Assembly (NCBI GenBank): GCA_023212725.1
Contig: JALBYF010000012.1
Coordinates: forward strand, 62,001 to 126,000
Direction: 5' to 3'
Source: Tranzscheliella williamsii
Lineage: Eukaryota; Basidiomycota; Ustilaginomycetes; Ustilaginales; Ustilaginaceae
Length of the DNA stretch: 64,000 nucleotides
Part shown: piece after piece, positions 1 through 64,000 of the stretch
How positions within the stretch are numbered: position 1 is the first letter of the stretch
Layout of the letters: the number at the start of each line of letters is the position of its first letter
Made by a program: the position numbers and the translations under genes
Notes under the pieces: model-generated
The model's input: the letters and a program-made list of their open reading frames with translations, nothing else
Databases searched by the model: none
Told to the model about the DNA's origin: nothing

Positions 1-544
1 CGCCCGGGCTGATTGCGGCATGGCCCGGTGTCATGGGAGGTGCACCCATGCCTGCAGCGCGGATGCCCCTTGACGCGAGCGCCGCGGACCACTGATGGTA
101 GTAGGGATGGCCGGCAGAAGGCATCGGCGCCGAAGCTGCTATGCTGGCGGACATCACGCTGGGCGGCCCTTGGATCCGGTTGGGCGGCGCTGAGTCGTCA
201 AACTGGGTGTAGGTCCTCATCGGCAGATCTCCGATCGCCGGTGGAAAGCCTGGCTCGGGCGAGTCGACGAGCGTCGCATCATTCGAGGCCGGTGTCACCT
301 CACGAGAGCCGCCGCGCCGTCGGATCGGAACATCGTCGAGACAGACAAAGTCCGGCCATATATCGCTGATCGACCGGATGGCCACATCAGGCGCCTGAGC
401 ACCAAACTGAAGACCGGTAAAGTGGATATCTCCTAGGAAAGAGGGACGCTTCGATGCTGACGATGCTAAAGCGCGGTTGATCGTATCCAGAAAGCGGATC
501 GACAGACTTTCGTCCAATAAGCTCCAATCGAGGTCGAGAGACAT
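1..544 (-). CDS. MDM12: MDM12, ERMES subunit, 5' part only (cut by window edge)
   Basis: The reverse strand is open from an ATG at 544 to the left edge (181 codons) with no stop. The start MSLDLDWSLLDESLSIRFLD followed by PSFLGDIHFTGLQFGAQAPD and an ISDIWPDFV segment matches the N-terminal pattern of Mdm12, an SMP-domain protein. In known fungi Mdm12 sits on the cytosolic side of the ER-mitochondrion encounter structure, binds phospholipids and links Mmm1 to Mdm34. After about residue 65 the sequence turns Pro/Gly/Ser-rich (low complexity), as in the long loop that interrupts the SMP domain of basidiomycete Mdm12. The C-terminal half lies outside the window. The family is assigned from the first 65 residues only. 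Confidence 0.8.
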   Translation of the reverse strand, partial: MSLDLDWSLLDESLSIRFLDTINRALASSASKRPSFLGDIHFTGLQFGAQAPDVAIRSISDIWPDFVCLDDVPIRRRGGSREVTPASNDATLVDSPEPGFPPAIGDLPMRTYTQFDDSAPPNRIQGPPSVMSASIAASAPMPSAGHPYYHQWSAALASRGIRAAGMGAPPMTPGHAAISPG

Positions 545-795
545 GGCCGTGGAATGGGCGCGCCTCCCGACTTGCCGTTGCTCAGCAAAACAGCTCAGTA
601 GGGATGGTCAATAAGAGCCAGCGACCATGGACATGATGGAATGCTGAAGACACAGACTCATCAGAAGGTCGGGCCAAACGGAAGGCTGGGCGCGTTAATT
701 TCGTAAGGGCGTGGATCCGAAAACCACGTTCACATTCTCATCTTCTATCGTCGAGGTGCCTGCCACTCAAGAATGTCAAGCCTTTGCACCATGCC

Positions 796-913
796 ATCTG
801 CGGCCACAGAACCCTGAAAGCACCGCATCCCGTCCGATCTGCGAAGTTAAGCAGGGTGTCGCTTAGTCAGTACTACGGTGGGGGACCACGTGGGAATCCT
901 AAGTGCTGCAGTT
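796..913 (+). rRNA. 5S rRNA: 5S ribosomal RNA
   Basis: A 118-nt stretch has the complete basidiomycete 5S pattern. It contains the near-invariant CACCGCATCCCGTCCGATCT block, the internal control region AAGTTAAGCAGGG (box A side) and GTGGGGGACCACGTGGGAAT (box C side). The 5' end ATCTGCGGCC pairs with the 3' end of the gene to form helix I. A T6 run at 922-927 would serve as the RNA polymerase III terminator. It is a single copy between two protein genes, so 5S is dispersed and not in the rDNA repeat at this locus. The ends were set by alignment from memory to other fungal 5S RNAs and could be off by one or two bases. Confidence 0.95.
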
Positions 914-921
914 CAGCTTCC

Positions 922-927
922 TTTTTT
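922..927 (+). terminator. T-run terminator of the 5S gene
   Basis: Six consecutive T residues begin 9 nt after the 3' end of the 5S gene, the usual RNA polymerase III stop signal. Confidence 0.7.
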
Positions 928-1105
928 GTTTGGTCTTGGCGTCCTTCTCCTCAAGCGTCTGCATTAAAAAGACTCGTGTTGACTGAATCACAGCGTGTGA
1001 ACAGGAAGAGGGATGGATAAAGTCGCATTGAAGGGTATATAAATACAGATGCTGAGAATGGAGTGGGGCACTGCTGTGGTCGGGAAGGGCATGTCTGACG
1101 GACAT

Positions 1106-2078
1106 CTAGAAGCCACCTTTTCGTTTCCGGCCAGTGTACTTGCTGTCGAGGGGGACGTCTTCCTTGCCGCGCTTGCGGTTGAGCTCCTTCTTGCGGACAA
1201 TGTATTCTTTGGAGGTCTCTCCGGAGCGCTTTTTTCCTTTCTTGCCCCTGCGCTCCTTGTCGAGCCTCCTTTTCTCGAACTTGACCCCGGCTGCTCCGTT
1301 AGCACCGTCCTCGTGGTCGTGCGATAGACCCTCCGGCAAGGTCTGTTTGGCAGTCTGGCCGTTGGGGCCGACCATCATTTCGCCCCCGACCCAGAGGACC
1401 AAGTAGAACTTCTTGGCTTTGCGCGAGTTGGGGTAGTCGACCACCAGACCGCCGCCGAATCCGGCTCGGGTAGCAAACTGCATGATGAACTTGACCTGCT
1501 CGTCGGATTCGGGGTAGAACTGGAAGACTGCTCTCGAACCTCTGGACAGAGATGAATAGAGTGTGGTGAAAAAGCTTAGCAGGCGCTGGGCAGGGTTGTG
1601 CGAGGTCGCGTCGGCGTTGCAGAGCCACTGGAGGACCGAGATGGAGATGGCGCCGTCAAAGGCTCCGGCGCGGAAACCGCAGCCTTGACCGGCATCGGCG
1701 AGCAGGATGTCGCCCTCGGTCTCTTTTTCGATGGCTACCTCGAGCATCGAGGGCGAGATGTCAAAGCCGATCCACTCGTGCCCATGCTCGCTGATGATCT
1801 CACCCGACAAGCCCGATCCACAGCCGATGTCAAGGAGCAGTGCCGGCTTACGATGTTCTGGCAGCATGAGTAGCTCGATCGCGCGCTCTGTCATCTCGGC
1901 CTGGATGGTCTGAACACGTGTGCTGGCGTGGTCAAGATTGGGAGGAAGAGAAGGTCAGCAATGATCCGCTAGGGAACGGCGTGATGGTGGCTCGGCATGC
2001 TTACTTTGCAGTGTACTTGTGCGCCTCTGTGTCATTGTAGAAGATCTCTGGCGGCGCCAGGTGCTCCGGCCTTGACAT
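1106..2078 (-). CDS. BUD23: Bud23, 18S rRNA (guanine-N7) methyltransferase
   Basis: The gene has two exons, 2078-2005 and 1922-1106, giving 296 residues. The 82-nt intron starts GTAAGC and ends CCAG and restores MSRPEHLAPPEIFYNDTEAH...YTANTRVQTIQAEM, the conserved Bud23/WBSCR22 N-terminus. The SAM-binding motif LDIGCGSG is at residues 55-62. The last 60 residues are strongly basic (KKGKKR and RKRGKED runs), as in the family, where this tail gives nucleolar localisation. Known role: with Trm112, Bud23 methylates a guanine of 18S rRNA and helps 40S subunit export. Length and motif order are normal. The gene is divergent from the AFG1-like gene, which shares the 532-bp spacer. Confidence 0.93.
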
Positions 2079-2610
2079 TTCGATAGCGGCCGAGCGTGCT
2101 AAGACGTAACCGTAACCGTAATCGTTGCCCTTGTCGTTGCGAGTGGGTAACGTCGAGGATGGTAGACAGTGACGGCTCTCTCACTGAATTCCATCTCAAG
2201 CCAAAAATTTCGAGCTTCGTAGGCAGAGGTCAGGGTCCATATTCTGTGATTTTTGAAGGTGATCCCCTTACCTCTACACGATACGGCCGAGAGGAGATTG
2301 GCGTGCCAAAGGGAAGATCTGATTGTGGTTGTGGAGGGGCGATGCAGCCATCCCAAATACAGTCAGTTCACAGTTGTGAGTTCTGAGTATGTCGCCGCTG
2401 CGGGGTTTCAACATGCAAGGCTTACATAGCAGTCACGGTCAATAATCACACTCACCATGGCTGAGTGGTTCTGTTGGGCGGGAGCAGTTCCAACCTTCGA
2501 GCGGCCATCTACCATCTACCGGATACGTCTCGCTGATCTGGTACAGTCTACGTGGGTCGCTCGGATTAAGCAACGGCCAGCTCGTCGGGATTTGAGGTGG
2601 ATGAGCCAGT
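2079..2610. promoter_or_regulatory. Divergent promoter region BUD23 / AFG1-like gene
   Basis: This 532-bp spacer separates two divergently transcribed genes. A short near-repeat with period 6, CGTAACCGTAACCGTAATCG, lies at 2105-2124. I see no coding exon or RNA gene. Confidence 0.4.
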
Positions 2611-5600
2611 ATGTTGCCGTCAGCTTCGAGGACGGTCCGGGCCTCATCAGCGCTTCGTACCGCCCCATGTAGTCCAATCTATCCGGCGGCACTCAACTTC
2701 ATACCGCCGTCGAGTCGGACGACAGTGCGGTCTGTCCTTGGCAGTGCACAGCCAAGCTGCTCCGCGGTACCGTTGCGATGGCGGCGTGCTAGGCACGACG
2801 TTGCGCCGTATGCGGCCCCGCCAGACGCACAGAGGCACGAGCTGCAAGTCACCGACCCTCTGCTCATCTATCGCGCCAAGGTCGCTCGCGGTGAGCTGGA
2901 ACAGGACGAAGAGCAGCTCAGGGCGCTCGTCGAATTGCGCCGTATCAATCGCGTGCTTCGCGACTATGTGCCCCCCGCCCATCTGCTCGGCATCTTGCAG
3001 AGCGATACGCAGAGCGCTTCCTCGGCCAGGCTGGCTTCCGCCATCGATCAACGCCTGCGACCTGGCGCAAAAGACGAGGTCGACGATACCATGGCTTCCT
3101 CTTCTGAACGCCAGCAAAACATAGGCGAGCTGGTCAAATGGCTCAGCGAGAGCCAAGGGCTCGCTGAACTCGGTACCCCCAAGGGCCTCCTCATCACAGG
3201 CACGCCGGGAACGGGGAAAAGCATGGTCATGGACATCTTTTATGATTCCCTACCCACAAAGTACAAATTCCGCAGACACTACCATCACCTGCTGCTAGAT
3301 CTGTACAGGATCGTTTGGGAGGAAGCTGAACGCAGGAGGCTCGCTGTTCATCAGCGCTCTCCACGCGCTACAGCGACACCGGAGCTGGGCACCGGTGCCG
3401 TCTGGATGCGAGACTCTAGCACCACTGGCAAGCGCTCGTGGCGCAGAGCGCTGCGTGGTATGCCCTTCTTTCGCCCAGATTCGCTCGCAGAGTCGGCTAC
3501 GGAGCCCCTCGCAGATATCCCTGGGCCGGACGGGGACGCGGTCAAGACGACATTGCCGCTGCATGCCGCAGCCCACCTATTCCTGCATTATGGTCACATC
3601 CTCCTTTTTGACGAGATCCAGCTGGTCGACGTTGCCAGCGCAGGTCTCTTGCGCCGGACGCTGGAAGCGTATTGGCGCCTCGGCGGAGTCGTCATAGGTA
3701 CGAGTAACCGCATCCCCAAAGACCTGTACGCCAGCAATGTTCAGCGCGGCCAGCTGGTGCAGTTTCTGGAAATGTTGCAAGAGAGATGCCCCAACCACGA
3801 GATGCGAAGGAACAGAGACTTTCGACGAGAGCCGTTTTACCGTGCCCAGTGGCTCCAACGAAACATCGCAGAGGAAAGTGAAGCTAGCGAGCCGCCGCAG
3901 CAATCTCGTTCGCCGCAAGAGGCTCCAGAGACTCAAACGTCGTACTTTCTCAGGTCCGAGCAGCAGACTTTCAGCGAACTGGTCGACTCGGCCATTGCGG
4001 GCAGAGCGTCGGGTCCTGCTACACTCAATGTGTACGGCCGCAAGCTGCGGGTGCCCTTCTCCGTCGCTGCGACAGCCACGTTGCCCAGCGTCTGCAGATA
4101 CAGCTTTATTGAGCTGTGCGACACGCCGCTTGGACCGGCCGACTACCTCACGCTGGCGTCTACCTACCACACATTCATTCTGGACGGTCTGCCGCAGATG
4201 ACGCTGCTGCAGAAGAATCAGGCCCGGCGCCTGATTACCTTTCTCGATGCGGTGTACGAAGCGGGATGCCGCCTCATTGTCTTGGCTGATGCCGGGCCCG
4301 ACGATCTCTTCTTTCCCGATGCCAAGAGCGCCGCCCTCCACGCTGCGCGGGGACCCGCCGCCGGGCCTGGCGATGTCAACATAGAGCTGCCACGATCTGC
4401 CGCCGGCGCTCGCCACTCTGAACTCGCCGATGGCCTGGCGGATACGACCACCCAAGCGGCCAATACACAAGGAATCAGGCCGCCGATCGCCAGCGCGCCT
4501 GCTGGGAGAGTTGTCGCCAGGAGGAAGGCGCCGGCGCGCCGGGCCGAGCAGGCGCAGGATGCCAGCGAGGACGCATTCATGACCGACGCGCTGATCATGG
4601 CCGAGACGCTGTCCGAAGCGCTGCAGGACACCGAGGAGGGCTTCCGGCCCAACATCTCGGCGTACGCGGAGGACCGCCCGAGCCGGTCGGCCGCGGCGAC
4701 GCGCGGTGACAATGTGGCCTTCAAGCATCTGGCCATCTTTAGCGGCGAGGACGAGCGGTTTTCCTACGAGCGTGCCGTGTCGCGGCTCTTTGAGATGAGC
4801 CACCGCGACTGGATGCGGCGGCGCGGGTGGCGGCCGTTTCTGGCGGCCGAGATGGGCGCGTGGGCGGGGGGGCCGCCTGTGACAGGCAGTATGGTGACCG
4901 AGGGGCGCGAGGGGGAGGTGGCGGCGAGGGGGAAGCGGGGGCGGAATGTGGGGCCGCCGGTGCTGTCGGAGGCGCACGTATGGGGGGTGCGGGAAGACTG
5001 GGGGCCGCGCGCGGGGGTGTGGGGGCGGGGAGCTGCGGGGGTGGTGCCGAGCGGGCGACGGGGGTTGGCGACGACGGCGGGGCGGTGCGCGGACCCGTAC
5101 GCCACGCTGGCGGTGGGGCGCGGTGCGACGCAGGCGCAGATCAAGGCGCAGTTCTACAAGCTCTCCAAGCAGCTCCACCCGGACGTCAACCCGAGCGACG
5201 ACGCCAAGCACCGCTTCCAGGCCGTCAGCGAGGCCTACGCCACCCTCGCCACCCCCGCCCGCCGTTCCGCCTACGACCGCAACGCCGCCACCCCCACCCA
5301 CCCCACCCACCCCCCCAGCGACAACTCCCACCGCCGCGCACGCGCAGCCTACGCCTGGGCCCGCCGTCCCCGCAAACCATCCCCCCCGCCACCCCGTCAA
5401 CACCAACCCTCCCCAGCCTCCTCCGCGTTCGAAACCCTCGCGGCCCAGCAACGCGCCCGCGAGGCCCGCAACCGCGCCCGCACCGCTTCCTCCTCCCACA
5501 CCACCGACTACAACAGAGCCTACCAGGCCGACGTCGCAAACCCGCTCGTCCGCTTCGCACAGGTCCTCGTCACCTTCTACATCATCTGGAAGGCTGGCAC

Positions 5601-5640
5601 CTTCTTCATCACCCGTACCGAACGCCCCCGCCGCTCCTAG
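2611..5640 (+). CDS. AFG1-like mitochondrial ATPase fused to a J domain and C-terminal membrane anchor
   Basis: One uninterrupted frame of 1009 residues holds two proteins that are normally separate. Residues 1-60 are Arg/Ser/Ala-rich without acidic residues, a good mitochondrial presequence. Residues about 80-735 are an AFG1/LACE1 ATPase: Walker A GTPGTGKS at 197-204, Walker B ILLFDEIQ ending near 337, and the closing segment YERAVSRLFEMSHRDW near 720-734. Yeast Afg1 and human LACE1 act in turnover of respiratory-chain subunits. After a very Gly-rich linker (735-815) comes RRGLATT, which resembles a presequence cleavage site. A J domain follows at about 828-890 with HPD at 856-858, then a Pro/Ala-rich stretch and a hydrophobic segment at about 978-1000. 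J domains stimulate Hsp70. The two parts may still be made as separate proteins from internal AUGs. The start was chosen as the first ATG giving a presequence. Confidence 0.85.
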   Translation: MLPSASRTVRASSALRTAPCSPIYPAALNFIPPSSRTTVRSVLGSAQPSCSAVPLRWRRARHDVAPYAAPPDAQRHELQVTDPLLIYRAKVARGELEQDEEQLRALVELRRINRVLRDYVPPAHLLGILQSDTQSASSARLASAIDQRLRPGAKDEVDDTMASSSERQQNIGELVKWLSESQGLAELGTPKGLLITGTPGTGKSMVMDIFYDSLPTKYKFRRHYHHLLLDLYRIVWEEAERRRLAVHQRSPRATATPELGTGAVWMRDSSTTGKRSWRRALRGMPFFRPDSLAESATEPLADIPGPDGDAVKTTLPLHAAAHLFLHYGHILLFDEIQLVDVASAGLLRRTLEAYWRLGGVVIGTSNRIPKDLYASNVQRGQLVQFLEMLQERCPNHEMRRNRDFRREPFYRAQWLQRNIAEESEASEPPQQSRSPQEAPETQTSYFLRSEQQTFSELVDSAIAGRASGPATLNVYGRKLRVPFSVAATATLPSVCRYSFIELCDTPLGPADYLTLASTYHTFILDGLPQMTLLQKNQARRLITFLDAVYEAGCRLIVLADAGPDDLFFPDAKSAALHAARGPAAGPGDVNIELPRSAAGARHSELADGLADTTTQAANTQGIRPPIASAPAGRVVARRKAPARRAEQAQDASEDAFMTDALIMAETLSEALQDTEEGFRPNISAYAEDRPSRSAAATRGDNVAFKHLAIFSGEDERFSYERAVSRLFEMSHRDWMRRRGWRPFLAAEMGAWAGGPPVTGSMVTEGREGEVAARGKRGRNVGPPVLSEAHVWGVREDWGPRAGVWGRGAAGVVPSGRRGLATTAGRCADPYATLAVGRGATQAQIKAQFYKLSKQLHPDVNPSDDAKHRFQAVSEAYATLATPARRSAYDRNAATPTHPTHPPSDNSHRRARAAYAWARRPRKPSPPPPRQHQPSPASSAFETLAAQQRAREARNRARTASSSHTTDYNRAYQADVANPLVRFAQVLVTFYIIWKAGTFFITRTERPRRS

Positions 5641-5803
5641 CCACAGCCATCCCTCCATAGACAATACCACACCCCGCATACCCTTGTGTACCTCGCATGG
5701 CGGCAGAGCGAATACAGATGCATTTACAGGTGGGCTAGCGGCAGTGGATTTACAAAGCGGCCGCCGAGCCGGCGGAGTGGACGGGAGGTGTGTGCGCGGG
5801 GGA

Positions 5804-6640
5804 CTACTTGATGCGCTGGGCGGAGGGGGCTTGGGGTTGGCGGGAGGAGGCGTGGGCTTCGGCGCCCTGTTTGGCGGGGTCCTCTTCGCCGCCGGGCAAG
5901 ATGAGGAGGACGGCGATGGGGATGATGTAGAACCAGTACTTCTGGAGGAAGGATTTTTCGGGCTCGGGGGTTTGGACGGTGCCGTCCTCGCGCGTGGGCA
6001 GTGGTTGGCGGAGGGGGGGCGTGGGGGGTGTGGAGGCGGTGTGGAGGGCGAGGTGGGTGTTGAGGGCGGGGGTTGGGGGTGTGGGTGGGTGGCGGGGTTT
6101 GCGCTGGGTGCGGACGCGGCTGAGCTTGTGCGGGGAGGCGAGGGGGCAGCCGTCGGCGCCGAGCGTGATGTCGCGGACGCGGTACGCAATGCTGAGCGGC
6201 ACACCGCCGCGCGCGTGCACCGCCAGCTCGTCATCCACCGTCGCCAACTCACCACTGCTCTGCCGCAGCTGGCACAGCCGCACCGACGTACTCACCTCCC
6301 CCTCCCCCACCCCCGCCCCCGCCACCGCCACCTGATACAGCAACCCAGCACCATCCCCCAACAACGCCCGCTCCCGCAGCGCAGCCACCTCGTCACGGCT
6401 GATCGTGTTGCTCACTCCCCCACCATCGCCCGTACTGTTCCTCTCCGCAGACCAGTCCCGCGTACCTCCCCCCACCGCCGTAGGTAGATCGACAGTACCG
6501 CGCACCGTCCATTGCCCTGCGTCCTCGAACGAAGACACGCGGTGCAAAAGCGTATACGTCTTGACTTCCGCAGCCGCACTGCCGACACCGCTGCCCAGCA
6601 GCGCAAGTCCGGCCAGGATCAGTCCACTTGCTTTCTTCAT
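5804..6640 (-). CDS. EMC10: EMC10, ER membrane protein complex subunit 10
   Basis: The protein has 278 residues from the ATG at 6640. An upstream in-frame ATG at 6748 is less likely because the 6640 start directly yields the signal peptide MKKASGLILAGLALLGSG ending at SAAA. The lumenal part has VKTYTLLHRVSS and a beta-rich domain, then a Pro/Thr-rich linker. The C-terminal membrane segment KSFLQKYWFYIIPIAVLLIL is the conserved signature of EMC10. The family acts in the ER membrane complex that inserts tail-anchored and multi-pass proteins. The gene converges on the AFG1-J fusion (164-bp gap). Its 3' third is unusually C-rich in the sense strand. Confidence 0.85.
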   Translation of the reverse strand: MKKASGLILAGLALLGSGVGSAAAEVKTYTLLHRVSSFEDAGQWTVRGTVDLPTAVGGGTRDWSAERNSTGDGGGVSNTISRDEVAALRERALLGDGAGLLYQVAVAGAGVGEGEVSTSVRLCQLRQSSGELATVDDELAVHARGGVPLSIAYRVRDITLGADGCPLASPHKLSRVRTQRKPRHPPTPPTPALNTHLALHTASTPPTPPLRQPLPTREDGTVQTPEPEKSFLQKYWFYIIPIAVLLILPGGEEDPAKQGAEAHASSRQPQAPSAQRIK

Positions 6641-6996
6641 GCTGGCTCTCTTGACGGGTGGTAGGCGAATGGAAGAATTCAGCAGACTCGTGGTTGGAGA
6701 TGATGCGGACCCGTGCTGGGACGTGCGCTCAGCCTTACGATCTAACATCTTCTTTCCTGCTGAACGCTTCGCAACGTCAGGCTTCCAAACCGCGTTTCTG
6801 CACCTACAGCATCACCGCTCGTGTGCCCGCGAAGAACCGGCGAGGTGCAATCACTCCGCGACAAGGTAAGCCGCCAGGAAAGAAGGATGAGCATGGAATA
6901 TGACAGCAAGCCAGCTAATAAAATGTCATACAAAAGCGAAGGTAGGACAACGGAGAGAAGGCGGTTACCGCCACCGAGTGCAACCGACTCACAACA
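6641..6996. other. Intergenic spacer
   Basis: This 356-bp stretch lies between the EMC10 start and the end of the next minus-strand gene. I see nothing beyond promoter and 3' UTR sequence. Confidence 0.3.
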
Positions 6997-8985
6997 TCAC
7001 ATGACAATGCAGCAGCAGCCAGCGCTGTCCTGGTCCGCCTTCTTCCGATCCATGCGCTGCTGCGTAATCTGGGCAGGCTTTGCGGCTACAGAGTGCGTGC
7101 CCTGTGGAGGTAGGGGCTGCTGCTGCGGTGGCTGCGGATGGTGCCGCCGCTCGCTGCGGTAGCTCTGTTGCGACCGGGCTTGGCTGACGTTAGACGGCCG
7201 CCGCGGCAGCTCCTGCAAGGCTATGCTGTCGGCGTGCAGATACTGCTGATCACCGAGCGTGTGGTGGCTGCTGTGGTGCGACTGCTGGCTGGCGCGGTCG
7301 ACTGGGGCGTCGACAGGGTTGAGCGTCTGCTGCTGCTGATACGCTTGCTCTTCTTCGATCTGCTGCTGCCGATAAGCTTGCTGGTCTTCTACCTGCTGCT
7401 GCTGATAAGCTTGCTGGTCTTCGATCTGCCGCTGTCGGTCATGGTCGGCACGCTGGTACTGCAGGCGAAGCGCATCGGCCTGTGCCTCTTCCCGCTGCTG
7501 CTGTTCCCTTTCCGCCTTTCTCCTTGCTAGGAGATCGTGTTTGCTGAGAGGAAGACCGTCCCTGTCCCAGGTATCGATGAGGCCTTCGTACCGGCTGAGC
7601 CGAGCATCGCCCGCCAGCAGCTGTTGCTGTTGCAGCTTGCGGGCGACCGTCGGGATAATCTGATCTTCCCAGTCGTTGGTGCTTTTAACGCTTCGAAGTG
7701 CGCCGAACTCGCCGAGGCTTCCTACATCGCCGATGGCGGCCGGAGCCGAACTCTCCCGTATCCCTCTTATGGCCTTCTCGGGGGACAGCGACCGAAACGC
7801 ATCGGGTTGAGCATGCCGGCTGCGCTTCGACGGATCCGAAGGCGAGAGATTTTGCTCCAGATGAGCGCGACGCAAACTCGAACTGGGGCTGGAAGAGGCA
7901 GCGCCCAGCGGGCCAAATTCTTCCAGCAGCTTTGGGTCGAGTGCCGCTCTTCGTCGGACCGAAGATGGCGAGCGCTTGTGGTTGCTATTAGGAGTACTTA
8001 CAGCCTCGCCCGCTGGAATCGGACCGCCTGCAGAGGTTCCCTCAGTCCCTTCCCGCCTCTCTCGACGCCAAGAGCTTCCATTGTCTATGCTCGGGCGCAA
8101 CGGCGTGGACTGAGTGCGGATCCTTCGCGACTCGAAGCTCGAGGGTATGTCCGGTGGAGGATGCAAAGGTCCATCTTCGGCCGGAAAGGCTTGTGCGTCC
8201 TGGTTGTGGGCTTGGGCATGTGTAATCGCGTACAAAGCTTGGCCGCTTGGCGCCTTGGGGTGACGTGGTCTTTCATCGTGCGTTGCGAGACCTAGGCCAG
8301 GGCTATGCGTTGAAAGCGGCTCTCTTTGACGAGCTGCAAGCAGACGCGCCCTCTCCCGTGCTCGAGTTGTGGCATCACTGGACAAGATGCTCGTGGGGGA
8401 AGCAGGCGACGATGCTTTCCTGTTCGAGTAGCTAGAAGAAGTGACGGAGCTGTTGCGCTCGAGCGTCGACAGCGCCCTGGTCCGCAGGGTCGCCGCAGTT
8501 TCGGCATAATTGACACTGCTTTCGCTAGGCGCATTGCGCACAGAGCCGAACCGGTTGTGGTACTGGTCAATCGAAGAGTCACGATGTGACTTGACCGTCT
8601 CCCGTGACTGGCGACGCGCAGCAATGGCTGGATCGCGAACGTAGGCGGCTTGTTCCCCGCTCTTCTCGAGTGACTCTCTGGGCCGGGCTGCGATGCTGGA
8701 CCATCCTTGATCGCTCTCCTCGATGCGGCTGATTCGTTTGCTCATATTCTTGGACTCTTGCTCCAATTTCTTCCTGAGGGCGGGAACCACCTGCTCGTCC
8801 CACGGAATGTTGGACTGAGTGCTTGGCGGGACGGAGCCTGGACCCCAGTCGCTGAGGCCGTATCCAGAAGCGCCTCCACCGGCGCCAAGGCTGCTTCCCC
8901 CCGCAGCGCCGAACTCGTTCGCTCCCCAGCGGCCGTCGAGTGGGGCACCATTCTTGCGGGATGGTGGCAGCGTTGCGGCTGTCAT
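6997..8985 (-). CDS. Low-complexity protein with C-terminal CAAX box, unknown function
   Basis: The gene is a single exon of 662 residues. I do not recognise a catalytic domain. A motif occurs twice: WDEQVVPALRKKLEQE at 62-77 and WEDQIIPTVARKLQQQ at 439-454, which suggests a repeated short helix. The middle is Ser/Arg-rich and probably disordered. Residues about 515-560 hold three imperfect copies of an IEDQQAYQQQQ-type unit. The protein ends GCCCIVM: C659-I-V-M is a CAAX box whose terminal Met predicts farnesylation, and Cys657 and Cys658 are possible palmitoylation sites. It is therefore likely a membrane-tethered scaffold (inference). The window also encodes Ste14/ICMT, which would methylate such a C-terminus. 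Confidence 0.75.
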   Translation of the reverse strand: MTAATLPPSRKNGAPLDGRWGANEFGAAGGSSLGAGGGASGYGLSDWGPGSVPPSTQSNIPWDEQVVPALRKKLEQESKNMSKRISRIEESDQGWSSIAARPRESLEKSGEQAAYVRDPAIAARRQSRETVKSHRDSSIDQYHNRFGSVRNAPSESSVNYAETAATLRTRALSTLERNSSVTSSSYSNRKASSPASPTSILSSDATTRARERARLLAARQREPLSTHSPGLGLATHDERPRHPKAPSGQALYAITHAQAHNQDAQAFPAEDGPLHPPPDIPSSFESRRIRTQSTPLRPSIDNGSSWRRERREGTEGTSAGGPIPAGEAVSTPNSNHKRSPSSVRRRAALDPKLLEEFGPLGAASSSPSSSLRRAHLEQNLSPSDPSKRSRHAQPDAFRSLSPEKAIRGIRESSAPAAIGDVGSLGEFGALRSVKSTNDWEDQIIPTVARKLQQQQLLAGDARLSRYEGLIDTWDRDGLPLSKHDLLARRKAEREQQQREEAQADALRLQYQRADHDRQRQIEDQQAYQQQQVEDQQAYRQQQIEEEQAYQQQQTLNPVDAPVDRASQQSHHSSHHTLGDQQYLHADSIALQELPRRPSNVSQARSQQSYRSERRHHPQPPQQQPLPPQGTHSVAAKPAQITQQRMDRKKADQDSAGCCCIVM
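7320..7455 (-). repeat. Gln-rich imperfect 11-residue coding repeat
   Basis: Inside the CAAX-protein gene, three adjacent copies of a roughly 33-bp unit encode (I/V)E(D/E)(Q/E)QAY(Q/R)QQQ. The unit is visible in DNA as repeated gcttgctggtctt(c/cta)... and tgctgctg blocks on the plus strand. It is a likely length-variable site. Confidence 0.6.
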
Positions 8986-9897
8986 CGGCAGAAAAGCGGG
9001 TGATAGCAGAAGAAGCGGTAAAGGCAGCTGCGTTGCGCTGCTACGCGTAGAGGCACCCGGTTCTTTGACTTAGGGGTAATGCTCCCAAGCTTGCATGTTG
9101 CAGCGCCAGACGTATTCCCGGTAAGTATCGATGGATCTTGTCGAGATGCGTGTTGGCGTGTGGCGAGAGCAAAAAGGCGAAAGATGCACGATCCTCGCTG
9201 TTCCTCGTAGGTGGTCGATCGTGCCAACTCTGTCAGGGGGGGAAGGCGGAAGGCAGCTGCGCCAACGAAGCCTTAAGTGAGTCTGTGCGAGATGAGCCAG
9301 CTGAACCGCGCCAAGAAGGGTGATGCGGGTGGTGGAATAGCTAGAAGCGGGTACTGTAGCTCGACAGACTAAGCGGGCGCACTTTGTGGAGCGTCGCGAA
9401 TAAGCGGAGCCATTTGTGATTGGGAGGCGCGTGAGGGAGGATTGTGCGCACGAGTAAATTATTGTTATGAGACTGCCCCAGCCACAATTACATGAAGTTT
9501 CCAACGGGATGCCTCCTATTTAGCGGCCCTTGCGGATCACAACAATTCAACCAAAATCGCTCCTCCCGCCCACCCAGCCACCCAAACCTCGACAGTGGGC
9601 TCAGCGATTAGCGTTAGTAGGGACAATAGGTCACGGCTCACCTCGCAGGGATCCTCCGCGACAAGCGCCTTCCTGCGCAGCAGCCGCATCTAAGCTCGAG
9701 TGGCTACTCCTCAAGAGAACATCGCACTGCAACAAGGTTTTGACAACGAGCTGAGAACTGGGGATATAGCGGGATGTGACAGAGACAACCCCACAGCGTA
9801 AGGAAAGTGTGCATTGGGACTAGCCTGATCCGGAACGCTGCGCGAAGATGCAGAGCGACATGGAAAGACGGGCGCGGGAAGGCAAAGACAGATGGAG
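8986..9897. other. Intergenic region, nothing recognised
   Basis: This 912-bp stretch lies between the start of the CAAX-protein gene and the end of the GPI-protein gene, both on the minus strand. Short frames exist on both strands but none has a domain, a good start context or splice-linked continuation. No tRNA-like cloverleaf was seen. Confidence 0.3.
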
Positions 9898-10485
9898 CTA
9901 GACCAGGAGGCTAAGTGCCGAGCCGAGCAGGACGGTGGCGATGGTGGCAGCTATGCTGGCCTGGACGGTGGCTGCAGAGTTGCTCTTCTCTGGCTTGGCT
10001 GTTGCGGCGGGCGCGACGCTGGAGAGGGTGGTGTTCGCGGCATCGGAGGCGGCAGCGGTGGTGGAGGAGCTGTCGGGATTGGCGTTGGTGTTGGCAGTGA
10101 CGCGAGCTGGCTCGGTGCCATTGGGCTTGACTTCGAACGTGCTCGAAGTGTAGTAGACCTGCGGATGGTCGAGCTGGTAGTTGCTGCTGTTGACCAAGAG
10201 GAGGCTGTACGTTCCGCTGGGGATGCGGTCGATGAAGATCTGCGCCGAGCCGTTGGTCGTCAACAGCGCATTACCGATCTGAAAGTTGCCGTTTAGTTCG
10301 CTGTTGTTGGCATTCAGCAGCTGAACTGAGAAAAATGGTGCGTCGGTCGCGTTCGCTTTCCAGTTGAGCGTGTTGGTGTAGTTTGTCACCCAATAACCGT
10401 CCTTGTTGTTTGGAAAAGAGATCTCGAAGGCCTGCGTGGCGGCCAAAGCCGATGCAAGGAGCGTGCAGAGAGCCGCTGCCTTCAT
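9898..10485 (-). CDS. Kre9/Knh1-like GPI-anchored cell-surface protein
   Basis: The protein has 195 residues in a single exon. Residues 1-19 form a signal peptide (MKAAALCTLLASALAATQA). The segment from FEISFPN to about residue 120 fits the Ig-like fold at the N-terminus of Kre9/Knh1-type proteins, including the YWVTNYTNTLNW pattern and a closing SSTFEV strand. Several N-glycosylation sequons are present (NYT, NAT, NGS, NSS, NGT). Residues about 125-170 are Ser/Thr/Ala-rich, and the protein ends in a hydrophobic stretch (VQASIAATIATVLLGSALSL) preceded by small residues, the layout of a GPI-attachment signal. It is probably a cell wall or plasma-membrane surface protein. GPI anchoring is inferred from layout only. 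Confidence 0.8.
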   Translation of the reverse strand: MKAAALCTLLASALAATQAFEISFPNNKDGYWVTNYTNTLNWKANATDAPFFSVQLLNANNSELNGNFQIGNALLTTNGSAQIFIDRIPSGTYSLLLVNSSNYQLDHPQVYYTSSTFEVKPNGTEPARVTANTNANPDSSSTTAAASDAANTTLSSVAPAATAKPEKSNSAATVQASIAATIATVLLGSALSLLV

Positions 10486-11534
10486 GGTGACGACTCACTG
10501 GACAGAGCTACGGTTTGGAGCGATGTGGATGCGAAAAGGCTCAAAGAAAAAGGGAAGCGGCGAAGGGAGAGAAACTGGTGAGGAGGAGAACAGCGGCAGC
10601 AACAGAGGTCGAGCGAGCCAGAGACATGATGAGGCACTGCAAGGCTTTGACCAATGGGAGATGGCCGTGAGCCAGCAGCTCGCCCGAATTCAGTCATTAG
10701 TCTGCAGCTGCTGTGTTGCTGCCAAGACAACCCACTCCGTTGGCAGTACATTAGGGTCATGCTCAAGCGCAGTCACGCAATGCATCGGCGCTTGTATGCG
10801 CAGCCGCCGATAGCCTGCGCTCACAGAAGATCGCGTTCACAGGACCGGACGCCGTTCCGCGGTTGGCCTGAGAACGTCGGGCTGTCTGTAGCGGGCCTGC
10901 GTAGAAACTGCATAAAGGCACGCAGGGGAACGGAGCATGTCAGCTCGGTGTGTTTAGGCTGCGGCCAGGACCAACTTGCGCATAAATCATAATCAGGGCT
11001 GCACAACGCGACATGTACCGCGAGATGGCGCCTACTGCAGAGTAGCGTCTTGGCAAGCTCAAGCAGCCCGCTTCCCCTCCCTACCGGCGCTGGTTGCAGC
11101 AATGCAGATGCAACCCATGCCCAAACACCCCTTCATTGAGCCGCGCTATCCTACCGCTGTTCGCCTTGGTGAACAATGTGGATTGTCGCTGAGCGGCCCG
11201 TCTCCGATCAGGAATCGAATCACGGGTCTAAGCGAGACCAACACGCCTAACGAACGTGGGAAAAGTTCTCCGCAGAATCACAATCACGCTGTGTGACGAA
11301 CCTACGAGCCTTTTCGCCTACTTTTCCAGCATCTTCGTTTGACTGTTACGTCGATAAAAAAAGGCCACTCAAGATTTGCATTTCGCATCCACAGATCGGC
11401 CGAGAGCCAGATCCGGCAAGCCATCACCCAACTACTCCGATAATGCAAAGGCTATTGCGCAATCCACGCGCAGGAGAGAGGTAGGAGGGAAGATGCGGCG
11501 CTCAAGCGCGTTGTGAGGAAGACCCGAGCTGTCG
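10486..11534. other. Intergenic region upstream of the GPI-protein gene
   Basis: This 1049-bp stretch holds the promoter of the GPI-protein gene and the 3' UTR of the Zn2Cys6 gene. One copy of the 11-mer ATCACAATCAC lies at 11277-11287. No gene is supported. Confidence 0.35.
11277..11287. promoter_or_regulatory. Recurrent intergenic 11-mer ATCACAATCAC
   Basis: This is one of at least four exact copies in the window, all outside coding sequence (others at 19091, 19268 and, reversed, in 62364-62380). A factor-binding site is possible; the function is unknown. Confidence 0.35.
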
Positions 11535-14500
11535 TCAGAAAGGGCGGCGAGGGGAGTTGCTCATAGCCAGGCCAGCGGGCGAGCCGACCGAGTACGGCAC
11601 CTCCATGCCAGACGATACAGCAGCGACTCCGCCCGCGCCGGTCGATGTCGCCTGTCCCGCATTCCCATTTCCACCTGTATTGATGTCGTCGAGGAACTAA
11701 AACGCAAACAGCCACATAGGGATGGAAAGGTCAGATCGATGCAAAACACCAGCGCGGTGTCGGGGCGGGTGTTGCGACACTCACCTTGGAAAAGTAATCG
11801 GTCCAGGAGAGATCCTCGAGCTGGTGCTGCACCGAGGCGGGGTCGTCCGAGCTGGGCGTGAAGAAGGGCATGATCCCGCGAGCGTCGCCGAACGAGGCTG
11901 GGTGGATTGTGCCCGTCTTAGAGGCGTGCCCGTCACCGTCGGCAGCTTCGCTTGATTGACCATACCCCGCAGTACCGTTGTCCGCCGAGCCAGTGGCTCC
12001 ACCGTCGCCGCGATGCGGGCCAGGGGTAGTGCCTGTGTTGGAAGCAGACATCATGAGCTGCTGAAAGTTCATCGACGCCGTTTCTTCGTTCCCGCCGCTT
12101 TCGCCCATCGCTGTCCTGTTGGGCGACATGGGCGCGCTCGGGATCGGAGACCAGCTGTGAATGTAGGATGCTGCCGAGATGTGGTCACCGACACCAAGTC
12201 CAGCGGTCGCCGCCGCCGCCTCGTGGCTTTGCAGGCTCATCTTCCGCTCGCCACGCACCCCGGCGCGTACGGACGGAGGCAGCGCAGACTCGGGCCGCGC
12301 CTGCAGCATCGACGGTGTAGGCTTGATGCCCAACAGCGTCGAAGGAATCAAGCCGGGCATCCGCAGATCTTCCCGCTGCAGCAGCCGGCTCACCCTCTCG
12401 CGCTGGTCCGAGGTCATGGTATGCATCGAGCGTAGCGCAATGTCGCGCAAGATGCGATGCGCGCGTCGAAAGAGCTTCGAAAAGTATCGGTCGTCAAACG
12501 AAGCAAACGTCCGCAGTGTGTCTTCGATCAGATCGTTGTCCTCCGCCAGCTTGTCCACCTCGCGGCACGCGTGCCAGACCGTAATCATGAACGTCGCCGT
12601 GCTCATAAAAGCCTGCTGAAAGATGAAGACCAGATCGGTAACCTGGCCACCCTCGTGCAGCGCTATCACCACCTTGAGGCACTCGCGCGCGTTGAATACA
12701 CACTGCGGATGTAGCATCTTGCGCAGCGCAGAGTGCTCCAGGAACGGCTTGAGGATGTACAGTCGGATGTCGTGCGTTCCACACTGGATGATGCCCGCCT
12801 GCAACTTGAACGGGCTGTCCAAAGACCGCAAGTGACTCGGCGTCTCCAACACCCACTCTTCCAACCGCTTCGAAAGGATCACCATGTCCTTATACTCGGG
12901 CATGGCCCGTTGCTTGTGGCTCGGCGCCACCTTTCTGCTGCCCGACTCTTGCCTCCACCGCGGAGTATAGAGGATGTGGACCACATCTTGGACAATCACA
13001 TTGAGCTTGATCATATGTATGAAGCCGCTCATCACGATCGGCTTTGATGGTCGAGTAACGGTGATCGGTCCGCCGCCCTCGTACTGGAAAAGATCCTCAT
13101 CCCCGATCTCCAGCGGAATCCTGACATCGCAGTCGGCCAGCTTGAGCGCCAGTGGTCGGCCCATGTTGATGGAAAAAATGCAGTCCAAGATAAAGGCGCC
13201 CCAGAAGACCCGTCTGCGCAACTCCTGCTCGTAGGGGGCAAAGTCACGGTAAGCGTGCTCGCGGTGCAGTCCGATATCTTGCAGTGCCCGGATCGCCACC
13301 CCGAGCACGGTCCAGCTTGCACCGGGCCCGATGGCACCATGCATGAAGGTGGCTGTCAGGATCATCACCTGCACGTTGATCAGGCTGGCGGCGTAGACCT
13401 GATGATACAGCCTGCTGGCGGCGGCAAAGTGGTCCCCCGCTGTATCCAGATCCGCAGGGTCGGCCAGCACACGCGGGTCAGTGGAGAAGCGCGATGCGAT
13501 GGCAAGAAGGGTAAAGACAAAACCGCGGAAGGCAGAATCCTTGTCAGCCCTCCCCGACGCTAGGTCCCTTTCCATGGAAGGGCGGTGGACGATAGGCATC
13601 AGTGGGTGAAGCCGTTCGAAGAAGAGGTCCAGCAGATCTTTGATCAGATCGTGATCGGGAAGTGTATATCGCTCAAACCACTCCTCAGTGACGGCGTCAT
13701 CGCGACCCACGGCGACTGTATTCTTGCGCCGGAGCAACAAGATCCACTCCTTGGAATTGGTCGGATAGAGGGGCCGCGCCGCAGGCCTTGTACTTTTGGG
13801 AATCGAAAAATGTGCAGGGTTCTGCCCCCGGCCGCGAGCTGCATGGGGACGGTACGTCTCGTAGCTGACACCGATGTGGCCCTCTGCAGGCATGTTGGAA
13901 CGTCCAGCAGAGCTTGGACTAGGTGGGCGACTTTCGTCAGCAATGCTGTGGAAAAGCGCCATGGCCGATGAGCCTCCGAAATAGCGTGGCCGGCCGTCCT
14001 CCACATCCGGCAGTAAGGCATCGTGCTCTTCGCGCTTGGCCGCGTCTGAAGCCGCCGAGCCTTCGAGCCTGTTGTCATGGACATCCTTATCGGCTGCGTC
14101 GCGACTTGACAACGGCGGTCGAGATTGAGACGGCCAGTCACCGTGCTGTACGTCTGCACCATGATCGGCGACAGTCCTCAATTCCACGTCTGCCTCGTCA
14201 CCGGGCCCAGTACCGGATTTGGAGGTATCGGTTACGAGCATTCCCCAAGAGTTGGCATTCTGTGGCGGTGCGCTGGAGCCGCTGGGGCCGGTTATATTCA
14301 GCTCGCCCTTTTCGAATTGCTGAGCAACGTGAGGAGCGACGGAGCGCAGCGCACTCAAGAGCGTCTCGACCTTGCTTTCCAGGATCTCGTATTTGCCTCG
14401 CGATCGGTCAGAGTCGCTGGTGAAGGTACAACGGTAGTTGTAGGCGGTGCAGTTGTTGCAGGTGTTGCTAGGATTAGGCAAGCCCTCGCACTTGATCTTC

Positions 14501-14871
14501 TTACGCCGGCATGTATCGCACGCTACCACCACCCTCCGCCTCTTTTTGCCCTTGATGTCAACAGCATCGTCCTCTAACGTGCCTTTGCTCGAGGATGCCA
14601 CCGTATGCTTGGTTTGCGAGGTAGTCTGAGCCTTTTTCTTCCCAGTCGCGCCTGACGGAGGTGTATGCGCGGCTGCGGCCCCAGCCGTCTCGTGACTCGA
14701 GGAGGGCCGAGCGCCTGGTTGCGTCGGAGCATCGGCCGAGCCCGTACCATTGGTGAACGTAGGCGAAGCCCCGACCCCAACGCCGTGCCTGCTGCGCATC
14801 GCTGCTAGCTCCATGGCAACATGCGTCTCGTCCTCGCTCTTGTAAGTCATGATGACTGACGCAAGGGTCAA
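11535..14871 (-). CDS. Zn2Cys6 transcription factor with fungal-specific regulatory domain
   Basis: There are two exons, 14871-11785 and 11696-11535, giving 1082 residues. The 88-nt intron (GTGAGT...TTTTAG) falls after SWTDYFSK and adds a 53-residue C-terminus starting FLDDINTGG. The zinc cluster has the spacing C118-X2-C121-X6-C128-X9-C138-X2-C141-X6-C148, with the basic stretch RRKKIK. Residues about 410-720 hold the fungal-specific transcription-factor domain (FFERLHPLMPIVHRP, FILDCIFSINMGRPLAL). Flanks are Ser/Gly/Thr-rich. Such proteins are nuclear DNA-binding regulators that often control metabolism; the target is not deducible here. A start at residue 8 or later is also possible because MTLASVI precedes a second ATG. 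Confidence 0.88.
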
Positions 14872-16312
14872 GCTCGATCAGAACCACGCGCCCTGCCGCC
14901 TACCAGCAATACTGAGAACTCTTCGTATAGGATTGGTGACAGCGCCTTGGAAAGAAAGCATGGCCCAGTTCCAAGAGATGTGTGACCTGGTTCGAATGCC
15001 ATTCGCTGTGGCGTGTAACGCTCCCTCCACTCTGCTTATGAAAGCCGTGACCCGTAACGAGCTGGGATTAGTTGTTTGATTCGTGGTTTAATGAGGGAGG
15101 GGTCGCGCCGACGATATCCAGGTCTGCAGGCGCTTGAAGCGGAAGCTATCCGTAGCAAGCTCGAGCAGTCAACTTGTTGAGCGCGAGAGAGAGAAGATGG
15201 CAGTCGTGTCCGAGGCGGAGCCGGGTTCTGCTCAAACGGATATCTATCCTATATTTGTGGGGTAAAAAAGCCGCCCGCGTTTTCTCGCACGTACTATTTG
15301 TCGTTCGTGGTATGAAGGAAACTCACACTCACATCTGATAGATAGTTGTTTGTTAAAGTCAAACGAATTCAGCAGATTCGACTGTTAGATCTAGACAAGC
15401 CCCTACTGCGCTATCTGCAAGCTGTCGGGTGGCAGGTGTCGGCGAGCTCTGTGCGCCGTCGCACGCACGTGACACTCTTGCGATCCCCAATGAGAACTAA
15501 TTCCTTCTCCGCGGTCAGCAGGAGAAACGACTTCCTTCTCCGTGGGGAAGTGTTCTTCCTTCCCAAGGGAACGCAAGCGCACGATGTTGGCCCTGTCAGG
15601 ATTCGGATATCGCAGCGTCCAAGCCGCAATACCCATGCTTGTCGCGTGACTACATAGGAGCCAAATACTTCACGTTGTATTTTCGACTAAAACAATGCAA
15701 CCGCGAAGGCAACGGAAGATAGGAGCTAAGTCCGCGGCTATGCAAGAGCACTTGTCTTATCGCCGGTAAGAGGGGACTAGCAAAGGAAAACCGCTCTTCA
15801 ACTAGTCCATCGCGAGCTCAACTGTCTTGATAGCGAGTACTCTAGCCTCACTCCCCCTCCACGTTTAGCTACCCCACAGGGAAACATCGTCTTCCGTGTC
15901 GAACTCCATCGACACGCCGGCATTTGATGAGAGCTCCCTAGCTGGGCTCTCGCCTGTCCAGTTAGGCCACTCCCCATACACCTACTATCACACTTCGTCC
16001 CCCTTATAGCACGAAGTGTATATATAAGCACTATGTCCCCGACCCCTGGTCGAGGATAACAATGTCCATTCTTACAACATTCCTCCTAACCCCAAGTGCG
16101 ACGAACGTTCACTATGCGAAACGATTGACTTACTTGTGATTTAGTAGCAACTGACATTAGGTAAACTATCGCCGTCAACTGCGAACGTCATACCCTACCA
16201 AGGCGCGTTGACCACCAGACGCCTAAGTTTAATAGCAGGCACCAATTGTCTTCTTTCCTTCCAACGGCCATTGTTGGTAGCCGTGCACAACCCGGATAAC
16301 ATCGAAACCACA
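14872..16312. other. Long intergenic region, nothing recognised
   Basis: This 1441-bp stretch lies between the divergent Zn2Cys6 and dehydrogenase genes and appears less GC-rich than its surroundings. Short frames (for example 15346-15657) show no domain and no believable start. A GGTTCGAATGCC string at 14991 resembles a tRNA T-arm but lacks the rest of a tRNA. It probably contains both promoters. Confidence 0.35.
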
Positions 16313-17428
16313 ATGATATCGCGATCAGGTCCGGTCAGGATTATCGCTACCGGGGGTCATTCAGGCCTTGGCTTTGAGGCTATCAAGACGTTGTTAGCGT
16401 CGCCCCTAGCATCGTCAGGATGCCATCTAGTCTTGTTTGTCCGTGATGCGACTGCCGAGCATGTCAAGGCGGCACGGCAGACACTTCTGCAACAGAATGA
16501 TAAGGCTTTTTCACCGCCGGTAGATCTTCAGATTGACCTCAGACAGATGGATCTCGCCTCGATGTCTTCGGTCCGCCAGGCCGCTACGGCGCTCCGCACG
16601 GAATTGGAGACGAGCGAGACCAGCTCCATCGATATCCTCCTCCTCAACGCGGCTGCCGCCAAGGCGAGAAAGGAGCTGGTCACGGACGAGGACCGAGCAT
16701 CAGGTTCCGTTTCCTATCCAGCCGACCACCTCGTGGACGAGCAGAGCAACGTCGAGACGACTGCCTGCATCAACCATGCCGCGCATCTGCTTTTCCTGGA
16801 AAGCCTCACGCCTTTCATCCTGGCAAGCGCTGCGCAAGGCCACAATACGAGAATCGTATTCACAGGGAGCGCGCTCCACCGATCTATCCGAGACCTTTCG
16901 ATGCTCGACCGGTATTTTGCTGCGGCATCGCACGACGGCAGCGACTCAGCCTGGACGCTCCAGAAAACATATGCGGCTTCTAAATTCCTCCAGATGCTGG
17001 GCGTGCGTGCACTGCGCCGCAAAATGGAAGCGTCTCTTAGCACGTTGCCCACCAAGAGAGGTACGATCGAGGTGGTCGTGGTGCAGCCCGGTTTCGTTCC
17101 TCAGACGGGTCTAACCCGCGAAAGCGGCTGGGTCAGCAGGTTGGCCATGTCCTATCTACTCCCTTGGACGCCCTTTGCGACAACCCTCGAAGCTGCAGGC
17201 AACTACATTGCTCGTGCATGCTATGTACCTCTGGACAACCAATCAACCGAGGCCTCCGTCGATAGTCTCTCGCCCGCAGAGGTGCAAGACGGCTTTGACG
17301 CACCGGAATCGTTAGTACGAGGCGCCTTGTTCGAAGTCAGGAACAAGAAGCAGCAGCGTGGCAAACTGGACGCTCGGACCGCAGATATCGAGCTACAGGA
17401 CCGATGGTGGCCAAAGGCATGTAATTAA
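16313..17428 (+). CDS. Short-chain dehydrogenase/reductase
   Basis: The protein has 371 residues from the ATG at 16313 (context ACAATGA). An upstream in-frame ATG at 16208 would add a non-conserved stretch before the Rossmann fold. The cofactor motif TGGHSGLG is at 13-20, an LLNAAAAK segment stands for the NNAG region, and the active-site pair is Y220-A-A-S-K224. A long hydrophobic insert follows VVVQPGFVPQTG. The layout is that of classical NAD(P)H-dependent SDRs, closest in style to WW-domain-oxidoreductase/retinol-dehydrogenase-like members. The substrate is unknown. It ends 65 bp from the end of the convergent neighbour. Confidence 0.85.
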   Translation: MISRSGPVRIIATGGHSGLGFEAIKTLLASPLASSGCHLVLFVRDATAEHVKAARQTLLQQNDKAFSPPVDLQIDLRQMDLASMSSVRQAATALRTELETSETSSIDILLLNAAAAKARKELVTDEDRASGSVSYPADHLVDEQSNVETTACINHAAHLLFLESLTPFILASAAQGHNTRIVFTGSALHRSIRDLSMLDRYFAAASHDGSDSAWTLQKTYAASKFLQMLGVRALRRKMEASLSTLPTKRGTIEVVVVQPGFVPQTGLTRESGWVSRLAMSYLLPWTPFATTLEAAGNYIARACYVPLDNQSTEASVDSLSPAEVQDGFDAPESLVRGALFEVRNKKQQRGKLDARTADIELQDRWWPKACN

Positions 17429-17492
17429 AGCGCAATTTAAGACAGCGACGGCACAAGTACAGGGTGGGAGTGGAAGGGCAGGCGGGGCGAAC

Positions 17493-18942
17493 TCAGTCTC
17501 CGTCTTCGATGTCGTTGCCTCCGGAGGTTTGCTCTTCCCTCTCGAGCATCTGCGTCGCCAGATCGAGGCCCTCGAGCTCGCCTATTGTTGGCTGGCTGTT
17601 GTCGTCGGCGAGGTTCTCCTCTCGGTCCGGAGTGGCACTCAGTTCTCTGGCAAGGTCAGGCGCCGGTGTCCCGATCTCGCTGTTGGCAGGCGTAGCCCCT
17701 CGGAACAAGGGTGTGGGACCGCGTGGCAAGCTGGCGTTGCGGCTCGAACGCTCTGCCGGTTCGAGAGAGGTGAAGCGTGCCTGGACGGAACCCGCGCGAT
17801 TATTACCCAACACCCCAGACGACACGGGTGCGACGGACAGCTGGCGGACCTCGGCCTGCTTGTTCTCGCCAAAGAGCTCCGGATAGGCCGCCAGCGTCCG
17901 CTTCGACGGCTCGACTACCAAGACAAGCAACTTGCCGAATCTGCAAGACAGAAAGACAGAGACAACGGTCGGCGTTATCAGCCTGCGACGCATCGCAACC
18001 GTGATCATGGCAGGCGCACAGCACTTACATTCGAAAACCGGCGTACTTGACGTGCAATTTGGGCTTCATCTTCTCTTCGTCTTCTTCTGTGATGATGATC
18101 GGTGTTTCCCCATCCTCTCCGACCGAGCCCATGGTGGATGTAGCGGTGATCGGCTCGCCCTCCGCGTCAAAATCATCGTCTTGCTGCGGCGTGGCGTCTT
18201 CGTTTTGATCCGAGTCTCGTTCTTGCTTCACCGGCGTATCCATCCTAACCCGCTTTGAACGTCTTGGACCTGTTTGCGCCTCTATGTCCGGAACGTTACC
18301 GACCGAGCCCGTTGCGCTGCGGCGCCTAGACGGGAGAGATGAGCTGGAAGAGAGCTGGGGCGGCGGCATTCCATCGAACGGATCTTGAGCGTCACTGGCT
18401 GGACTGAGCAGAGGATCCTCGCTTTGGACTAGTTGAGCTGTCGACTGCGGTTCTGGTGACTGCTTGACAGTGATAGCCTCTGTTTGACTGGTCCCGTCTA
18501 CTCTGGATGCGCCTGACGCCGATGGTGCCGGCGTCCGGCGCGGGATAGGAGCGTGGAGGTTGCCATCTTCGTCCTCTACTTTGACTTCACCGAGGGTGGG
18601 GTCTTGCGGAAAGACCAGGCTCTTCTCCTTGAGCAGAACCGAATGGCGGTCGTCCATGCGGCGGAAGAAGTAGGCCACCTGAAAGTCACGGTCAGAGTAG
18701 ACGTCGACGCGCTCCTTCTTGCTTATGGCCGAGAGCTTTCCGCTGCTGTCTGCCTCCTTGCGCAGCTTCGGCATGATACGGGTGCGGAGGATCGACAGCG
18801 TCTGCGTCAATATCGACGGGTTCCGGTTCATCCACTGTACATGTCGATGGTCCAAGTAGAGGATCGTCTGCAGTACGACATACGGCGACGCTCGCAGGTA
18901 GTACACATTGCGCTGAGTGAACTTCTCCTGCCTGGCACTCAT
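17493..18942 (-). CDS. Uncharacterised, probably nuclear protein
   Basis: There are two exons, 18942-18029 and 17940-17493, giving 453 residues. The 88-nt intron (GTAAGT...TTGCAG) joins KYAGFR-I-FGKLLVLVVEPS. I do not recognise the family. The first 115 residues look folded (QRNVYYLRASPYVVLQTILY, then LDHRHVQWMNRNPSILTQTL). The middle is Ser/Pro-rich with a basic RRSKRVRMDTP patch that could be a nuclear signal and acidic runs around ITEEDEE. A short hydrophobic beta-like segment (LHVKYAGFR-IFGKLLVLVV) lies across the splice junction, and its conservation of frame supports the intron. A chromatin or transcription role is only a guess from composition. Confidence 0.7.
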
Positions 18943-19437
18943 GGTCGCCTGCGTGCCTATGCACCGCTGTCAGCCGCAGCCGGTAGAGTCGCTGCGCCCC
19001 AATACCGTGTTCGTTGGGAAGCGACCCTGTAGTATCACTTTACTAGCCAGCAGAGTGCGAGTGTGATGGTAAGTGGGCTTCGAATTACAGATCACAATCA
19101 CCAGTACTTTGCTGCGAGCCGTGATTTCTCCTTCTCCCCATCATCTCAGTCACCTCCACAAACGGAGAGGGTGGAAAGACCCTTTTTCGGCTATCCGTCC
19201 GACTGGCGACAAAGCCTATCTATCACAGATCAATTCGGCCTTGACTTGACACTGTAAGTTTTCGCATATCACAATCACATACATATTCCATTTTTCTCAC
19301 GCTGGGCTCGGACCAAGCCGATCCGAACTGAGCCTTTCTGCTGCATTCACATCGTGCTTACTGCTCACTATCAAGTACATTTTGTCTTCTCTCTCACCAC
19401 CACCTTCCAGCTTGGCATTGCACCTGCCGCTTGCACG
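18943..19437. promoter_or_regulatory. Divergent promoter with two ATCACAATCAC copies
   Basis: This 495-bp spacer separates the unknown minus-strand gene from the S9 peptidase gene. Exact copies of ATCACAATCAC start at 19091 and 19268, in the same orientation. No other gene is visible. Confidence 0.45.
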
Positions 19438-22341
19438 ATGGCCCAGTCTACGTCAAAGACGATCGCGCCATATGGGGCGTGGGAGTCGCCTATCACCACC
19501 GACCTGCTGGTCCAGAAGAACCTTTCTCTCGCCGAGGTGCTCGTGCCGCCGAGATCCGACTCTTCCACCGAGATTCTATGGATAGAGGGAAGGCCCAGCG
19601 AGAGCGGCAGAGCAGCGCTCATGTACTCCTCCTCGCTTTCCGCAGCAGACGCTTCCGATCTCAGCAACGGCAAGTACAATGTGCGCTCAGCCATACACGA
19701 GTACGGTGGAGGTGCGGCCGCGGCCCTGCCAGATGGTAGCGTGGTATTCAGCGACTACGATCCCAAGGCCTTCAACGTCGTACGCACATATCCAGGCGGA
19801 GAAGCGCAGGTCGTCACCCCGCAGAACAAGCTACATCGCTTCGGCGATTTCAGCGCCCATCCAAGCGATAGCAACCTCGTGCTCGCTATCCTCGAAGACC
19901 ATACCGACGACAAGCCAAGCACTGTAGTCAACTCGCTTGTCTTGCTGGACATGTCCACTTCTCCTGCAACAGTCCATACTCTCCTCAAGGGCGAGGTTGC
20001 TGACCGCCATTCCACCGACCCTGTCAGCCCCCAAGGCCGTGATTTCTATACCTTTGGCAGATTTTCGCCCAACGGCAAGTACATCAGCTGGATCTCTTGG
20101 AATCATCCGAGCATGCCTTGGTGGGGCACTGAGCTTTGGGTCGCTCGCATCGACATCTCCGACGCTTCGACGCCCAAGCTCGTCTCTCCGATCTCGATCA
20201 AGGTCCCAGACGGTACGTTCACGAATGACCAGGCCTTGCAAGCACCTGTCTGGGCGATCCCTTCGAACCCACATGATGATGCCTCCAGGCTCTTCTTCTC
20301 TTGCGATGCCACCGGATACATCAATTTGTATAGTGTCGTCGTCTCCTCTACATCCTCCGGCTTGCGTGTCACGGCACCCGAGTCAGTCCTGCCTGAACCA
20401 GTGCAGAACGATTTCTTGACCCCTTGCTTGTACTTGAACAACTCCAACTACGTACCCCTCAGCCAAGACATGCTGGTGGTCGCATTTATAGAGGGCGCCA
20501 AACAGCGTCTGGGACTCATCAACCTGCGCAAGCCCAGGCTTATCCCGCTGGCCTCGCCCTTCGTGTCTTGTGCTCAGTTGCGCCGCTTGACCTCAACCTC
20601 CTTTGTCTTTTTGGGCTCGCGAAGCGACGACGCAACGTCGCTGGTCAAGGTGGACCTGCGCGGTGTCGCCGCTGCCAATTACGTTTTGCAGCCGGGCAAC
20701 TTTGTCGTCATTAAGCACTCCTCCACCTTGGTCTCAGACGGGACGATTGACAAAGCCTGGATTAGCGAGCCTAAGGAGATCGAGTATCCTACCACCCTGC
20801 CCAACGATAGCGCCGCCACGGCGCACGCCATCCTATTTCCTCCCACCAATCCTCATTTCGCTGCTCCGGCTGGCACAGCTCCGCCTTGCATATTTACCGT
20901 GCATGGTGGACCGACAGGAAGCGCGAGCCCGACGTTCAACCTCCAGACCTTGTTCTGGACATCTCGCGGCTTTATGGTCTGCGCGGTTAACTACGGAGGC
21001 AGCACCGGCTACGGCCGTGACTACATGGATCGGCTGTCCGGCGAGTGGGGCGTGACCGATGTAACCGACTGCGTGGCAGCCGCCAAATTCCTCGGCTCCA
21101 AGGCCAGCCTAGATCCACGACCGTTCAGCAGCCTCAGCAAGGCTGAGCAGGACGCAGTGCGGAGCACCCTGGAGGCAGACGCAGCAGCCCATCTTGCGTT
21201 GGCCGAGGAAAGTTTACCCGGGGGCGGATGTCGCGTGACGATCCGAAACACCTCCCCGAGCTGGGCGTGGACCGACGTTGTGGCGGGCGCGGCCTCCCTG
21301 GGTTTGGTCTACCTCGGAGTTGCATATCTGCCCGACGTATTGGCGTACACCGCGAGGCTACTTCCGGGCGGGGCAGATTCTGCTTTGTCATCGCCAATGG
21401 GTCGTACGGCGGCGCAGTACACGGCCGCTGTGTTGGGCTTTGTCCCGTGGCTGTACAGCAAAGTTGCGCGGGTGGAGAGCGAGTCTGCGGCGGTCCTTCC
21501 TGGCCTTGGCATCCAGCTCAGCACACAGCGCGGCTTCCGCCTGGGGTCCCGCCGGATTACGACGGGACGGAAGGAGAGGCTGGTGCCCGAGGACAAGGTA
21601 CTAGACGTGTACGTCGCCGAGGGCTACAAGTACTTCAGCGTGGTGGACTATCTAGCGCTGGTGACGTCGGTGGGCGTGTCGGCGGGCTCGGAAGGAGGCC
21701 AAGAGAAAGCGGAGGCGAGAAAAGGCGCCAAGATCGAGCGGCTCTTCCCGAATCTGCTGCCGCGGCTGTTGGTGGTGGAGCGGGCGTACGGGATGCTGCG
21801 TCCGCACCTGGGGGCGGGGATGGGTGGTGGTACGGCGGGGCGGCGTCGGGCGAGGGCGCTGGCGGACGCACGCGCGATGCTGATCTCGGGCGGCTCGGCG
21901 GGCGGGTACACGGTGCTGGCGGCGCTGTGCTTCCACGCGCATGTCTTCGCGGGCGGCGTGTCGCGGTACGGCGTCTCGTCGCTGGCGCTGCTCGCGGCCG
22001 AGTCGCACAAGTTTGAGTCGCAGTACGCGTTCCGGCTGATTGGTGGGACGCCCGAAGCGGTGCCGGACATCTACCACGCGCGCTCGCCGATCTACTTTGC
22101 CGCCCAGATCCGCGCGCCCCTCCTGATCCTCCAGGGCGCCGACGACAAGATCGTTCCCCCCAGCCAGGCAGTCCAGCTGGTCGCCGAGCTCGAGAAAGGC
22201 GGCGCCCGCCCCGGCATCGACTACCGCTACAAGCTCTATCCCGGCGAGGGCCACGGCTTCCGCCGCAGCGAAAATATCAAGGACGCCATCGAGCTCGAGC
22301 TCGACTGGTACCGCACCCGCTGTCTGCGCCTCGTCCACTAG
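19438..22341 (+). CDS. S9-family serine peptidase with an inserted PIG-H/Gpi15-like module
   Basis: The protein has 967 residues from the ATG at 19438 (the upstream ATG at 19354 adds a hydrophobic, unconserved lead). Residues about 1-440 are the propeller-like N-domain of prolyl-oligopeptidase-type (S9C) enzymes (RSAIHEYGGGA, DFYTFGRFSPNGKYISWISW). The alpha/beta hydrolase starts near 470 (FTVHGGPTGSASPTFNLQT). Catalytic residues are Ser820 in SGGSAGGY, Asp903 in GADDKIVPP and His939 in GEGHGF. Between DCVAAAKFLGSKA (545-556) and ARAMLISGGS (811-) lie about 250 extra residues. They contain two hydrophobic segments (about 613-637 and 658-676) and a PIG-H domain (682-791: GLGIQLS, DKVLDVYVAEGY, FPNLLPRL..ERAYGMLRPHL). 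PIG-H/Gpi15 is a subunit of the GPI-GlcNAc transferase that starts GPI-anchor synthesis at the ER. No splice signals that would remove the insert were seen. Confidence 0.88.
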   Translation: MAQSTSKTIAPYGAWESPITTDLLVQKNLSLAEVLVPPRSDSSTEILWIEGRPSESGRAALMYSSSLSAADASDLSNGKYNVRSAIHEYGGGAAAALPDGSVVFSDYDPKAFNVVRTYPGGEAQVVTPQNKLHRFGDFSAHPSDSNLVLAILEDHTDDKPSTVVNSLVLLDMSTSPATVHTLLKGEVADRHSTDPVSPQGRDFYTFGRFSPNGKYISWISWNHPSMPWWGTELWVARIDISDASTPKLVSPISIKVPDGTFTNDQALQAPVWAIPSNPHDDASRLFFSCDATGYINLYSVVVSSTSSGLRVTAPESVLPEPVQNDFLTPCLYLNNSNYVPLSQDMLVVAFIEGAKQRLGLINLRKPRLIPLASPFVSCAQLRRLTSTSFVFLGSRSDDATSLVKVDLRGVAAANYVLQPGNFVVIKHSSTLVSDGTIDKAWISEPKEIEYPTTLPNDSAATAHAILFPPTNPHFAAPAGTAPPCIFTVHGGPTGSASPTFNLQTLFWTSRGFMVCAVNYGGSTGYGRDYMDRLSGEWGVTDVTDCVAAAKFLGSKASLDPRPFSSLSKAEQDAVRSTLEADAAAHLALAEESLPGGGCRVTIRNTSPSWAWTDVVAGAASLGLVYLGVAYLPDVLAYTARLLPGGADSALSSPMGRTAAQYTAAVLGFVPWLYSKVARVESESAAVLPGLGIQLSTQRGFRLGSRRITTGRKERLVPEDKVLDVYVAEGYKYFSVVDYLALVTSVGVSAGSEGGQEKAEARKGAKIERLFPNLLPRLLVVERAYGMLRPHLGAGMGGGTAGRRRARALADARAMLISGGSAGGYTVLAALCFHAHVFAGGVSRYGVSSLALLAAESHKFESQYAFRLIGGTPEAVPDIYHARSPIYFAAQIRAPLLILQGADDKIVPPSQAVQLVAELEKGGARPGIDYRYKLYPGEGHGFRRSENIKDAIELELDWYRTRCLRLVH

Positions 22342-22499
22342 CACGCATCCACCCCGCCCCTACAGACCCAACACGCGGCAGCGGAGAGCTGTAGTGCAAA
22401 CACGCACGCAACAATGTACTGTAAATGCAAGCGAATGCGATGCGAGGCGGACAGGGAAGTGCTATGTGGGTGACGACGGTCGACTGGCGGTGCCGGGGG

Positions 22500-25400
22500 T
22501 TATGTGCTGGCGAAAGGCGCGACGGAGACGCGGGAGGCCTTGACGCGGTTGGCGATGGGGGGCTGCTGTGGTGGGAGGGCGGTGAGGGGGGTGGCGACGG
22601 CGATGCTGGCGCGGAACTTGCGCGCGGAGCGGACGGGGCCGGGTCCGCCAGCCGAGGGGCGGGGGAAGGGTTTGTGGGCGGAGGGGAAGGTGGCGCGGTT
22701 GAGGGGCATCGATGCGGGCTCGGCGGCGAGGTTGAGCGCGCGGAAGGGGAGGCGCTCGGCGGTTGACGTGGGCTTACTGTCCTGGCTGGTGCTGGCCGGG
22801 GTTTCGGCGCGGGTTTCCTCGTCGAGAGATGCGAGGTGGGAGCCGGCCGACACGGTGCGACGGGCGGTGGATGGTGGGGGTGGCGCGCGCGCGCCTGGCA
22901 GGGAGGGTTTGGGGAGGGGTTTGGAGGCGACGGAGGGGGGCGGCCAGACGGGCGCGGGCTGCGCCGGGGTCGAGCGGCCGTCGGACAGATCCTCCCACTC
23001 GGTGCCAGAGCCTGGTGCGCCGGCGCCTGAGTCGGAGCTGCTCTCCTCGTCCGCGATCCCCGCCGCGGGAACGCGTGAAGCGGAGGTGGGAAGAGGGTGT
23101 GTCTCGCGGGTGCGCGCTCCGGCGTGCGCGCGCAGCCCCTTGTCGTCGATCGCGCCCTCGCCCGCCTCGTCCGCCCAGCGAAACTTCTTCTTCTCGTCCG
23201 CGGGCGCCTGCGACAGCGACGCGCGTGCCGAGCGCGCAGAGCTGTGCCGTCGCCCAGCCACCACACTCCCCCGCCGCGTCGCCACCGTCTTCCGCGCCGG
23301 ACTCGCCGCCATGTGCGAGCGTGCAGACGAGGAAGACGTCGGTGCCGCAAACCCCGGCGCCACGCGGCCCTGCACCGCCGACACGGGCATCGAGGCCGAA
23401 ACAGAGCCCAGCTGCATGCTGGCAGACCGGCCCACGGCGGGCACCGAGGCGCCCCGTGACCCAGAATGCACCGAGCGGCCCGTCTCGCCGCTGCGCGTGC
23501 CATGTCCACTCCCCCCTGCCGTGCCCACCGCCAGCGAAGTGCGCGCCTTGCGTAGCGCGGTTGCCGCGCCCGGCTTCGTGGTACGAGCGGCGCCCACGCT
23601 GGCAGTCTTGGCGGGTGCCGCTGACCTTGGCAAGCTGGCACCACTGATACTCTCCAAAACCCGGTCGTTTTCTCCCGAGATGCTCCTGAGCTGCGATGCG
23701 AGAAGCGAGAGCGTCGAGGAAAGGTCGTCTCCCGTGCGATTGGCCTGGCTCGCAGAGGCTGAGCGGTACTCGAGCTCCCCGGCGACCTCGCGCAGCGCAA
23801 TGGTGCTGCGCGCAGCTACGGTAATCAGCGTTGTCATGCCCACCGTACTTGACCGGAGCATCTCGGTCAAGCCATCCGTCTTGGCTCTGAGCTTGGCGGC
23901 CTCGACTTCAGACATCATGGCATTGCCCAGCGTCTTGATCGTTTCGGCCGCTTCGCCGTCGAACTTCTGGTTGTGCGACGCAGCGACGATAATGCCCCGC
24001 TGCATCTGTAGGCTGTTCAGCAGGCTCCGCACGCCGGACTGCGTTTCTTCGTTGCAGAGCAGCCTCTCTTCCCTTTCGACGAAGCCCTTGAGGATATCGC
24101 GCTCGCCTTCGAGGTCCGAAGGCAGGCTGTCGCCCCTCGAGCTGAAAACGCTAAGCTCCGCGTCGACCTGCGAGATCCGTTTGCGTAGCTCGGCCAACCT
24201 TGCTTCGGCAGCTGCCGTCTGCACCTCGAAGGCGACCTTGTCGGCAACCAGCTTGGTGACGTTGTCGGTGCTCTCGCGCATCCGCTTCTTGGCTTCTTCC
24301 ATCTCGCGGCCCATCTCGGCGCGCTTTCTCTTCTCCGCTGGCGTCTCCAGCGACTCGCACTCGCTCAGCCGTGCACGAAGCCGCTCGTTCTCCTCCTTGA
24401 GCTCGTGGATCGCTTGCACATACTGTGCAACGTGACGATCGACATTGATCATGTTGCGGCTCACTTTGGTCCGGATGTTTTTGGCCTGGTTCGCATACTT
24501 AAGCGCGTTGTGCGTCTCCTCGTAGTGCATGCTCGACGGACTGATGCAGACCACCATCACCGTCTTGCAATTGCCTCCGAGCGAGAACTTCAGAAGCCGG
24601 GTCAGCTTGGAATTGCGGTACGGAACGTGCTGTTTGGCGCCGCCTGACTGGCAGAGGGCGTTGATGCAGTTGCCGAGCGCCAGGAGCGACTTGTTGATGT
24701 TGGCGCCCTCCTTCATGCGCGCACCATTGTTGCTGGTTGCAGAGGCTCGCTCCGAGCCGGCCAGGTCGATAATGTTGAGTGAGGCCGAGGTGGTCTGCTC
24801 GGTCATGCTGGCTGTCCTCGGCTTCTGGGTAACGTTGATCTGAAGGACAGCGTGCGATCGCGAGCTGACGGCGTTGGCCTCTGTCGGGCTCATAGTGCGG
24901 CGCAGGTTTCCTTCCTGGATGTATTCGATCACGCTCTCTGGGTTCTCTGGGATGAGCTCAGTGATGCCCACGACCGAGATCTTGTTGTTGGCGTCTTCCC
25001 GCATCGCCAGCCCAGCGCCGGGCGGCGTGGGCTCTGCACTGAGAAGATCACGGATGGTCTCGTTGTAGATTTCGAGATAGGACAAGCGAACATGGACCTC
25101 AGAGTCCAGCTTGGCATCCTGGATGCGGTTGTATAGCTCTTTCATGGTGAGGAAAATGAGGCCTGGGTCGTCTGGCGTGCCGCTGATTGTGTGTGTTTTA
25201 CCGCATCCAGTGGCACCGTAGGCGAAGACACTGGCATTGTAGCCATTCAGTATGCCATCGAGCAACGGCTGACAAGTTTCCTGAAAGACGTCGTGCTGAG
25301 AGGCAGTTGCATCGAAGACGCGGTCAAACGCATAGCGGACATCCTTGCTGCGCTTGGATCCGCGGGCGTGCGGATTGCTAGTGTAGAGCCTCGTCAAAGG

Positions 25401-25637
25401 GTTATTGTCCGGCGGATCGAAGACCAGCACCTTTTGGTCCATGGGGCGGACGATCGGGCGAATGAAACGGGTGCGAAGAGAGCCGTTGCTCGGCCCTGCG
25501 ATGGGCTTGTTGGGGGAGCAGCCGAGCCCGCCATCTCCCAAAAATGGGGTCAGATCTTCATTGGGCGCTAGCAGGGCAGCTTCCTTTTCGCTAAAGGGGC
25601 GCACCCTGACGCAAACGTTAATTGAAGATTCCGACAT
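22500..25637 (-). CDS. Kinesin-8 (Kip3-type) motor protein
   Basis: The protein has 1045 residues in a single exon. The motor domain fills residues 1-430: INVCVRVRPF at 6-15, P-loop GATGCGKT at 141-148, switch I VSSRSHAV, and switch II IIDLAGSER. The block QHVPYRNSKLTRLLKFSLGG and the neck region RNMINVDRHVAQYVQAIHEL are typical of kinesin-8. An insert at about 25-95 corresponds to the enlarged loop L2 of this class. A coiled coil follows (about 430-560), then a long Ser/Ala/Arg-rich tail. Known kinesin-8 motors move to plus ends and shorten microtubules, controlling spindle and cytoplasmic microtubule length. The tail shows the strongest base-composition skew of the window (C-rich sense at the very end, G-rich just before). 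Confidence 0.93.
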   Translation of the reverse strand: MSESSINVCVRVRPFSEKEAALLAPNEDLTPFLGDGGLGCSPNKPIAGPSNGSLRTRFIRPIVRPMDQKVLVFDPPDNNPLTRLYTSNPHARGSKRSKDVRYAFDRVFDATASQHDVFQETCQPLLDGILNGYNASVFAYGATGCGKTHTISGTPDDPGLIFLTMKELYNRIQDAKLDSEVHVRLSYLEIYNETIRDLLSAEPTPPGAGLAMREDANNKISVVGITELIPENPESVIEYIQEGNLRRTMSPTEANAVSSRSHAVLQINVTQKPRTASMTEQTTSASLNIIDLAGSERASATSNNGARMKEGANINKSLLALGNCINALCQSGGAKQHVPYRNSKLTRLLKFSLGGNCKTVMVVCISPSSMHYEETHNALKYANQAKNIRTKVSRNMINVDRHVAQYVQAIHELKEENERLRARLSECESLETPAEKRKRAEMGREMEEAKKRMRESTDNVTKLVADKVAFEVQTAAAEARLAELRKRISQVDAELSVFSSRGDSLPSDLEGERDILKGFVEREERLLCNEETQSGVRSLLNSLQMQRGIIVAASHNQKFDGEAAETIKTLGNAMMSEVEAAKLRAKTDGLTEMLRSSTVGMTTLITVAARSTIALREVAGELEYRSASASQANRTGDDLSSTLSLLASQLRSISGENDRVLESISGASLPRSAAPAKTASVGAARTTKPGAATALRKARTSLAVGTAGGSGHGTRSGETGRSVHSGSRGASVPAVGRSASMQLGSVSASMPVSAVQGRVAPGFAAPTSSSSARSHMAASPARKTVATRRGSVVAGRRHSSARSARASLSQAPADEKKKFRWADEAGEGAIDDKGLRAHAGARTRETHPLPTSASRVPAAGIADEESSSDSGAGAPGSGTEWEDLSDGRSTPAQPAPVWPPPSVASKPLPKPSLPGARAPPPPSTARRTVSAGSHLASLDEETRAETPASTSQDSKPTSTAERLPFRALNLAAEPASMPLNRATFPSAHKPFPRPSAGGPGPVRSARKFRASIAVATPLTALPPQQPPIANRVKASRVSVAPFAST

Positions 25638-26480
25638 TTCCTCAGCACCTGGTGGAGGGGCAGCAGAAGGAGTCCAGCTTCTTCTGAGCAGCGTGTAATA
25701 CTACAGTCCTGGGAGCAGCACCGCAATCCAGCCAGGTGGGCCTTTTCGGCTAGACGCAAATACCCACAGGGGCTGATTGTGGGAGCTCAAAGTGGTGCCG
25801 CGATGAATAGAAGGCTCATAAAGACGAAGCTTCCAGCGTGAGAATCGAACGTGGAGGTCGCTGGTGCAGATGAGAGCGCGCCTGTGACGGACTGTTCGAA
25901 AGCTGTAGGCTGCGTAGGCGATGGTGATGATGGAAGAGCAGGTTGCAGTAAAGATGGCAGGAAGGGAGGCCAAGAAGCTCGATATGACGACTTGAACTCC
26001 ACCTTCACTTAGCCGACAAGCTTCTGTATTGCAGCCCGGATGAAGCTAGACTGTGCTGCGCCCTGCCTTAGTGTCAGTGAAAGTGAGAAGGGCGAAGGTA
26101 GAAGGTCGAAGAGCGGAAGCTAGGATGATCTGATGGTTCAATGAGCTACTTAGCTATACTGTTGCTTCCACTCGGACAATTATACAACAATAATATTCAA
26201 TATTTAGTCCAACACTCGACTAGATTCACCTAGTTTGACGCGTGCCATGGTGTGTCACGTGATCCTGGATCCGGAAGCAATTGTTAAGTTGCACCAGTTT
26301 GACTTTCGCTGGCTCCGCTTGGGTCCGGAAGGGGAGAACACCACAACGCATCGTAATGGAGTCGTCAGTGCACCAAGCGCAAGGTAAGCTGGTCGATGTG
26401 TCTGGCTTTCTGTGCATTCCTGTGGATCGTAGGGAGTTCAGGGCCAGAAGCAGTTCCTTTGCTGAAGGGAACGAGGACGA
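25638..26480. other. Intergenic region with a doubtful small frame
   Basis: This 843-bp stretch is the kinesin-8 promoter plus the 3' flank of DOM34. A minus-strand frame near 25701-25973 encodes a hydrophobic segment (SLPAIFTATCSSIITIAYAA) and could be part of a small membrane protein with introns, but I could not assemble a convincing gene. AT-rich sequence lies at 26160-26220. Confidence 0.3.
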
Positions 26481-27884
26481 TCAAGCCGCCTCTTGTAGCT
26501 TTTGGTTGGCCGCTTCCTCTGCCTCCTCTTCCTCGACTACCTCGATGTCGAGAGGATAGGTAAGGATGGCAGCGATGCCTGTCAACGAATTGAGCTGCTT
26601 TCCACTCTCATGCATAGAGCTAAAGATGGCAACCTCGCCACCCTGCGCTCGCACGTCTTCCACCAAATTCACAAACTTCTTGCGTCGCGTTGGATCTGCC
26701 GCTCGGAAGAGACCGTCCGAGATGAGCAACACACCAATCGCACCTCGCGCGGCCGCAAGCAGAACGTGCTTTTCGCCGTACCACGCGCGTAGCTCATCAG
26801 TGGCAAGCTGCTTCATGAACCGTTCCAGCAGCTGGCCTTCGCGTGCAAATTTGGTGTCCTTCAGTTGTGCGTTCACTTCAGGACTTCTTAGCACCTCCAT
26901 CAGCGAGTGCACATGCGGAGAGCTGCAGTGAATCTTGAGGAACTTGCGCCTAGCTTCACCACCGATGAGGATCTTGTCGCCCCTTCGAGTCGCCTCCTCA
27001 AAGATGAAATCCAGAACAGTATCTCTTGTGAATCCAGGCGAGGCGATAATGATCAGCCGTAACGCTGGAAGCTGCAAAAGCTTGACTACCGCGTTATAGA
27101 CCTGGACGTAGAATCGTGCGGTTGCCTTATCCGCCGCTGTCGCAGGGAGGCCTTTCCTCTTTCTTGGGATGGGCACGTCGATGCGTTGCCGAACCACCGT
27201 CATGTGACCCGTCAGCAAGCAGACCGTTGCTGTTCCGTCTCCGAGTACAACCGCCCCGACTTCAGCCCTTTGGTTGACATCCGTGCTCTCACCAAGCCGC
27301 TCGAGATGTACCGCGTCCCAGCTGTCCTTGATTATCGTCAATGCCCTGTGCACTTCGAGATCCAGCGTGTGATACGCACCCATCTTGACATGTGGGTTTT
27401 CCTCGACCACTCTTCCAGCCACCTGCAGTGTGGCGCCTTCTCCTCCTGTTCCGCCAACCGCGGCGGCCCTGGAGACTTCTTCATCCGCCGTACTCGCGCC
27501 TGCTGCTGCAGAAGCTGCTGCTGCAGAAGGATCTGGAGGCGCCGAGGACCCTGTGGCATCGAAGGTGGTCTTGATGACTTCGATGGTCAGGTGGAGCCGC
27601 ACGCGATGCGACTCCATCGAGCCTGTCGAAGATTCGGTTTGCACTCGCCGCACAGCCGCAGCCCGCACCTTGTCGCCCTGCTCTATGAGATTATACAGGT
27701 GGTACATATCCTCACTGCGATCAAGACATTGAAAAAGCCGGCCGCGACTGCTGTCAGTGAAGTGCTCCGTCGGCAATCTCGGGGTGCGCCAAGCCTACGC
27801 CTTGTTCAGAACTTACTCTTCCTCAGGGACAATGGTCACGCGACCGGAACCGTCCTTTTCGATATGTCTGGATGTGATCTTCAT
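26481..27884 (-). CDS. DOM34: Dom34/Pelota ribosome-rescue factor
   Basis: There are two exons, 27884-27817 and 27714-26481, giving 433 residues. The 102-nt intron (GTAAGT...TCGCAG) yields [37 protein letters not shown], matching Pelota. The Sm-like N-domain is followed by VKMGAYHTLDLE, the central domain (IIIASPGFTRDTVLDFIFEE) and the C-terminal eRF1-like domain (VAIFSSMHESGKQLNSLTGI). Known role: with Hbs1 it splits stalled ribosomes in no-go and non-stop decay; it has no GGQ motif. Oddity: an Ala/Ser/Gly-rich insert of about 50 residues splits the N-domain between FDATG and ATLQVAGRV. It is encoded with gctgctgcagaag repeats. Confidence 0.94.
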
Positions 27885-28397
27885 TCTGGCTGACAGGCTC
27901 ACTCGTACAGCTCACTCGTACTGAACTCGAGTGAGTGGTGATCAAAAGCATAGGTTTGCTGTAGGATTCTCTCGTCATGACCTCCAAGAATGCCGTCCAC
28001 TCACACTTTTGCTGCCTCCACCTTGAGCTTTGCTTGGCGGGCCAGAACGACGCGTTCGACTCGTGCGAAAAACGAATCTCTCATTGCGAAGTTACTTAGA
28101 AGCTACGATGCTTTCATGAACGCTCTTGCTTCCGTCGCAACGCCTTCTAGTACGGCGGGACGCTGAGGAGCAAGAATGATGTAGCGAAACTCGCACACAA
28201 GCTTCCGTTCCAACGGCTGATTGGTCCTTGTAGGCTGCTGAGCACTCATGCACTATATCAGCAGCTCGTTCAGCCAAAACAGGCATGCTCACATCGTCGC
28301 AGGCTTCTGCGCGAGAAGAACCTCTGTTTCGCTGTTTGCTACTACTGCACCGCAGGGACTCGGTATAGAATGGTTCTCCTATTAGCCAAGGTGCGAT
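27885..28397. other. Intergenic region DOM34 promoter / NDUFA2 3' flank
   Basis: The 513-bp spacer separates two minus-strand genes. No domain-bearing frame or RNA gene was recognised. Confidence 0.3.
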
Positions 28398-28888
28398 CTA
28401 TGCAGACAGGAGCTCTCCGAACTTCTTCTCGACGTCGGCAGAGCTAAGACCGTCTAGTTCGACGTGCTTCTCCACGCCCTTCTCTGTATGTGTTACAGTG
28501 AGGAGGACAAAGATGGGTAGGTGGAAGCGAGTAGAGATGCGTCAGCTGATGCTCGTCGTTTCATTAGCGTCTAGAACGGTACTCGTCACCTACCGAACCG
28601 GGCAAAGGCTCGAGCTGGGGTTCCAGTGGCCTCGCGGACGAGAAAAGGAAGGTCCGGGTTGGACTGCTTGATAGGCCTGTAGTTGGTCTCAAGGAACTTT
28701 CTGCACAGCCGCGCAAGGCCATATCCCAAGCGAATCAGGATGTAAGCATTTGTGAGCATGCGGCATCACCATCATCGAGCGGAAGGATCTTACCTAGCTC
28801 CTGCAGAAGCCTGACCGGTCTGGCAAAGGTGGAGACGCACCTCCTTGAGGGCCTTGGGCAGAGCGCGTGTGAGTTTGTTGGCCGACAT
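28398..28888 (-). CDS. NADH:ubiquinone oxidoreductase subunit NDUFA2/B8
   Basis: There are three short exons, 28888-28794, 28700-28594 and 28483-28398, giving 95 residues. The introns are 93 nt (GTAAGA...GTGCAG) and 110 nt (GTAGGT...TACAG). No exon reaches 60 codons, so the gene is invisible to simple ORF searches. The product begins MSANKLTRALPKALKEVRLH followed by LCQTGQASAGAR. It continues with KFLETNYRPIKQSNPDLPFL and VREATG, and ends VELDGLSSADVEKKFGELLS. This is the thioredoxin-fold B8 subunit of mitochondrial complex I (LREIRIHLCQ...NPDLPILIRE pattern). Phases agree at both junctions (2/1 and 1/2). It is an accessory matrix-arm subunit near the flavoprotein/Q-module interface. Confidence 0.9.
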
Positions 28889-29233
28889 GTTTGCTAGGAG
28901 GGAATACGGGAGGCTGCTAGAGGGCTCAGGCTAAGAAGACGAGGCGAGTCAAGGTACAAGTCGCCATTCCGACAAGTCTAACCTTCGGAAGCGGTAGCGG
29001 GCGATAGAACCATCCTTCATTGGTCAGCATCTGTCATTTGCATAGATCTAACACCTTTTTCCGAAACTCTGTTAGGTCGTCATCCAAACTTGTCTGTGCA
29101 GCCTCACCGGTGAGTGTTACTTTCGCCTGGTACCGCTCCGTGCATTCACAACCAACCACTACCGACCATCAATCCTCCGCCCGCAACCCCCAAATGACTC
29201 GCCAATAAGCTCATTGGCCGCTCCGTTCCGAAC
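28889..29233. promoter_or_regulatory. Divergent promoter NDUFA2 / FHIP-like gene
   Basis: The spacer is 345 bp. No further gene seen. Confidence 0.35.
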
Positions 29234-32200
29234 ATGGAATACCTGTCGCGGCTGTCAGGCTTGGTGACTACCCCGGCCAAAGCAGCGGCCGGCATCGCAT
29301 CGGCTCCTCGCCTACGCAAGAAACCGTCCCTGCATCCTGTCGGAAGTGTCGATGTGTTCCATGCGGATTGGGAGGCCGTCAAGTCCGAGCTGGAAAACCC
29401 CGATGAGCGTGCCTTGTTCTTTGGTGTGGCACGGTCCGACCTACCCCGCCGCCTACAGCGACTTGTCGATGCGCTTGTCTTTGAAAGCAACCGCAGCAAC
29501 GAAGGATATACAGGGGCTTGCATGGAGTATCTTCTCAAGTATGACATCCTCACAGAGCTCGTTTTCCTTGCTGCAGAAGATAAGCCGAAGGGGGTCAAGG
29601 CGGAGACCATCCGCACGCTCACCAATCTCATCATTCTGCTGGACGAGAAGTTCCTTTCCCGCCAAGCTGTCAACAAACCCATCTCGCAGCTGATTCAGCT
29701 GTGTCTCGACGACGATGCAGCTAGATTTCAGCTCGACGAAGACACCCTCGACGCGAGTATGGCCAGCCTATCTTCCGCCGAGCCGGACTACAACGAGGAT
29801 CTGGTCGACCTCATGTGTCACATCGCAAGCCGCATCAGAAATACACCCGACCTCTTGCAGATCTTCTTTTCAGACGAACCCATTGACGATCATGCTTTCG
29901 GCCAGGACGTGAGGAGCCTCAAAGACGGCTCCATCCTGGTCAGCCGTGAACTTCTCGAAACAACCCCGCAAGACCCGACTTCAGAAGAGGAGCTGGACAG
30001 GCCTCCTTCCCCCACCGAGTCCGTCGACTCTACCGCCACAGTTCAACCTTCGAAGAGCGGCGGTTCGAGCAGCGATGGTACGCAGCACAGCGCAAAGAAT
30101 GTCTCCAAGCGACGGCTTCGATTTCCCCTCTTCTCGTACCTTCTCAAATTCATCCATCGCGAAGGTCGCATCGGCGAGCTCGCTCGTGCCGGGCTCCTCT
30201 TCCTCATTTCGCTAGAAGGATCGCCGTCTGGTGGGGCAGTAAAGCTGAAGCGTCCGGTGAAGAAATCAGCCCGCCGTGTCTCTTTCGAAACAGCAGACAT
30301 CCGCCGCTCCTTGACCGTCTTTATTGCGCATTCGGATTTTGCAGATGTGCTCGGAGCGGGTCTCGGCGCAGCGTACGGGCTCTTACCATCCCGCCTCCGG
30401 CCTGCGTCTCGCTACGACCCCACCACAGTCATAGCATCTTCTTACACAGATTCGACCATTACCCTCGGCAGTAGTTCTGCGCAACGCACAGAGCCAGAGG
30501 AGGCCGGGGTCCTGGCCTCCGCTACTCCAAGCGACGACCATGAGCTGCAAACCCAACTGCGTCTGGTAGTCGACTTGATCGAATTCTGCCAAGATGTCTT
30601 GGATTCACTCTGGCTAGCCGGAAAGCATGTAGAGGCGCCGGAACCCTTGAATGACGCTCAAGGGTCGTCATCTCCGCCAGCATCACAAGGAGGTTCAACA
30701 GCAACGCTGGATCCGATGATTCGAAAGTTAGCCGGAGCAATTGCCGTCGCCATCCGGGACACGTTTATTCGAAACGTGGTATACCCTTCTCTGATGGAGA
30801 GCAGCGACTTTGACGGCAGTGCCACCGCCGTACTGAACTACTTAGACGTGATCGCAATAGTTTTGCGAGACGGCCATATCTTAACTGAAGTGGTTCTGGA
30901 CTTCCTGTTCGCCAGCGATGGCGACGAACAAGCAGGAGGCGTTGTGATTGGCGTCCCAATAGACGGTTCCGACCGCTACAGCATCAAAGACCTTATTCTC
31001 GATAACATGACCTCGGACAAGCGCTCGGCAACCCGCGTACCGGCGCTTCGCCTCGCCAGAACTCTCTTGGTTTGCCATGGTTTTCGATCTACTGGTGGCC
31101 TCCTGGCGCTGCCTACACGAAGCAAGAGCTCAACGAGATCGCCAATGTCTCCAAACCAGATGAATTCTGGGCCGCACGAGGGTGAGGAAGAAACTGGCAA
31201 GGAGACTTGCTTTACCAGAGTGGAAGCGCATCTCAAGGAGGTAGACCAGTACTCGAGCCTTCTCTCCAACTTTGCGCCTTCAGGCAGCGTGGATAAGATG
31301 CAGATCTCGCTAAGCACGTACCTGCTGGATGCCGAGCAGAATCTGCGCCGCGACAGCACTTTCGAGCTTGCTTTCGATGCAGTGGGTAGCCAGGCCAATT
31401 TGGTTGAGACCGACCCTTTCATCCGGCAGCTCTTTCAGACCCTGGCCGAGCTGTTCCTCCATCCTGTCGATGTCAACCTCGCCGCTACAGGCGTGTTGTC
31501 CTCCCTTTTCTCAAGTCCGATCCGTAACCTGGAAGGCTGGCTGACATACAACCGAGGCGTACGTTCTAGAGGCATTCCAGATCAGGCGCCCGCGCTGTTC
31601 GTTCTTCTGCGCGACTTGGCGTTGCAGGTTCGAGCCTACCGGGACTCGGTACCGGACTTCGACCGCTATCTCCTGGAAAGGAGACGCAGCCTAGTGTTGG
31701 CCGAAGACATTACAGAAGCGCTGGAAGCAGACGAAACCTTTGACTCGGACGAGACGAATACCGAGAAGGATGCGTCCAAGGAAGGTCAAGCAACTTCAAC
31801 ACAAGCGGCAGCAGATCGCAACGAGAGAGGCAGCATCGACAGAGGTCCAAAGCAGGCCAGCCTAACTCTACCCAGAACGCCGTGGCAGGGCACCGGTGGG
31901 CGTCTTCAGATGAGCGGCCAGAGCCGAAGCGCCCAAGGTGACTTTGGCGTTGTAGAAGATAGGCGTAAAGAAGTTGGTGCCGCGCAGGAGCCGTCGGGGC
32001 CCGAGGGAGCCCCCGTCAAAGAGCCTGCACAGGGACAGGAGCAGTCGCGGTCCAATGCCTTAGCCCGACTCTTCGGTGGACGGCCAGTACGGCCCTCTCT
32101 CGGCGGTGCTTCTGGATCTCGGTCTACGTCCGCACAAGCTGCCGCTGGCAAAGGCCAACCGCCGCCTGGTGTACGCCAGGTATCCTCCTCCGCCATCAAC

Positions 32201-32443
32201 CCCTACGCGGAGCACTACCGCGAGACAGGCGCTGTGCTGGTCAAGGCACATGCAGCCAACGGCGCCGAAGCCTGGCGTCCGGAGCCCACGGCCAACGCAT
32301 CAGCTACGCACCTAAAAGGACGGCCAGTCACCCTCTCGAGTGTGCTCGACAACACCATTTTGCTCGAGGAACTGATCAAGGAGATCGCCGCCACCATCCA
32401 GGTCAGGCGCAGCTGGGGTTTCGACCCCGTCGTATTCGCCTAG
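29234..32443 (+). CDS. FHIP/RAI16-like protein (FTS-Hook-FHIP complex)
   Basis: The gene is a single exon of 1069 residues. The N-terminal 200 residues (HADWEAVKSELEN, EYLLKYDILTELVFLAAEDK, GVKAETIRTLTNLIILLDEK) match the RAI16-like/FHIP family. Conservation resumes at PLFSYLLKFIHREGRIGELA and RAGLLFLISL, then at the block ending FASDGDEQAGG, and at the FELAFDAV...VDVNLAATGVLSSLFSSP region. Between these and in the last 350 residues the sequence is Ser/Gln/Arg-rich and probably disordered. In known fungi and animals, FHIP proteins join Hook adaptors and FTS to early endosomes so dynein can move them. The length is normal for fungi. It begins with MEYLSRLSGLVTT directly after a CT-rich leader. 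Confidence 0.82.
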   Translation: MEYLSRLSGLVTTPAKAAAGIASAPRLRKKPSLHPVGSVDVFHADWEAVKSELENPDERALFFGVARSDLPRRLQRLVDALVFESNRSNEGYTGACMEYLLKYDILTELVFLAAEDKPKGVKAETIRTLTNLIILLDEKFLSRQAVNKPISQLIQLCLDDDAARFQLDEDTLDASMASLSSAEPDYNEDLVDLMCHIASRIRNTPDLLQIFFSDEPIDDHAFGQDVRSLKDGSILVSRELLETTPQDPTSEEELDRPPSPTESVDSTATVQPSKSGGSSSDGTQHSAKNVSKRRLRFPLFSYLLKFIHREGRIGELARAGLLFLISLEGSPSGGAVKLKRPVKKSARRVSFETADIRRSLTVFIAHSDFADVLGAGLGAAYGLLPSRLRPASRYDPTTVIASSYTDSTITLGSSSAQRTEPEEAGVLASATPSDDHELQTQLRLVVDLIEFCQDVLDSLWLAGKHVEAPEPLNDAQGSSSPPASQGGSTATLDPMIRKLAGAIAVAIRDTFIRNVVYPSLMESSDFDGSATAVLNYLDVIAIVLRDGHILTEVVLDFLFASDGDEQAGGVVIGVPIDGSDRYSIKDLILDNMTSDKRSATRVPALRLARTLLVCHGFRSTGGLLALPTRSKSSTRSPMSPNQMNSGPHEGEEETGKETCFTRVEAHLKEVDQYSSLLSNFAPSGSVDKMQISLSTYLLDAEQNLRRDSTFELAFDAVGSQANLVETDPFIRQLFQTLAELFLHPVDVNLAATGVLSSLFSSPIRNLEGWLTYNRGVRSRGIPDQAPALFVLLRDLALQVRAYRDSVPDFDRYLLERRRSLVLAEDITEALEADETFDSDETNTEKDASKEGQATSTQAAADRNERGSIDRGPKQASLTLPRTPWQGTGGRLQMSGQSRSAQGDFGVVEDRRKEVGAAQEPSGPEGAPVKEPAQGQEQSRSNALARLFGGRPVRPSLGGASGSRSTSAQAAAGKGQPPPGVRQVSSSAINPYAEHYRETGAVLVKAHAANGAEAWRPEPTANASATHLKGRPVTLSSVLDNTILLEELIKEIAATIQVRRSWGFDPVVFA

Positions 32444-32721
32444 TCCTGATGCTTGCCATATACCCTGCTTGGCGATGCTTTCCGCGTGCTCTCGGCCGTT
32501 TTGTGGACCGCGCACCGTTCGTGAGTGTGCTGCTTCGTCAACGTGCTGGTCGTCAAGCTTTGGGGGAAGCTGACAGGATTTAACATCGCGTCACTACGGC
32601 CGGAAGCCGGAACTTGGCTGGGAAGGTTGTGATTCACATTGAATTGGGATTTCTTCCGATGCTGTGGCTGCATTCATCTTACGATCTGGAAGAACGACTG
32701 TCTACTCTGGAAGCGTGCAAG

Positions 32722-33726
32722 ATGATATCGTCGGCGATGTCTATACGGGCGGTTTCACGGTTTGGGCTGAGGCAGCCTTTGCGGTGTTTTGGGGGCGCGA
32801 GGGTGGGGGTTGCTGCAGAGCCGGGGGTGGTGCGGGGGGGCAGCGTGCTGCGGTTGGCGGTGGCGCCTCGCTGGTTTGGGTCTGGTGTGCGGCGACAGGA
32901 GGAGGAGCCGGAGCTGAACCGGGCCGAGCGGCTCAAGGCGCGGTTTTGGAAGACAGTGGCGCTGGAGGAGCCGCGTACTGCGACGGACGGGTACCGGATT
33001 CGCCTGGATGGGCGGGCGATCCGGACGCCGTCGGGGGCAGAGATTGTGGTGCCGGCGTCACGCAAGCTGCTGGCGGTGTGCATCGCGCAGGAGTGGAGCG
33101 AGCAGGACAAGGTGCTCAAGCCGCACACACTCCCGCTCACCAGCCTCGCCGCGCGCGCGCTCGAGGGCTGCTCCAGCCCCGACGACCGCCCCGCCATCGA
33201 AGCCGACCTGATGCGCTACCTCGACGGCGAAACCATCTGGTAAGTAACCCCACCCTCCTCCCCCAGACCTGGCGAAATATAAACTCAGCGGCTAATTCAT
33301 CCCTTCACGCGGAACAGCTTTCAGGAATCTCAGCCGCAGACGCTCGTAGACCTCCAGGCCGAACACTGGGACCCGCTCATCGCCCACATTAACCGCACTT
33401 ACGACGTCGACGTGGCGCCGTTCACGGGCCTGCTCGGCAATGCACACTCGCCACGTACGTGCGCCGCCTTCCGCGCACACCTCGCCCAGCTAGACGCATT
33501 CGATCTCGCCGCATTCGAGCGCAGCGTCCTCCTCTCCAAGAGCTTCCTCATCTCCGTCGCCCTCCTCGCCGGCCACCTTGACGTCGAGCGCGCAGCCCTC
33601 GCCACCGAAGTCGAAGTCCGCTCCCAGATCAAGCGCTGGGGCGAGGTCGAGGACAGCCACGACGTAGACCACGCCGAACTCCGCCGCACCCTCGGAAGCG
33701 TCGCCGTCGCCACCGTACGCAACTGA
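32722..33726 (+). CDS. ATP12: ATP12, mitochondrial F1-ATPase assembly chaperone
   Basis: There are two exons, 32722-33239 and 33318-33726, giving 308 residues. The 78-nt intron (GTAAGT...GAACAG) produces YLDGETI-C-FQESQPQTLVDLQ, the family pattern. Residues 1-50 form an Arg-rich presequence. ATP12 motifs include RFWKTVALEE, GYRIRLDGRAIRTP, QEWSEQD, HWDPLIAHI and QIKRWGEVEDSHDVDHAELR. The chaperone binds the F1 alpha subunit during F1 assembly in the matrix. The frame stops at VATVRN (33726), but a good-looking coding tail continues in another frame to 33828, reading GAFESLTPQQPWSYEQLTHL. Either a 56-nt intron (33715-33770) exists or the frame is broken there. The sense strand is G-rich in exon 1 and C-rich in exon 2. 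Confidence 0.92.
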
Positions 33727-34024
33727 ACCTTCGTGCACGCGTCGGCGCCTTCGAGTCCCTGACTCCGCAGCAACCGTGGTCTTACGAGCAGCTCACCCAC
33801 CTCTCGCTTCACTATGTGCGCATGTAGAACCAAGAGCCCTGGTCATCGACCCTCCACTACCATGACACTACTCTCGCTCGTCAAGGCTGAAAAAACCGCT
33901 GTTGTGTATTACGCTATGTCCGCCGAATGAGTACACGGTTCGTCGCTGGCTAGGGCCATAGCGGAGTGTCATATTGCGGTAGGGTTGGTGCGGGCAACGC
34001 TGTCGAAAGTGAGCGGCAGCAAGG

Positions 34025-36259
34025 TTACTGCGTGGCTTTTGCGAGGCGGTCCGAGAGGCTCGGCCTAATTATGGTGGGATCCGTTGTGCTGTCGGACGAG
34101 CCAACCGAAGCCGGCTCGACTTCGGGATCGGCGGTTGAGATATCGGCGACGTCGGCGTCAGCAGCATCCTTGGGGTGCTCCACAGCCAGGCTGTTGGTTT
34201 GCGAGCCGGCCTTCGCGCCAGAGGCCTCGCCGGGCGAGGCGGCGGGGGAGGAGGGTACGGGCCCCTGAATGCCGTACTCGACGACCTCCAGCAGCACGGC
34301 GCGCCGCATCCACTTGCGGCGGCGCGTGTAGCGGCCCATGCCGGATTTCTTGGACATCTTCTCCCAGGCGTTGTCGCCGTACTGCCAGCCATCGGTGTCC
34401 ACGTCCCATTCCTCGTCCGCCTCACCGCCCTCGTCCACCCGCGCAGCCGTTGTTCCTACGTCCCCGAGCGAGGACGGCACCGAGGAACCTGCTGCATCCC
34501 CGCCTGTCCCGGAAGCCCGCGCGCGGATCCGGTTAAAGGCATCACCAAGATAGGCCTGTTTGGAGCCAGCTGCGGCGTCCTTGTCGGCCGCTCTGACCGC
34601 AGCCTCCTTGGCACTGCCCCTATAGACCGAGGATGGATGGAACCCGCCTCGGGGCGCCGAAACTCCGGCAATGGTCCACTCGGGATCAGCCCACTGCCAC
34701 TTGATTGTCCTTCTAGTGAAGGCCTTGGGATTGCTTGCCGTCGGCGCTGGGGTAAGCATGATCTTGGTAGGAGGCAGACTGAAAGAGGACGGGGGTGAGA
34801 CAGGATTCTGAGCCTCATCGGACCAGGAGGGCCGTTCCTGCGGTAACAGAGCAGCGGTCCAGTCCAGCCCCATCCACCAGCGCTGATTTTCGAAGATCGA
34901 AAACTGGTAGATGACGTCCTCGTGGCGAACTACTTGGTCCTGGCCTTCCGCGTTGCCAGAGGAAAATGCACCTAAGCTCGCCTTAGAGGTCTGACTCTTG
35001 TCCTTCAGAGTAGACTTGTTGAGGAGACCGGGCCCAGTCTCATCGTACAAACCATGGGCAAACTCTTCGTCCAAGTTGCCCCTGCCATAAGCTTCTCGGA
35101 GGTGGAGTTGCCCACTCAGGACGCGACCGGTGCCACGCACCAACCGCCGAATGGTAGCGCTCTTCCAGACCGCTTGCCGGAACAGACTGAACCAGGGCGA
35201 GCACCACGTGAGAGCCAAGGTGCCGAGCAGGCAGACCAAGCTCCTGACAGTCAGCGCTCCGACGGGATAAGGGGGCAGGAGCGTGATGTTGAAGTTTGTC
35301 CACTGCTCCCATTTGAGCCTGCCGAAAAAGGCCATTAGCGAAGCGTACAAAGCGGGCAAGGGTGTCTTGCCCACCAACGCGTAAGCTTGGTCCAGCTTAG
35401 AGTGTAGAAGTGCGGCCCTGGACTGAAATCCTGCGGCGTGTTCGGGTCCCAGAAGCTTCAGAATACTTGCATAGAACGCATGGGTAGCAGCAGCGGCAGA
35501 AGCCAGGACACCCTGGGTAGCAGCAGTGGCAGAAGCCAGGATCCCGGCTCCAGAGACGGGCCATACCAAGCTCGGAAATCCGCTCTCTCGTAAAGGCAAG
35601 AAGGCGGCGAGCCAAAGCGGCCAGGTCAGAATTACGAAGACAGCGGCAGCCTTCGTATTCGTAGGGCTAGGATCCCAAGAGACGAGCTGGATCGCTGGCA
35701 CGATGACGTTCTTGCGGAGAGACGAAAAGAAGTCGGCCAGCTCGGAGAGCTCGGCGAGCGTCGCATTTAAGGTGGCAGCAGTGACGACGTCGTGCTTCTC
35801 CAGGATCGCGGCAGGACGGTGTGAGCGCGGCTTGACGAAAGAGAGCTGCCTGCGGATACCCGTATATGCAATCCACGACAAGATGAGCAGCTGGGGAGTA
35901 TATCGTACGAACTCATAGCCAAAGGCACAGGTGAGCCAGAAGCCTACGAGGAGGAGCATCGACGAGCTACCCGACCCCTTTCCGCCCGTCCAGGTAGCTA
36001 AACGGATGAATCGATGAAGACCATGTATGAACGGATTGAGAGATGCAAGCAAGCGAACGACGGGCGTAGGCACCCGTTCCAGGATTTCAGAGGAGGAGAG
36101 GTGTTCGAAGCTGGATGAAAGCGAGGTGGCTGCCGAGTAGGATGCGGATGGCAAGCGCGACGTGCCTGTGACCAAAGCAGGGCGAGCGGCGGAACGAGCT
36201 GTGGTCGACTCCTTCTGCTTCTCCTTGGGCAGAGGAGTCGTGGGTCCACTCGACGACAT
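34025..36259 (-). CDS. Peroxisomal dysferlin-domain membrane protein (Pex23/Pex30-like)
   Basis: The protein has 744 residues from the ATG at 36259, chosen because the 62 codons before it (from 36445) show no conservation-like features and lie in the divergent spacer. Residues about 60-400 hold several hydrophobic segments (SSSMLLLVGFWLTCAFGYEF, VRYTPQLLILSWIAYTG, AAAVFVILTWPLWLAAFLPL). A DysF-N motif (NQRWWMGLDWTAALLPQERP) is near 455 and a DysF-C motif (WQYGDNAWEKMSKKS..RRRKWMRRAVL) near 620-655. This layout is that of Pex23/Pex24/Pex30-type proteins of the ER and peroxisome, which regulate peroxisome number and ER contact. A 33-bp imperfect duplication near 35481-35546 repeats LASA(T/A)AAT. 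Confidence 0.85.
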   Translation of the reverse strand: MSSSGPTTPLPKEKQKESTTARSAARPALVTGTSRLPSASYSAATSLSSSFEHLSSSEILERVPTPVVRLLASLNPFIHGLHRFIRLATWTGGKGSGSSSMLLLVGFWLTCAFGYEFVRYTPQLLILSWIAYTGIRRQLSFVKPRSHRPAAILEKHDVVTAATLNATLAELSELADFFSSLRKNVIVPAIQLVSWDPSPTNTKAAAVFVILTWPLWLAAFLPLRESGFPSLVWPVSGAGILASATAATQGVLASAAAATHAFYASILKLLGPEHAAGFQSRAALLHSKLDQAYALVGKTPLPALYASLMAFFGRLKWEQWTNFNITLLPPYPVGALTVRSLVCLLGTLALTWCSPWFSLFRQAVWKSATIRRLVRGTGRVLSGQLHLREAYGRGNLDEEFAHGLYDETGPGLLNKSTLKDKSQTSKASLGAFSSGNAEGQDQVVRHEDVIYQFSIFENQRWWMGLDWTAALLPQERPSWSDEAQNPVSPPSSFSLPPTKIMLTPAPTASNPKAFTRRTIKWQWADPEWTIAGVSAPRGGFHPSSVYRGSAKEAAVRAADKDAAAGSKQAYLGDAFNRIRARASGTGGDAAGSSVPSSLGDVGTTAARVDEGGEADEEWDVDTDGWQYGDNAWEKMSKKSGMGRYTRRRKWMRRAVLLEVVEYGIQGPVPSSPAASPGEASGAKAGSQTNSLAVEHPKDAADADVADISTADPEVEPASVGSSDSTTDPTIIRPSLSDRLAKATQ
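35481..35546 (-). repeat. 33-bp imperfect tandem duplication inside the dysferlin-domain gene
   Basis: TGGGTAGCAGCAG(C/T)GGCAGAA followed by GCCAGGA occurs twice, 33 bp apart, giving an 11-residue repeat in the protein (LASATAATQGV / LASAAAATHAF). The frame is kept. Confidence 0.6.
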
Positions 36260-36900
36260 GGCTACGTTCTTGGGTTGCTGCCTTGAACCGATGGTCGCAT
36301 GCCCCGACGATCGAACGATCGAACTAGAAAGCGTCGGATACTGCGCAGAGCCCAAGCCGCAGAAAGGTGATCTCAGGCAAGATGGTGACCAAGTCAAAGG
36401 AAAACCCAACAAGCTTGTCCGAATGCTCAGATACTCCTCCCTCACAGACGGATCCGGCCCCGCACTCTGAATCAGGTCGTCGAGGCTTAGCTATCGGTAA
36501 ATCCGGCAGGGCGGATGGGCCGTCAACCAAGTGCAGACGGACCGCCAACCTTGAGCTTGAGCCAGAATCTGAGCGCAGATTAGTATTGCACCGTGTGAAA
36601 GCGGGCAAATCACCACATTTACCTGCACGGGACGGATCCGATATGGTGATTAAGACGCTGAGCGTCTTCGCTGTATGTCCTTTCGAGTGGAGGTTGTTAG
36701 ATTCCTAAGCCCCACATCAAGCGCATTTTGACGGAATCATTGCGAATGGCTCCGGTGTTGGTACCCGCTCGCACGACCCAAGAGCACCACCATCTGCACT
36801 TCAAACAACAGCGGTTACAACGGGCAGTTGTTCTATAGTCTGGGCGCTCGTCAGTTCAAGAGGCCGCCCGTGGAACGGGGAGCTCGAGCGTCTGGGCGCC
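36260..36900. promoter_or_regulatory. Divergent promoter PEX-like gene / PIG-S
   Basis: This 641-bp spacer contains short frames on both strands but no recognised domain. Confidence 0.35.
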
Positions 36901-39204
36901 ATGACGAGCCCACTGGGCTTCCAGAATGTTTCGACGCAGGTCGGCATCTTGCTATGCTTTTGGCTGGCTATCTTGCTTAGCGTGCCATCATGGCTGAAGC
37001 TTACCAGCATCGAACGACTGCCGCTGCCCGCTGCAGAGGTGCATGCCCTTGAGCAATCAGCTGACTGCCCACTGACCTTCCATGCTCGCCTTGATGTCAA
37101 TGTGGATCCTATGTTGATCCCTGCAGACGGCGTGGAAGAGAGCTTCCTTACTCAGGTCGAGCAACTAATATCGGAGAGCTTGCAGATGAAAGCACGCATC
37201 GAAACTGGCACCAGTCTCGAGTGTACCGAATGGAACATCACAGCACGAAGCAGCTCCACCATACCGCAAATAGAGGCGTTCGACATCGAGTCTTTGGCTT
37301 TGACCATACGGGTTCTGCAAGCACAATCTGGCGTAGACGACTTACTCGTACCGCCAGCAGAGGTTGCAAGCGGCTACCCTGTACCGACGGTGTACGTGCC
37401 CGACGCGACGTCGGCTGCGGCTCCTGCCGTCCCAGACACGATCAGTGCCGTCACTGTAGCGGAATTGCTTCGACTACGCGGTGACAAGCCGGTCCTTGGC
37501 GAACCAGCAAAAACTACAAATAGAGCAGCAAGATCGACAGTGGAGTCAACAGCCGCAAGAGCAGTTGAGCAAGACCCACGTATCATACAGTATAGCAAGC
37601 ATGTTAGGCTGGTCTTCAGCATCATGAACCAGGACATCACGGATGGCCCGGCGTACGACAGTGCCCTAATCCACGACCTCGAGCGCCTCAACTTGAGCGA
37701 ACCTCCGTCATCAGAGGATGCAGGAAACCCGGTGTCAAAGCTAGTCAGGGAGTTGGGGAGGTTGCACCGCTTCCATATAGAATCTCAAGTCCAGTGGTTC
37801 GCCCCACTACATTTCAAGCCGTCGAGGGAAGTGGTAGAAAAGGTGGTGGAGGAGGAGGTCGAAGAGGACGTAATGGTTGACCAGGACATCGAAGTCGAGA
37901 CAGAAGTTGACGTCGATGAGCAGGTCAAGCAAGATGATGCGGAAGAGGCGCCGACCGCCACACACCCATCGATCGACGACATCACCTCGGCACCTATTGG
38001 CAATGAGAGTGTTGACGAACAGTCGGAACATTCCACCGTAGAGGCCGAGACACCCTCCTTGGTTGAACAGCCGAGGCGAACAAAACTCATCAGACAGATC
38101 AAGACCATTCAGGTACCGCAAAAGCGGCGTGTAGTCCGTCAGACAAAGACGCCGCTTGCTCCACGCCACATCATTGAGTGGGACGACCTCAAGGTGTTTG
38201 TGAATTCGGCTGAATGGAGCCTCACAACAACCGTCCCGCCTTTGTCTGCAGATCAAGCTGGAAGCACGTCGGACCACGTGAATGGCAGTGCTGAAGATAC
38301 CGCCAAGAACGTCCGGCCCTTTGATTTGCAGTCGCAGACGCATGATCTGCATTTTTTGCTTTACATCCCCAGTCAATCTAACTCACCGCTTCTGATCAGA
38401 AAGCCGGATGGGCAGGTGGACGAGGATGCGAAAGCCTGGCTGGTCCCTCAATGGGGCGGCGTCGTCATCCTGAATCCCGCTACGGATGAGGGCAGCGATC
38501 AAGCGGTGGGGCCCCTTTTGGATGTGGGCTGTGAATCTAGCCGTCGGGGAGTGCAAGGCGTTCAAGAGCTGCCGCGCGACGCGGTGCAAGATGCGCTACG
38601 GCTGTTTGCGAGTCAGATGGAGATTTTGCTGGGGCTTGGGGGGAGCGCGCCTGCGGCTAATGCAGGGGTGCTGATGGGCGACGCGGGCCGTGGCGCGGAG
38701 GGGCGGGAGGTGGCGAGGGAGATCCGGATCCAGACGCTGATGCAGAGGCGGGCGCTGGAGCTGGCGCGCGAGTGCGTTAGCACGCTGGGTGCTATCGTGC
38801 GGCTTGTGCGCAAGATCGAGAACCTCGGCGTGGGGCCCGAGGTGCGGCTCGACGTGGAGACCGCGATCGCGATGCTGCAGGCGCTCGCGCCGGCTGCCAA
38901 CACCACGTCCGCGTCGGGCGTCGCCGGATCCGAGCACCCGCAACCGCACGCCGCGCGCGCACCCACCACCGGCCTCACCCACCTCCTCGCCCGCGTCCAG
39001 CACGCCAACGCTCTCGCCAACCGCGCGTTCTTCAACCCGGCCATGCTCGGCCTCCTCTACTTTCCCGACGAGCACAAGTACGCCGTCTACACGCCCCTCT
39101 TCGGTCCCCTCCTCATCCCGCTCTGCGTCACCACCATCAAGCTCGCCAGGTCTGCACTCGCCAGCAATCCGGCGAAAAAGAAGCACGCTACAAGGTTGCT
39201 GTAG
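36901..39204 (+). CDS. GPI17: PIG-S/GPI17, GPI transamidase subunit
   Basis: The gene is a single exon of 767 residues. The N-terminal membrane segment (VGILLCFWLAILLSVPSWLK) precedes the signature TSIERLPLP. A large lumenal domain follows with PLTFHARLDVNV and, near residue 510, KAWLVPQWGGVVILNP, and the C-terminal membrane segment is YTPLFGPLLIPLCVTTIKLA. This is the topology of PIG-S, a subunit of the ER complex that attaches GPI anchors to proteins. Oddity: residues about 310-425 form a Glu/Asp/Val-rich repeat (EEEVEEDVMVDQDIEVETEV) and then a basic stretch, an insertion that probably loops out. The 3' third turns sharply G-rich and then C-rich. Confidence 0.9.
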   Translation: MTSPLGFQNVSTQVGILLCFWLAILLSVPSWLKLTSIERLPLPAAEVHALEQSADCPLTFHARLDVNVDPMLIPADGVEESFLTQVEQLISESLQMKARIETGTSLECTEWNITARSSSTIPQIEAFDIESLALTIRVLQAQSGVDDLLVPPAEVASGYPVPTVYVPDATSAAAPAVPDTISAVTVAELLRLRGDKPVLGEPAKTTNRAARSTVESTAARAVEQDPRIIQYSKHVRLVFSIMNQDITDGPAYDSALIHDLERLNLSEPPSSEDAGNPVSKLVRELGRLHRFHIESQVQWFAPLHFKPSREVVEKVVEEEVEEDVMVDQDIEVETEVDVDEQVKQDDAEEAPTATHPSIDDITSAPIGNESVDEQSEHSTVEAETPSLVEQPRRTKLIRQIKTIQVPQKRRVVRQTKTPLAPRHIIEWDDLKVFVNSAEWSLTTTVPPLSADQAGSTSDHVNGSAEDTAKNVRPFDLQSQTHDLHFLLYIPSQSNSPLLIRKPDGQVDEDAKAWLVPQWGGVVILNPATDEGSDQAVGPLLDVGCESSRRGVQGVQELPRDAVQDALRLFASQMEILLGLGGSAPAANAGVLMGDAGRGAEGREVAREIRIQTLMQRRALELARECVSTLGAIVRLVRKIENLGVGPEVRLDVETAIAMLQALAPAANTTSASGVAGSEHPQPHAARAPTTGLTHLLARVQHANALANRAFFNPAMLGLLYFPDEHKYAVYTPLFGPLLIPLCVTTIKLARSALASNPAKKKHATRLL

Positions 39205-39509
39205 ATATGCACGTCCAGACGTCCCGCCTTCGCACATATATCTGCCACGAACACCTCGTTGTCATCATGAAATGGTCACCGGCTTGGTGCGAGCAGTCTC
39301 ATATATCTGCTCTTGTCGGCGACCGAATTCTCAACCAACAGCGTGCCCGGACACACACGAGCAGACGGGGAAATGATAGGCGTACTGTTACAAGTAAAAA
39401 TACATGGGAGACGAAGGGATAAAGCCGGGTAAGCGGGAGTGACGGCGGGAGAGGAACGTCGCAGGGTCAGAAAGCACGATTGTGAGGCCGCTGAGATGCT
39501 GGGCAGGCA
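39205..39509. other. Convergent 3' intergenic spacer
   Basis: This 305-bp stretch lies between the ends of PIG-S and the next minus-strand gene. Nothing else seen. Confidence 0.3.
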
Positions 39510-41510
39510 TCAGTCGTACTCGACGTCGGCGTCAGCGGGGCTGCCAGGCTCGTCGTCGATGGAGGGAGTGGGCAGCTCGTCGTTCTCGTCTTCGTCGTCG
39601 GACGCGCTGGTGGACTTCTTGTTCTTGGCAATCAGGGCCTCGTAGTCGGGGTCGTACTCGTAGTCGTCGTCCTGCATCTTGCGCTTCGAGGCGGCGAGCT
39701 GCGTCACGCGCGGCTTCGGCGCGCCGCGATGGTTCAGCAACGAAGGGATGTTGGTCTTGCGCGTCAGGCCTGGCCGGCGAGCGGCACCCGATGTCAAAAG
39801 CGACGTCAGCGGCTTGCCAAAAAAGGAGCGTGAGCCGGGCGAGCCCATACTCGAGGGCGTCGGCGAGTTGCGTGCCGACGAAGGCAACGACCCGCCGCCC
39901 CCGGGAGTCGCGCCGATGCGCTTGATCCCGACGGAGGTGGGGACCGTCGAGGAGACCCGTGTCACATCCAGCGAGCCTTCATGTTCCTTGCCTGTCCCTT
40001 CATCTCCATTGGCGGCCGCTTCCTCCTCGTCTGGCTCCTCCTTCTCGTCATTCGTCAGACCTTGTTTATCAGATAGGTCTTCTGTCTCAGCAGGCCTTCC
40101 GCCCTTCCCTTTGCCTTGTGGCACTGCTGTGACTGCGTCCTTTGCCTCTGCCTTTGCCTGAACATGGTCCTGGCCACGCGCGGACTCCTCGTCAGAGCCT
40201 ACCTCGGACGCCACCTCAAAGGCGCGATCGGACCTGCGTTTGGACTTCGATCTTGGCCCGTTGTCCACTTCCTGCTTGGAAGACTCTTTCTTTTTCGGTG
40301 ACGGTATCTTTTTGCGCGACGACCGACGGGTCGGTGAGGATGGAGGCGGTGGCGTGAGGATGTCGTGTTCTCGGTCCGTGGCCTCGTCGGCAACCTCCTG
40401 ATGTTCTGTGTCCTTTCTATTGTTAGCACCTTTGTCGGCATTGATTGTTCTGCTGCTTCGCCGCTTATCCGGTCGGTCTGTGTTTGCTGACGCCCGCCTC
40501 GACACGGTAGGCTCCCCGGGATCTTCGCTTTCGCTCTCAGCCGCATTCTTCGGCTTTCGCTTCTTCGTCTGGCCCTCCCGCGTGCTCTGGAAGCCGATGT
40601 CTTCATCAGTCAGGTCACGATCCTCGTTTGCATTGTCTTCGGCAGTGGTGAACGTTGGCTGTCGTGTGCCGTTGCGATCTCTTTTGCCATCAATGCTGGC
40701 CAGCTTCGGAGCAACTGGAGCGGAGTTCCGGGATAGCGGACGGCCATCAAGGTCGTAGCTGGGGCTATACGTGACTGATTTTCTTGTGGCACGCGTTGGT
40801 CTTCGCCGCGCTGCGAGGCGCTCCTCTTCGGCAAGTGCGGCTGCCAGGGCAGCGTCGTCCATGGCGTTGTGCTGCTCTGGATCGCGGGCTGAACTCGGGC
40901 TCGAAGTATTCTTTGCCTTTTTCTTGCTTCTGACTGATTGATCGGAAAGCTGTGAATCGCGCTTCGCGGGTGAGCTCGGTGCTGCGGGAAGCTGTACATA
41001 AACACTGGGGGAACCGTGTCGTGAAGCAGAAGTAGACTCTGATCCCGCACGAGGTGACTGGCGGTGAGGGGTATTCACACCCTCCGAGTGATAAGTTATG
41101 TCGCCTTCCCCGTCGCCGTCACTATCGGGCACGCTGTCGGGCAAGCTAACGGGCGTGGGCTGGATGCCCTTGAGAGGCTTCGGGATGGGCTCTGGGCGAG
41201 AAAGGCTGGTCGCTGGTGTGTCGGCGTAAGGATCTATGTTTGCCGCTGCAGAGTGCTGGAGGGGAGCGATATTATGGGACACGGGTAAGCTGGTTGGCGG
41301 CGATGAATACGATGGAAACTCAGCGGGCCCGGTCGTCGAGCTCTGGAATGCGGACGCCATTGAGGAGGTAATGCCAGCAAAAGTCTGCTTGAATAGATGG
41401 GGCGAAGCTCCTGGTCCTTCCCAGGGCAAAAGGGCGCTTGGCGATGCAGCAAGGTCGATGAAGTTTTCCTTCTCCGCTGTCGCGACCTGATCATCCGACA
41501 CAAACGGCAT
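39510..41510 (-). CDS. Disordered nuclear-looking protein with a possible RAD51-interacting motif
   Basis: The gene is a single exon of 666 residues. No folded domain is recognised. The sequence is charged and Ser/Pro-rich, with several basic clusters (SKKKAKNTS, TKKRKPKN, RRSSRKKIPSPKKKESS) that fit a nuclear protein. Near the C-terminus, PGLTRKTNIPSLLNHRG (about 580-596) resembles the short LSR...PLH motif by which RAD51AP1-type proteins bind RAD51. It is followed by SKRKMQDDDYEYDPDYEAL and an acidic tail. The similarity is by eye and weak. Alternatives include a generic chromatin-associated disordered protein. Confidence 0.6.
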   Translation of the reverse strand: MPFVSDDQVATAEKENFIDLAASPSALLPWEGPGASPHLFKQTFAGITSSMASAFQSSTTGPAEFPSYSSPPTSLPVSHNIAPLQHSAAANIDPYADTPATSLSRPEPIPKPLKGIQPTPVSLPDSVPDSDGDGEGDITYHSEGVNTPHRQSPRAGSESTSASRHGSPSVYVQLPAAPSSPAKRDSQLSDQSVRSKKKAKNTSSPSSARDPEQHNAMDDAALAAALAEEERLAARRRPTRATRKSVTYSPSYDLDGRPLSRNSAPVAPKLASIDGKRDRNGTRQPTFTTAEDNANEDRDLTDEDIGFQSTREGQTKKRKPKNAAESESEDPGEPTVSRRASANTDRPDKRRSSRTINADKGANNRKDTEHQEVADEATDREHDILTPPPPSSPTRRSSRKKIPSPKKKESSKQEVDNGPRSKSKRRSDRAFEVASEVGSDEESARGQDHVQAKAEAKDAVTAVPQGKGKGGRPAETEDLSDKQGLTNDEKEEPDEEEAAANGDEGTGKEHEGSLDVTRVSSTVPTSVGIKRIGATPGGGGSLPSSARNSPTPSSMGSPGSRSFFGKPLTSLLTSGAARRPGLTRKTNIPSLLNHRGAPKPRVTQLAASKRKMQDDDYEYDPDYEALIAKNKKSTSASDDEDENDELPTPSIDDEPGSPADADVEYD

Positions 41511-42044
41511 CTTCTAGCCGCAGCAGACAGCAATGCCGGCGGTAGCCTGCGGATTCAGCTTCTACACAACAGGCTGAAGCGGGCGGCAAAAGCGGCGGGA
41601 TGTTGTGAAAGGACAAAGGAACGCGCTGGGCACGCAGAAGACGAGGAGGAAAGCAAAGGAGGTAGAGACAGCGAAGGTGTGTTACTTTACCGGCCGCCGC
41701 CACACCGCCATGGGTGGAGAAGGCGCGAACTGAGCCAAAAGCGTAGAGATCACGCCCTAATCGTAGAGGTCACGCCCTAATCTGCCTCATTTACGCGCGC
41801 CGCGCTTTCCAAAATTGAATGCTTCTGGAAGACGTGTTTGGTGTTACCTTTCTCGTTCGACTTAACAGATACAAAACTGCTTTGCATGTTAAGGCGCTCC
41901 TCCTACACCGCTCACCTACCACGCCTTTTTTGGTGTCTGCGACATTCTCAAGATTGTGTTGAGGTAGTTGTGTTGAAGATAGTCATACTGATATGCAGGT
42001 GCCTCCTTCTAGTGTTCTCTAGGTTCATGCTGGTCGACACTGCT
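41511..42044. other. Intergenic spacer with a 20-bp tandem duplication
   Basis: This 534-bp stretch lies between two minus-strand genes. It contains the duplication at 41741-41780 and is otherwise unremarkable. Confidence 0.35.
41741..41780. repeat. 20-bp tandem duplication in promoter
   Basis: GCGTAGAGATCACGCCCTAA is followed directly by TCGTAGAGGTCACGCCCTAA (two mismatches). It lies about 230-270 bp upstream of the 666-residue gene and could be a duplicated regulatory site. Confidence 0.6.
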
Positions 42045-43037
42045 TCAGTCGCTGAACTGGCTCTGGGTCTGCACCTCGACCCATCCATCTTGGCCGCGAT
42101 CGAGCGCGTCGAGTTCTGGTGGCAAGAGTGGCCAAGCCGACCAGAGTGGTAATGGCAGCAGTTGGGGTCAGTTTGGCCGGCTGAATTGTTGCACTGCCGG
42201 CTCGCGAGAACAAAGCGTGGACTCACCTTGCATCTGTGCGTCTGAAAGCTGGAACTTGAGGCTATCCGCATTCTCCGCCTGTCGCTGCGGGTTGCTGCTT
42301 TTGGGCAGAGGGACGATGCCATGCTGCACGTGCCATCGGAGCAGCACCTGAGCCTCGCTCTTCCCAGTCTCTTGTGCTATCTTTTTCAGCGTCTTGTCGC
42401 CGTAGTAATGGCCTCTGGCCAGTGGACAGTAGGCCTGGACAATGATGCCGTGGTCCTCGCAAGTCTTTCTCAACCTCGTTTGCGCGAAGAAGGGATGGCA
42501 TTCGATCTGGTTGACGACAGGCGGTACCTTGGGCTTGCTGTCGATGAGTTCTTTGACGTGGTGGTCGCCAAAGTTGGAGACGCCCAAGCTGCGGATCTTG
42601 CCCTGCTCGACCAGCTCGGTAAGCGTTGCCCATGTATCTAGCCGGAACTTCTTGCCGCCGTCCGGAGCGTGCAGAAGCACAAGGTCCCAATAGTCGAGTC
42701 CCGACGTAGATAGGCTGTCCTCGATGGCAGACCGAGTCTTGCTTCCACCGCCCATCTCGTTCAGATAGACCTTGGTTGTGGCGAAGAGCTCAGCTCGGGG
42801 CACCTTGCTCTGGCGGATAGCCTGGCCGCACTCCGCCTCGTTGCGGTAGTACCTCGCCGTGTCGACGTGCCGATAGCCAACATTGTCGATTGCATTCAGC
42901 AGAGCATTGGTGCACTCAGAACCTCGCATCGCCCAAGCACCAATTCCGAACCGGGGCATCGTGCGTCCATCCGCCATCGTGAGCGTCGAGCTGAGCGAGA
43001 GCGCCTCAGCTTTGACTGGTGCAAATCGACCCGTCAT
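42045..43037 (-). CDS. Aldo-keto reductase
   Basis: There are two exons, 43037-42227 and 42115-42045, giving 293 residues. The 111-nt intron (GTGAGT...CACCAG) joins FQLSDAQMQ to ELDALDRGQDGWV, the usual AKR C-terminus. The catalytic tetrad is D59 (HVDTA), Y64, K89 (TTKVY) and H123 (LLHAPD). The family blocks GVSNFG, VVNQIECHPF and VPLPKSSNPQR are present. It is a small NADPH-dependent carbonyl reductase of the AKR family; the substrate is unknown. The start at 43037 is the first ATG before the conserved beta-hairpin. An upstream in-frame extension to 43325 has no AKR character. Confidence 0.93.
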
Positions 43038-43436
43038 TGTTGAGCATGAAAGTAAGAAAGGTGGTCGAATGCTCACTCGATGCAAAGCTATCCATGCTAG
43101 GCAGTCAGGAGTGGCCACCTCTTGTATCCATATTTCGTTGGGTCTGCAGCTGACGTCAAAGGAGATCCGTGCGATGCCTGATATTGCGTACGGAGCTTTC
43201 CCAGCCAAGAATCCCATTGAGATGATATCATCGACGCGTTTCTTAGCTTTAAATGATCTCGACGACGCAAAGAAACGCACACAGCATCCTATCAGTGAGT
43301 GACGCAAAAAAGCCCACATGGCCAACGCTAGTCAACACAGATCGCCCAGATGGCTGCGCAGCTGGTAACATGAATCCGGACAACAAGGCGATATGCATGG
43401 TATACAGGTTGCAGATGGATGCTACATGGGAGAAAT
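43038..43436. other. Intergenic spacer
   Basis: The 399-bp stretch holds the AKR promoter and the 3' flank of the zinc-knuckle gene. Nothing recognised. Confidence 0.3.
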
Positions 43437-44729
43437 TTAAAGAGAATTATTCGCGCTGTCCAACGACCGTTTCCTTTTCAACGTGGCAGACGGGGACGGG
43501 GGCGCAGAGGGAGGGATAGGCGGGGAGGGGGAAAGGGGAGATTGCGGTTTGTGTTGCTCGTGACGCAGGCTGCTAGGCTCCAGCATGGTTGGTGGGAGAG
43601 GCGGTGGCGGTCCGGGAGGCAATGGCGGTGGACCAGGAAGCGCAGGTCTGACCTGCGCCGTATTGTCTTCTTGCTGGTTCCTTTCCGGCAGGTGGCTCTG
43701 CCTGAGCAGTCGCTGCCAGAGGGCAGTCCGGTCGGTCTGTGGTTCAGCGTTGAGCGGGTAGGCTGGCCTGTTCTCGCGCGATACGATTGGGTCACTCCGG
43801 TCGTTCACGTACCTGTTGCCTGTACCCGGTTGTTTATGGGCTGCATCATCTATCTGCATGCCGGGAAGAGGTCGACGCCAGACTGTATCGAAAGGTTGTA
43901 GTCGCATGCTGTCGAATAGATCCGTGTGGTAATCTACCCACCTCTTCTCTTTGCGACTGTTACCTCCTGGAACGGCTTCGGTGTCGACGTCAGCCTGTCC
44001 TGGCTGGACAACTTGACGTCCGGCTAAGGCCTCCAGGTCGAATCCTGCTAAAAGCTCTGTCGAGTCCCATTGTGCGTCTTCAACAATCTGTCGTCTGATC
44101 GCGTCGAAAGGATCGGTCGCTGAGATCCACCCAGGCGGGTAGCCCCATATGAGCATACTGCGCAAGTACGGTAGATCAAATGGCATATCAGGATGAGCCG
44201 TATAGCGCTCAGCTTCATCTTGACTTGTGAGCGCTTCGATCAGGGTTTTACTTGGTAAGCCAGGCACAAATTGTCCAAGCCACCGTAACCGGTTTTCTAC
44301 AGACTCGATCTGCTCATAAAGCCTAGCATGCCCGTTTAGCGACCCTATCCCATTGTCGTCGTCCCCTGCCTCGGCTTTGGCGTCTTTGAACTCTTTAAGC
44401 CGGTGCCGAATGCGCTCTCGATCTTTTGCAAAGGGGCAATCCGCCACGATGTGTCCTGGCTCGCCGCAATTGAAGCAGATCCTTTCCGGCTTGTGCCGCA
44501 TAGCCGTGACCTGTTGAGGATGCCCATCGTTACCTTGGTCTTGCTCGCCGATAGGTGCTTGTCCCTCTAGAAGGAGCGAAGCGCGTGAGAAGGTGTAGCC
44601 GTAACCCTCGAATGACTGGTCAGGATCAAACGATTCGTAGGGTGTTGGGAGAGGATCAATATAGAAGATCTCATCCTGGTCCCATTCTCCGCTTTCGAGG
44701 CTACTGGTGCTAGAGGTTCGGGACTGCAT
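43437..44729 (-). CDS. CCHC zinc-knuckle and PSP-domain protein (ZCCHC8-like)
   Basis: From the ATG at 44729 the frame gives 430 residues; it remains open upstream to 44828. A zinc knuckle C-X2-C-X4-H-X4-C (CFNCGEPGHIVADC) lies at residues 85-98. The PSP block LPYLRSMLIWGYPPGW follows, then a Pro-rich C-terminus. The knuckle-PSP pair is that of ZCCHC8-like proteins, which scaffold RNA helicase/exosome targeting complexes; PSP domains also occur in spliceosome SF3b proteins. An additional frame (44750-45373) just upstream on the same strand probably encodes the N-terminal part of the same protein. The join is not resolved, because the in-phase splice options give introns of only 35-41 nt or use weak donors. 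Confidence 0.75.
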   Translation of the reverse strand: MQSRTSSTSSLESGEWDQDEIFYIDPLPTPYESFDPDQSFEGYGYTFSRASLLLEGQAPIGEQDQGNDGHPQQVTAMRHKPERICFNCGEPGHIVADCPFAKDRERIRHRLKEFKDAKAEAGDDDNGIGSLNGHARLYEQIESVENRLRWLGQFVPGLPSKTLIEALTSQDEAERYTAHPDMPFDLPYLRSMLIWGYPPGWISATDPFDAIRRQIVEDAQWDSTELLAGFDLEALAGRQVVQPGQADVDTEAVPGGNSRKEKRWVDYHTDLFDSMRLQPFDTVWRRPLPGMQIDDAAHKQPGTGNRYVNDRSDPIVSRENRPAYPLNAEPQTDRTALWQRLLRQSHLPERNQQEDNTAQVRPALPGPPPLPPGPPPPLPPTMLEPSSLRHEQHKPQSPLSPSPPIPPSAPPSPSATLKRKRSLDSANNSL

Positions 44730-44749
44730 GCTACATAAACCAGTCGGGT

Positions 44750-45373
44750 TTACTGTGCAACCAGTGCTGGGCGTGGACACTCTGTACCTAAGAGACACCG
44801 GCCTTGGCAATCCATCTGGAGCTTGCACGTTTCTCGAGTGTCATCAACGTCGCTAAAATCGCGGTCCAACTCTTTTCTCTTCAGCGAGTGGATCGAAATG
44901 AAGCGGGGCGCCTTGGAGAAAAAGTGCACGACGTGTGGCTGATCGGGGACCAGTTCGTATCGATGCTGGATTCCGAAGCAGTCGAGATAGTGAGCTTGTA
45001 TATACGCTTCTATTTGCTCGACCAGGGAGGGATGTTCGCTGTGGTGTAGCCCGAGGGATAACTCGAGAGGTACAGCGCGCTCGAATAAAACGGTATTGTC
45101 GCTTTTCAGATCGGGAAGGTCGTCTTCGTCGTCCAAGCTATTATTGCATCCATAGCCCGACAGTGAGCCTGTGTATACTTTGCGTGTAGATATAAAGGGG
45201 ACCGCCTCTTTTGCAAAGCGTGGAAAAGCGCCTGGAGCGGCCGAGGTACTTTGCAAGGTGGTAGATGTCGACACGCAAACTGACTGCCTACCAGTGTGAG
45301 CCCCTAGGGATCTTCGCTTCAAAGGTGTCGAGAGTGGCGATGCAGAGGAGGGAGCGCTTGTAAACAGGCCCAT
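44750..45373 (-). CDS. Upstream frame, probable N-terminal exon of the zinc-knuckle gene or a separate small gene
   Basis: The frame encodes 207 residues from the ATG at 45373. No domain recognised; residues 95-165 look folded (FERAVPLELSLGLHHSEHPS, LVEQIEAYIQAHYLDCFG, HVVHFFSKAPRFISIHSLKR). It stops only 20 bp before the ATG of the zinc-knuckle frame, too close for two independent fungal genes, so a single spliced gene is more likely. Codon use matches the neighbours. Confidence 0.55.
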   Translation of the reverse strand: MGLFTSAPSSASPLSTPLKRRSLGAHTGRQSVCVSTSTTLQSTSAAPGAFPRFAKEAVPFISTRKVYTGSLSGYGCNNSLDDEDDLPDLKSDNTVLFERAVPLELSLGLHHSEHPSLVEQIEAYIQAHYLDCFGIQHRYELVPDQPHVVHFFSKAPRFISIHSLKRKELDRDFSDVDDTRETCKLQMDCQGRCLLGTECPRPALVAQ

Positions 45374-45970
45374 GTTGCCTTCATCTCAGACAAGCTCAAG
45401 CATCTCACAATGTTGATAGCGTTGGCTAAATGTGGGAAATGAGACTGTATAGAGTGCAAGGGAGGCAAGGGAGGCGAGGAAGAGAAGTGCTGAAGTAGTA
45501 TGAGTAAGTCAATTGAGTGGGGTAAGTTTATATTGAGTAGGCTCGGGCCGTGCTTCCCTCCACTCTGTGACTTTGGTACCTTGTTAGATCGACAGGCGTG
45601 TAGCCGTGAGCATGATGTTGTTGGATGACGGTGGAAGTTAACGTTATGCAAAAGAGCCCCTGAACATGTAGTTTATTCGCTCCTACAGTGCACTCCTACA
45701 GTGCACACACACACACATATGCACACCGGTCGTGAGCACATACTGTGTACAGTTCGGCTTCAGCTTGAGCCTTTTTGGCCCTTTTTCGGGACTGAACGAG
45801 GCTTGCGAGCGCAGCTACTTGTTCGAAATAAGATCGAAGCCATGCGGTCTACCTCTCGTCACTTTTTCACCACAAACTGCAGCCTCCCTGACGATGTTCC
45901 AGCAGCAGATGATGGACTGAGGCCTTGAGCTAAACCACAACTTCACGTACACTGCGAGCCTCACGACAGA
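45374..45970. promoter_or_regulatory. Divergent promoter with short repeats
   Basis: This 597-bp spacer lies upstream of the FUSC-like gene. It contains a 13-bp tandem duplication and a CA run. Confidence 0.4.
45681..45717. repeat. 13-bp tandem duplication followed by a (CA)n run
   Basis: TCCTACAGTGCAC occurs twice back to back (45681-45693 and 45694-45706), and the CA dinucleotide continues to 45717. This is a short microsatellite. Confidence 0.65.
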
Positions 45971-48900
45971 ATGGCGACATCACAGAGACCAAGACCGGCA
46001 GGACTGCACGAGGAGGAAGCGGACCGCAACGCGGGTCCGGGTGGCTCAGAGTTGCTCCGCAACCTAGCTCGACCCACCACACGGCGCGTGGTGTCGGATC
46101 GCGGTGACGCCAGCAGTTCCCAGTCGCTGCCTCCGAACAGCACCGTGCCAACCCGTCTCTGGAACGCAGTGCGTAGTCGCGTCCGTGTAACGGCAGCACT
46201 CCGCGAAGAAGCGCAGCAGCATCGACGATCTCGCATGTTCGAAGACAACAGGAGGGTCGACGACGAAGGGCTTACCTCTGACACTCTGCGAACCGATGTC
46301 GACCATCTCCTGGCGCCGGGACAGTACGCTGAGCAATGGCAATCTCTGGCTCATCTTTTTGACCAACCTGACGCCGAAAGTCCATATACCAAGACGGGTT
46401 CAGCCCGAAGGAGAAGCAAGATTGCGAGACCGTCCAGCTACTGCAGCCAAGCGCCGTCTTCATCCATGTTCACCGGCGTCCAAGCAACCAATCAAGCTCA
46501 ACCGACTCTTCAGTCCTCCCAGCTTAAAGCCCAACAGGACCGAGATCCTGACGATTCACTGCTATCAACGAGCTTCCCAGGACCCTCCTCATTGAAAGGC
46601 AACTCGAGTATAAGACTGCGCTCTCCAAGATCGCACCGACCAGCCTCGTCCGACGCCAACCCACCGCAAAACCAGGATACGTCAGGGAAATCTAGCCATG
46701 CGGCGTACCTAGCAGGATCCGTCGAACATCGACCGTCGCTCAGTGAAGAACCCTTGAGCATGCTATCAAATAATCCAGAAGAGACGCCACTTGGAGAAGA
46801 CCCCTTACTCTATGCAAGCCAAGATCATTTGCTTGATGCTGATTCAGACACCAGCGAGTCCGACGATGAAGAGATTCAAAAGGCACCAATCATCGATAGT
46901 AATCCTGGTCTCGCCAATCGTGCTGCTGCTGGAGGCTCGTCCCTCCCATCTCGCAAGCAGTCTTTCAGGCCTGTCTCAAAGCTAGCCTCGGCCTTCGCCG
47001 CCACCATGGTAAAGCTTCAAGAGGTCACTGCGCTTACAACGCTACGACGCAACATCCTCAAATGCGCTCTTGCGTATTTCATCGCCTCGTTGTTTACCTA
47101 TTCTCCCTTCCTCAGTAGCTGGTTGGCAAGCTTCCTTCCAAACAACGACCCTGATGATGATGTCCCTTTCTCTAATTTACATATGATCGCCACCGTGGCT
47201 GTCTACTTCCATCCTGCCAAGACTCTCGGCGCTATGCTGGAGGCGGACTTGTTCGCCATGGCAGCGTTCCTTTACGCTGTCGCCCTCGGCTTTTGCTCTA
47301 TGGCTGTCGCCGTGTTTCTTCATGAGACAAACCGTCTCGTCATCTCCGACATTGTCAGCGTCCTTGTCTTTCTGGGTTTCGGCATGGCGCTGGTTGGTTA
47401 TGCCAAGGTGAAGGTTGCCAAACCCCAATTCAACACGGCATGTTCTCTGGTCAATATCATCGTTTTTACCGTTGTGGTTAAAGAAGGCTCCTTGCATCTT
47501 GGACGCTTTTCGACGCTTAAAACCTTCCAAGTTACGTTGGTCGTCTTGGTAGGCTCTCTCATCTCCAACGTGGTCTGCTTCTGTGTTTGGCCGCAGAGCG
47601 CCACCACAAATCTACAAAGCGACATTGTTCGCAACTTGAGAGGTTTCTCAACCCTTCTGCGAGTTTTGACCAAGACGTTCCTGCTTGAGGATCCATCCAA
47701 CTTCAACTTCAAAAGCGATCGTATTAAAAGGGCGATTGATGATCATCACGATAGCTTCACGTCACTGAAGAAGAATTTGGCCGAGGCTAAGTTGGAGTCA
47801 CTCCTCGACATGCGCATGCGAGGAATGAGCGGAAAGTACGTCGAGGCTACTGACTCGCTCAACCGGCTTGCTCAGCATCTGGCCGGACTGCGTAGCAGCT
47901 GTGGGCTTCAGCATAAAATCATGATGACACGCAAAGATGCTCAACGTGCAGCACAGGATGAAGCAGAATCGGCTGGAGAGGCATTGCAGGCAGTTGGGGA
48001 TGGCTTTCTCTCACAGAGCAAGGTCCACAGCCACGACATCGTCGACCAGCTTCGCCAGAACAACGCCACTCCAGGGAATGGCGACGCGTTAGACCCCGCC
48101 TCAACCATCGAAACAACGGCTTTTGAGGATTTCGTCACCAGTGTAGGACCACACATGCGCAGTCTGGTCTTCTCTTGCTGTCGTACCTTGAAGGGCCTTA
48201 CGTCGACTTTCATGGCGCAGGACATTGGCCAGATGGGAACGTCAAGGGAAAGTCGTCAGCAGGGCTCAGCCCAAACCAACGCAAATTTTCAAACAGATAG
48301 CGCGGCTGAGCCCTTTCCCCTTCCCAGCGGCAGCTTTGATGGCCTCGAGACGGACATCACGAGCGCTTTAAAACGCTTTCAGCACGAACAGACGGTCGCA
48401 ATCAAACGTATATACACGATTGAGCCTAAAATGATGCAGGATGCTCTTCGCCAAAGCCAGTCTGGGGAGCCGGAGCAAAGCTTCGCCTCTAACAAGGGGC
48501 ACAACAGCTTGTTGCCGGGTAAATACAACGCCGACGAGGAAATCTTTCTGATCTTCTTCTTCGTGTTCAATCTGGAGGAGTTCGCTTCGGAGCTCGAGAT
48601 TCTGATCGGGGCATTGGAGGGCATTCGTCAAGCAGAGGAGCGGATCGCACTGGCCAAGAGTACGTCGTGGTGGAGGCAGATTCAGCTCTTCTTTGGTACC
48701 TTCGGCTTCCTCTCTGGCGGGCACAAGAAGATCCTGCGCGGCCGTAGGTCCAGACAGCCTGCTCCAAAGAGAATGTCACCACCAATCGACTTTCCTTCGA
48801 CACGTCGCCACGCCATCAACACGCATCAGACGCCAGCCGCGTTGACCTGGAAGGAGAAACTGCAGAGACTCCTATGGACAGTAGGAGAGTTTTTCCGGCA

Positions 48901-50233
48901 ACCAGACACGAAATTCGCCATCAAAGCTGGGTTGGGAAGTGCCATACTTGCCAGTCCGGCCTTTTTTCAATCAACCCGGCATATCTTCACCAAGTTTCAG
49001 GGACAGTGGGCTCTCGTCAGCTTCATGGTGGTTTTGAGCCCCACCGTAGGCCAGTCGAACCATATGAGTCTGCATCGGATCCTGGGCACCCTGCTTGGCG
49101 CTTTCGCGGCGGTTACCATGTACTCGCTCTTCCCGGACAACAAGGTTGTGCTACCAATCTTTGGGGTACTCTTCTCGATACCTTGCTTCAAGTATATTGT
49201 GGGCAAGCCGCAGCTAGCTTCCAGCGGGCGCTTTGTGCTCTTGACTTACAACCTGACGGCTCTCTACAGCTACAACCTACGCAAGACCGAGGTGGAGGTG
49301 GGCCAGATTGCCTATCAGCGGACCTTGTCGGTGATCATCGGTGTGCTTTGGGCGACCATCCTAAATCAGCTCATCTGGCCGTTTGAAGCACGAAGACAAT
49401 TGGCGCTGGGTGTGTCCGATGTCTTGTTTAAACTGGCATGGCTCTACCAGAGACTCGTATTGACATACTCGCAAGATCCAATGCAAGCCAGACGCGATCG
49501 GGATGGGATGCCAGCCGACCTAGAGAATGACTTTGAGGCCGAATGGCCTGTCCATGGTGACGAGAATGCCGACGAGGAGACAGCCTTGCTTGGTTCTGTC
49601 GCTTCGCGGCATCGTGACGAGTTCCAAGCAATCGAGCTGCATTTGCAAATTTCTCTTATCAACTTGGAGGGGCTTTTGGCTCAGACAAAGCACGAGCCGC
49701 GTCTCAAGGGTCCTTTTCCGGTTGCCACCTACAAGAGTATGCTCGGATGCTGCCAAAACATCCTGGACAAGCTGCACAGCATGCGCTGTGTCACAAGCCG
49801 TCAGGATTGGTACCGACACGTGCGACGGGATTTTGTCATTCCCGTCAACGCTGAACGGAGAGAGATGGTGGGCAACGTTCTGCTATACTTTTACACGCTA
49901 GGCTCGGCTTTCCATCTCAAGAGCCCCGTGCCTCCGTACTTTCCCCCGGCCGACCAGTGTCGACTTCGACTGCTGGAGAAGATCCGTGAGCTGCCCGTGG
50001 TCAAGAAAAGAGCAATGCGAGGCTCCAGTGCCTATCTGCTCTTCTACTCGTACGCGCTCGCGATGAAAGATGTCATCGACCAGCTGGACTCGCTCGGCAA
50101 GCTGACGCAGCAGAACTTTGGCGTGTGGGGAGGCAGCGTGGAGCACTTTGAACAGCACTTTCTCTCTAGTGCCGAGTCCGCTGCGCCGACACCTTCGGCC
50201 TCCAAGCGACCTTCCAGAAGCCCTCTACGATGA
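45971..50233 (+). CDS. Large FUSC-like multi-pass membrane protein (ER transporter 6TM family, DUF2421)
   Basis: The gene is a single exon of 1420 residues. Residues 1-340 are Ser-rich and cytosolic-looking. A first group of hydrophobic helices spans about 358-545 (ILKCALAYFIASLFTYSPFL, AAFLYAVALGFCSMAVAVFL, TLVVLVGSLISNVVCFCVWP). A second group spans about 980-1140 (WALVSFMVVLSPTVGQSNHM, TLSVIIGVLWATILNQLIWP). Long soluble segments follow each group. This duplicated 6TM-plus-domain layout is that of the fungal Bre4-like/FUSC family, related to aromatic-acid efflux and aluminium-activated malate transporters. The substrate is unknown. Confidence 0.85.
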   Translation: MATSQRPRPAGLHEEEADRNAGPGGSELLRNLARPTTRRVVSDRGDASSSQSLPPNSTVPTRLWNAVRSRVRVTAALREEAQQHRRSRMFEDNRRVDDEGLTSDTLRTDVDHLLAPGQYAEQWQSLAHLFDQPDAESPYTKTGSARRRSKIARPSSYCSQAPSSSMFTGVQATNQAQPTLQSSQLKAQQDRDPDDSLLSTSFPGPSSLKGNSSIRLRSPRSHRPASSDANPPQNQDTSGKSSHAAYLAGSVEHRPSLSEEPLSMLSNNPEETPLGEDPLLYASQDHLLDADSDTSESDDEEIQKAPIIDSNPGLANRAAAGGSSLPSRKQSFRPVSKLASAFAATMVKLQEVTALTTLRRNILKCALAYFIASLFTYSPFLSSWLASFLPNNDPDDDVPFSNLHMIATVAVYFHPAKTLGAMLEADLFAMAAFLYAVALGFCSMAVAVFLHETNRLVISDIVSVLVFLGFGMALVGYAKVKVAKPQFNTACSLVNIIVFTVVVKEGSLHLGRFSTLKTFQVTLVVLVGSLISNVVCFCVWPQSATTNLQSDIVRNLRGFSTLLRVLTKTFLLEDPSNFNFKSDRIKRAIDDHHDSFTSLKKNLAEAKLESLLDMRMRGMSGKYVEATDSLNRLAQHLAGLRSSCGLQHKIMMTRKDAQRAAQDEAESAGEALQAVGDGFLSQSKVHSHDIVDQLRQNNATPGNGDALDPASTIETTAFEDFVTSVGPHMRSLVFSCCRTLKGLTSTFMAQDIGQMGTSRESRQQGSAQTNANFQTDSAAEPFPLPSGSFDGLETDITSALKRFQHEQTVAIKRIYTIEPKMMQDALRQSQSGEPEQSFASNKGHNSLLPGKYNADEEIFLIFFFVFNLEEFASELEILIGALEGIRQAEERIALAKSTSWWRQIQLFFGTFGFLSGGHKKILRGRRSRQPAPKRMSPPIDFPSTRRHAINTHQTPAALTWKEKLQRLLWTVGEFFRQPDTKFAIKAGLGSAILASPAFFQSTRHIFTKFQGQWALVSFMVVLSPTVGQSNHMSLHRILGTLLGAFAAVTMYSLFPDNKVVLPIFGVLFSIPCFKYIVGKPQLASSGRFVLLTYNLTALYSYNLRKTEVEVGQIAYQRTLSVIIGVLWATILNQLIWPFEARRQLALGVSDVLFKLAWLYQRLVLTYSQDPMQARRDRDGMPADLENDFEAEWPVHGDENADEETALLGSVASRHRDEFQAIELHLQISLINLEGLLAQTKHEPRLKGPFPVATYKSMLGCCQNILDKLHSMRCVTSRQDWYRHVRRDFVIPVNAERREMVGNVLLYFYTLGSAFHLKSPVPPYFPPADQCRLRLLEKIRELPVVKKRAMRGSSAYLLFYSYALAMKDVIDQLDSLGKLTQQNFGVWGGSVEHFEQHFLSSAESAAPTPSASKRPSRSPLR

Positions 50234-51064
50234 GCGTATCTGCATGCATATGAAATAAAATCTATTCGCCCTTCCTTCCAGTGGAAGCTTAGCCTATCTA
50301 TTGACATTTGACAAGCTGACATCGGGCGGGTTCATCGGTGTCCTGTTCGACACGACCGTTGTTAGACCGAGGAGGTTTCGTGTTAAGGCCGCTTTCCCCC
50401 ACGTTTTGCCCCGCAATGAGAAATGACTGGGCTAGTTCGGCGAGTCGGCGGTGTTAAGTGAATGTTGCAAACAAGAAAGAAAAAACCGGCGACCAAGAAG
50501 TCGGTTAACAAAACTTGGTAAGAATATTAATACTACTGTGTTCCTATGCGAGACTAGACGAAGTGAATACATATGGTAATCAAGACTATATAGCAGCTGA
50601 CACGGGGAGACCTGAGCCGAACAAGCCTAGGAACCTATGCTCAGTTATGCGTGTAAATGAACGCGCGAGGCGAGGATAGTTCATACACTCAGTCAGTACG
50701 TTATTACTCGGCGGCTATGAAACAGGAAGGGTGGCTTCCTACATACGAGAAACTTGAAATGCTGCGCCTTAGTGCCATGGCCGTTTGGATGCTTCCTCGC
50801 CCTCGATTCACTTTGCATCTCGTGGTCCCGATCAAAGGACGTGGGAGATGTTGCTTTTAATCAACTGACCGCCACCATATCCATCCCTAGTTTGCCACAG
50901 CGGTCGCGTACCGGCTTCCTCTCCCGCCCATCTTGCAGCCCGTCTACGCTCACTGCCTCAAAGCCGCTCAACGTCCACTTGGTTCAGATTCTGCTGTCAT
51001 TGCTCGTCACATCTATGGCCTTTTGACTTGTGCGCTCGCCCGTCCGCGAGAGATCACACAAGGC
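50234..51064. other. Intergenic region, nothing recognised
   Basis: This 831-bp stretch, partly AT-rich (50480-50600), precedes the second Zn2Cys6 gene. No gene supported. Confidence 0.3.
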
Positions 51065-53363
51065 ATGCCTCCCGCCAAGTGCGACGTCATCTCAAAGGAG
51101 CAGTTCACTCCTTTCGCCGAGAGGCGTGCCTGCTCCGGATGCCGAAAGATCAAGGTATGCTTTTCTCAGACCTTTCTTCAGAGTGGATCCGCGGCGTTGC
51201 TGTTTCTTACTTTCCTTGTCTTCTGCCTCGCTCCGTTGCCAGTCACGATGCATTTTTCCCGACGATTCGGATCGCTGCACTCGATGCATCCGTATCAAGA
51301 TCGACTGCGTCGTTCCCTCTCATCATCGCGGTGTCAAGCTTGAGGGACAGAGGGCCGGGTCGTCCTTGCCACCCACCTCCTCTGCCTCCTCTTCCTCTCA
51401 ACCCACGCAGGGCAGAACCAGCCAGCCTCGCGGATCCGAGAGTCCCAGCCCCAACGAGGAAACCGACGGCTCCACCTCCGCTTCCATCAATCCTTTCTCC
51501 GTACAGTCGCTTCTCGACACCACTTCGTCCGAGCGGACCGCCTCCAAGGCCTTGCTCTCTTCCACCTTTCATTCTCACATTCAAGAAACCCCGGCGGTCA
51601 AGTTGTCTACCTCTTCGGCTGGCCGCCCCCTTATCGAATCGGTGATCGTAGCTGGTCTGTTCGATGAAGAAGAGGTCGCCGGTCTTGTGAGCTTCTACTA
51701 TGAGAAGCTCAACCCCATTATCGCCCTTCTTGACCCACACATTTACACCGTCAAGGCGCTCATATCCAATCCGGATTACCGCATCCTACTCGCCGCCATC
51801 TGCACCGTCTCGGCCAAGTTCATCAGAGTCGACCGTTATCTCGACAGCCTTGATTTCCTCAAGCCCGCTTTGTCACGCATCGCAGCCGACGACATTCCAC
51901 CGCAGCTGGAGATCATTGAATCGCTTTCCATCCTGGCTATGTGGAAGCATCCTAAGGACGGGAGCAGCTGGCGGAAAGTTCGGCTTGCCATCACCCAGGC
52001 CTTCGAGCTCGGCCTACATGAGCTCTTTGGGCCACAGCAGAAACGATCCAAACACGGCCCCTCTCGATCCTTCATACAGTCGCAGAGAATCATCATGCAA
52101 TTGTCCTGCTTCGAAGACGGCTACCGTGACCAGCGTCATCTGCCACCGGCTATCGATCCGGCTCTGCTTCCCGACCCCCGAGAGTGGATTGACTCCCTCG
52201 GCGACATGGTTCAAGACATTGATGTGCGATTGGCAGCGTCCAGAGAGAACGCCAACATCAAACGTGAACTGATCAGTCAGCTCAAAGCGTCGAATGCCAA
52301 AAGCCCCAATCCCTCACAGATAAGCCGGGCCACCTGCTTGCGCAACGCCAGATTGATCAAGATGGGTATTACGGCGCAGATCTGCTCTAGCTCCGTCTGG
52401 ATGCATCCTCCCGCCAGCGAGATCCCTTGTCAACACTCGGGTCGGCCGTGTCTCTTCTTCCACAACACCAACACGCTTTTCAATTACTACCGTGCGCTCT
52501 ATTCGATCTACACTTCGCCCTTCCTATCTGGCCCCTCGTTCAGCGATGATAGGCAGGCCGCCTTCCAAAATTGCTCGGAGCTGTCGGTGGAACTCTTTGA
52601 GCTTCTGAACGGTCCATATGGGCAGTCAGGCCATTACAGATACGTCCACGATATTGTCATTCTCAATCTGGCCGTCGCTGCCGTTTGGATCTGCGATAAC
52701 TGGAGGGCGATGCCGCAAGAGCTGGCGATGAAGGCTTGTTCGGCTATTCGACAGGCTGCCGACGCCACTTCACCGACATTGGAGAATCATTTGGAACAAG
52801 GCTCGTACCTGGCACGCTTCTTGCGCTTTTGCTGCAAAAAGCTTCCGTCGACCATATCGATCAATGAGAACTCGCCCGTCAATGCCGAGGATCTCATTAT
52901 CTCGGAAGACACAAAATGGGCAATGGGTCTCAATCCATTCGTTCAGCATTCGCAGCCCTTCGCAAGTGTCCCATCTGGTGGCATTCGCTCTTTCAACTCT
53001 GCAGCAGGCCCGAGGCTTGGCAATGGCACAGGCAGCAATGGGATGCATGTGGACAACACCAACGGCATGTACACCAACGTCGGCAGCGCAGAGAGCCAGG
53101 CGTCCGGCTCGCCATCGATCCACTCGACATCTTCGCCGCGGCATGGACAGCGGCCCGTTGGCAGCGATGCGACCTTTCCTCTGTACAACAACACCCACAA
53201 TCAGGCCAACGGCTACCATCCACAGCATAATGCAGGTGCTTTCGCGTCTTCGGTCCAGTACCTGTCCGACAGTCTCGTTCCGCCTGCCTACCCGATGAAC
53301 TGGGACACGTACGACGACAACTCCATCATCACGTTCCTGCAGTCCATATCCAGCGCCTCCTGA
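51065..53363 (+). CDS. Zn2Cys6 transcription factor, zinc cluster split by an intron
   Basis: There are two exons, 51065-51154 and 51243-53363, giving 736 residues. The 88-nt intron (GTATGC...TTGCCAG) lies inside the zinc cluster. Splicing restores C23-X2-C26-X6-C33-X8-C42-X2-C45-X6-C52, whereas the unspliced long frame from 51030 loses the first two cysteines. A Ser/Pro linker precedes the regulatory domain (about 150-480: YYEKLNPIIALLDPHIYTVK, YRILLAAICTVSAKFI). The C-terminus is Asn/Ser/Gly-rich. Nuclear regulator; targets unknown. Confidence 0.9.
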
Positions 53364-53805
53364 GGCAGCGCATACGCTCGGCCACCTACCTGCGCCGTCC
53401 GCTGCACTGGCTGGCCTATCGTTTCCGTTTCTGTTGCAGATCCTTCGCTTTCTATTTCCCGCTTCCCCATCGCATACTCCTGTTCTGTACACTATTGCCC
53501 CTTGTGTTTTTTTACCACTCACTGATACCAACATCGCTGGTGACAGTTGGCAGTCAATGTCTGTGTATACTGTGCATCTCCCCACGATCTACTTACACAA
53601 CATACTTGTACAGCTTGCTATGTACTCCTTGCTGTACATGAGCAAGTGAATCACGAATGGTTACGTCTGTGCGCGTGTTAATTGTAATTTGGGTTGGCTG
53701 AAGCAGCTGATTCCGCTGCCCGAAGTGGGTAACTGGATCTTCATCTCTTCCTCTCACCATCGCCCTACCGTACAACGCTGTGGTCGTCGCCGCTCTCTCT
53801 TCACC
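53364..53805. other. Intergenic spacer
   Basis: The 442-bp stretch holds the 3' flank of the regulator gene and the promoter of the Sec39-like gene. Nothing else seen. Confidence 0.3.
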
Positions 53806-56800
53806 ATGGTCTCGACGTCGGCTTCCCACGCTAGCTCCAGCAGGTCAGCCCAACATCGCAAGCTGAGGCCGGAAGACCCGCTGCAACAACAGCGTATTCA
53901 GCAGAAGAAAGTGCAGAGGCGATGGATTCAGCTTATAGACGCTTGGAACACACTAGATGAACCCAACAGTCCTGCCGTCGATGAAATCTCGGCCTCAGAC
54001 GTCAGGGAAAAGCTGGTGGAAGAGATTTCCCACCAGGCTCAAGTGATCTGCAAAACAGTCAAGGACTCGCAGTGGTTGCTCGTCGCGTTTCAGATGGCGG
54101 TTTCGGCCGTCTTGTTCCCGGCACGCACTGCACTTTCGTTGCGGGCTTCGGACCCTTCCAGCAACGTAGCCCTGCAGGAGCAGCTTGGGCAGCAACTGCT
54201 GCAACTGGCCGTGCATTCCGTTGCCCAGCCTTACCTTCAACGTCTGCAGCAGTCCCACGCTGACCCCCATCGCGTCGACCAGCTTAGCGAGACGCTGCAT
54301 CAGCTTCAGTGCCTCTCCCACCGCCTGTCCCTTTTTGGGATCCTTCGGGGTCTGACAAAGACCTTTGACCTGCCAACGCTACCGCTAGACTTTGTCCTAC
54401 AGCAGGATCTGGTGGCCTTGTTACTATGCGTAGCGACCCTTCCCAGGGGCGGCGAGCTCCTTGCTCTTTTATTCAGCCGCGATCGGAGCTTGATTGCGGA
54501 CTCGGCCCCCGCTCGTCTCTCCATCCTAGCCCAGCTTCTGGGCAATCCCAGCGCGGATCTTGAGTCGCTCGCTGACTCGCAGCTGCTGATTTGTGTTGAG
54601 GGCGGGACCGAATCGAGCATCTGGGCCGCCGCCTCGCTCGCCCCTCAATCTCTGCCGACGTCAGAATCCTTGGCCGAATTTTACGCTTCTCAGAGCGATG
54701 CTCTGCGCCAAATAGGCCTCGCGGACCGTGCCGACCAGCTCGTTTCGATCCTCCAGTCCAAGCTGAGTGGCCAAGCAGCACAGCTTGTTGCTCAAGCTCG
54801 CCGGCAATCACCGAAAGAACCATCGGCCGTGAACGAGGCCCAAGAACGCCAGGCACCAGATACAGGTTTTGGCCTAGAAGCTGTGGATGCCCTGGCAGCT
54901 CAGATTCCCGTCTATTCGTTGCCAGGAGCGGCTCGCAACGAAGCAGCGACAAGGATACTATCGCTAGTGTCTCGTTCGGAGCTACCTCGAAGAGTGGCAC
55001 AGCTCGTTGATTTGAGAGATGGACCGTCGACCCGGGCTCTCGCACTCATGATGATCAAGCAGGTCTCGCAGACATCCGGAACCGGCACCTCGGAGGTTGC
55101 AGCTTTGCTTGCCTCTGTGTTATACGCGAGGCCAGCCGTTGGAGGCTACCGTATCGACCTCAAGGCGACCCCTGAACTGTTACAAGAAGCCTCTGCCCTC
55201 GCCTCGTCGCTCGTCGCGAGCTCGTCTGCGAAATCTGCTCCTTCTAGAGCACAGAGCCTGAGCGGGTCTCTTCGTACAGCCCTTGATATCAGCACGGACA
55301 GCTTCGTACCTGCGTGCCAGCTGCTCGCGCTCGCCTCAGCCACACCCACACCCGCATCGCTGTCAGCCGACCTCAACCGACACCTGCGCTGGCTTTCTTC
55401 CATCGCATCGCTGGTGGAGGGTCAGTCCGAGAAGCCTCGGTTTTTGGATCTTTGCTGGCTAGCGGCATACGGGGGCAATCATGGCGTTGCCGCGAAGCAA
55501 GAGCAAGGATTGCGGGAGCTTGTGGATTCATTCTCATCGGCCAACCCAGCTTCAAGTTCGCGGCTTGACTCTAGAGGGAACGTTGATGCAGCCGCTTTGC
55601 GTACCGCAGTGGCCTGGGGTAGATTTGTCTCTGACAGTCTGGCGCTGTCGGAAGCCGCAGGCCCGTTTGCAGCGCTATCTCGCCAGCAGACAAGCGAGCT
55701 CCTTCTGGCGGGCATCTTGAGGATGGGTGATCTGGAGCTCTTCCGCTCTGTGGCGGGTCATGCCGCCGTCTCCGGGTCCGTCTCGCCAGACGACCTAGAA
55801 ACGCTGGTGCTGGTGGTGTCCACCGAACTGTTCGACAGGGCCAGCGTAGCCTCAACCAGGAGCAACGAGGTCCGGCTGAGCATCGACATTCTGGACGCTG
55901 TTCCGGCTTCCACGCGGACCCGGCTCCAGCGCGAGTTTATCGAGTCAGCCTGTCGTCTGTCGTCGTTCAAGATCAAGTCTACATTGCGAAGCGGCCAGTC
56001 GATCCTTCCAAAGGAGATCCGGGAGACGCGCGACAAGATGGATCTGGTCGGACGGCTGTTGGCGACGCAGGAGGATGCCTACCGCTCGCCCGAGCTGGTG
56101 CTGGAGATCGCCAACCGTCTCTCGGCTATTGGAGACGGGCTTACCGGGCGCGGCAGGCCGACGCACGAAGGGCAAACCGGAGAAGGGGAACACGAGGAGA
56201 AGCGGTATGGCCTGTCGCCCTCGGAAAAGACGATGATCGAGATCCGGACGTTGGCCATGCTCGCGGATGCTGCGACGACGACGGGCGAAGACTTTGAGAC
56301 GGCGGCCTCGTTCTGCCACAGGCTGGTGGACAAGGTGGACATGCTGCGCTCGCGCGCCTCGGCGTCTGGCGGGGGGGAGTCTGCTGCTGGGGCGTGGAAG
56401 GGGTCGGCGGCGTCGATGCTGGTGTTGGCGGAGGAGGTGGGCTGGAAGTCGTGCTACCAGCTGTCGAAGCATCCGCTGTGGGACGACACGCCGGCGCGGA
56501 TTGGGATGCTGGCGCACGCGCTGATGCTCTGTCCGGTGGATCAGCTGGGGGTGTTGCTGCAGCAGTGGCGGGTGCTGGACGCGCAGCTGGTGCGGGAGGT
56601 CGAGGGCGGGAAGGCGTTTGGCTCGGCCAAGCGCGGCGGCTGGCTGGGGATGCCGCCGGGCGCGCCCGCCGCGCTGGCAGGCATCAGCGCCCACGCCGCC
56701 CACCTCCTCCCACTCACCTTCAAGCCGCTCGCCTACTTCGCCAACACTGACGCTCCCCGCACCCCCGTCGACCCGCGCACCGCTCGCCTCTTCGACTTTC

Positions 56801-56997
56801 ACCCCCCCGCCCCCACCGACTCGTACGACCCTGCAGAACGCGCCGTCCGCGCCGCCCGCGCCGCACGCGACTTTCTCGGCTGGAAATCAGCCAACCACAC
56901 CTCCGACACCCCCAACCCCACTAACCCCCCCGCCCCCGCCTTCGCCGGCTTCTCCCTCTCCAAGGGCATGGGCTGGCTCATTGGCGAGGACAAGTAG
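53806..56997 (+). CDS. Sec39/NBAS-domain vesicle tethering protein
   Basis: The protein has 1063 residues from the ATG at 53806 (context ACCATGG). The body is almost all helical and Leu/Ala-rich, as in the alpha-solenoid Sec39. The C-terminal third holds the best signature: EIRTLAMLADAATTTGEDFE, then ASFCHRLVDKVDM, WKSCYQLSKHP, and ARIGMLAHALMLCPVDQLGV with LLQQWRVLDAQL. This corresponds to the Sec39 domain of yeast Sec39 and human NBAS. Sec39 is part of the Dsl1 complex, which tethers COPI vesicles at the ER. The family is assigned from this C-terminal region. The last 230 codons change from G-rich to C-rich in the sense strand. Confidence 0.75.
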   Translation: MVSTSASHASSSRSAQHRKLRPEDPLQQQRIQQKKVQRRWIQLIDAWNTLDEPNSPAVDEISASDVREKLVEEISHQAQVICKTVKDSQWLLVAFQMAVSAVLFPARTALSLRASDPSSNVALQEQLGQQLLQLAVHSVAQPYLQRLQQSHADPHRVDQLSETLHQLQCLSHRLSLFGILRGLTKTFDLPTLPLDFVLQQDLVALLLCVATLPRGGELLALLFSRDRSLIADSAPARLSILAQLLGNPSADLESLADSQLLICVEGGTESSIWAAASLAPQSLPTSESLAEFYASQSDALRQIGLADRADQLVSILQSKLSGQAAQLVAQARRQSPKEPSAVNEAQERQAPDTGFGLEAVDALAAQIPVYSLPGAARNEAATRILSLVSRSELPRRVAQLVDLRDGPSTRALALMMIKQVSQTSGTGTSEVAALLASVLYARPAVGGYRIDLKATPELLQEASALASSLVASSSAKSAPSRAQSLSGSLRTALDISTDSFVPACQLLALASATPTPASLSADLNRHLRWLSSIASLVEGQSEKPRFLDLCWLAAYGGNHGVAAKQEQGLRELVDSFSSANPASSSRLDSRGNVDAAALRTAVAWGRFVSDSLALSEAAGPFAALSRQQTSELLLAGILRMGDLELFRSVAGHAAVSGSVSPDDLETLVLVVSTELFDRASVASTRSNEVRLSIDILDAVPASTRTRLQREFIESACRLSSFKIKSTLRSGQSILPKEIRETRDKMDLVGRLLATQEDAYRSPELVLEIANRLSAIGDGLTGRGRPTHEGQTGEGEHEEKRYGLSPSEKTMIEIRTLAMLADAATTTGEDFETAASFCHRLVDKVDMLRSRASASGGGESAAGAWKGSAASMLVLAEEVGWKSCYQLSKHPLWDDTPARIGMLAHALMLCPVDQLGVLLQQWRVLDAQLVREVEGGKAFGSAKRGGWLGMPPGAPAALAGISAHAAHLLPLTFKPLAYFANTDAPRTPVDPRTARLFDFHPPAPTDSYDPAERAVRAARAARDFLGWKSANHTSDTPNPTNPPAPAFAGFSLSKGMGWLIGEDK

Positions 56998-57149
56998 CCC
57001 CCGGCACAAACCCTCGGCAATTTCAGCGCTTGGATCGTGCAGGCAAGTTGAGGTAAAATACAGAATGGCGATTGTGAAGCGCTGGGTATCGGGGTGTGAT
57101 GGTTGATCGAGGCGGGCATGGTGGCAGGTCGCGGGTGTGGGGGTGGGCG

Positions 57150-57623
57150 CTAGGAGGGCTGCTGGGCGGAGGCGGCGAGGGAGGCGCGGAGGTGTTGTTG
57201 GTGGGCGGAGAGGTGAGCGAGGAGGGATTGTATGTCTGCGTGGAGGAGGCGGGCTTGGGCGGCGGCGGAGCGGTACTCTGCGTTGGCGGAGCGGAGGTCG
57301 GAGTCGAGGGCGGCGAGGTCTGCGCGGAGGCGGTCTTCGCGGCCGAGGTCGGCGGGGGGGAGGTGGCGGATGATGTGCTGGATCTGGTGCGCCTTGGCGA
57401 CGAGGTCGGCCACCAGCTCGCGCACGCTCTGGTGCATCTCGTCGCGCTCCACCGCCTCGGTCTTGCCCAGCACCGTCAGTGGCACCCCCGACCCAGGCAC
57501 CACCGCGTGCTTCGCCTTGCGCGACACATACGCAATCGACGACGACATGATCTTCAACAGCACATCCACCTCCGCATCCAGCTCGCTCAGCAGGTCCATC
57601 GTGCCGCTCACCGCCGCGTCCAT
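57150..57623 (-). CDS. Mediator complex subunit Med21 (Srb7-like)
   Basis: The protein has 157 residues from the ATG at 57623; the frame is open further up but only through a GTG codon. MDLLSELDAEVDVLLKIMSS, then SIAYVSRKAKH, fits the Med21 N-terminus. The MHQSVRELVADLVAKAHQI segment, followed by QHIIRHLPP and a coiled coil of acidic and Ala-rich heptads, completes the family pattern. Med21 pairs with Med7 in the middle module of Mediator. The start could be the internal ATG of MDLLSEL. It converges on the Sec39-like gene (152-bp gap). Confidence 0.82.
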   Translation of the reverse strand: MDAAVSGTMDLLSELDAEVDVLLKIMSSSIAYVSRKAKHAVVPGSGVPLTVLGKTEAVERDEMHQSVRELVADLVAKAHQIQHIIRHLPPADLGREDRLRADLAALDSDLRSANAEYRSAAAQARLLHADIQSLLAHLSAHQQHLRASLAASAQQPS

Positions 57624-58224
57624 GTACGTCCCACCGCGCACCTCGTTTCGTGAGCAAATCTCCTCCTACTACCCGCTCTCCAGCACCGGCACCGAATGTA
57701 TACCTCTCCGGATCTCTTGAACGGACCTCGACGGTCAGCGCAGCCGGTATGGTGGTTAGATGCCAGAGCCGCCTTACCAACGGTCCAGACTGAAATGCGG
57801 TCTCTCGCGTTCACTGGATAGAATCTAACATGATCGTGTTTGTCTCTCGTCGGTCCCGGCTGCGTTGGCGGGATGTTGGACCCTGGATCTGGCCCGCAGA
57901 AAGGGACGGCTGCTAGCTAGAAGATGCCGAGCTGCCTTGAACATGTTCCCATGCAAGCCTTTGGACGAACAAAGGGAGCATATGCTCAGCACTACCTCAG
58001 CAGGCAAGTGTAGCACCACGTTCTCCAGCCCTTTGTTCTGCCCTGCAGTGCGACGAGGCAAAAACGGGGAAAAGCACTTGGCGAGCATAGCAGAGGCGCT
58101 CACACTTGCAAACCGTTGCCCACCTTCCTTCACAACTGCCTCCGAACGGATAGCCCTTCGCACGCAGATAGCTATAGCGAAAAGAGTTGGCTGCGGAAAC
58201 GAAGCTAGCAATACACAGACGGAC
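57624..58224. promoter_or_regulatory. Divergent promoter MED21 / STE14
   Basis: The spacer is 601 bp. The STE14 frame is open through the second half (from 57865) but this part looks like leader sequence. Confidence 0.35.
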
Positions 58225-59160
58225 ATGGCGGCCACGTCTCCGTCCGATGCTTCAACAGCATTTCGCAGTGGTGCCAATGCTGTACCTGCCAGCCTGCTTG
58301 GCAGGCCAAAGGCAACCTCCCCGGCTGGGTACACATCCGCTCCATCCCGGCTGCTCTCCAAATATACAACGCAATACGTGATACCACCAGCGTACGGTCC
58401 AGCAGCTTTGCAGATCGCGATCACTGCTTTTCCGCTCGGCATCCTGGTCGGCCTGGTCCTACCCCGCGCTTCCGGATACCTGCTTTCGGTCGAGTCAAGT
58501 GCCTACACGCTCTGGGCGACGGTACGGTCGATGGTGGCGAGCGACGCAGGGCCTAGCAGCCATGCTGCCGTACGGCACGAGTGGTGGAGGTTGCCCCAGC
58601 TCTCCATCTACCTGCTAGCATGGGCTCTCTTCCACATGCTCGAGTTCGTCGTCACCGCAGGCTACAATGCCACGCGACTCTACTCGGACAGCTTCCTGCT
58701 GAACAACGGCATCCACTACCATATAGCTCATGCAGCCGCCCTGGTCGAGTTTGCGCTCACCGCTTACCTCTATCCCTCCTGCAAGGCCCCTGGCTGGTCA
58801 ACACTGGCGGGCCTGCTGCTGATCGTCTTTGGCCAGACGAGCCGAAGCCTGGCCATGATCCATGCCTCCTCGAACTTCAGCCACATCGTCGCCGACACCA
58901 AGAGGCACGATCACCAGCTGGTCACCACTGGCGTCTACTCGATCGTCCGCCATCCGAGTTACGTAGGATTCTTCTACTGGGCCCTCGGCACGCAGTTGCT
59001 TCTGGGTAATGTGGTCGGCACAATCGCATTCGTCGTCACCTTGTGGTCGTTCTTCAGTAAGCGGATCCGGACCGAGGAGAGATACCTTGTCAACTTCTTC
59101 GGCGGCCAGTACACAGACTACCGCAAAAAGGTCGGAACCGGGCTGCCGTTTATCTCATAA
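58225..59160 (+). CDS. STE14: Ste14/ICMT, isoprenylcysteine carboxyl methyltransferase
   Basis: The protein has 311 residues from the ATG at 58225 (GACATGG); the in-frame extension to 57865 lacks family character. Hydrophobic segments are followed by the diagnostic block HQLVTTGVYSIVRHPSYVGF and FYWALGTQLLLGN. The C-terminal signature is RIRTEERYLVNFFGGQYTDY and RKKVGTGLPFIS. This ER enzyme methylates the C-terminal prenylcysteine of CAAX proteins such as Ras and fungal lipopeptide pheromones. In the same window, the gene at 6997-8985 encodes a possible substrate. Confidence 0.94.
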   Translation: MAATSPSDASTAFRSGANAVPASLLGRPKATSPAGYTSAPSRLLSKYTTQYVIPPAYGPAALQIAITAFPLGILVGLVLPRASGYLLSVESSAYTLWATVRSMVASDAGPSSHAAVRHEWWRLPQLSIYLLAWALFHMLEFVVTAGYNATRLYSDSFLLNNGIHYHIAHAAALVEFALTAYLYPSCKAPGWSTLAGLLLIVFGQTSRSLAMIHASSNFSHIVADTKRHDHQLVTTGVYSIVRHPSYVGFFYWALGTQLLLGNVVGTIAFVVTLWSFFSKRIRTEERYLVNFFGGQYTDYRKKVGTGLPFIS

Positions 59161-59994
59161 ACAATGGCAGCCAGAGGCATATACCGTCCGTTACCGCGAC
59201 CTGCGCTAGCTACCTTGGTCGCAGCATTCATGTCTTCCCTATCACCGCCGATCGAACCTGTAGATAATAGCAGACTCGTATATAGAGCCATTCGCTTGCA
59301 ATGCACTGTATGCAAATCTCATCGCCAGATCACTGGCTTAGTGGTGAGGAGCTTACAGGCATGACACGCATGATGACACATTGGTACCTTTTATGCTGGG
59401 TTGTCGGCATGGACAATGGGCGAGGGTCGGTATGATGGACCTAGCGGAAAGAGTGCACCTTCTCAAGAGTGACTTCACAGGCGGCTGGGCTTGCATGCTG
59501 CCGAAACATCACATGCATGTATGTCGACATCGACACCAGCATTATATTGACATTGATGCAAGCCACCACTACAATTTACCCATCACAGGGATAACCACCT
59601 TGCGCAAAGAGCTTGCCGGAAGTGGTTCTGATTCACGTTGATGTCACGGTTCTTTAGGCAATGCTTTCTGGTTGCGAGACTGCACTCACGCAACCATCGA
59701 AGATCTCGGACGACAGCATACACGTGCCATTAAAGATACGGGCCATCGGGCAAGATCCTGACATGGGCTCTCAGCCGTCCCTCGTTCTCGGAACAGCCGG
59801 CAGGGCTAAAGAGCTCGCCGTGTGGCATGTACATACAGCACTGCACCGTACTGTACAGACTATCATAATGTATGTATGTATAAAACCACGCCTGCACGTT
59901 GATCGAGAGCAACTCGCGCTGAGCAAGTCACAATATATTTGCAACTCTGTGGCCTACACAGTATATCTTAGACCATCATCACACTTCTTGCGGT
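59161..59994. other. Intergenic region, nothing recognised
   Basis: This 834-bp stretch lies downstream of STE14 and appears less GC-rich. Short frames lack domains; no tRNA was found. Confidence 0.3.
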
Positions 59995-61202
59995 ATGATG
60001 CGCATTCAGCTACACCGAACTCCTCTCTCCAACGCCACAACCGTCGGCGACGAAGATACCATCACCTTTCTACACCCTGCCTACCCTCCGCCGTACAACT
60101 ATCTCTGTTTCCTACCATGCGTTGATCCGGTGGATGCAGGCGAGCTGACAAGCGCCCGGGTTAAAGGCCTATATCACCAGACCGCCCTAATTGCCTGTCA
60201 GATCATCGCTAACAATGCATTCGACACAGAGCGACTCTTCTTCGACCGTAACGGCACACTTCCAGTATCAGAACGCATCCCAGAGCAAGTATTTTGTTGC
60301 CGGGAAGTTATTACATCTTCGTAAACTCTGATCGTGAGTTGGCTGTTGTCGCCTCTTCCAGATTTCAACGACACATTCGCATACTGCCCTATCATAGCCC
60401 AGCATCGCTACCCGGTTGTCCCGAGCTTTCGGGATTGGCGGGTCCCGCACGATAAAATCCCTGACGCTTGGCGTTCCCCAGGATCAGCTCTAGCCACCAA
60501 AGGGCGGCTGGCTTGTACAGTGACGGAGGAGGACTTCGGCATCGTCAAGGCACATATCATTCCAGTAGAAGAAAGGCATTGGTTCAGCCGCAATGTCATG
60601 GAAAGATACAACGCGGGCACGCGTGACATACACAATGCCGCGAATCGCATCCGCCTGAGAGCGGATCTCCACCGTTCCTTTGACGATCGTCTTTTTACCA
60701 TCGTACCGAAGCCCGAGTCTGTCCCGGTTGGCCCAGAGGCCTTGCCTTTTTCCACAGATTCGGCATACGTTTTGCACGTCTTTGAGGCCATGACCGGGTG
60801 GTTCGCCCAACGCTATCACAACAGGCCGTTTCTGGACCTGACGCACACCAAGCGTGAGTACCTTTTCGCACGATTCGCCTGGACGGTATTGTTTGCAGTC
60901 AGGCCTTTCTTGCTAGCAGTCAGTCGCGGGAGGTTTTCCGCTGGCACAGCGACGCGGACGGTACTTGCGATTGGAGTGTCAAGACACTACCAGCAACCGA
61001 GCTGCGGTCCTTATTTGGTGAAAGAGATTCGCAAAGTGCCAGCTCCCAAGAGCGGAGCCGTAGTGACAGTCTAGATTGCGACACTCTTAGCGACGGATCC
61101 CCACCTAGTGATGAGGAGTCCCGCAGCTTCGCCTCGGACGCAGTGGACGACGTGCCCTTTGCAGAGGTAAGGGGCAGAAAACGCAGCCGCTGCGCTACGT
61201 GA
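59995..61202 (+). pseudogene. HNH-nuclease-type gene, apparently broken
   Basis: The N-terminal frame (59995-60324) and the next frame (60334-61074) are in the same phase, separated by a TAA at 60322. The second contains HRYPVVPSFRDWRVPHDKIP and an HNH core (CTVTEEDFGIVKAHIIPVEE..NAANRIRLRADLHRSFDDRLF), as in the large fungal HNH family. After about 60890 the family-like sequence continues in another phase (VFRWHSDADGTCDW...ELRSLFGERD..., ending VRGRKRSR) up to a TGA at 61200-61202. So there is one in-frame stop and one shift. A 114-nt intron (60248-60361) could remove the stop, but no splice pair was found for the shift. The nuclease domain is intact, so partial function or an unusual intron cannot be excluded. 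Confidence 0.65.
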
Positions 61203-62722
61203 GCAGCTCATCATGGTGACCAACGCATCGATATGCCCCCGCTCTGGACCCTTCTGAATGCCTTTCCGATCCACCCTCAAGCCACCCTCCGCCGCCAGTC
61301 ACACCTTGCCCTGGTCGGAAACCCATTAGAGCTCTCGAGTGGTAAATCCCTTCATTGTTCGCAACCGCCTTTCTCATGCACTTGCACACCATCACACGCT
61401 GTCGATATACTTTGCTGTAACTATCTCGATTCTCCTCAATGACTTTGACTCTTTGCAGACGTGCGGAAGTATCGTGCTTTACAAGGGCCCAAACAAGGAA
61501 CTCAGCGTGGGTTTGGGCAGTGTCGACTTCTACTAAGGCCGCACATTCACAATGGAGTACCACGGCAACCATTTGTGCTCGCACTGCGACGACAGCGGCG
61601 TTGCCCCGCCCGCCGACATGCACAGCTGCGTGTGCCTCGAAACCTCGCTATTTAAGATGGTGCCGCTCTTCCTGACCGAGGCGCCGCTCGCCGTTGAGCG
61701 CAAGATGACGCTGAAGCGGGGCGGCATTACCTAGCCCGGCTACACCAGGCTCATCGACGATGAAGGCATGCCCGGTCGCGGCGCCTGCGTCGTCCAGCTG
61801 CTCCACCTGCTGCTGGCTGAGATTCCATGCGGTTGCCAAGCTAGCGCCGAGCAGTTTCGATCGGGCAATGCAGTGCAACCTGCATCTCCAAAGGCCTTTT
61901 CGCCGGACTTCCACGGTTGCGTTGTTAGCGCTTCCATCCCTGACCACATGCGAGTGGCAGTCAAATCTGCACGCACCCGTCTGTGGAGGCTGCGCGCAGC
62001 TTGTTCTCGGTAGCCGAACGAAATCGAGGATCGGGCGCCGAGACCGATCGAAGTGGGCTAGGCCAAAGACTCGAAGAATGACGATGGGTCATTGATCTTA
62101 CGTGCCTGGATCAGGGTTTGCCTTTCGGCCTTTCTCGCTATTTGTCGCAATCACATGTGGCTTCAGTGGGAATATTCGGTAGAGCCAACTCCGAAACCAG
62201 CAACGGAATTACACTCGCTTTGTTGTGCTGCGCGGCTGGGCCGCCATATTTGCATGGATGATTTCATCTTCTGCGTCTCAGCTGTTGGCGGCTGATCCGA
62301 CCCTGATCAAGCAGATTCACAATTATCGGCGAGAAATTTGCCCAAATCAGGAGTGTGATATTCGTGATTGTGATTGTGATTACGATGCTGCTGTGTGGCT
62401 GCAGGCATTCTCCCTAACCTTCCAGGACCTGCCTTGCCTCCATGACACACCTTTCCAAGCGACCTTCAACGCCTCTCACCCACCTCTTCATCGCTGCCTG
62501 CCTCGACCTCTTCTCGTCTTACCCCCGTCGATTTCGTCAACCTGGACATTGCATCGTAGCGGGCCGCATAGGCTTAACCGTTATTGCATACCTTGCGCTT
62601 GTCGTTCGCAGCCTCCATCCCCTTTGGACCCACACGACCTGGTCTTGTCCAGCAAACCGGCTCATGTCGACATCGATGTTCTGATTCGACTAGCCGCTTG
62701 GACGGTCTCGCACCCCTTCACC
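61203..62722. other. Region with decayed coding traces and the right-hand ATCACAATCAC cluster
   Basis: This 1520-bp stretch has no intact gene. A frame at 61552-62013 is interrupted by a single TAG (61732-61734) and reads KRGGIT-stop-PGYTRLIDDEGMPGRG; it may be a relic of an unrecognised gene. The reverse form GTGATTGTGATTGTGATT lies at 62364-62381. The last 300 bp are CT-rich leader of the next gene. Confidence 0.4.
62364..62381. promoter_or_regulatory. GTGATT triple repeat (reverse of ATCACAATCAC)
   Basis: GTGATTGTGATTGTGATT contains two overlapping reverse copies of the 11-mer seen at 11277, 19091 and 19268. It is about 340 bp upstream of the last gene. Confidence 0.4.
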
Positions 62723-64000
62723 ATGTCCATTAGCAAGGCAGCCATTAGCAAGGCAGCAAGGCCAAGGACCACCTTCGGCTTACGGTCTCGAGGCTCTCTC
62801 TGTCGGCCGATCGCTTTGCTGCTCCAATGTTTCTTCTTCGTCGCTTTGGTCAACTTCGCCTCCATCGCTACAGCTCAGGCCGTTTTCGAAACGGTGACGG
62901 ATACAGCTACCAATTCTGCCTCTCTTAACGCTCCTTCCAGGGCAACTGGAAGTGCCACCGCTACCAACAGCTCCCCTCGCGTCACCAACACCGTCATCCC
63001 AGATCTTCGCCTTTCGGGCGCACAGGTTCCGTTCCTCTTGCAGAAACCCGTTCCATCGCGCTTCGACGAGCTACGTTCCCGGGTCGCCTCTCGATCCAAA
63101 GATGTCTACTTCACTGGTTGCCCGCAAGACGAGGTGAACTACATCGATGCGGCCCATCGCATCAACATTTCCGCCATCTATGTTCAATTCGATCCCGACC
63201 TGTCCAGCACAGCTGTGCTGGCGCCTGAGAACAGCTATTCCTCGGGTGTCCTTCGTATCGTGGCTGTAGGAGCAACCGACGTACAGGGCAAAACAGCCGA
63301 TGCCTCTCTAGCCACTCCTCTACTCAGCACCTTGTCCGTCGAGTCCGAGTTCCTCACCTTCTCGGTTTTTCGTAATTACTCGTATCTCTGTGACAGCCTC
63401 TTTCCTACCACAATCGATCCGAACAATACACTCATCAATCATCCCGGATGCCTATACGGTCCCGGTCAGGTCTCTGTAGGCTTCGGTGTTCCACTCAACG
63501 ATACCTTCACCCTGGGTACCTTATGGACTCGGGTTCGGCTTAGTGACACCTCCAGTCCTCCTCTCGATATCGCATGCTTCGAAGTCTATGCCAGTCCGTA
63601 CGACAACGACAAATGGTATTGGGATCTCCTCTTTTGGTTCCCCGTCGCCCTCGCCATCGGCTACTTCGTTGTCATTGCGCTGGCACGCATCCTAGCCGCT
63701 GCCACCTCGCGGCAAAAGGCTTTCAAAAACAAAGCGAGAGAAGGAAGCCACCCCGACATCATCAAAGATACCATTGCGCCCACTGTCGTTGCTTCGCTAA
63801 GTGGCCGGCAACTGGCTCTCAGCGCTGCTCTCCTCCGCTTTGCAACCCCAGGCTGCTGGGACATCATCATGCATACTCAGTTTGTTGCTGCCATCTCCAT
63901 GATCGCCGTCCGGTGGCCGGCGTTCTCTTATCCTTTCTTCAAACAAGCCGCCTGGTCCACACTGGTTGGCAACACAACCATCATTCGGCCTTCTGATCTT
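62723..64000 (+). CDS. Secreted/plasma-membrane multi-pass protein, 5' part (cut by window edge)
   Basis: The frame is open from the ATG at 62723 (ACCATGT) to the right edge, 426 codons. A hydrophobic signal-anchor (IALLLQCFFFVALVNFASIA) is near residues 30-49. The extracellular-looking region that follows has several N-glycosylation sequons (NIS, NYS, NNT, NDT) and Cys residues. A membrane segment (DLLFWFPVALAIGYFVVIAL) is near 295-315, and then CWDIIMHTQFVAAISMIAV begins another hydrophobic segment near 375. I do not recognise the family with certainty; it resembles large fungal membrane proteins with a lumenal N-domain and a C-terminal helical bundle. Near the start, ATTAGCAAGGCAGC is duplicated in frame (ISKA-AISKA). 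Confidence 0.75.
   Translation, partial: MSISKAAISKAARPRTTFGLRSRGSLCRPIALLLQCFFFVALVNFASIATAQAVFETVTDTATNSASLNAPSRATGSATATNSSPRVTNTVIPDLRLSGAQVPFLLQKPVPSRFDELRSRVASRSKDVYFTGCPQDEVNYIDAAHRINISAIYVQFDPDLSSTAVLAPENSYSSGVLRIVAVGATDVQGKTADASLATPLLSTLSVESEFLTFSVFRNYSYLCDSLFPTTIDPNNTLINHPGCLYGPGQVSVGFGVPLNDTFTLGTLWTRVRLSDTSSPPLDIACFEVYASPYDNDKWYWDLLFWFPVALAIGYFVVIALARILAAATSRQKAFKNKAREGSHPDIIKDTIAPTVVASLSGRQLALSAALLRFATPGCWDIIMHTQFVAAISMIAVRWPAFSYPFFKQAAWSTLVGNTTIIRPSDL

Follow-up and report, generated by a model that had tools for sequence, protein, structure and literature searches.

An S9 peptidase gene of Tranzscheliella williamsii with an in-frame PIG-H/Gpi15-like module in its catalytic domain

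Organization of the locus

The window analyzed in this study, a single stretch of 64,000 nucleotides from T. williamsii, carries a gene in which a PIG-H module is nested in an S9 peptidase (Table 1). The reading frame of this fusion gene consists of 967 codons, from an ATG at 19438 to a stop codon ending at 22341 on the forward strand, and contains no internal stop. In the Pfam search of the whole protein, a stretch of Peptidase_S9 was followed by PIG-H and then by a second stretch of Peptidase_S9. The single open frame and this order of parts, both claimed in the sequence-only reading that preceded this study, were thus recovered.

No stop interrupts the frame upstream of the ATG as far as 19258; this part includes a GTG at 19354 but no ATG earlier than 19438. 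Relatives of the protein were sampled by scanning six query peptide patterns against one genome per species for 84,980 species of bacteria and archaea, which yielded 63 related loci, i.e., relatives sharing one of the six patterns. The match started at residues 1-13 of the protein in 62 of these loci, the exception being a partial match (L084) that started at residue 200. The ATG at 19438 is therefore considered to be well placed, leaving little room for a signal peptide. GTAAGT donor-like sites were also seen at 19069 and 19254, 5' of the ATG, and could belong to introns of the 5' UTR.

On the opposite strand, the kinesin gene stands tail to tail with the fusion gene at a distance of about 160 bases, and the 305-residue reading frame on the other side is divergent from it. 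At the gathering score, Rfam matched the window nowhere but at the 5S rRNA gene.

Table 1. Positions of the fusion gene, its parts and the neighboring features in the window
Feature	Positions	Strand	Basis
5S rRNA, full length	796..914	+	Rfam, 110.3 bits
305-residue open reading frame	18025..18942	-	no Pfam match at E <= 0.001
Fusion gene, S9 peptidase with nested PIG-H module	19438..22341	+	stop-free frame, 967 residues; Pfam
S9 part 1, residues 1-560, propeller plus initial half of the alpha/beta-hydrolase domain up to and including the DCVAAAKFL helix	19438..21117	+	phmmer, model, conserved columns
Insert of about 251 residues (561-811) carrying linkers and a PIG-H/Gpi15-like module	21118..21870	+	spacing, alignment; edges +/- about 4 residues
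Likely first PIG-H membrane helix, strongly hydrophobic (residues 614-632)	21277..21333	+	Kyte-Doolittle, model
Possible second membrane helix, residues 653-683, moderately hydrophobic	21394..21486	+	low-confidence model helix
PIG-H domain PF10181, residues 685-744	21490..21669	+	Pfam
S9 part 2, residues 812-967, comprising the strand and GGSAGG elbow of the nucleophile and the loops of Asp and His	21871..22338	+	phmmer, conserved columns
Codon of nucleophile Ser820	21895..21897	+	Ser in 61/61 relatives
Codon of catalytic Asp903	22144..22146	+	Asp in 59/61 relatives, other 2 gapped
Codon of catalytic His939	22252..22254	+	His in 58/61 relatives, other 3 gapped
Kinesin motor in 1045-residue open reading frame	22500..25637	-	PF00225, E 4.1e-109

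The two S9 parts and the catalytic triad

Peptidase_S9 (PF00326) matched the protein in two stretches with 137.6 bits, against a cut-off of 22.6. BD-FAE and DLH, hydrolase families that overlap with it, also scored above their Pfam cut-offs, as is common in the alpha/beta-hydrolase fold. When a named peptidase subfamily was looked for among the NCBIfam models, five were found at E <= 0.01 and none came near its curated cut-off; the best one, Dpp5, reached 33 bits against the required 900. The nucleophile elbow GGSAGG and the Asp and His that had been read after the insert were indeed there, with Ser820, Asp903 and His939 at the family positions, and this triad is common to the fusion and 61 bacterial relatives, gaps aside (Table 1).

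Conservation was compared on both sides of the insert. At the columns conserved in at least 98% of 54 relatives, the fusion kept 36 of 38 residues before the insert and all 23 after it, i.e., 59 of 61 in total. At the 90% conserved columns, 56 of 64 (88%) were kept before and 39 of 42 (93%) after the insert. The leave-one-out means of the relatives themselves were 96% for both parts, with minima of 76% (before) and 82% (after), so that the fusion fell below their means and above their minima. The lower retention may be caused only by distance. A dead insert splitting the gene would be expected to cost the downstream half first; instead, the downstream half was, if anything, better kept. Judged from these comparisons, both S9 sides look alive.

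In the AlphaFold2 prediction of the 967-residue protein, which had been proposed as a check, the two S9 halves closed into one fold like that of puromycin hydrolase, with the propeller and the alpha/beta-hydrolase fold both present and the insert looped out. The pLDDT of S9 part 1 was mostly above 90, with a helix at residues 540-554. The insert was modeled poorly, with pLDDT mostly below 50 (residues 560-566, 592-646, 661-799 and 806-809) and low-confidence helices at 612-641 and 653-683; modeled alone from a single sequence, it had a mean pLDDT of 40.3. How the insert folds and how it sits against the S9 part are therefore modeled with low confidence. In structural alignment, the model resembled puromycin hydrolase/S9 aminopeptidase structures (7c72 from Mycobacterium tuberculosis, and 3azo) in propeller and alpha/beta-hydrolase domain, located between its residues 7 and 967, at 32-34% identity.

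Place, size and edges of the insert

The spacing between the NYGGS motif and the GGSAGG elbow was counted in 61 of the 63 related loci; L081 and L083, whose matches stop near query residue 236 and do not reach the site, were omitted. The distance was 49 residues in all 61 bacterial relatives and 300 in the fusion, giving a net insert of 251 residues, in good agreement with the earlier estimate of about 250 extra residues before the nucleophile elbow. With 49 residues shared by every relative counted, this excess is far beyond chance. In alignment A1, none of the 54 relatives placed any residue opposite residues 562-806. A phmmer search against the PDB matched 18 distinct sequences, and in the two alignments examined the structures covered residues 4-560 and 808-959 (7c72) or 9-559 and 808-959 (3azo) and nothing within the insert. 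The insert is located between the helix preceding the nucleophile strand and the nucleophile strand itself. Its edges are uncertain by about 4 residues, since residues 533-536 of 7c72 were matched from both sides.

A target-site duplication was looked for at the two edges. The best 12-base match (21112 and 21865) agreed in 8 of 12 bases, a level that 259 of 300 random pairs drawn from this gene also attained, and the similarity of the edges is therefore no signal. No signal of RNA structure was seen at the two edges (z of -0.77 and -0.40). A search of viral contigs for relatives of the insert gave 15 pattern matches, none of which was confirmed.

The PIG-H module

In the search of the whole protein, PIG-H (PF10181) matched residues 685-744 with 46.7 bits (E 2.8e-12; cut-off 25), which covered profile positions 3-55 of 67. 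When the insert was searched by itself (21103-21876), PIG-H was found with 49 bits against the same cut-off, and the match expected for the region of residues 682-791 was thus obtained, at residues 685-744. An in-frame PIG-H module inside the S9 catalytic domain is thus supported. By sequence, the insert had no credible relative in the PDB, the best matches being antibody chains at E 0.095.

Two membrane helices precede the domain in PIG-H proteins, and a two-helix hairpin had been described in the insert from the sequence. The first helix is likely and strongly hydrophobic, the hydrophobicity peak of the whole protein being at residues 614-632 (mean of 1.74 over 19 residues on the Kyte-Doolittle scale). 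The second one, at about residues 653-683, was only moderately hydrophobic and outside the 30 most hydrophobic windows, and the model helix there is of low confidence. Similarly, the claim that a whole GPI15 gene had entered the peptidase gene stands for the in-frame PIG-H module but not for completeness: no start codon precedes the first hydrophobic helix, no stop codon follows, and the Pfam match covers the core of the domain.

Copy number and partner subunits in the genome

The genome that contains the window comprises 18.18 Mb; its assembly has 135 contigs and no figure for completeness, and the search ignored introns. PIG-H was found in it only once, in the fusion gene (51.6 bits), and still only once when matches were accepted up to E <= 10, so that a search for another GPI15, which had been suggested earlier, left the fusion as the only PIG-H detected. 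The insert as query matched itself and one place on contig C59, which was rejected as a second GPI15 because a match of 15 bits at E 0.14 was taken as chance. That a second GPI15 was missed, in an assembly gap or as intron-cut pieces too short to score, is unlikely.

Peptidase_S9 was found at 13 places in the genome, two of which are the fusion gene. Among the 11 others, two on contig C74 were near full length and uninterrupted. None of them was accepted as a copy of the S9 gene, because the N-terminal and C-terminal S9 parts matched only themselves at E <= 0.1; the uninterrupted copy that the sequence-only reading had advised searching for was thus not found at that threshold. A single place was found for each of the other GPI-GnT subunits PIGA, GPI2, Gpi1 and PIG-P. 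With these four partners and a single PIG-H match, the pathway is present, with the fusion as its only detected PIG-H. A 221-residue PIG-A piece from the genome had no PDB relative at E <= 0.001. PIG-H is listed as absent from C. elegans and Entamoeba in an excerpt of PMC6559964, and a sole copy by itself is therefore no proof of need.

Proposed function of the fusion

From the results presented here, it is likely that the 967-residue S9 peptidase with its PIG-H insert is the only Gpi15 of the fungus and that its peptidase halves fold into an active cytosolic enzyme at the ER membrane. As Gpi15, the insert would dip into the ER membrane and dock on PIG-A/Gpi3 and the other subunits. As stated in the sequence-only reading, the two ends of PIG-H are cytosolic, and both ends of the insert would likewise lie on the cytosolic side, with the S9 parts folding there around them. 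From the alpha/beta-hydrolase fold, the loop that bears the insert presumably faces away from both the catalytic residues and the propeller, and this position would account for the tolerance of the arrangement by both modules. The Gpi15 role and the placement at the ER are both suggested by the nature of GlcNAc-PI synthesis, which is chemistry of the cytosolic side of the ER and needs Gpi15. In an excerpt of PMC7125958, the transfer by GPI-GnT, in which PI receives GlcNAc, is placed on the cytoplasmic face of the ER, with PIGH essential for GPI-GnT activity, and in yeast the deletion of a subunit gene is stated to be lethal except for GPI1 and ERI1 (excerpt of PMC6559964). As the likeliest origin of the fusion, we propose that a coding segment of GPI15, lacking a start and a stop of its own, was inserted in frame and that the free-standing gene was lost afterwards.

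A further step would be that a live cytosolic peptidase is built into Gpi15, with the membrane module threaded in just before the nucleophile, and that the state of the peptidase and GlcNAc-PI synthesis are mechanically coupled. We consider this combined reading rather unlikely.

In other organisms PIG-H is a small separate subunit, e.g., with a calculated mass of 28.8 kDa in T. brucei (excerpt of PMC7971885). The insert is similar to PIG-H/Gpi15 (PF10181) in having a core domain above the cut-off and a hydrophobic helix ahead of it, but differs in being nested in a peptidase without a start or stop of its own. On the peptidase side, extra residues between the helix and the elbow were found in none of the 61 S9 relatives, whereas the fusion has 251 with a PIG-H domain. 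In domain-insertion proteins, the inserted domain sits in a surface loop of the host domain. The fusion differs from such proteins in general in that the inserted part comes from a membrane-embedded and likely essential complex, while the host is likely a soluble hydrolase. Within the open-access texts searched, no literature was found that pairs PIG-H with peptidase S9 or that describes a prolyl oligopeptidase with a domain insertion, and none on gene fusions in Ustilaginomycotina concerned a PIG-H/S9 fusion by title. Domain databases may already contain this architecture unremarked.

The specific functions of PIGH and three other GPI-GnT subunits "are not clear", as worded in an excerpt of PMC7125958. 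Should the fusion work, it would follow that both ends of PIG-H are able to come near each other on the cytosolic face, and models of the complex would be constrained directly. The catalytic domain of a likely soluble enzyme would then house a likely essential membrane subunit, an unusual arrangement, and an S9 peptidase would be linked to the surface of the ER at which GPI synthesis begins. Neither partner was found as a separate gene in the genome.

Alternative explanations

The main rival, compatible with the Gpi15 role, is that the fusion carries the GPI15 function while the S9 part is an idle carrier or scaffold giving the promoter, the start codon and a folded cytosolic body. Such idleness could be expected when 251 residues separate the two halves of a catalytic domain, and the effect of the insert on the active site is not readable from a model of low confidence in that region. 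However, the triad Ser820, Asp903 and His939 is intact, the most conserved columns are nearly all kept, and the model fits solved S9 enzymes across both halves. An inactive S9 part is therefore regarded as unlikely.

It could also be assumed that the insert is spliced out as an intron, or that GPI15 is nested in an intron of the S9 gene, and that two ordinary proteins are made. Splice sites were scored against the general consensus (GTAAGT and CTRAY) and not against one trained on the host genome. Three frame-keeping GT-AG pairs giving a spacing of 44-60 residues do exist, with donors matching 2, 3 and 4 of 6 bases, and two GC donors match 5 of 6 bases (21041 and 21137). However, neither GC donor would keep the reading frame if joined to the acceptor at 21780 or at 21854. 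The three GT-AG pairs would give spacings of 56 (21123-21854), 57 (21052-21780) and 60 (21061-21780), all of which miss the 49 found in every relative counted. In 21000-21330 no GT donor was above 4 of 6 bases of GTAAGT, and no CTRAY branch site was present within 45 bases upstream of any of the 10 AG sites in 21700-21895. The earlier remark that no good intron borders are visible was therefore correct, and removal of the insert as an intron was rejected on splice scores, frame and spacing. As for a nested gene, the insert has no stop in its own frame (1 to 6 in each of the other five frames), and its first in-frame ATG, at 21397, is 3' of the strongest hydrophobic segment (residues 614-632). 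With no ATG before that helix and no stop, the insert is not a self-standing gene, and the production of two ordinary proteins is very unlikely.

Still less probable is cutting of the fusion after it has been translated whole, or the use of an internal start, either of which would let PIG-H work free of the peptidase. The low-pLDDT stretches near both ends of the insert could be flexible linkers. However, excision of the insert would strand the nucleophile half unless the pieces stay together, and no sequence feature demands cutting; an internal start at the ATG at 21397 would drop the strongest hydrophobic helix. A misjoin of a GPI15 segment into an ordinary S9 gene, conceivable in a draft assembly of 135 contigs, is hardly credible, because it would require two independent in-frame junctions, without any stop, at one fold-compatible loop, because no second copy of either gene was found elsewhere in the assembly, and because the third-position composition is gradual over both edges.

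Base composition around the insert

The composition of third codon positions shifted gradually rather than abruptly over both edges of the insert. A signature of recent transfer was considered and rejected, as this drift leads without a sharp edge into a GC-rich tract continuing downstream. Between about 21350 and 22080, i.e., in the later insert and the early S9 part 2, third positions changed from C-rich to G-rich and then became strongly C-rich. The GC content stays high into the kinesin gene.
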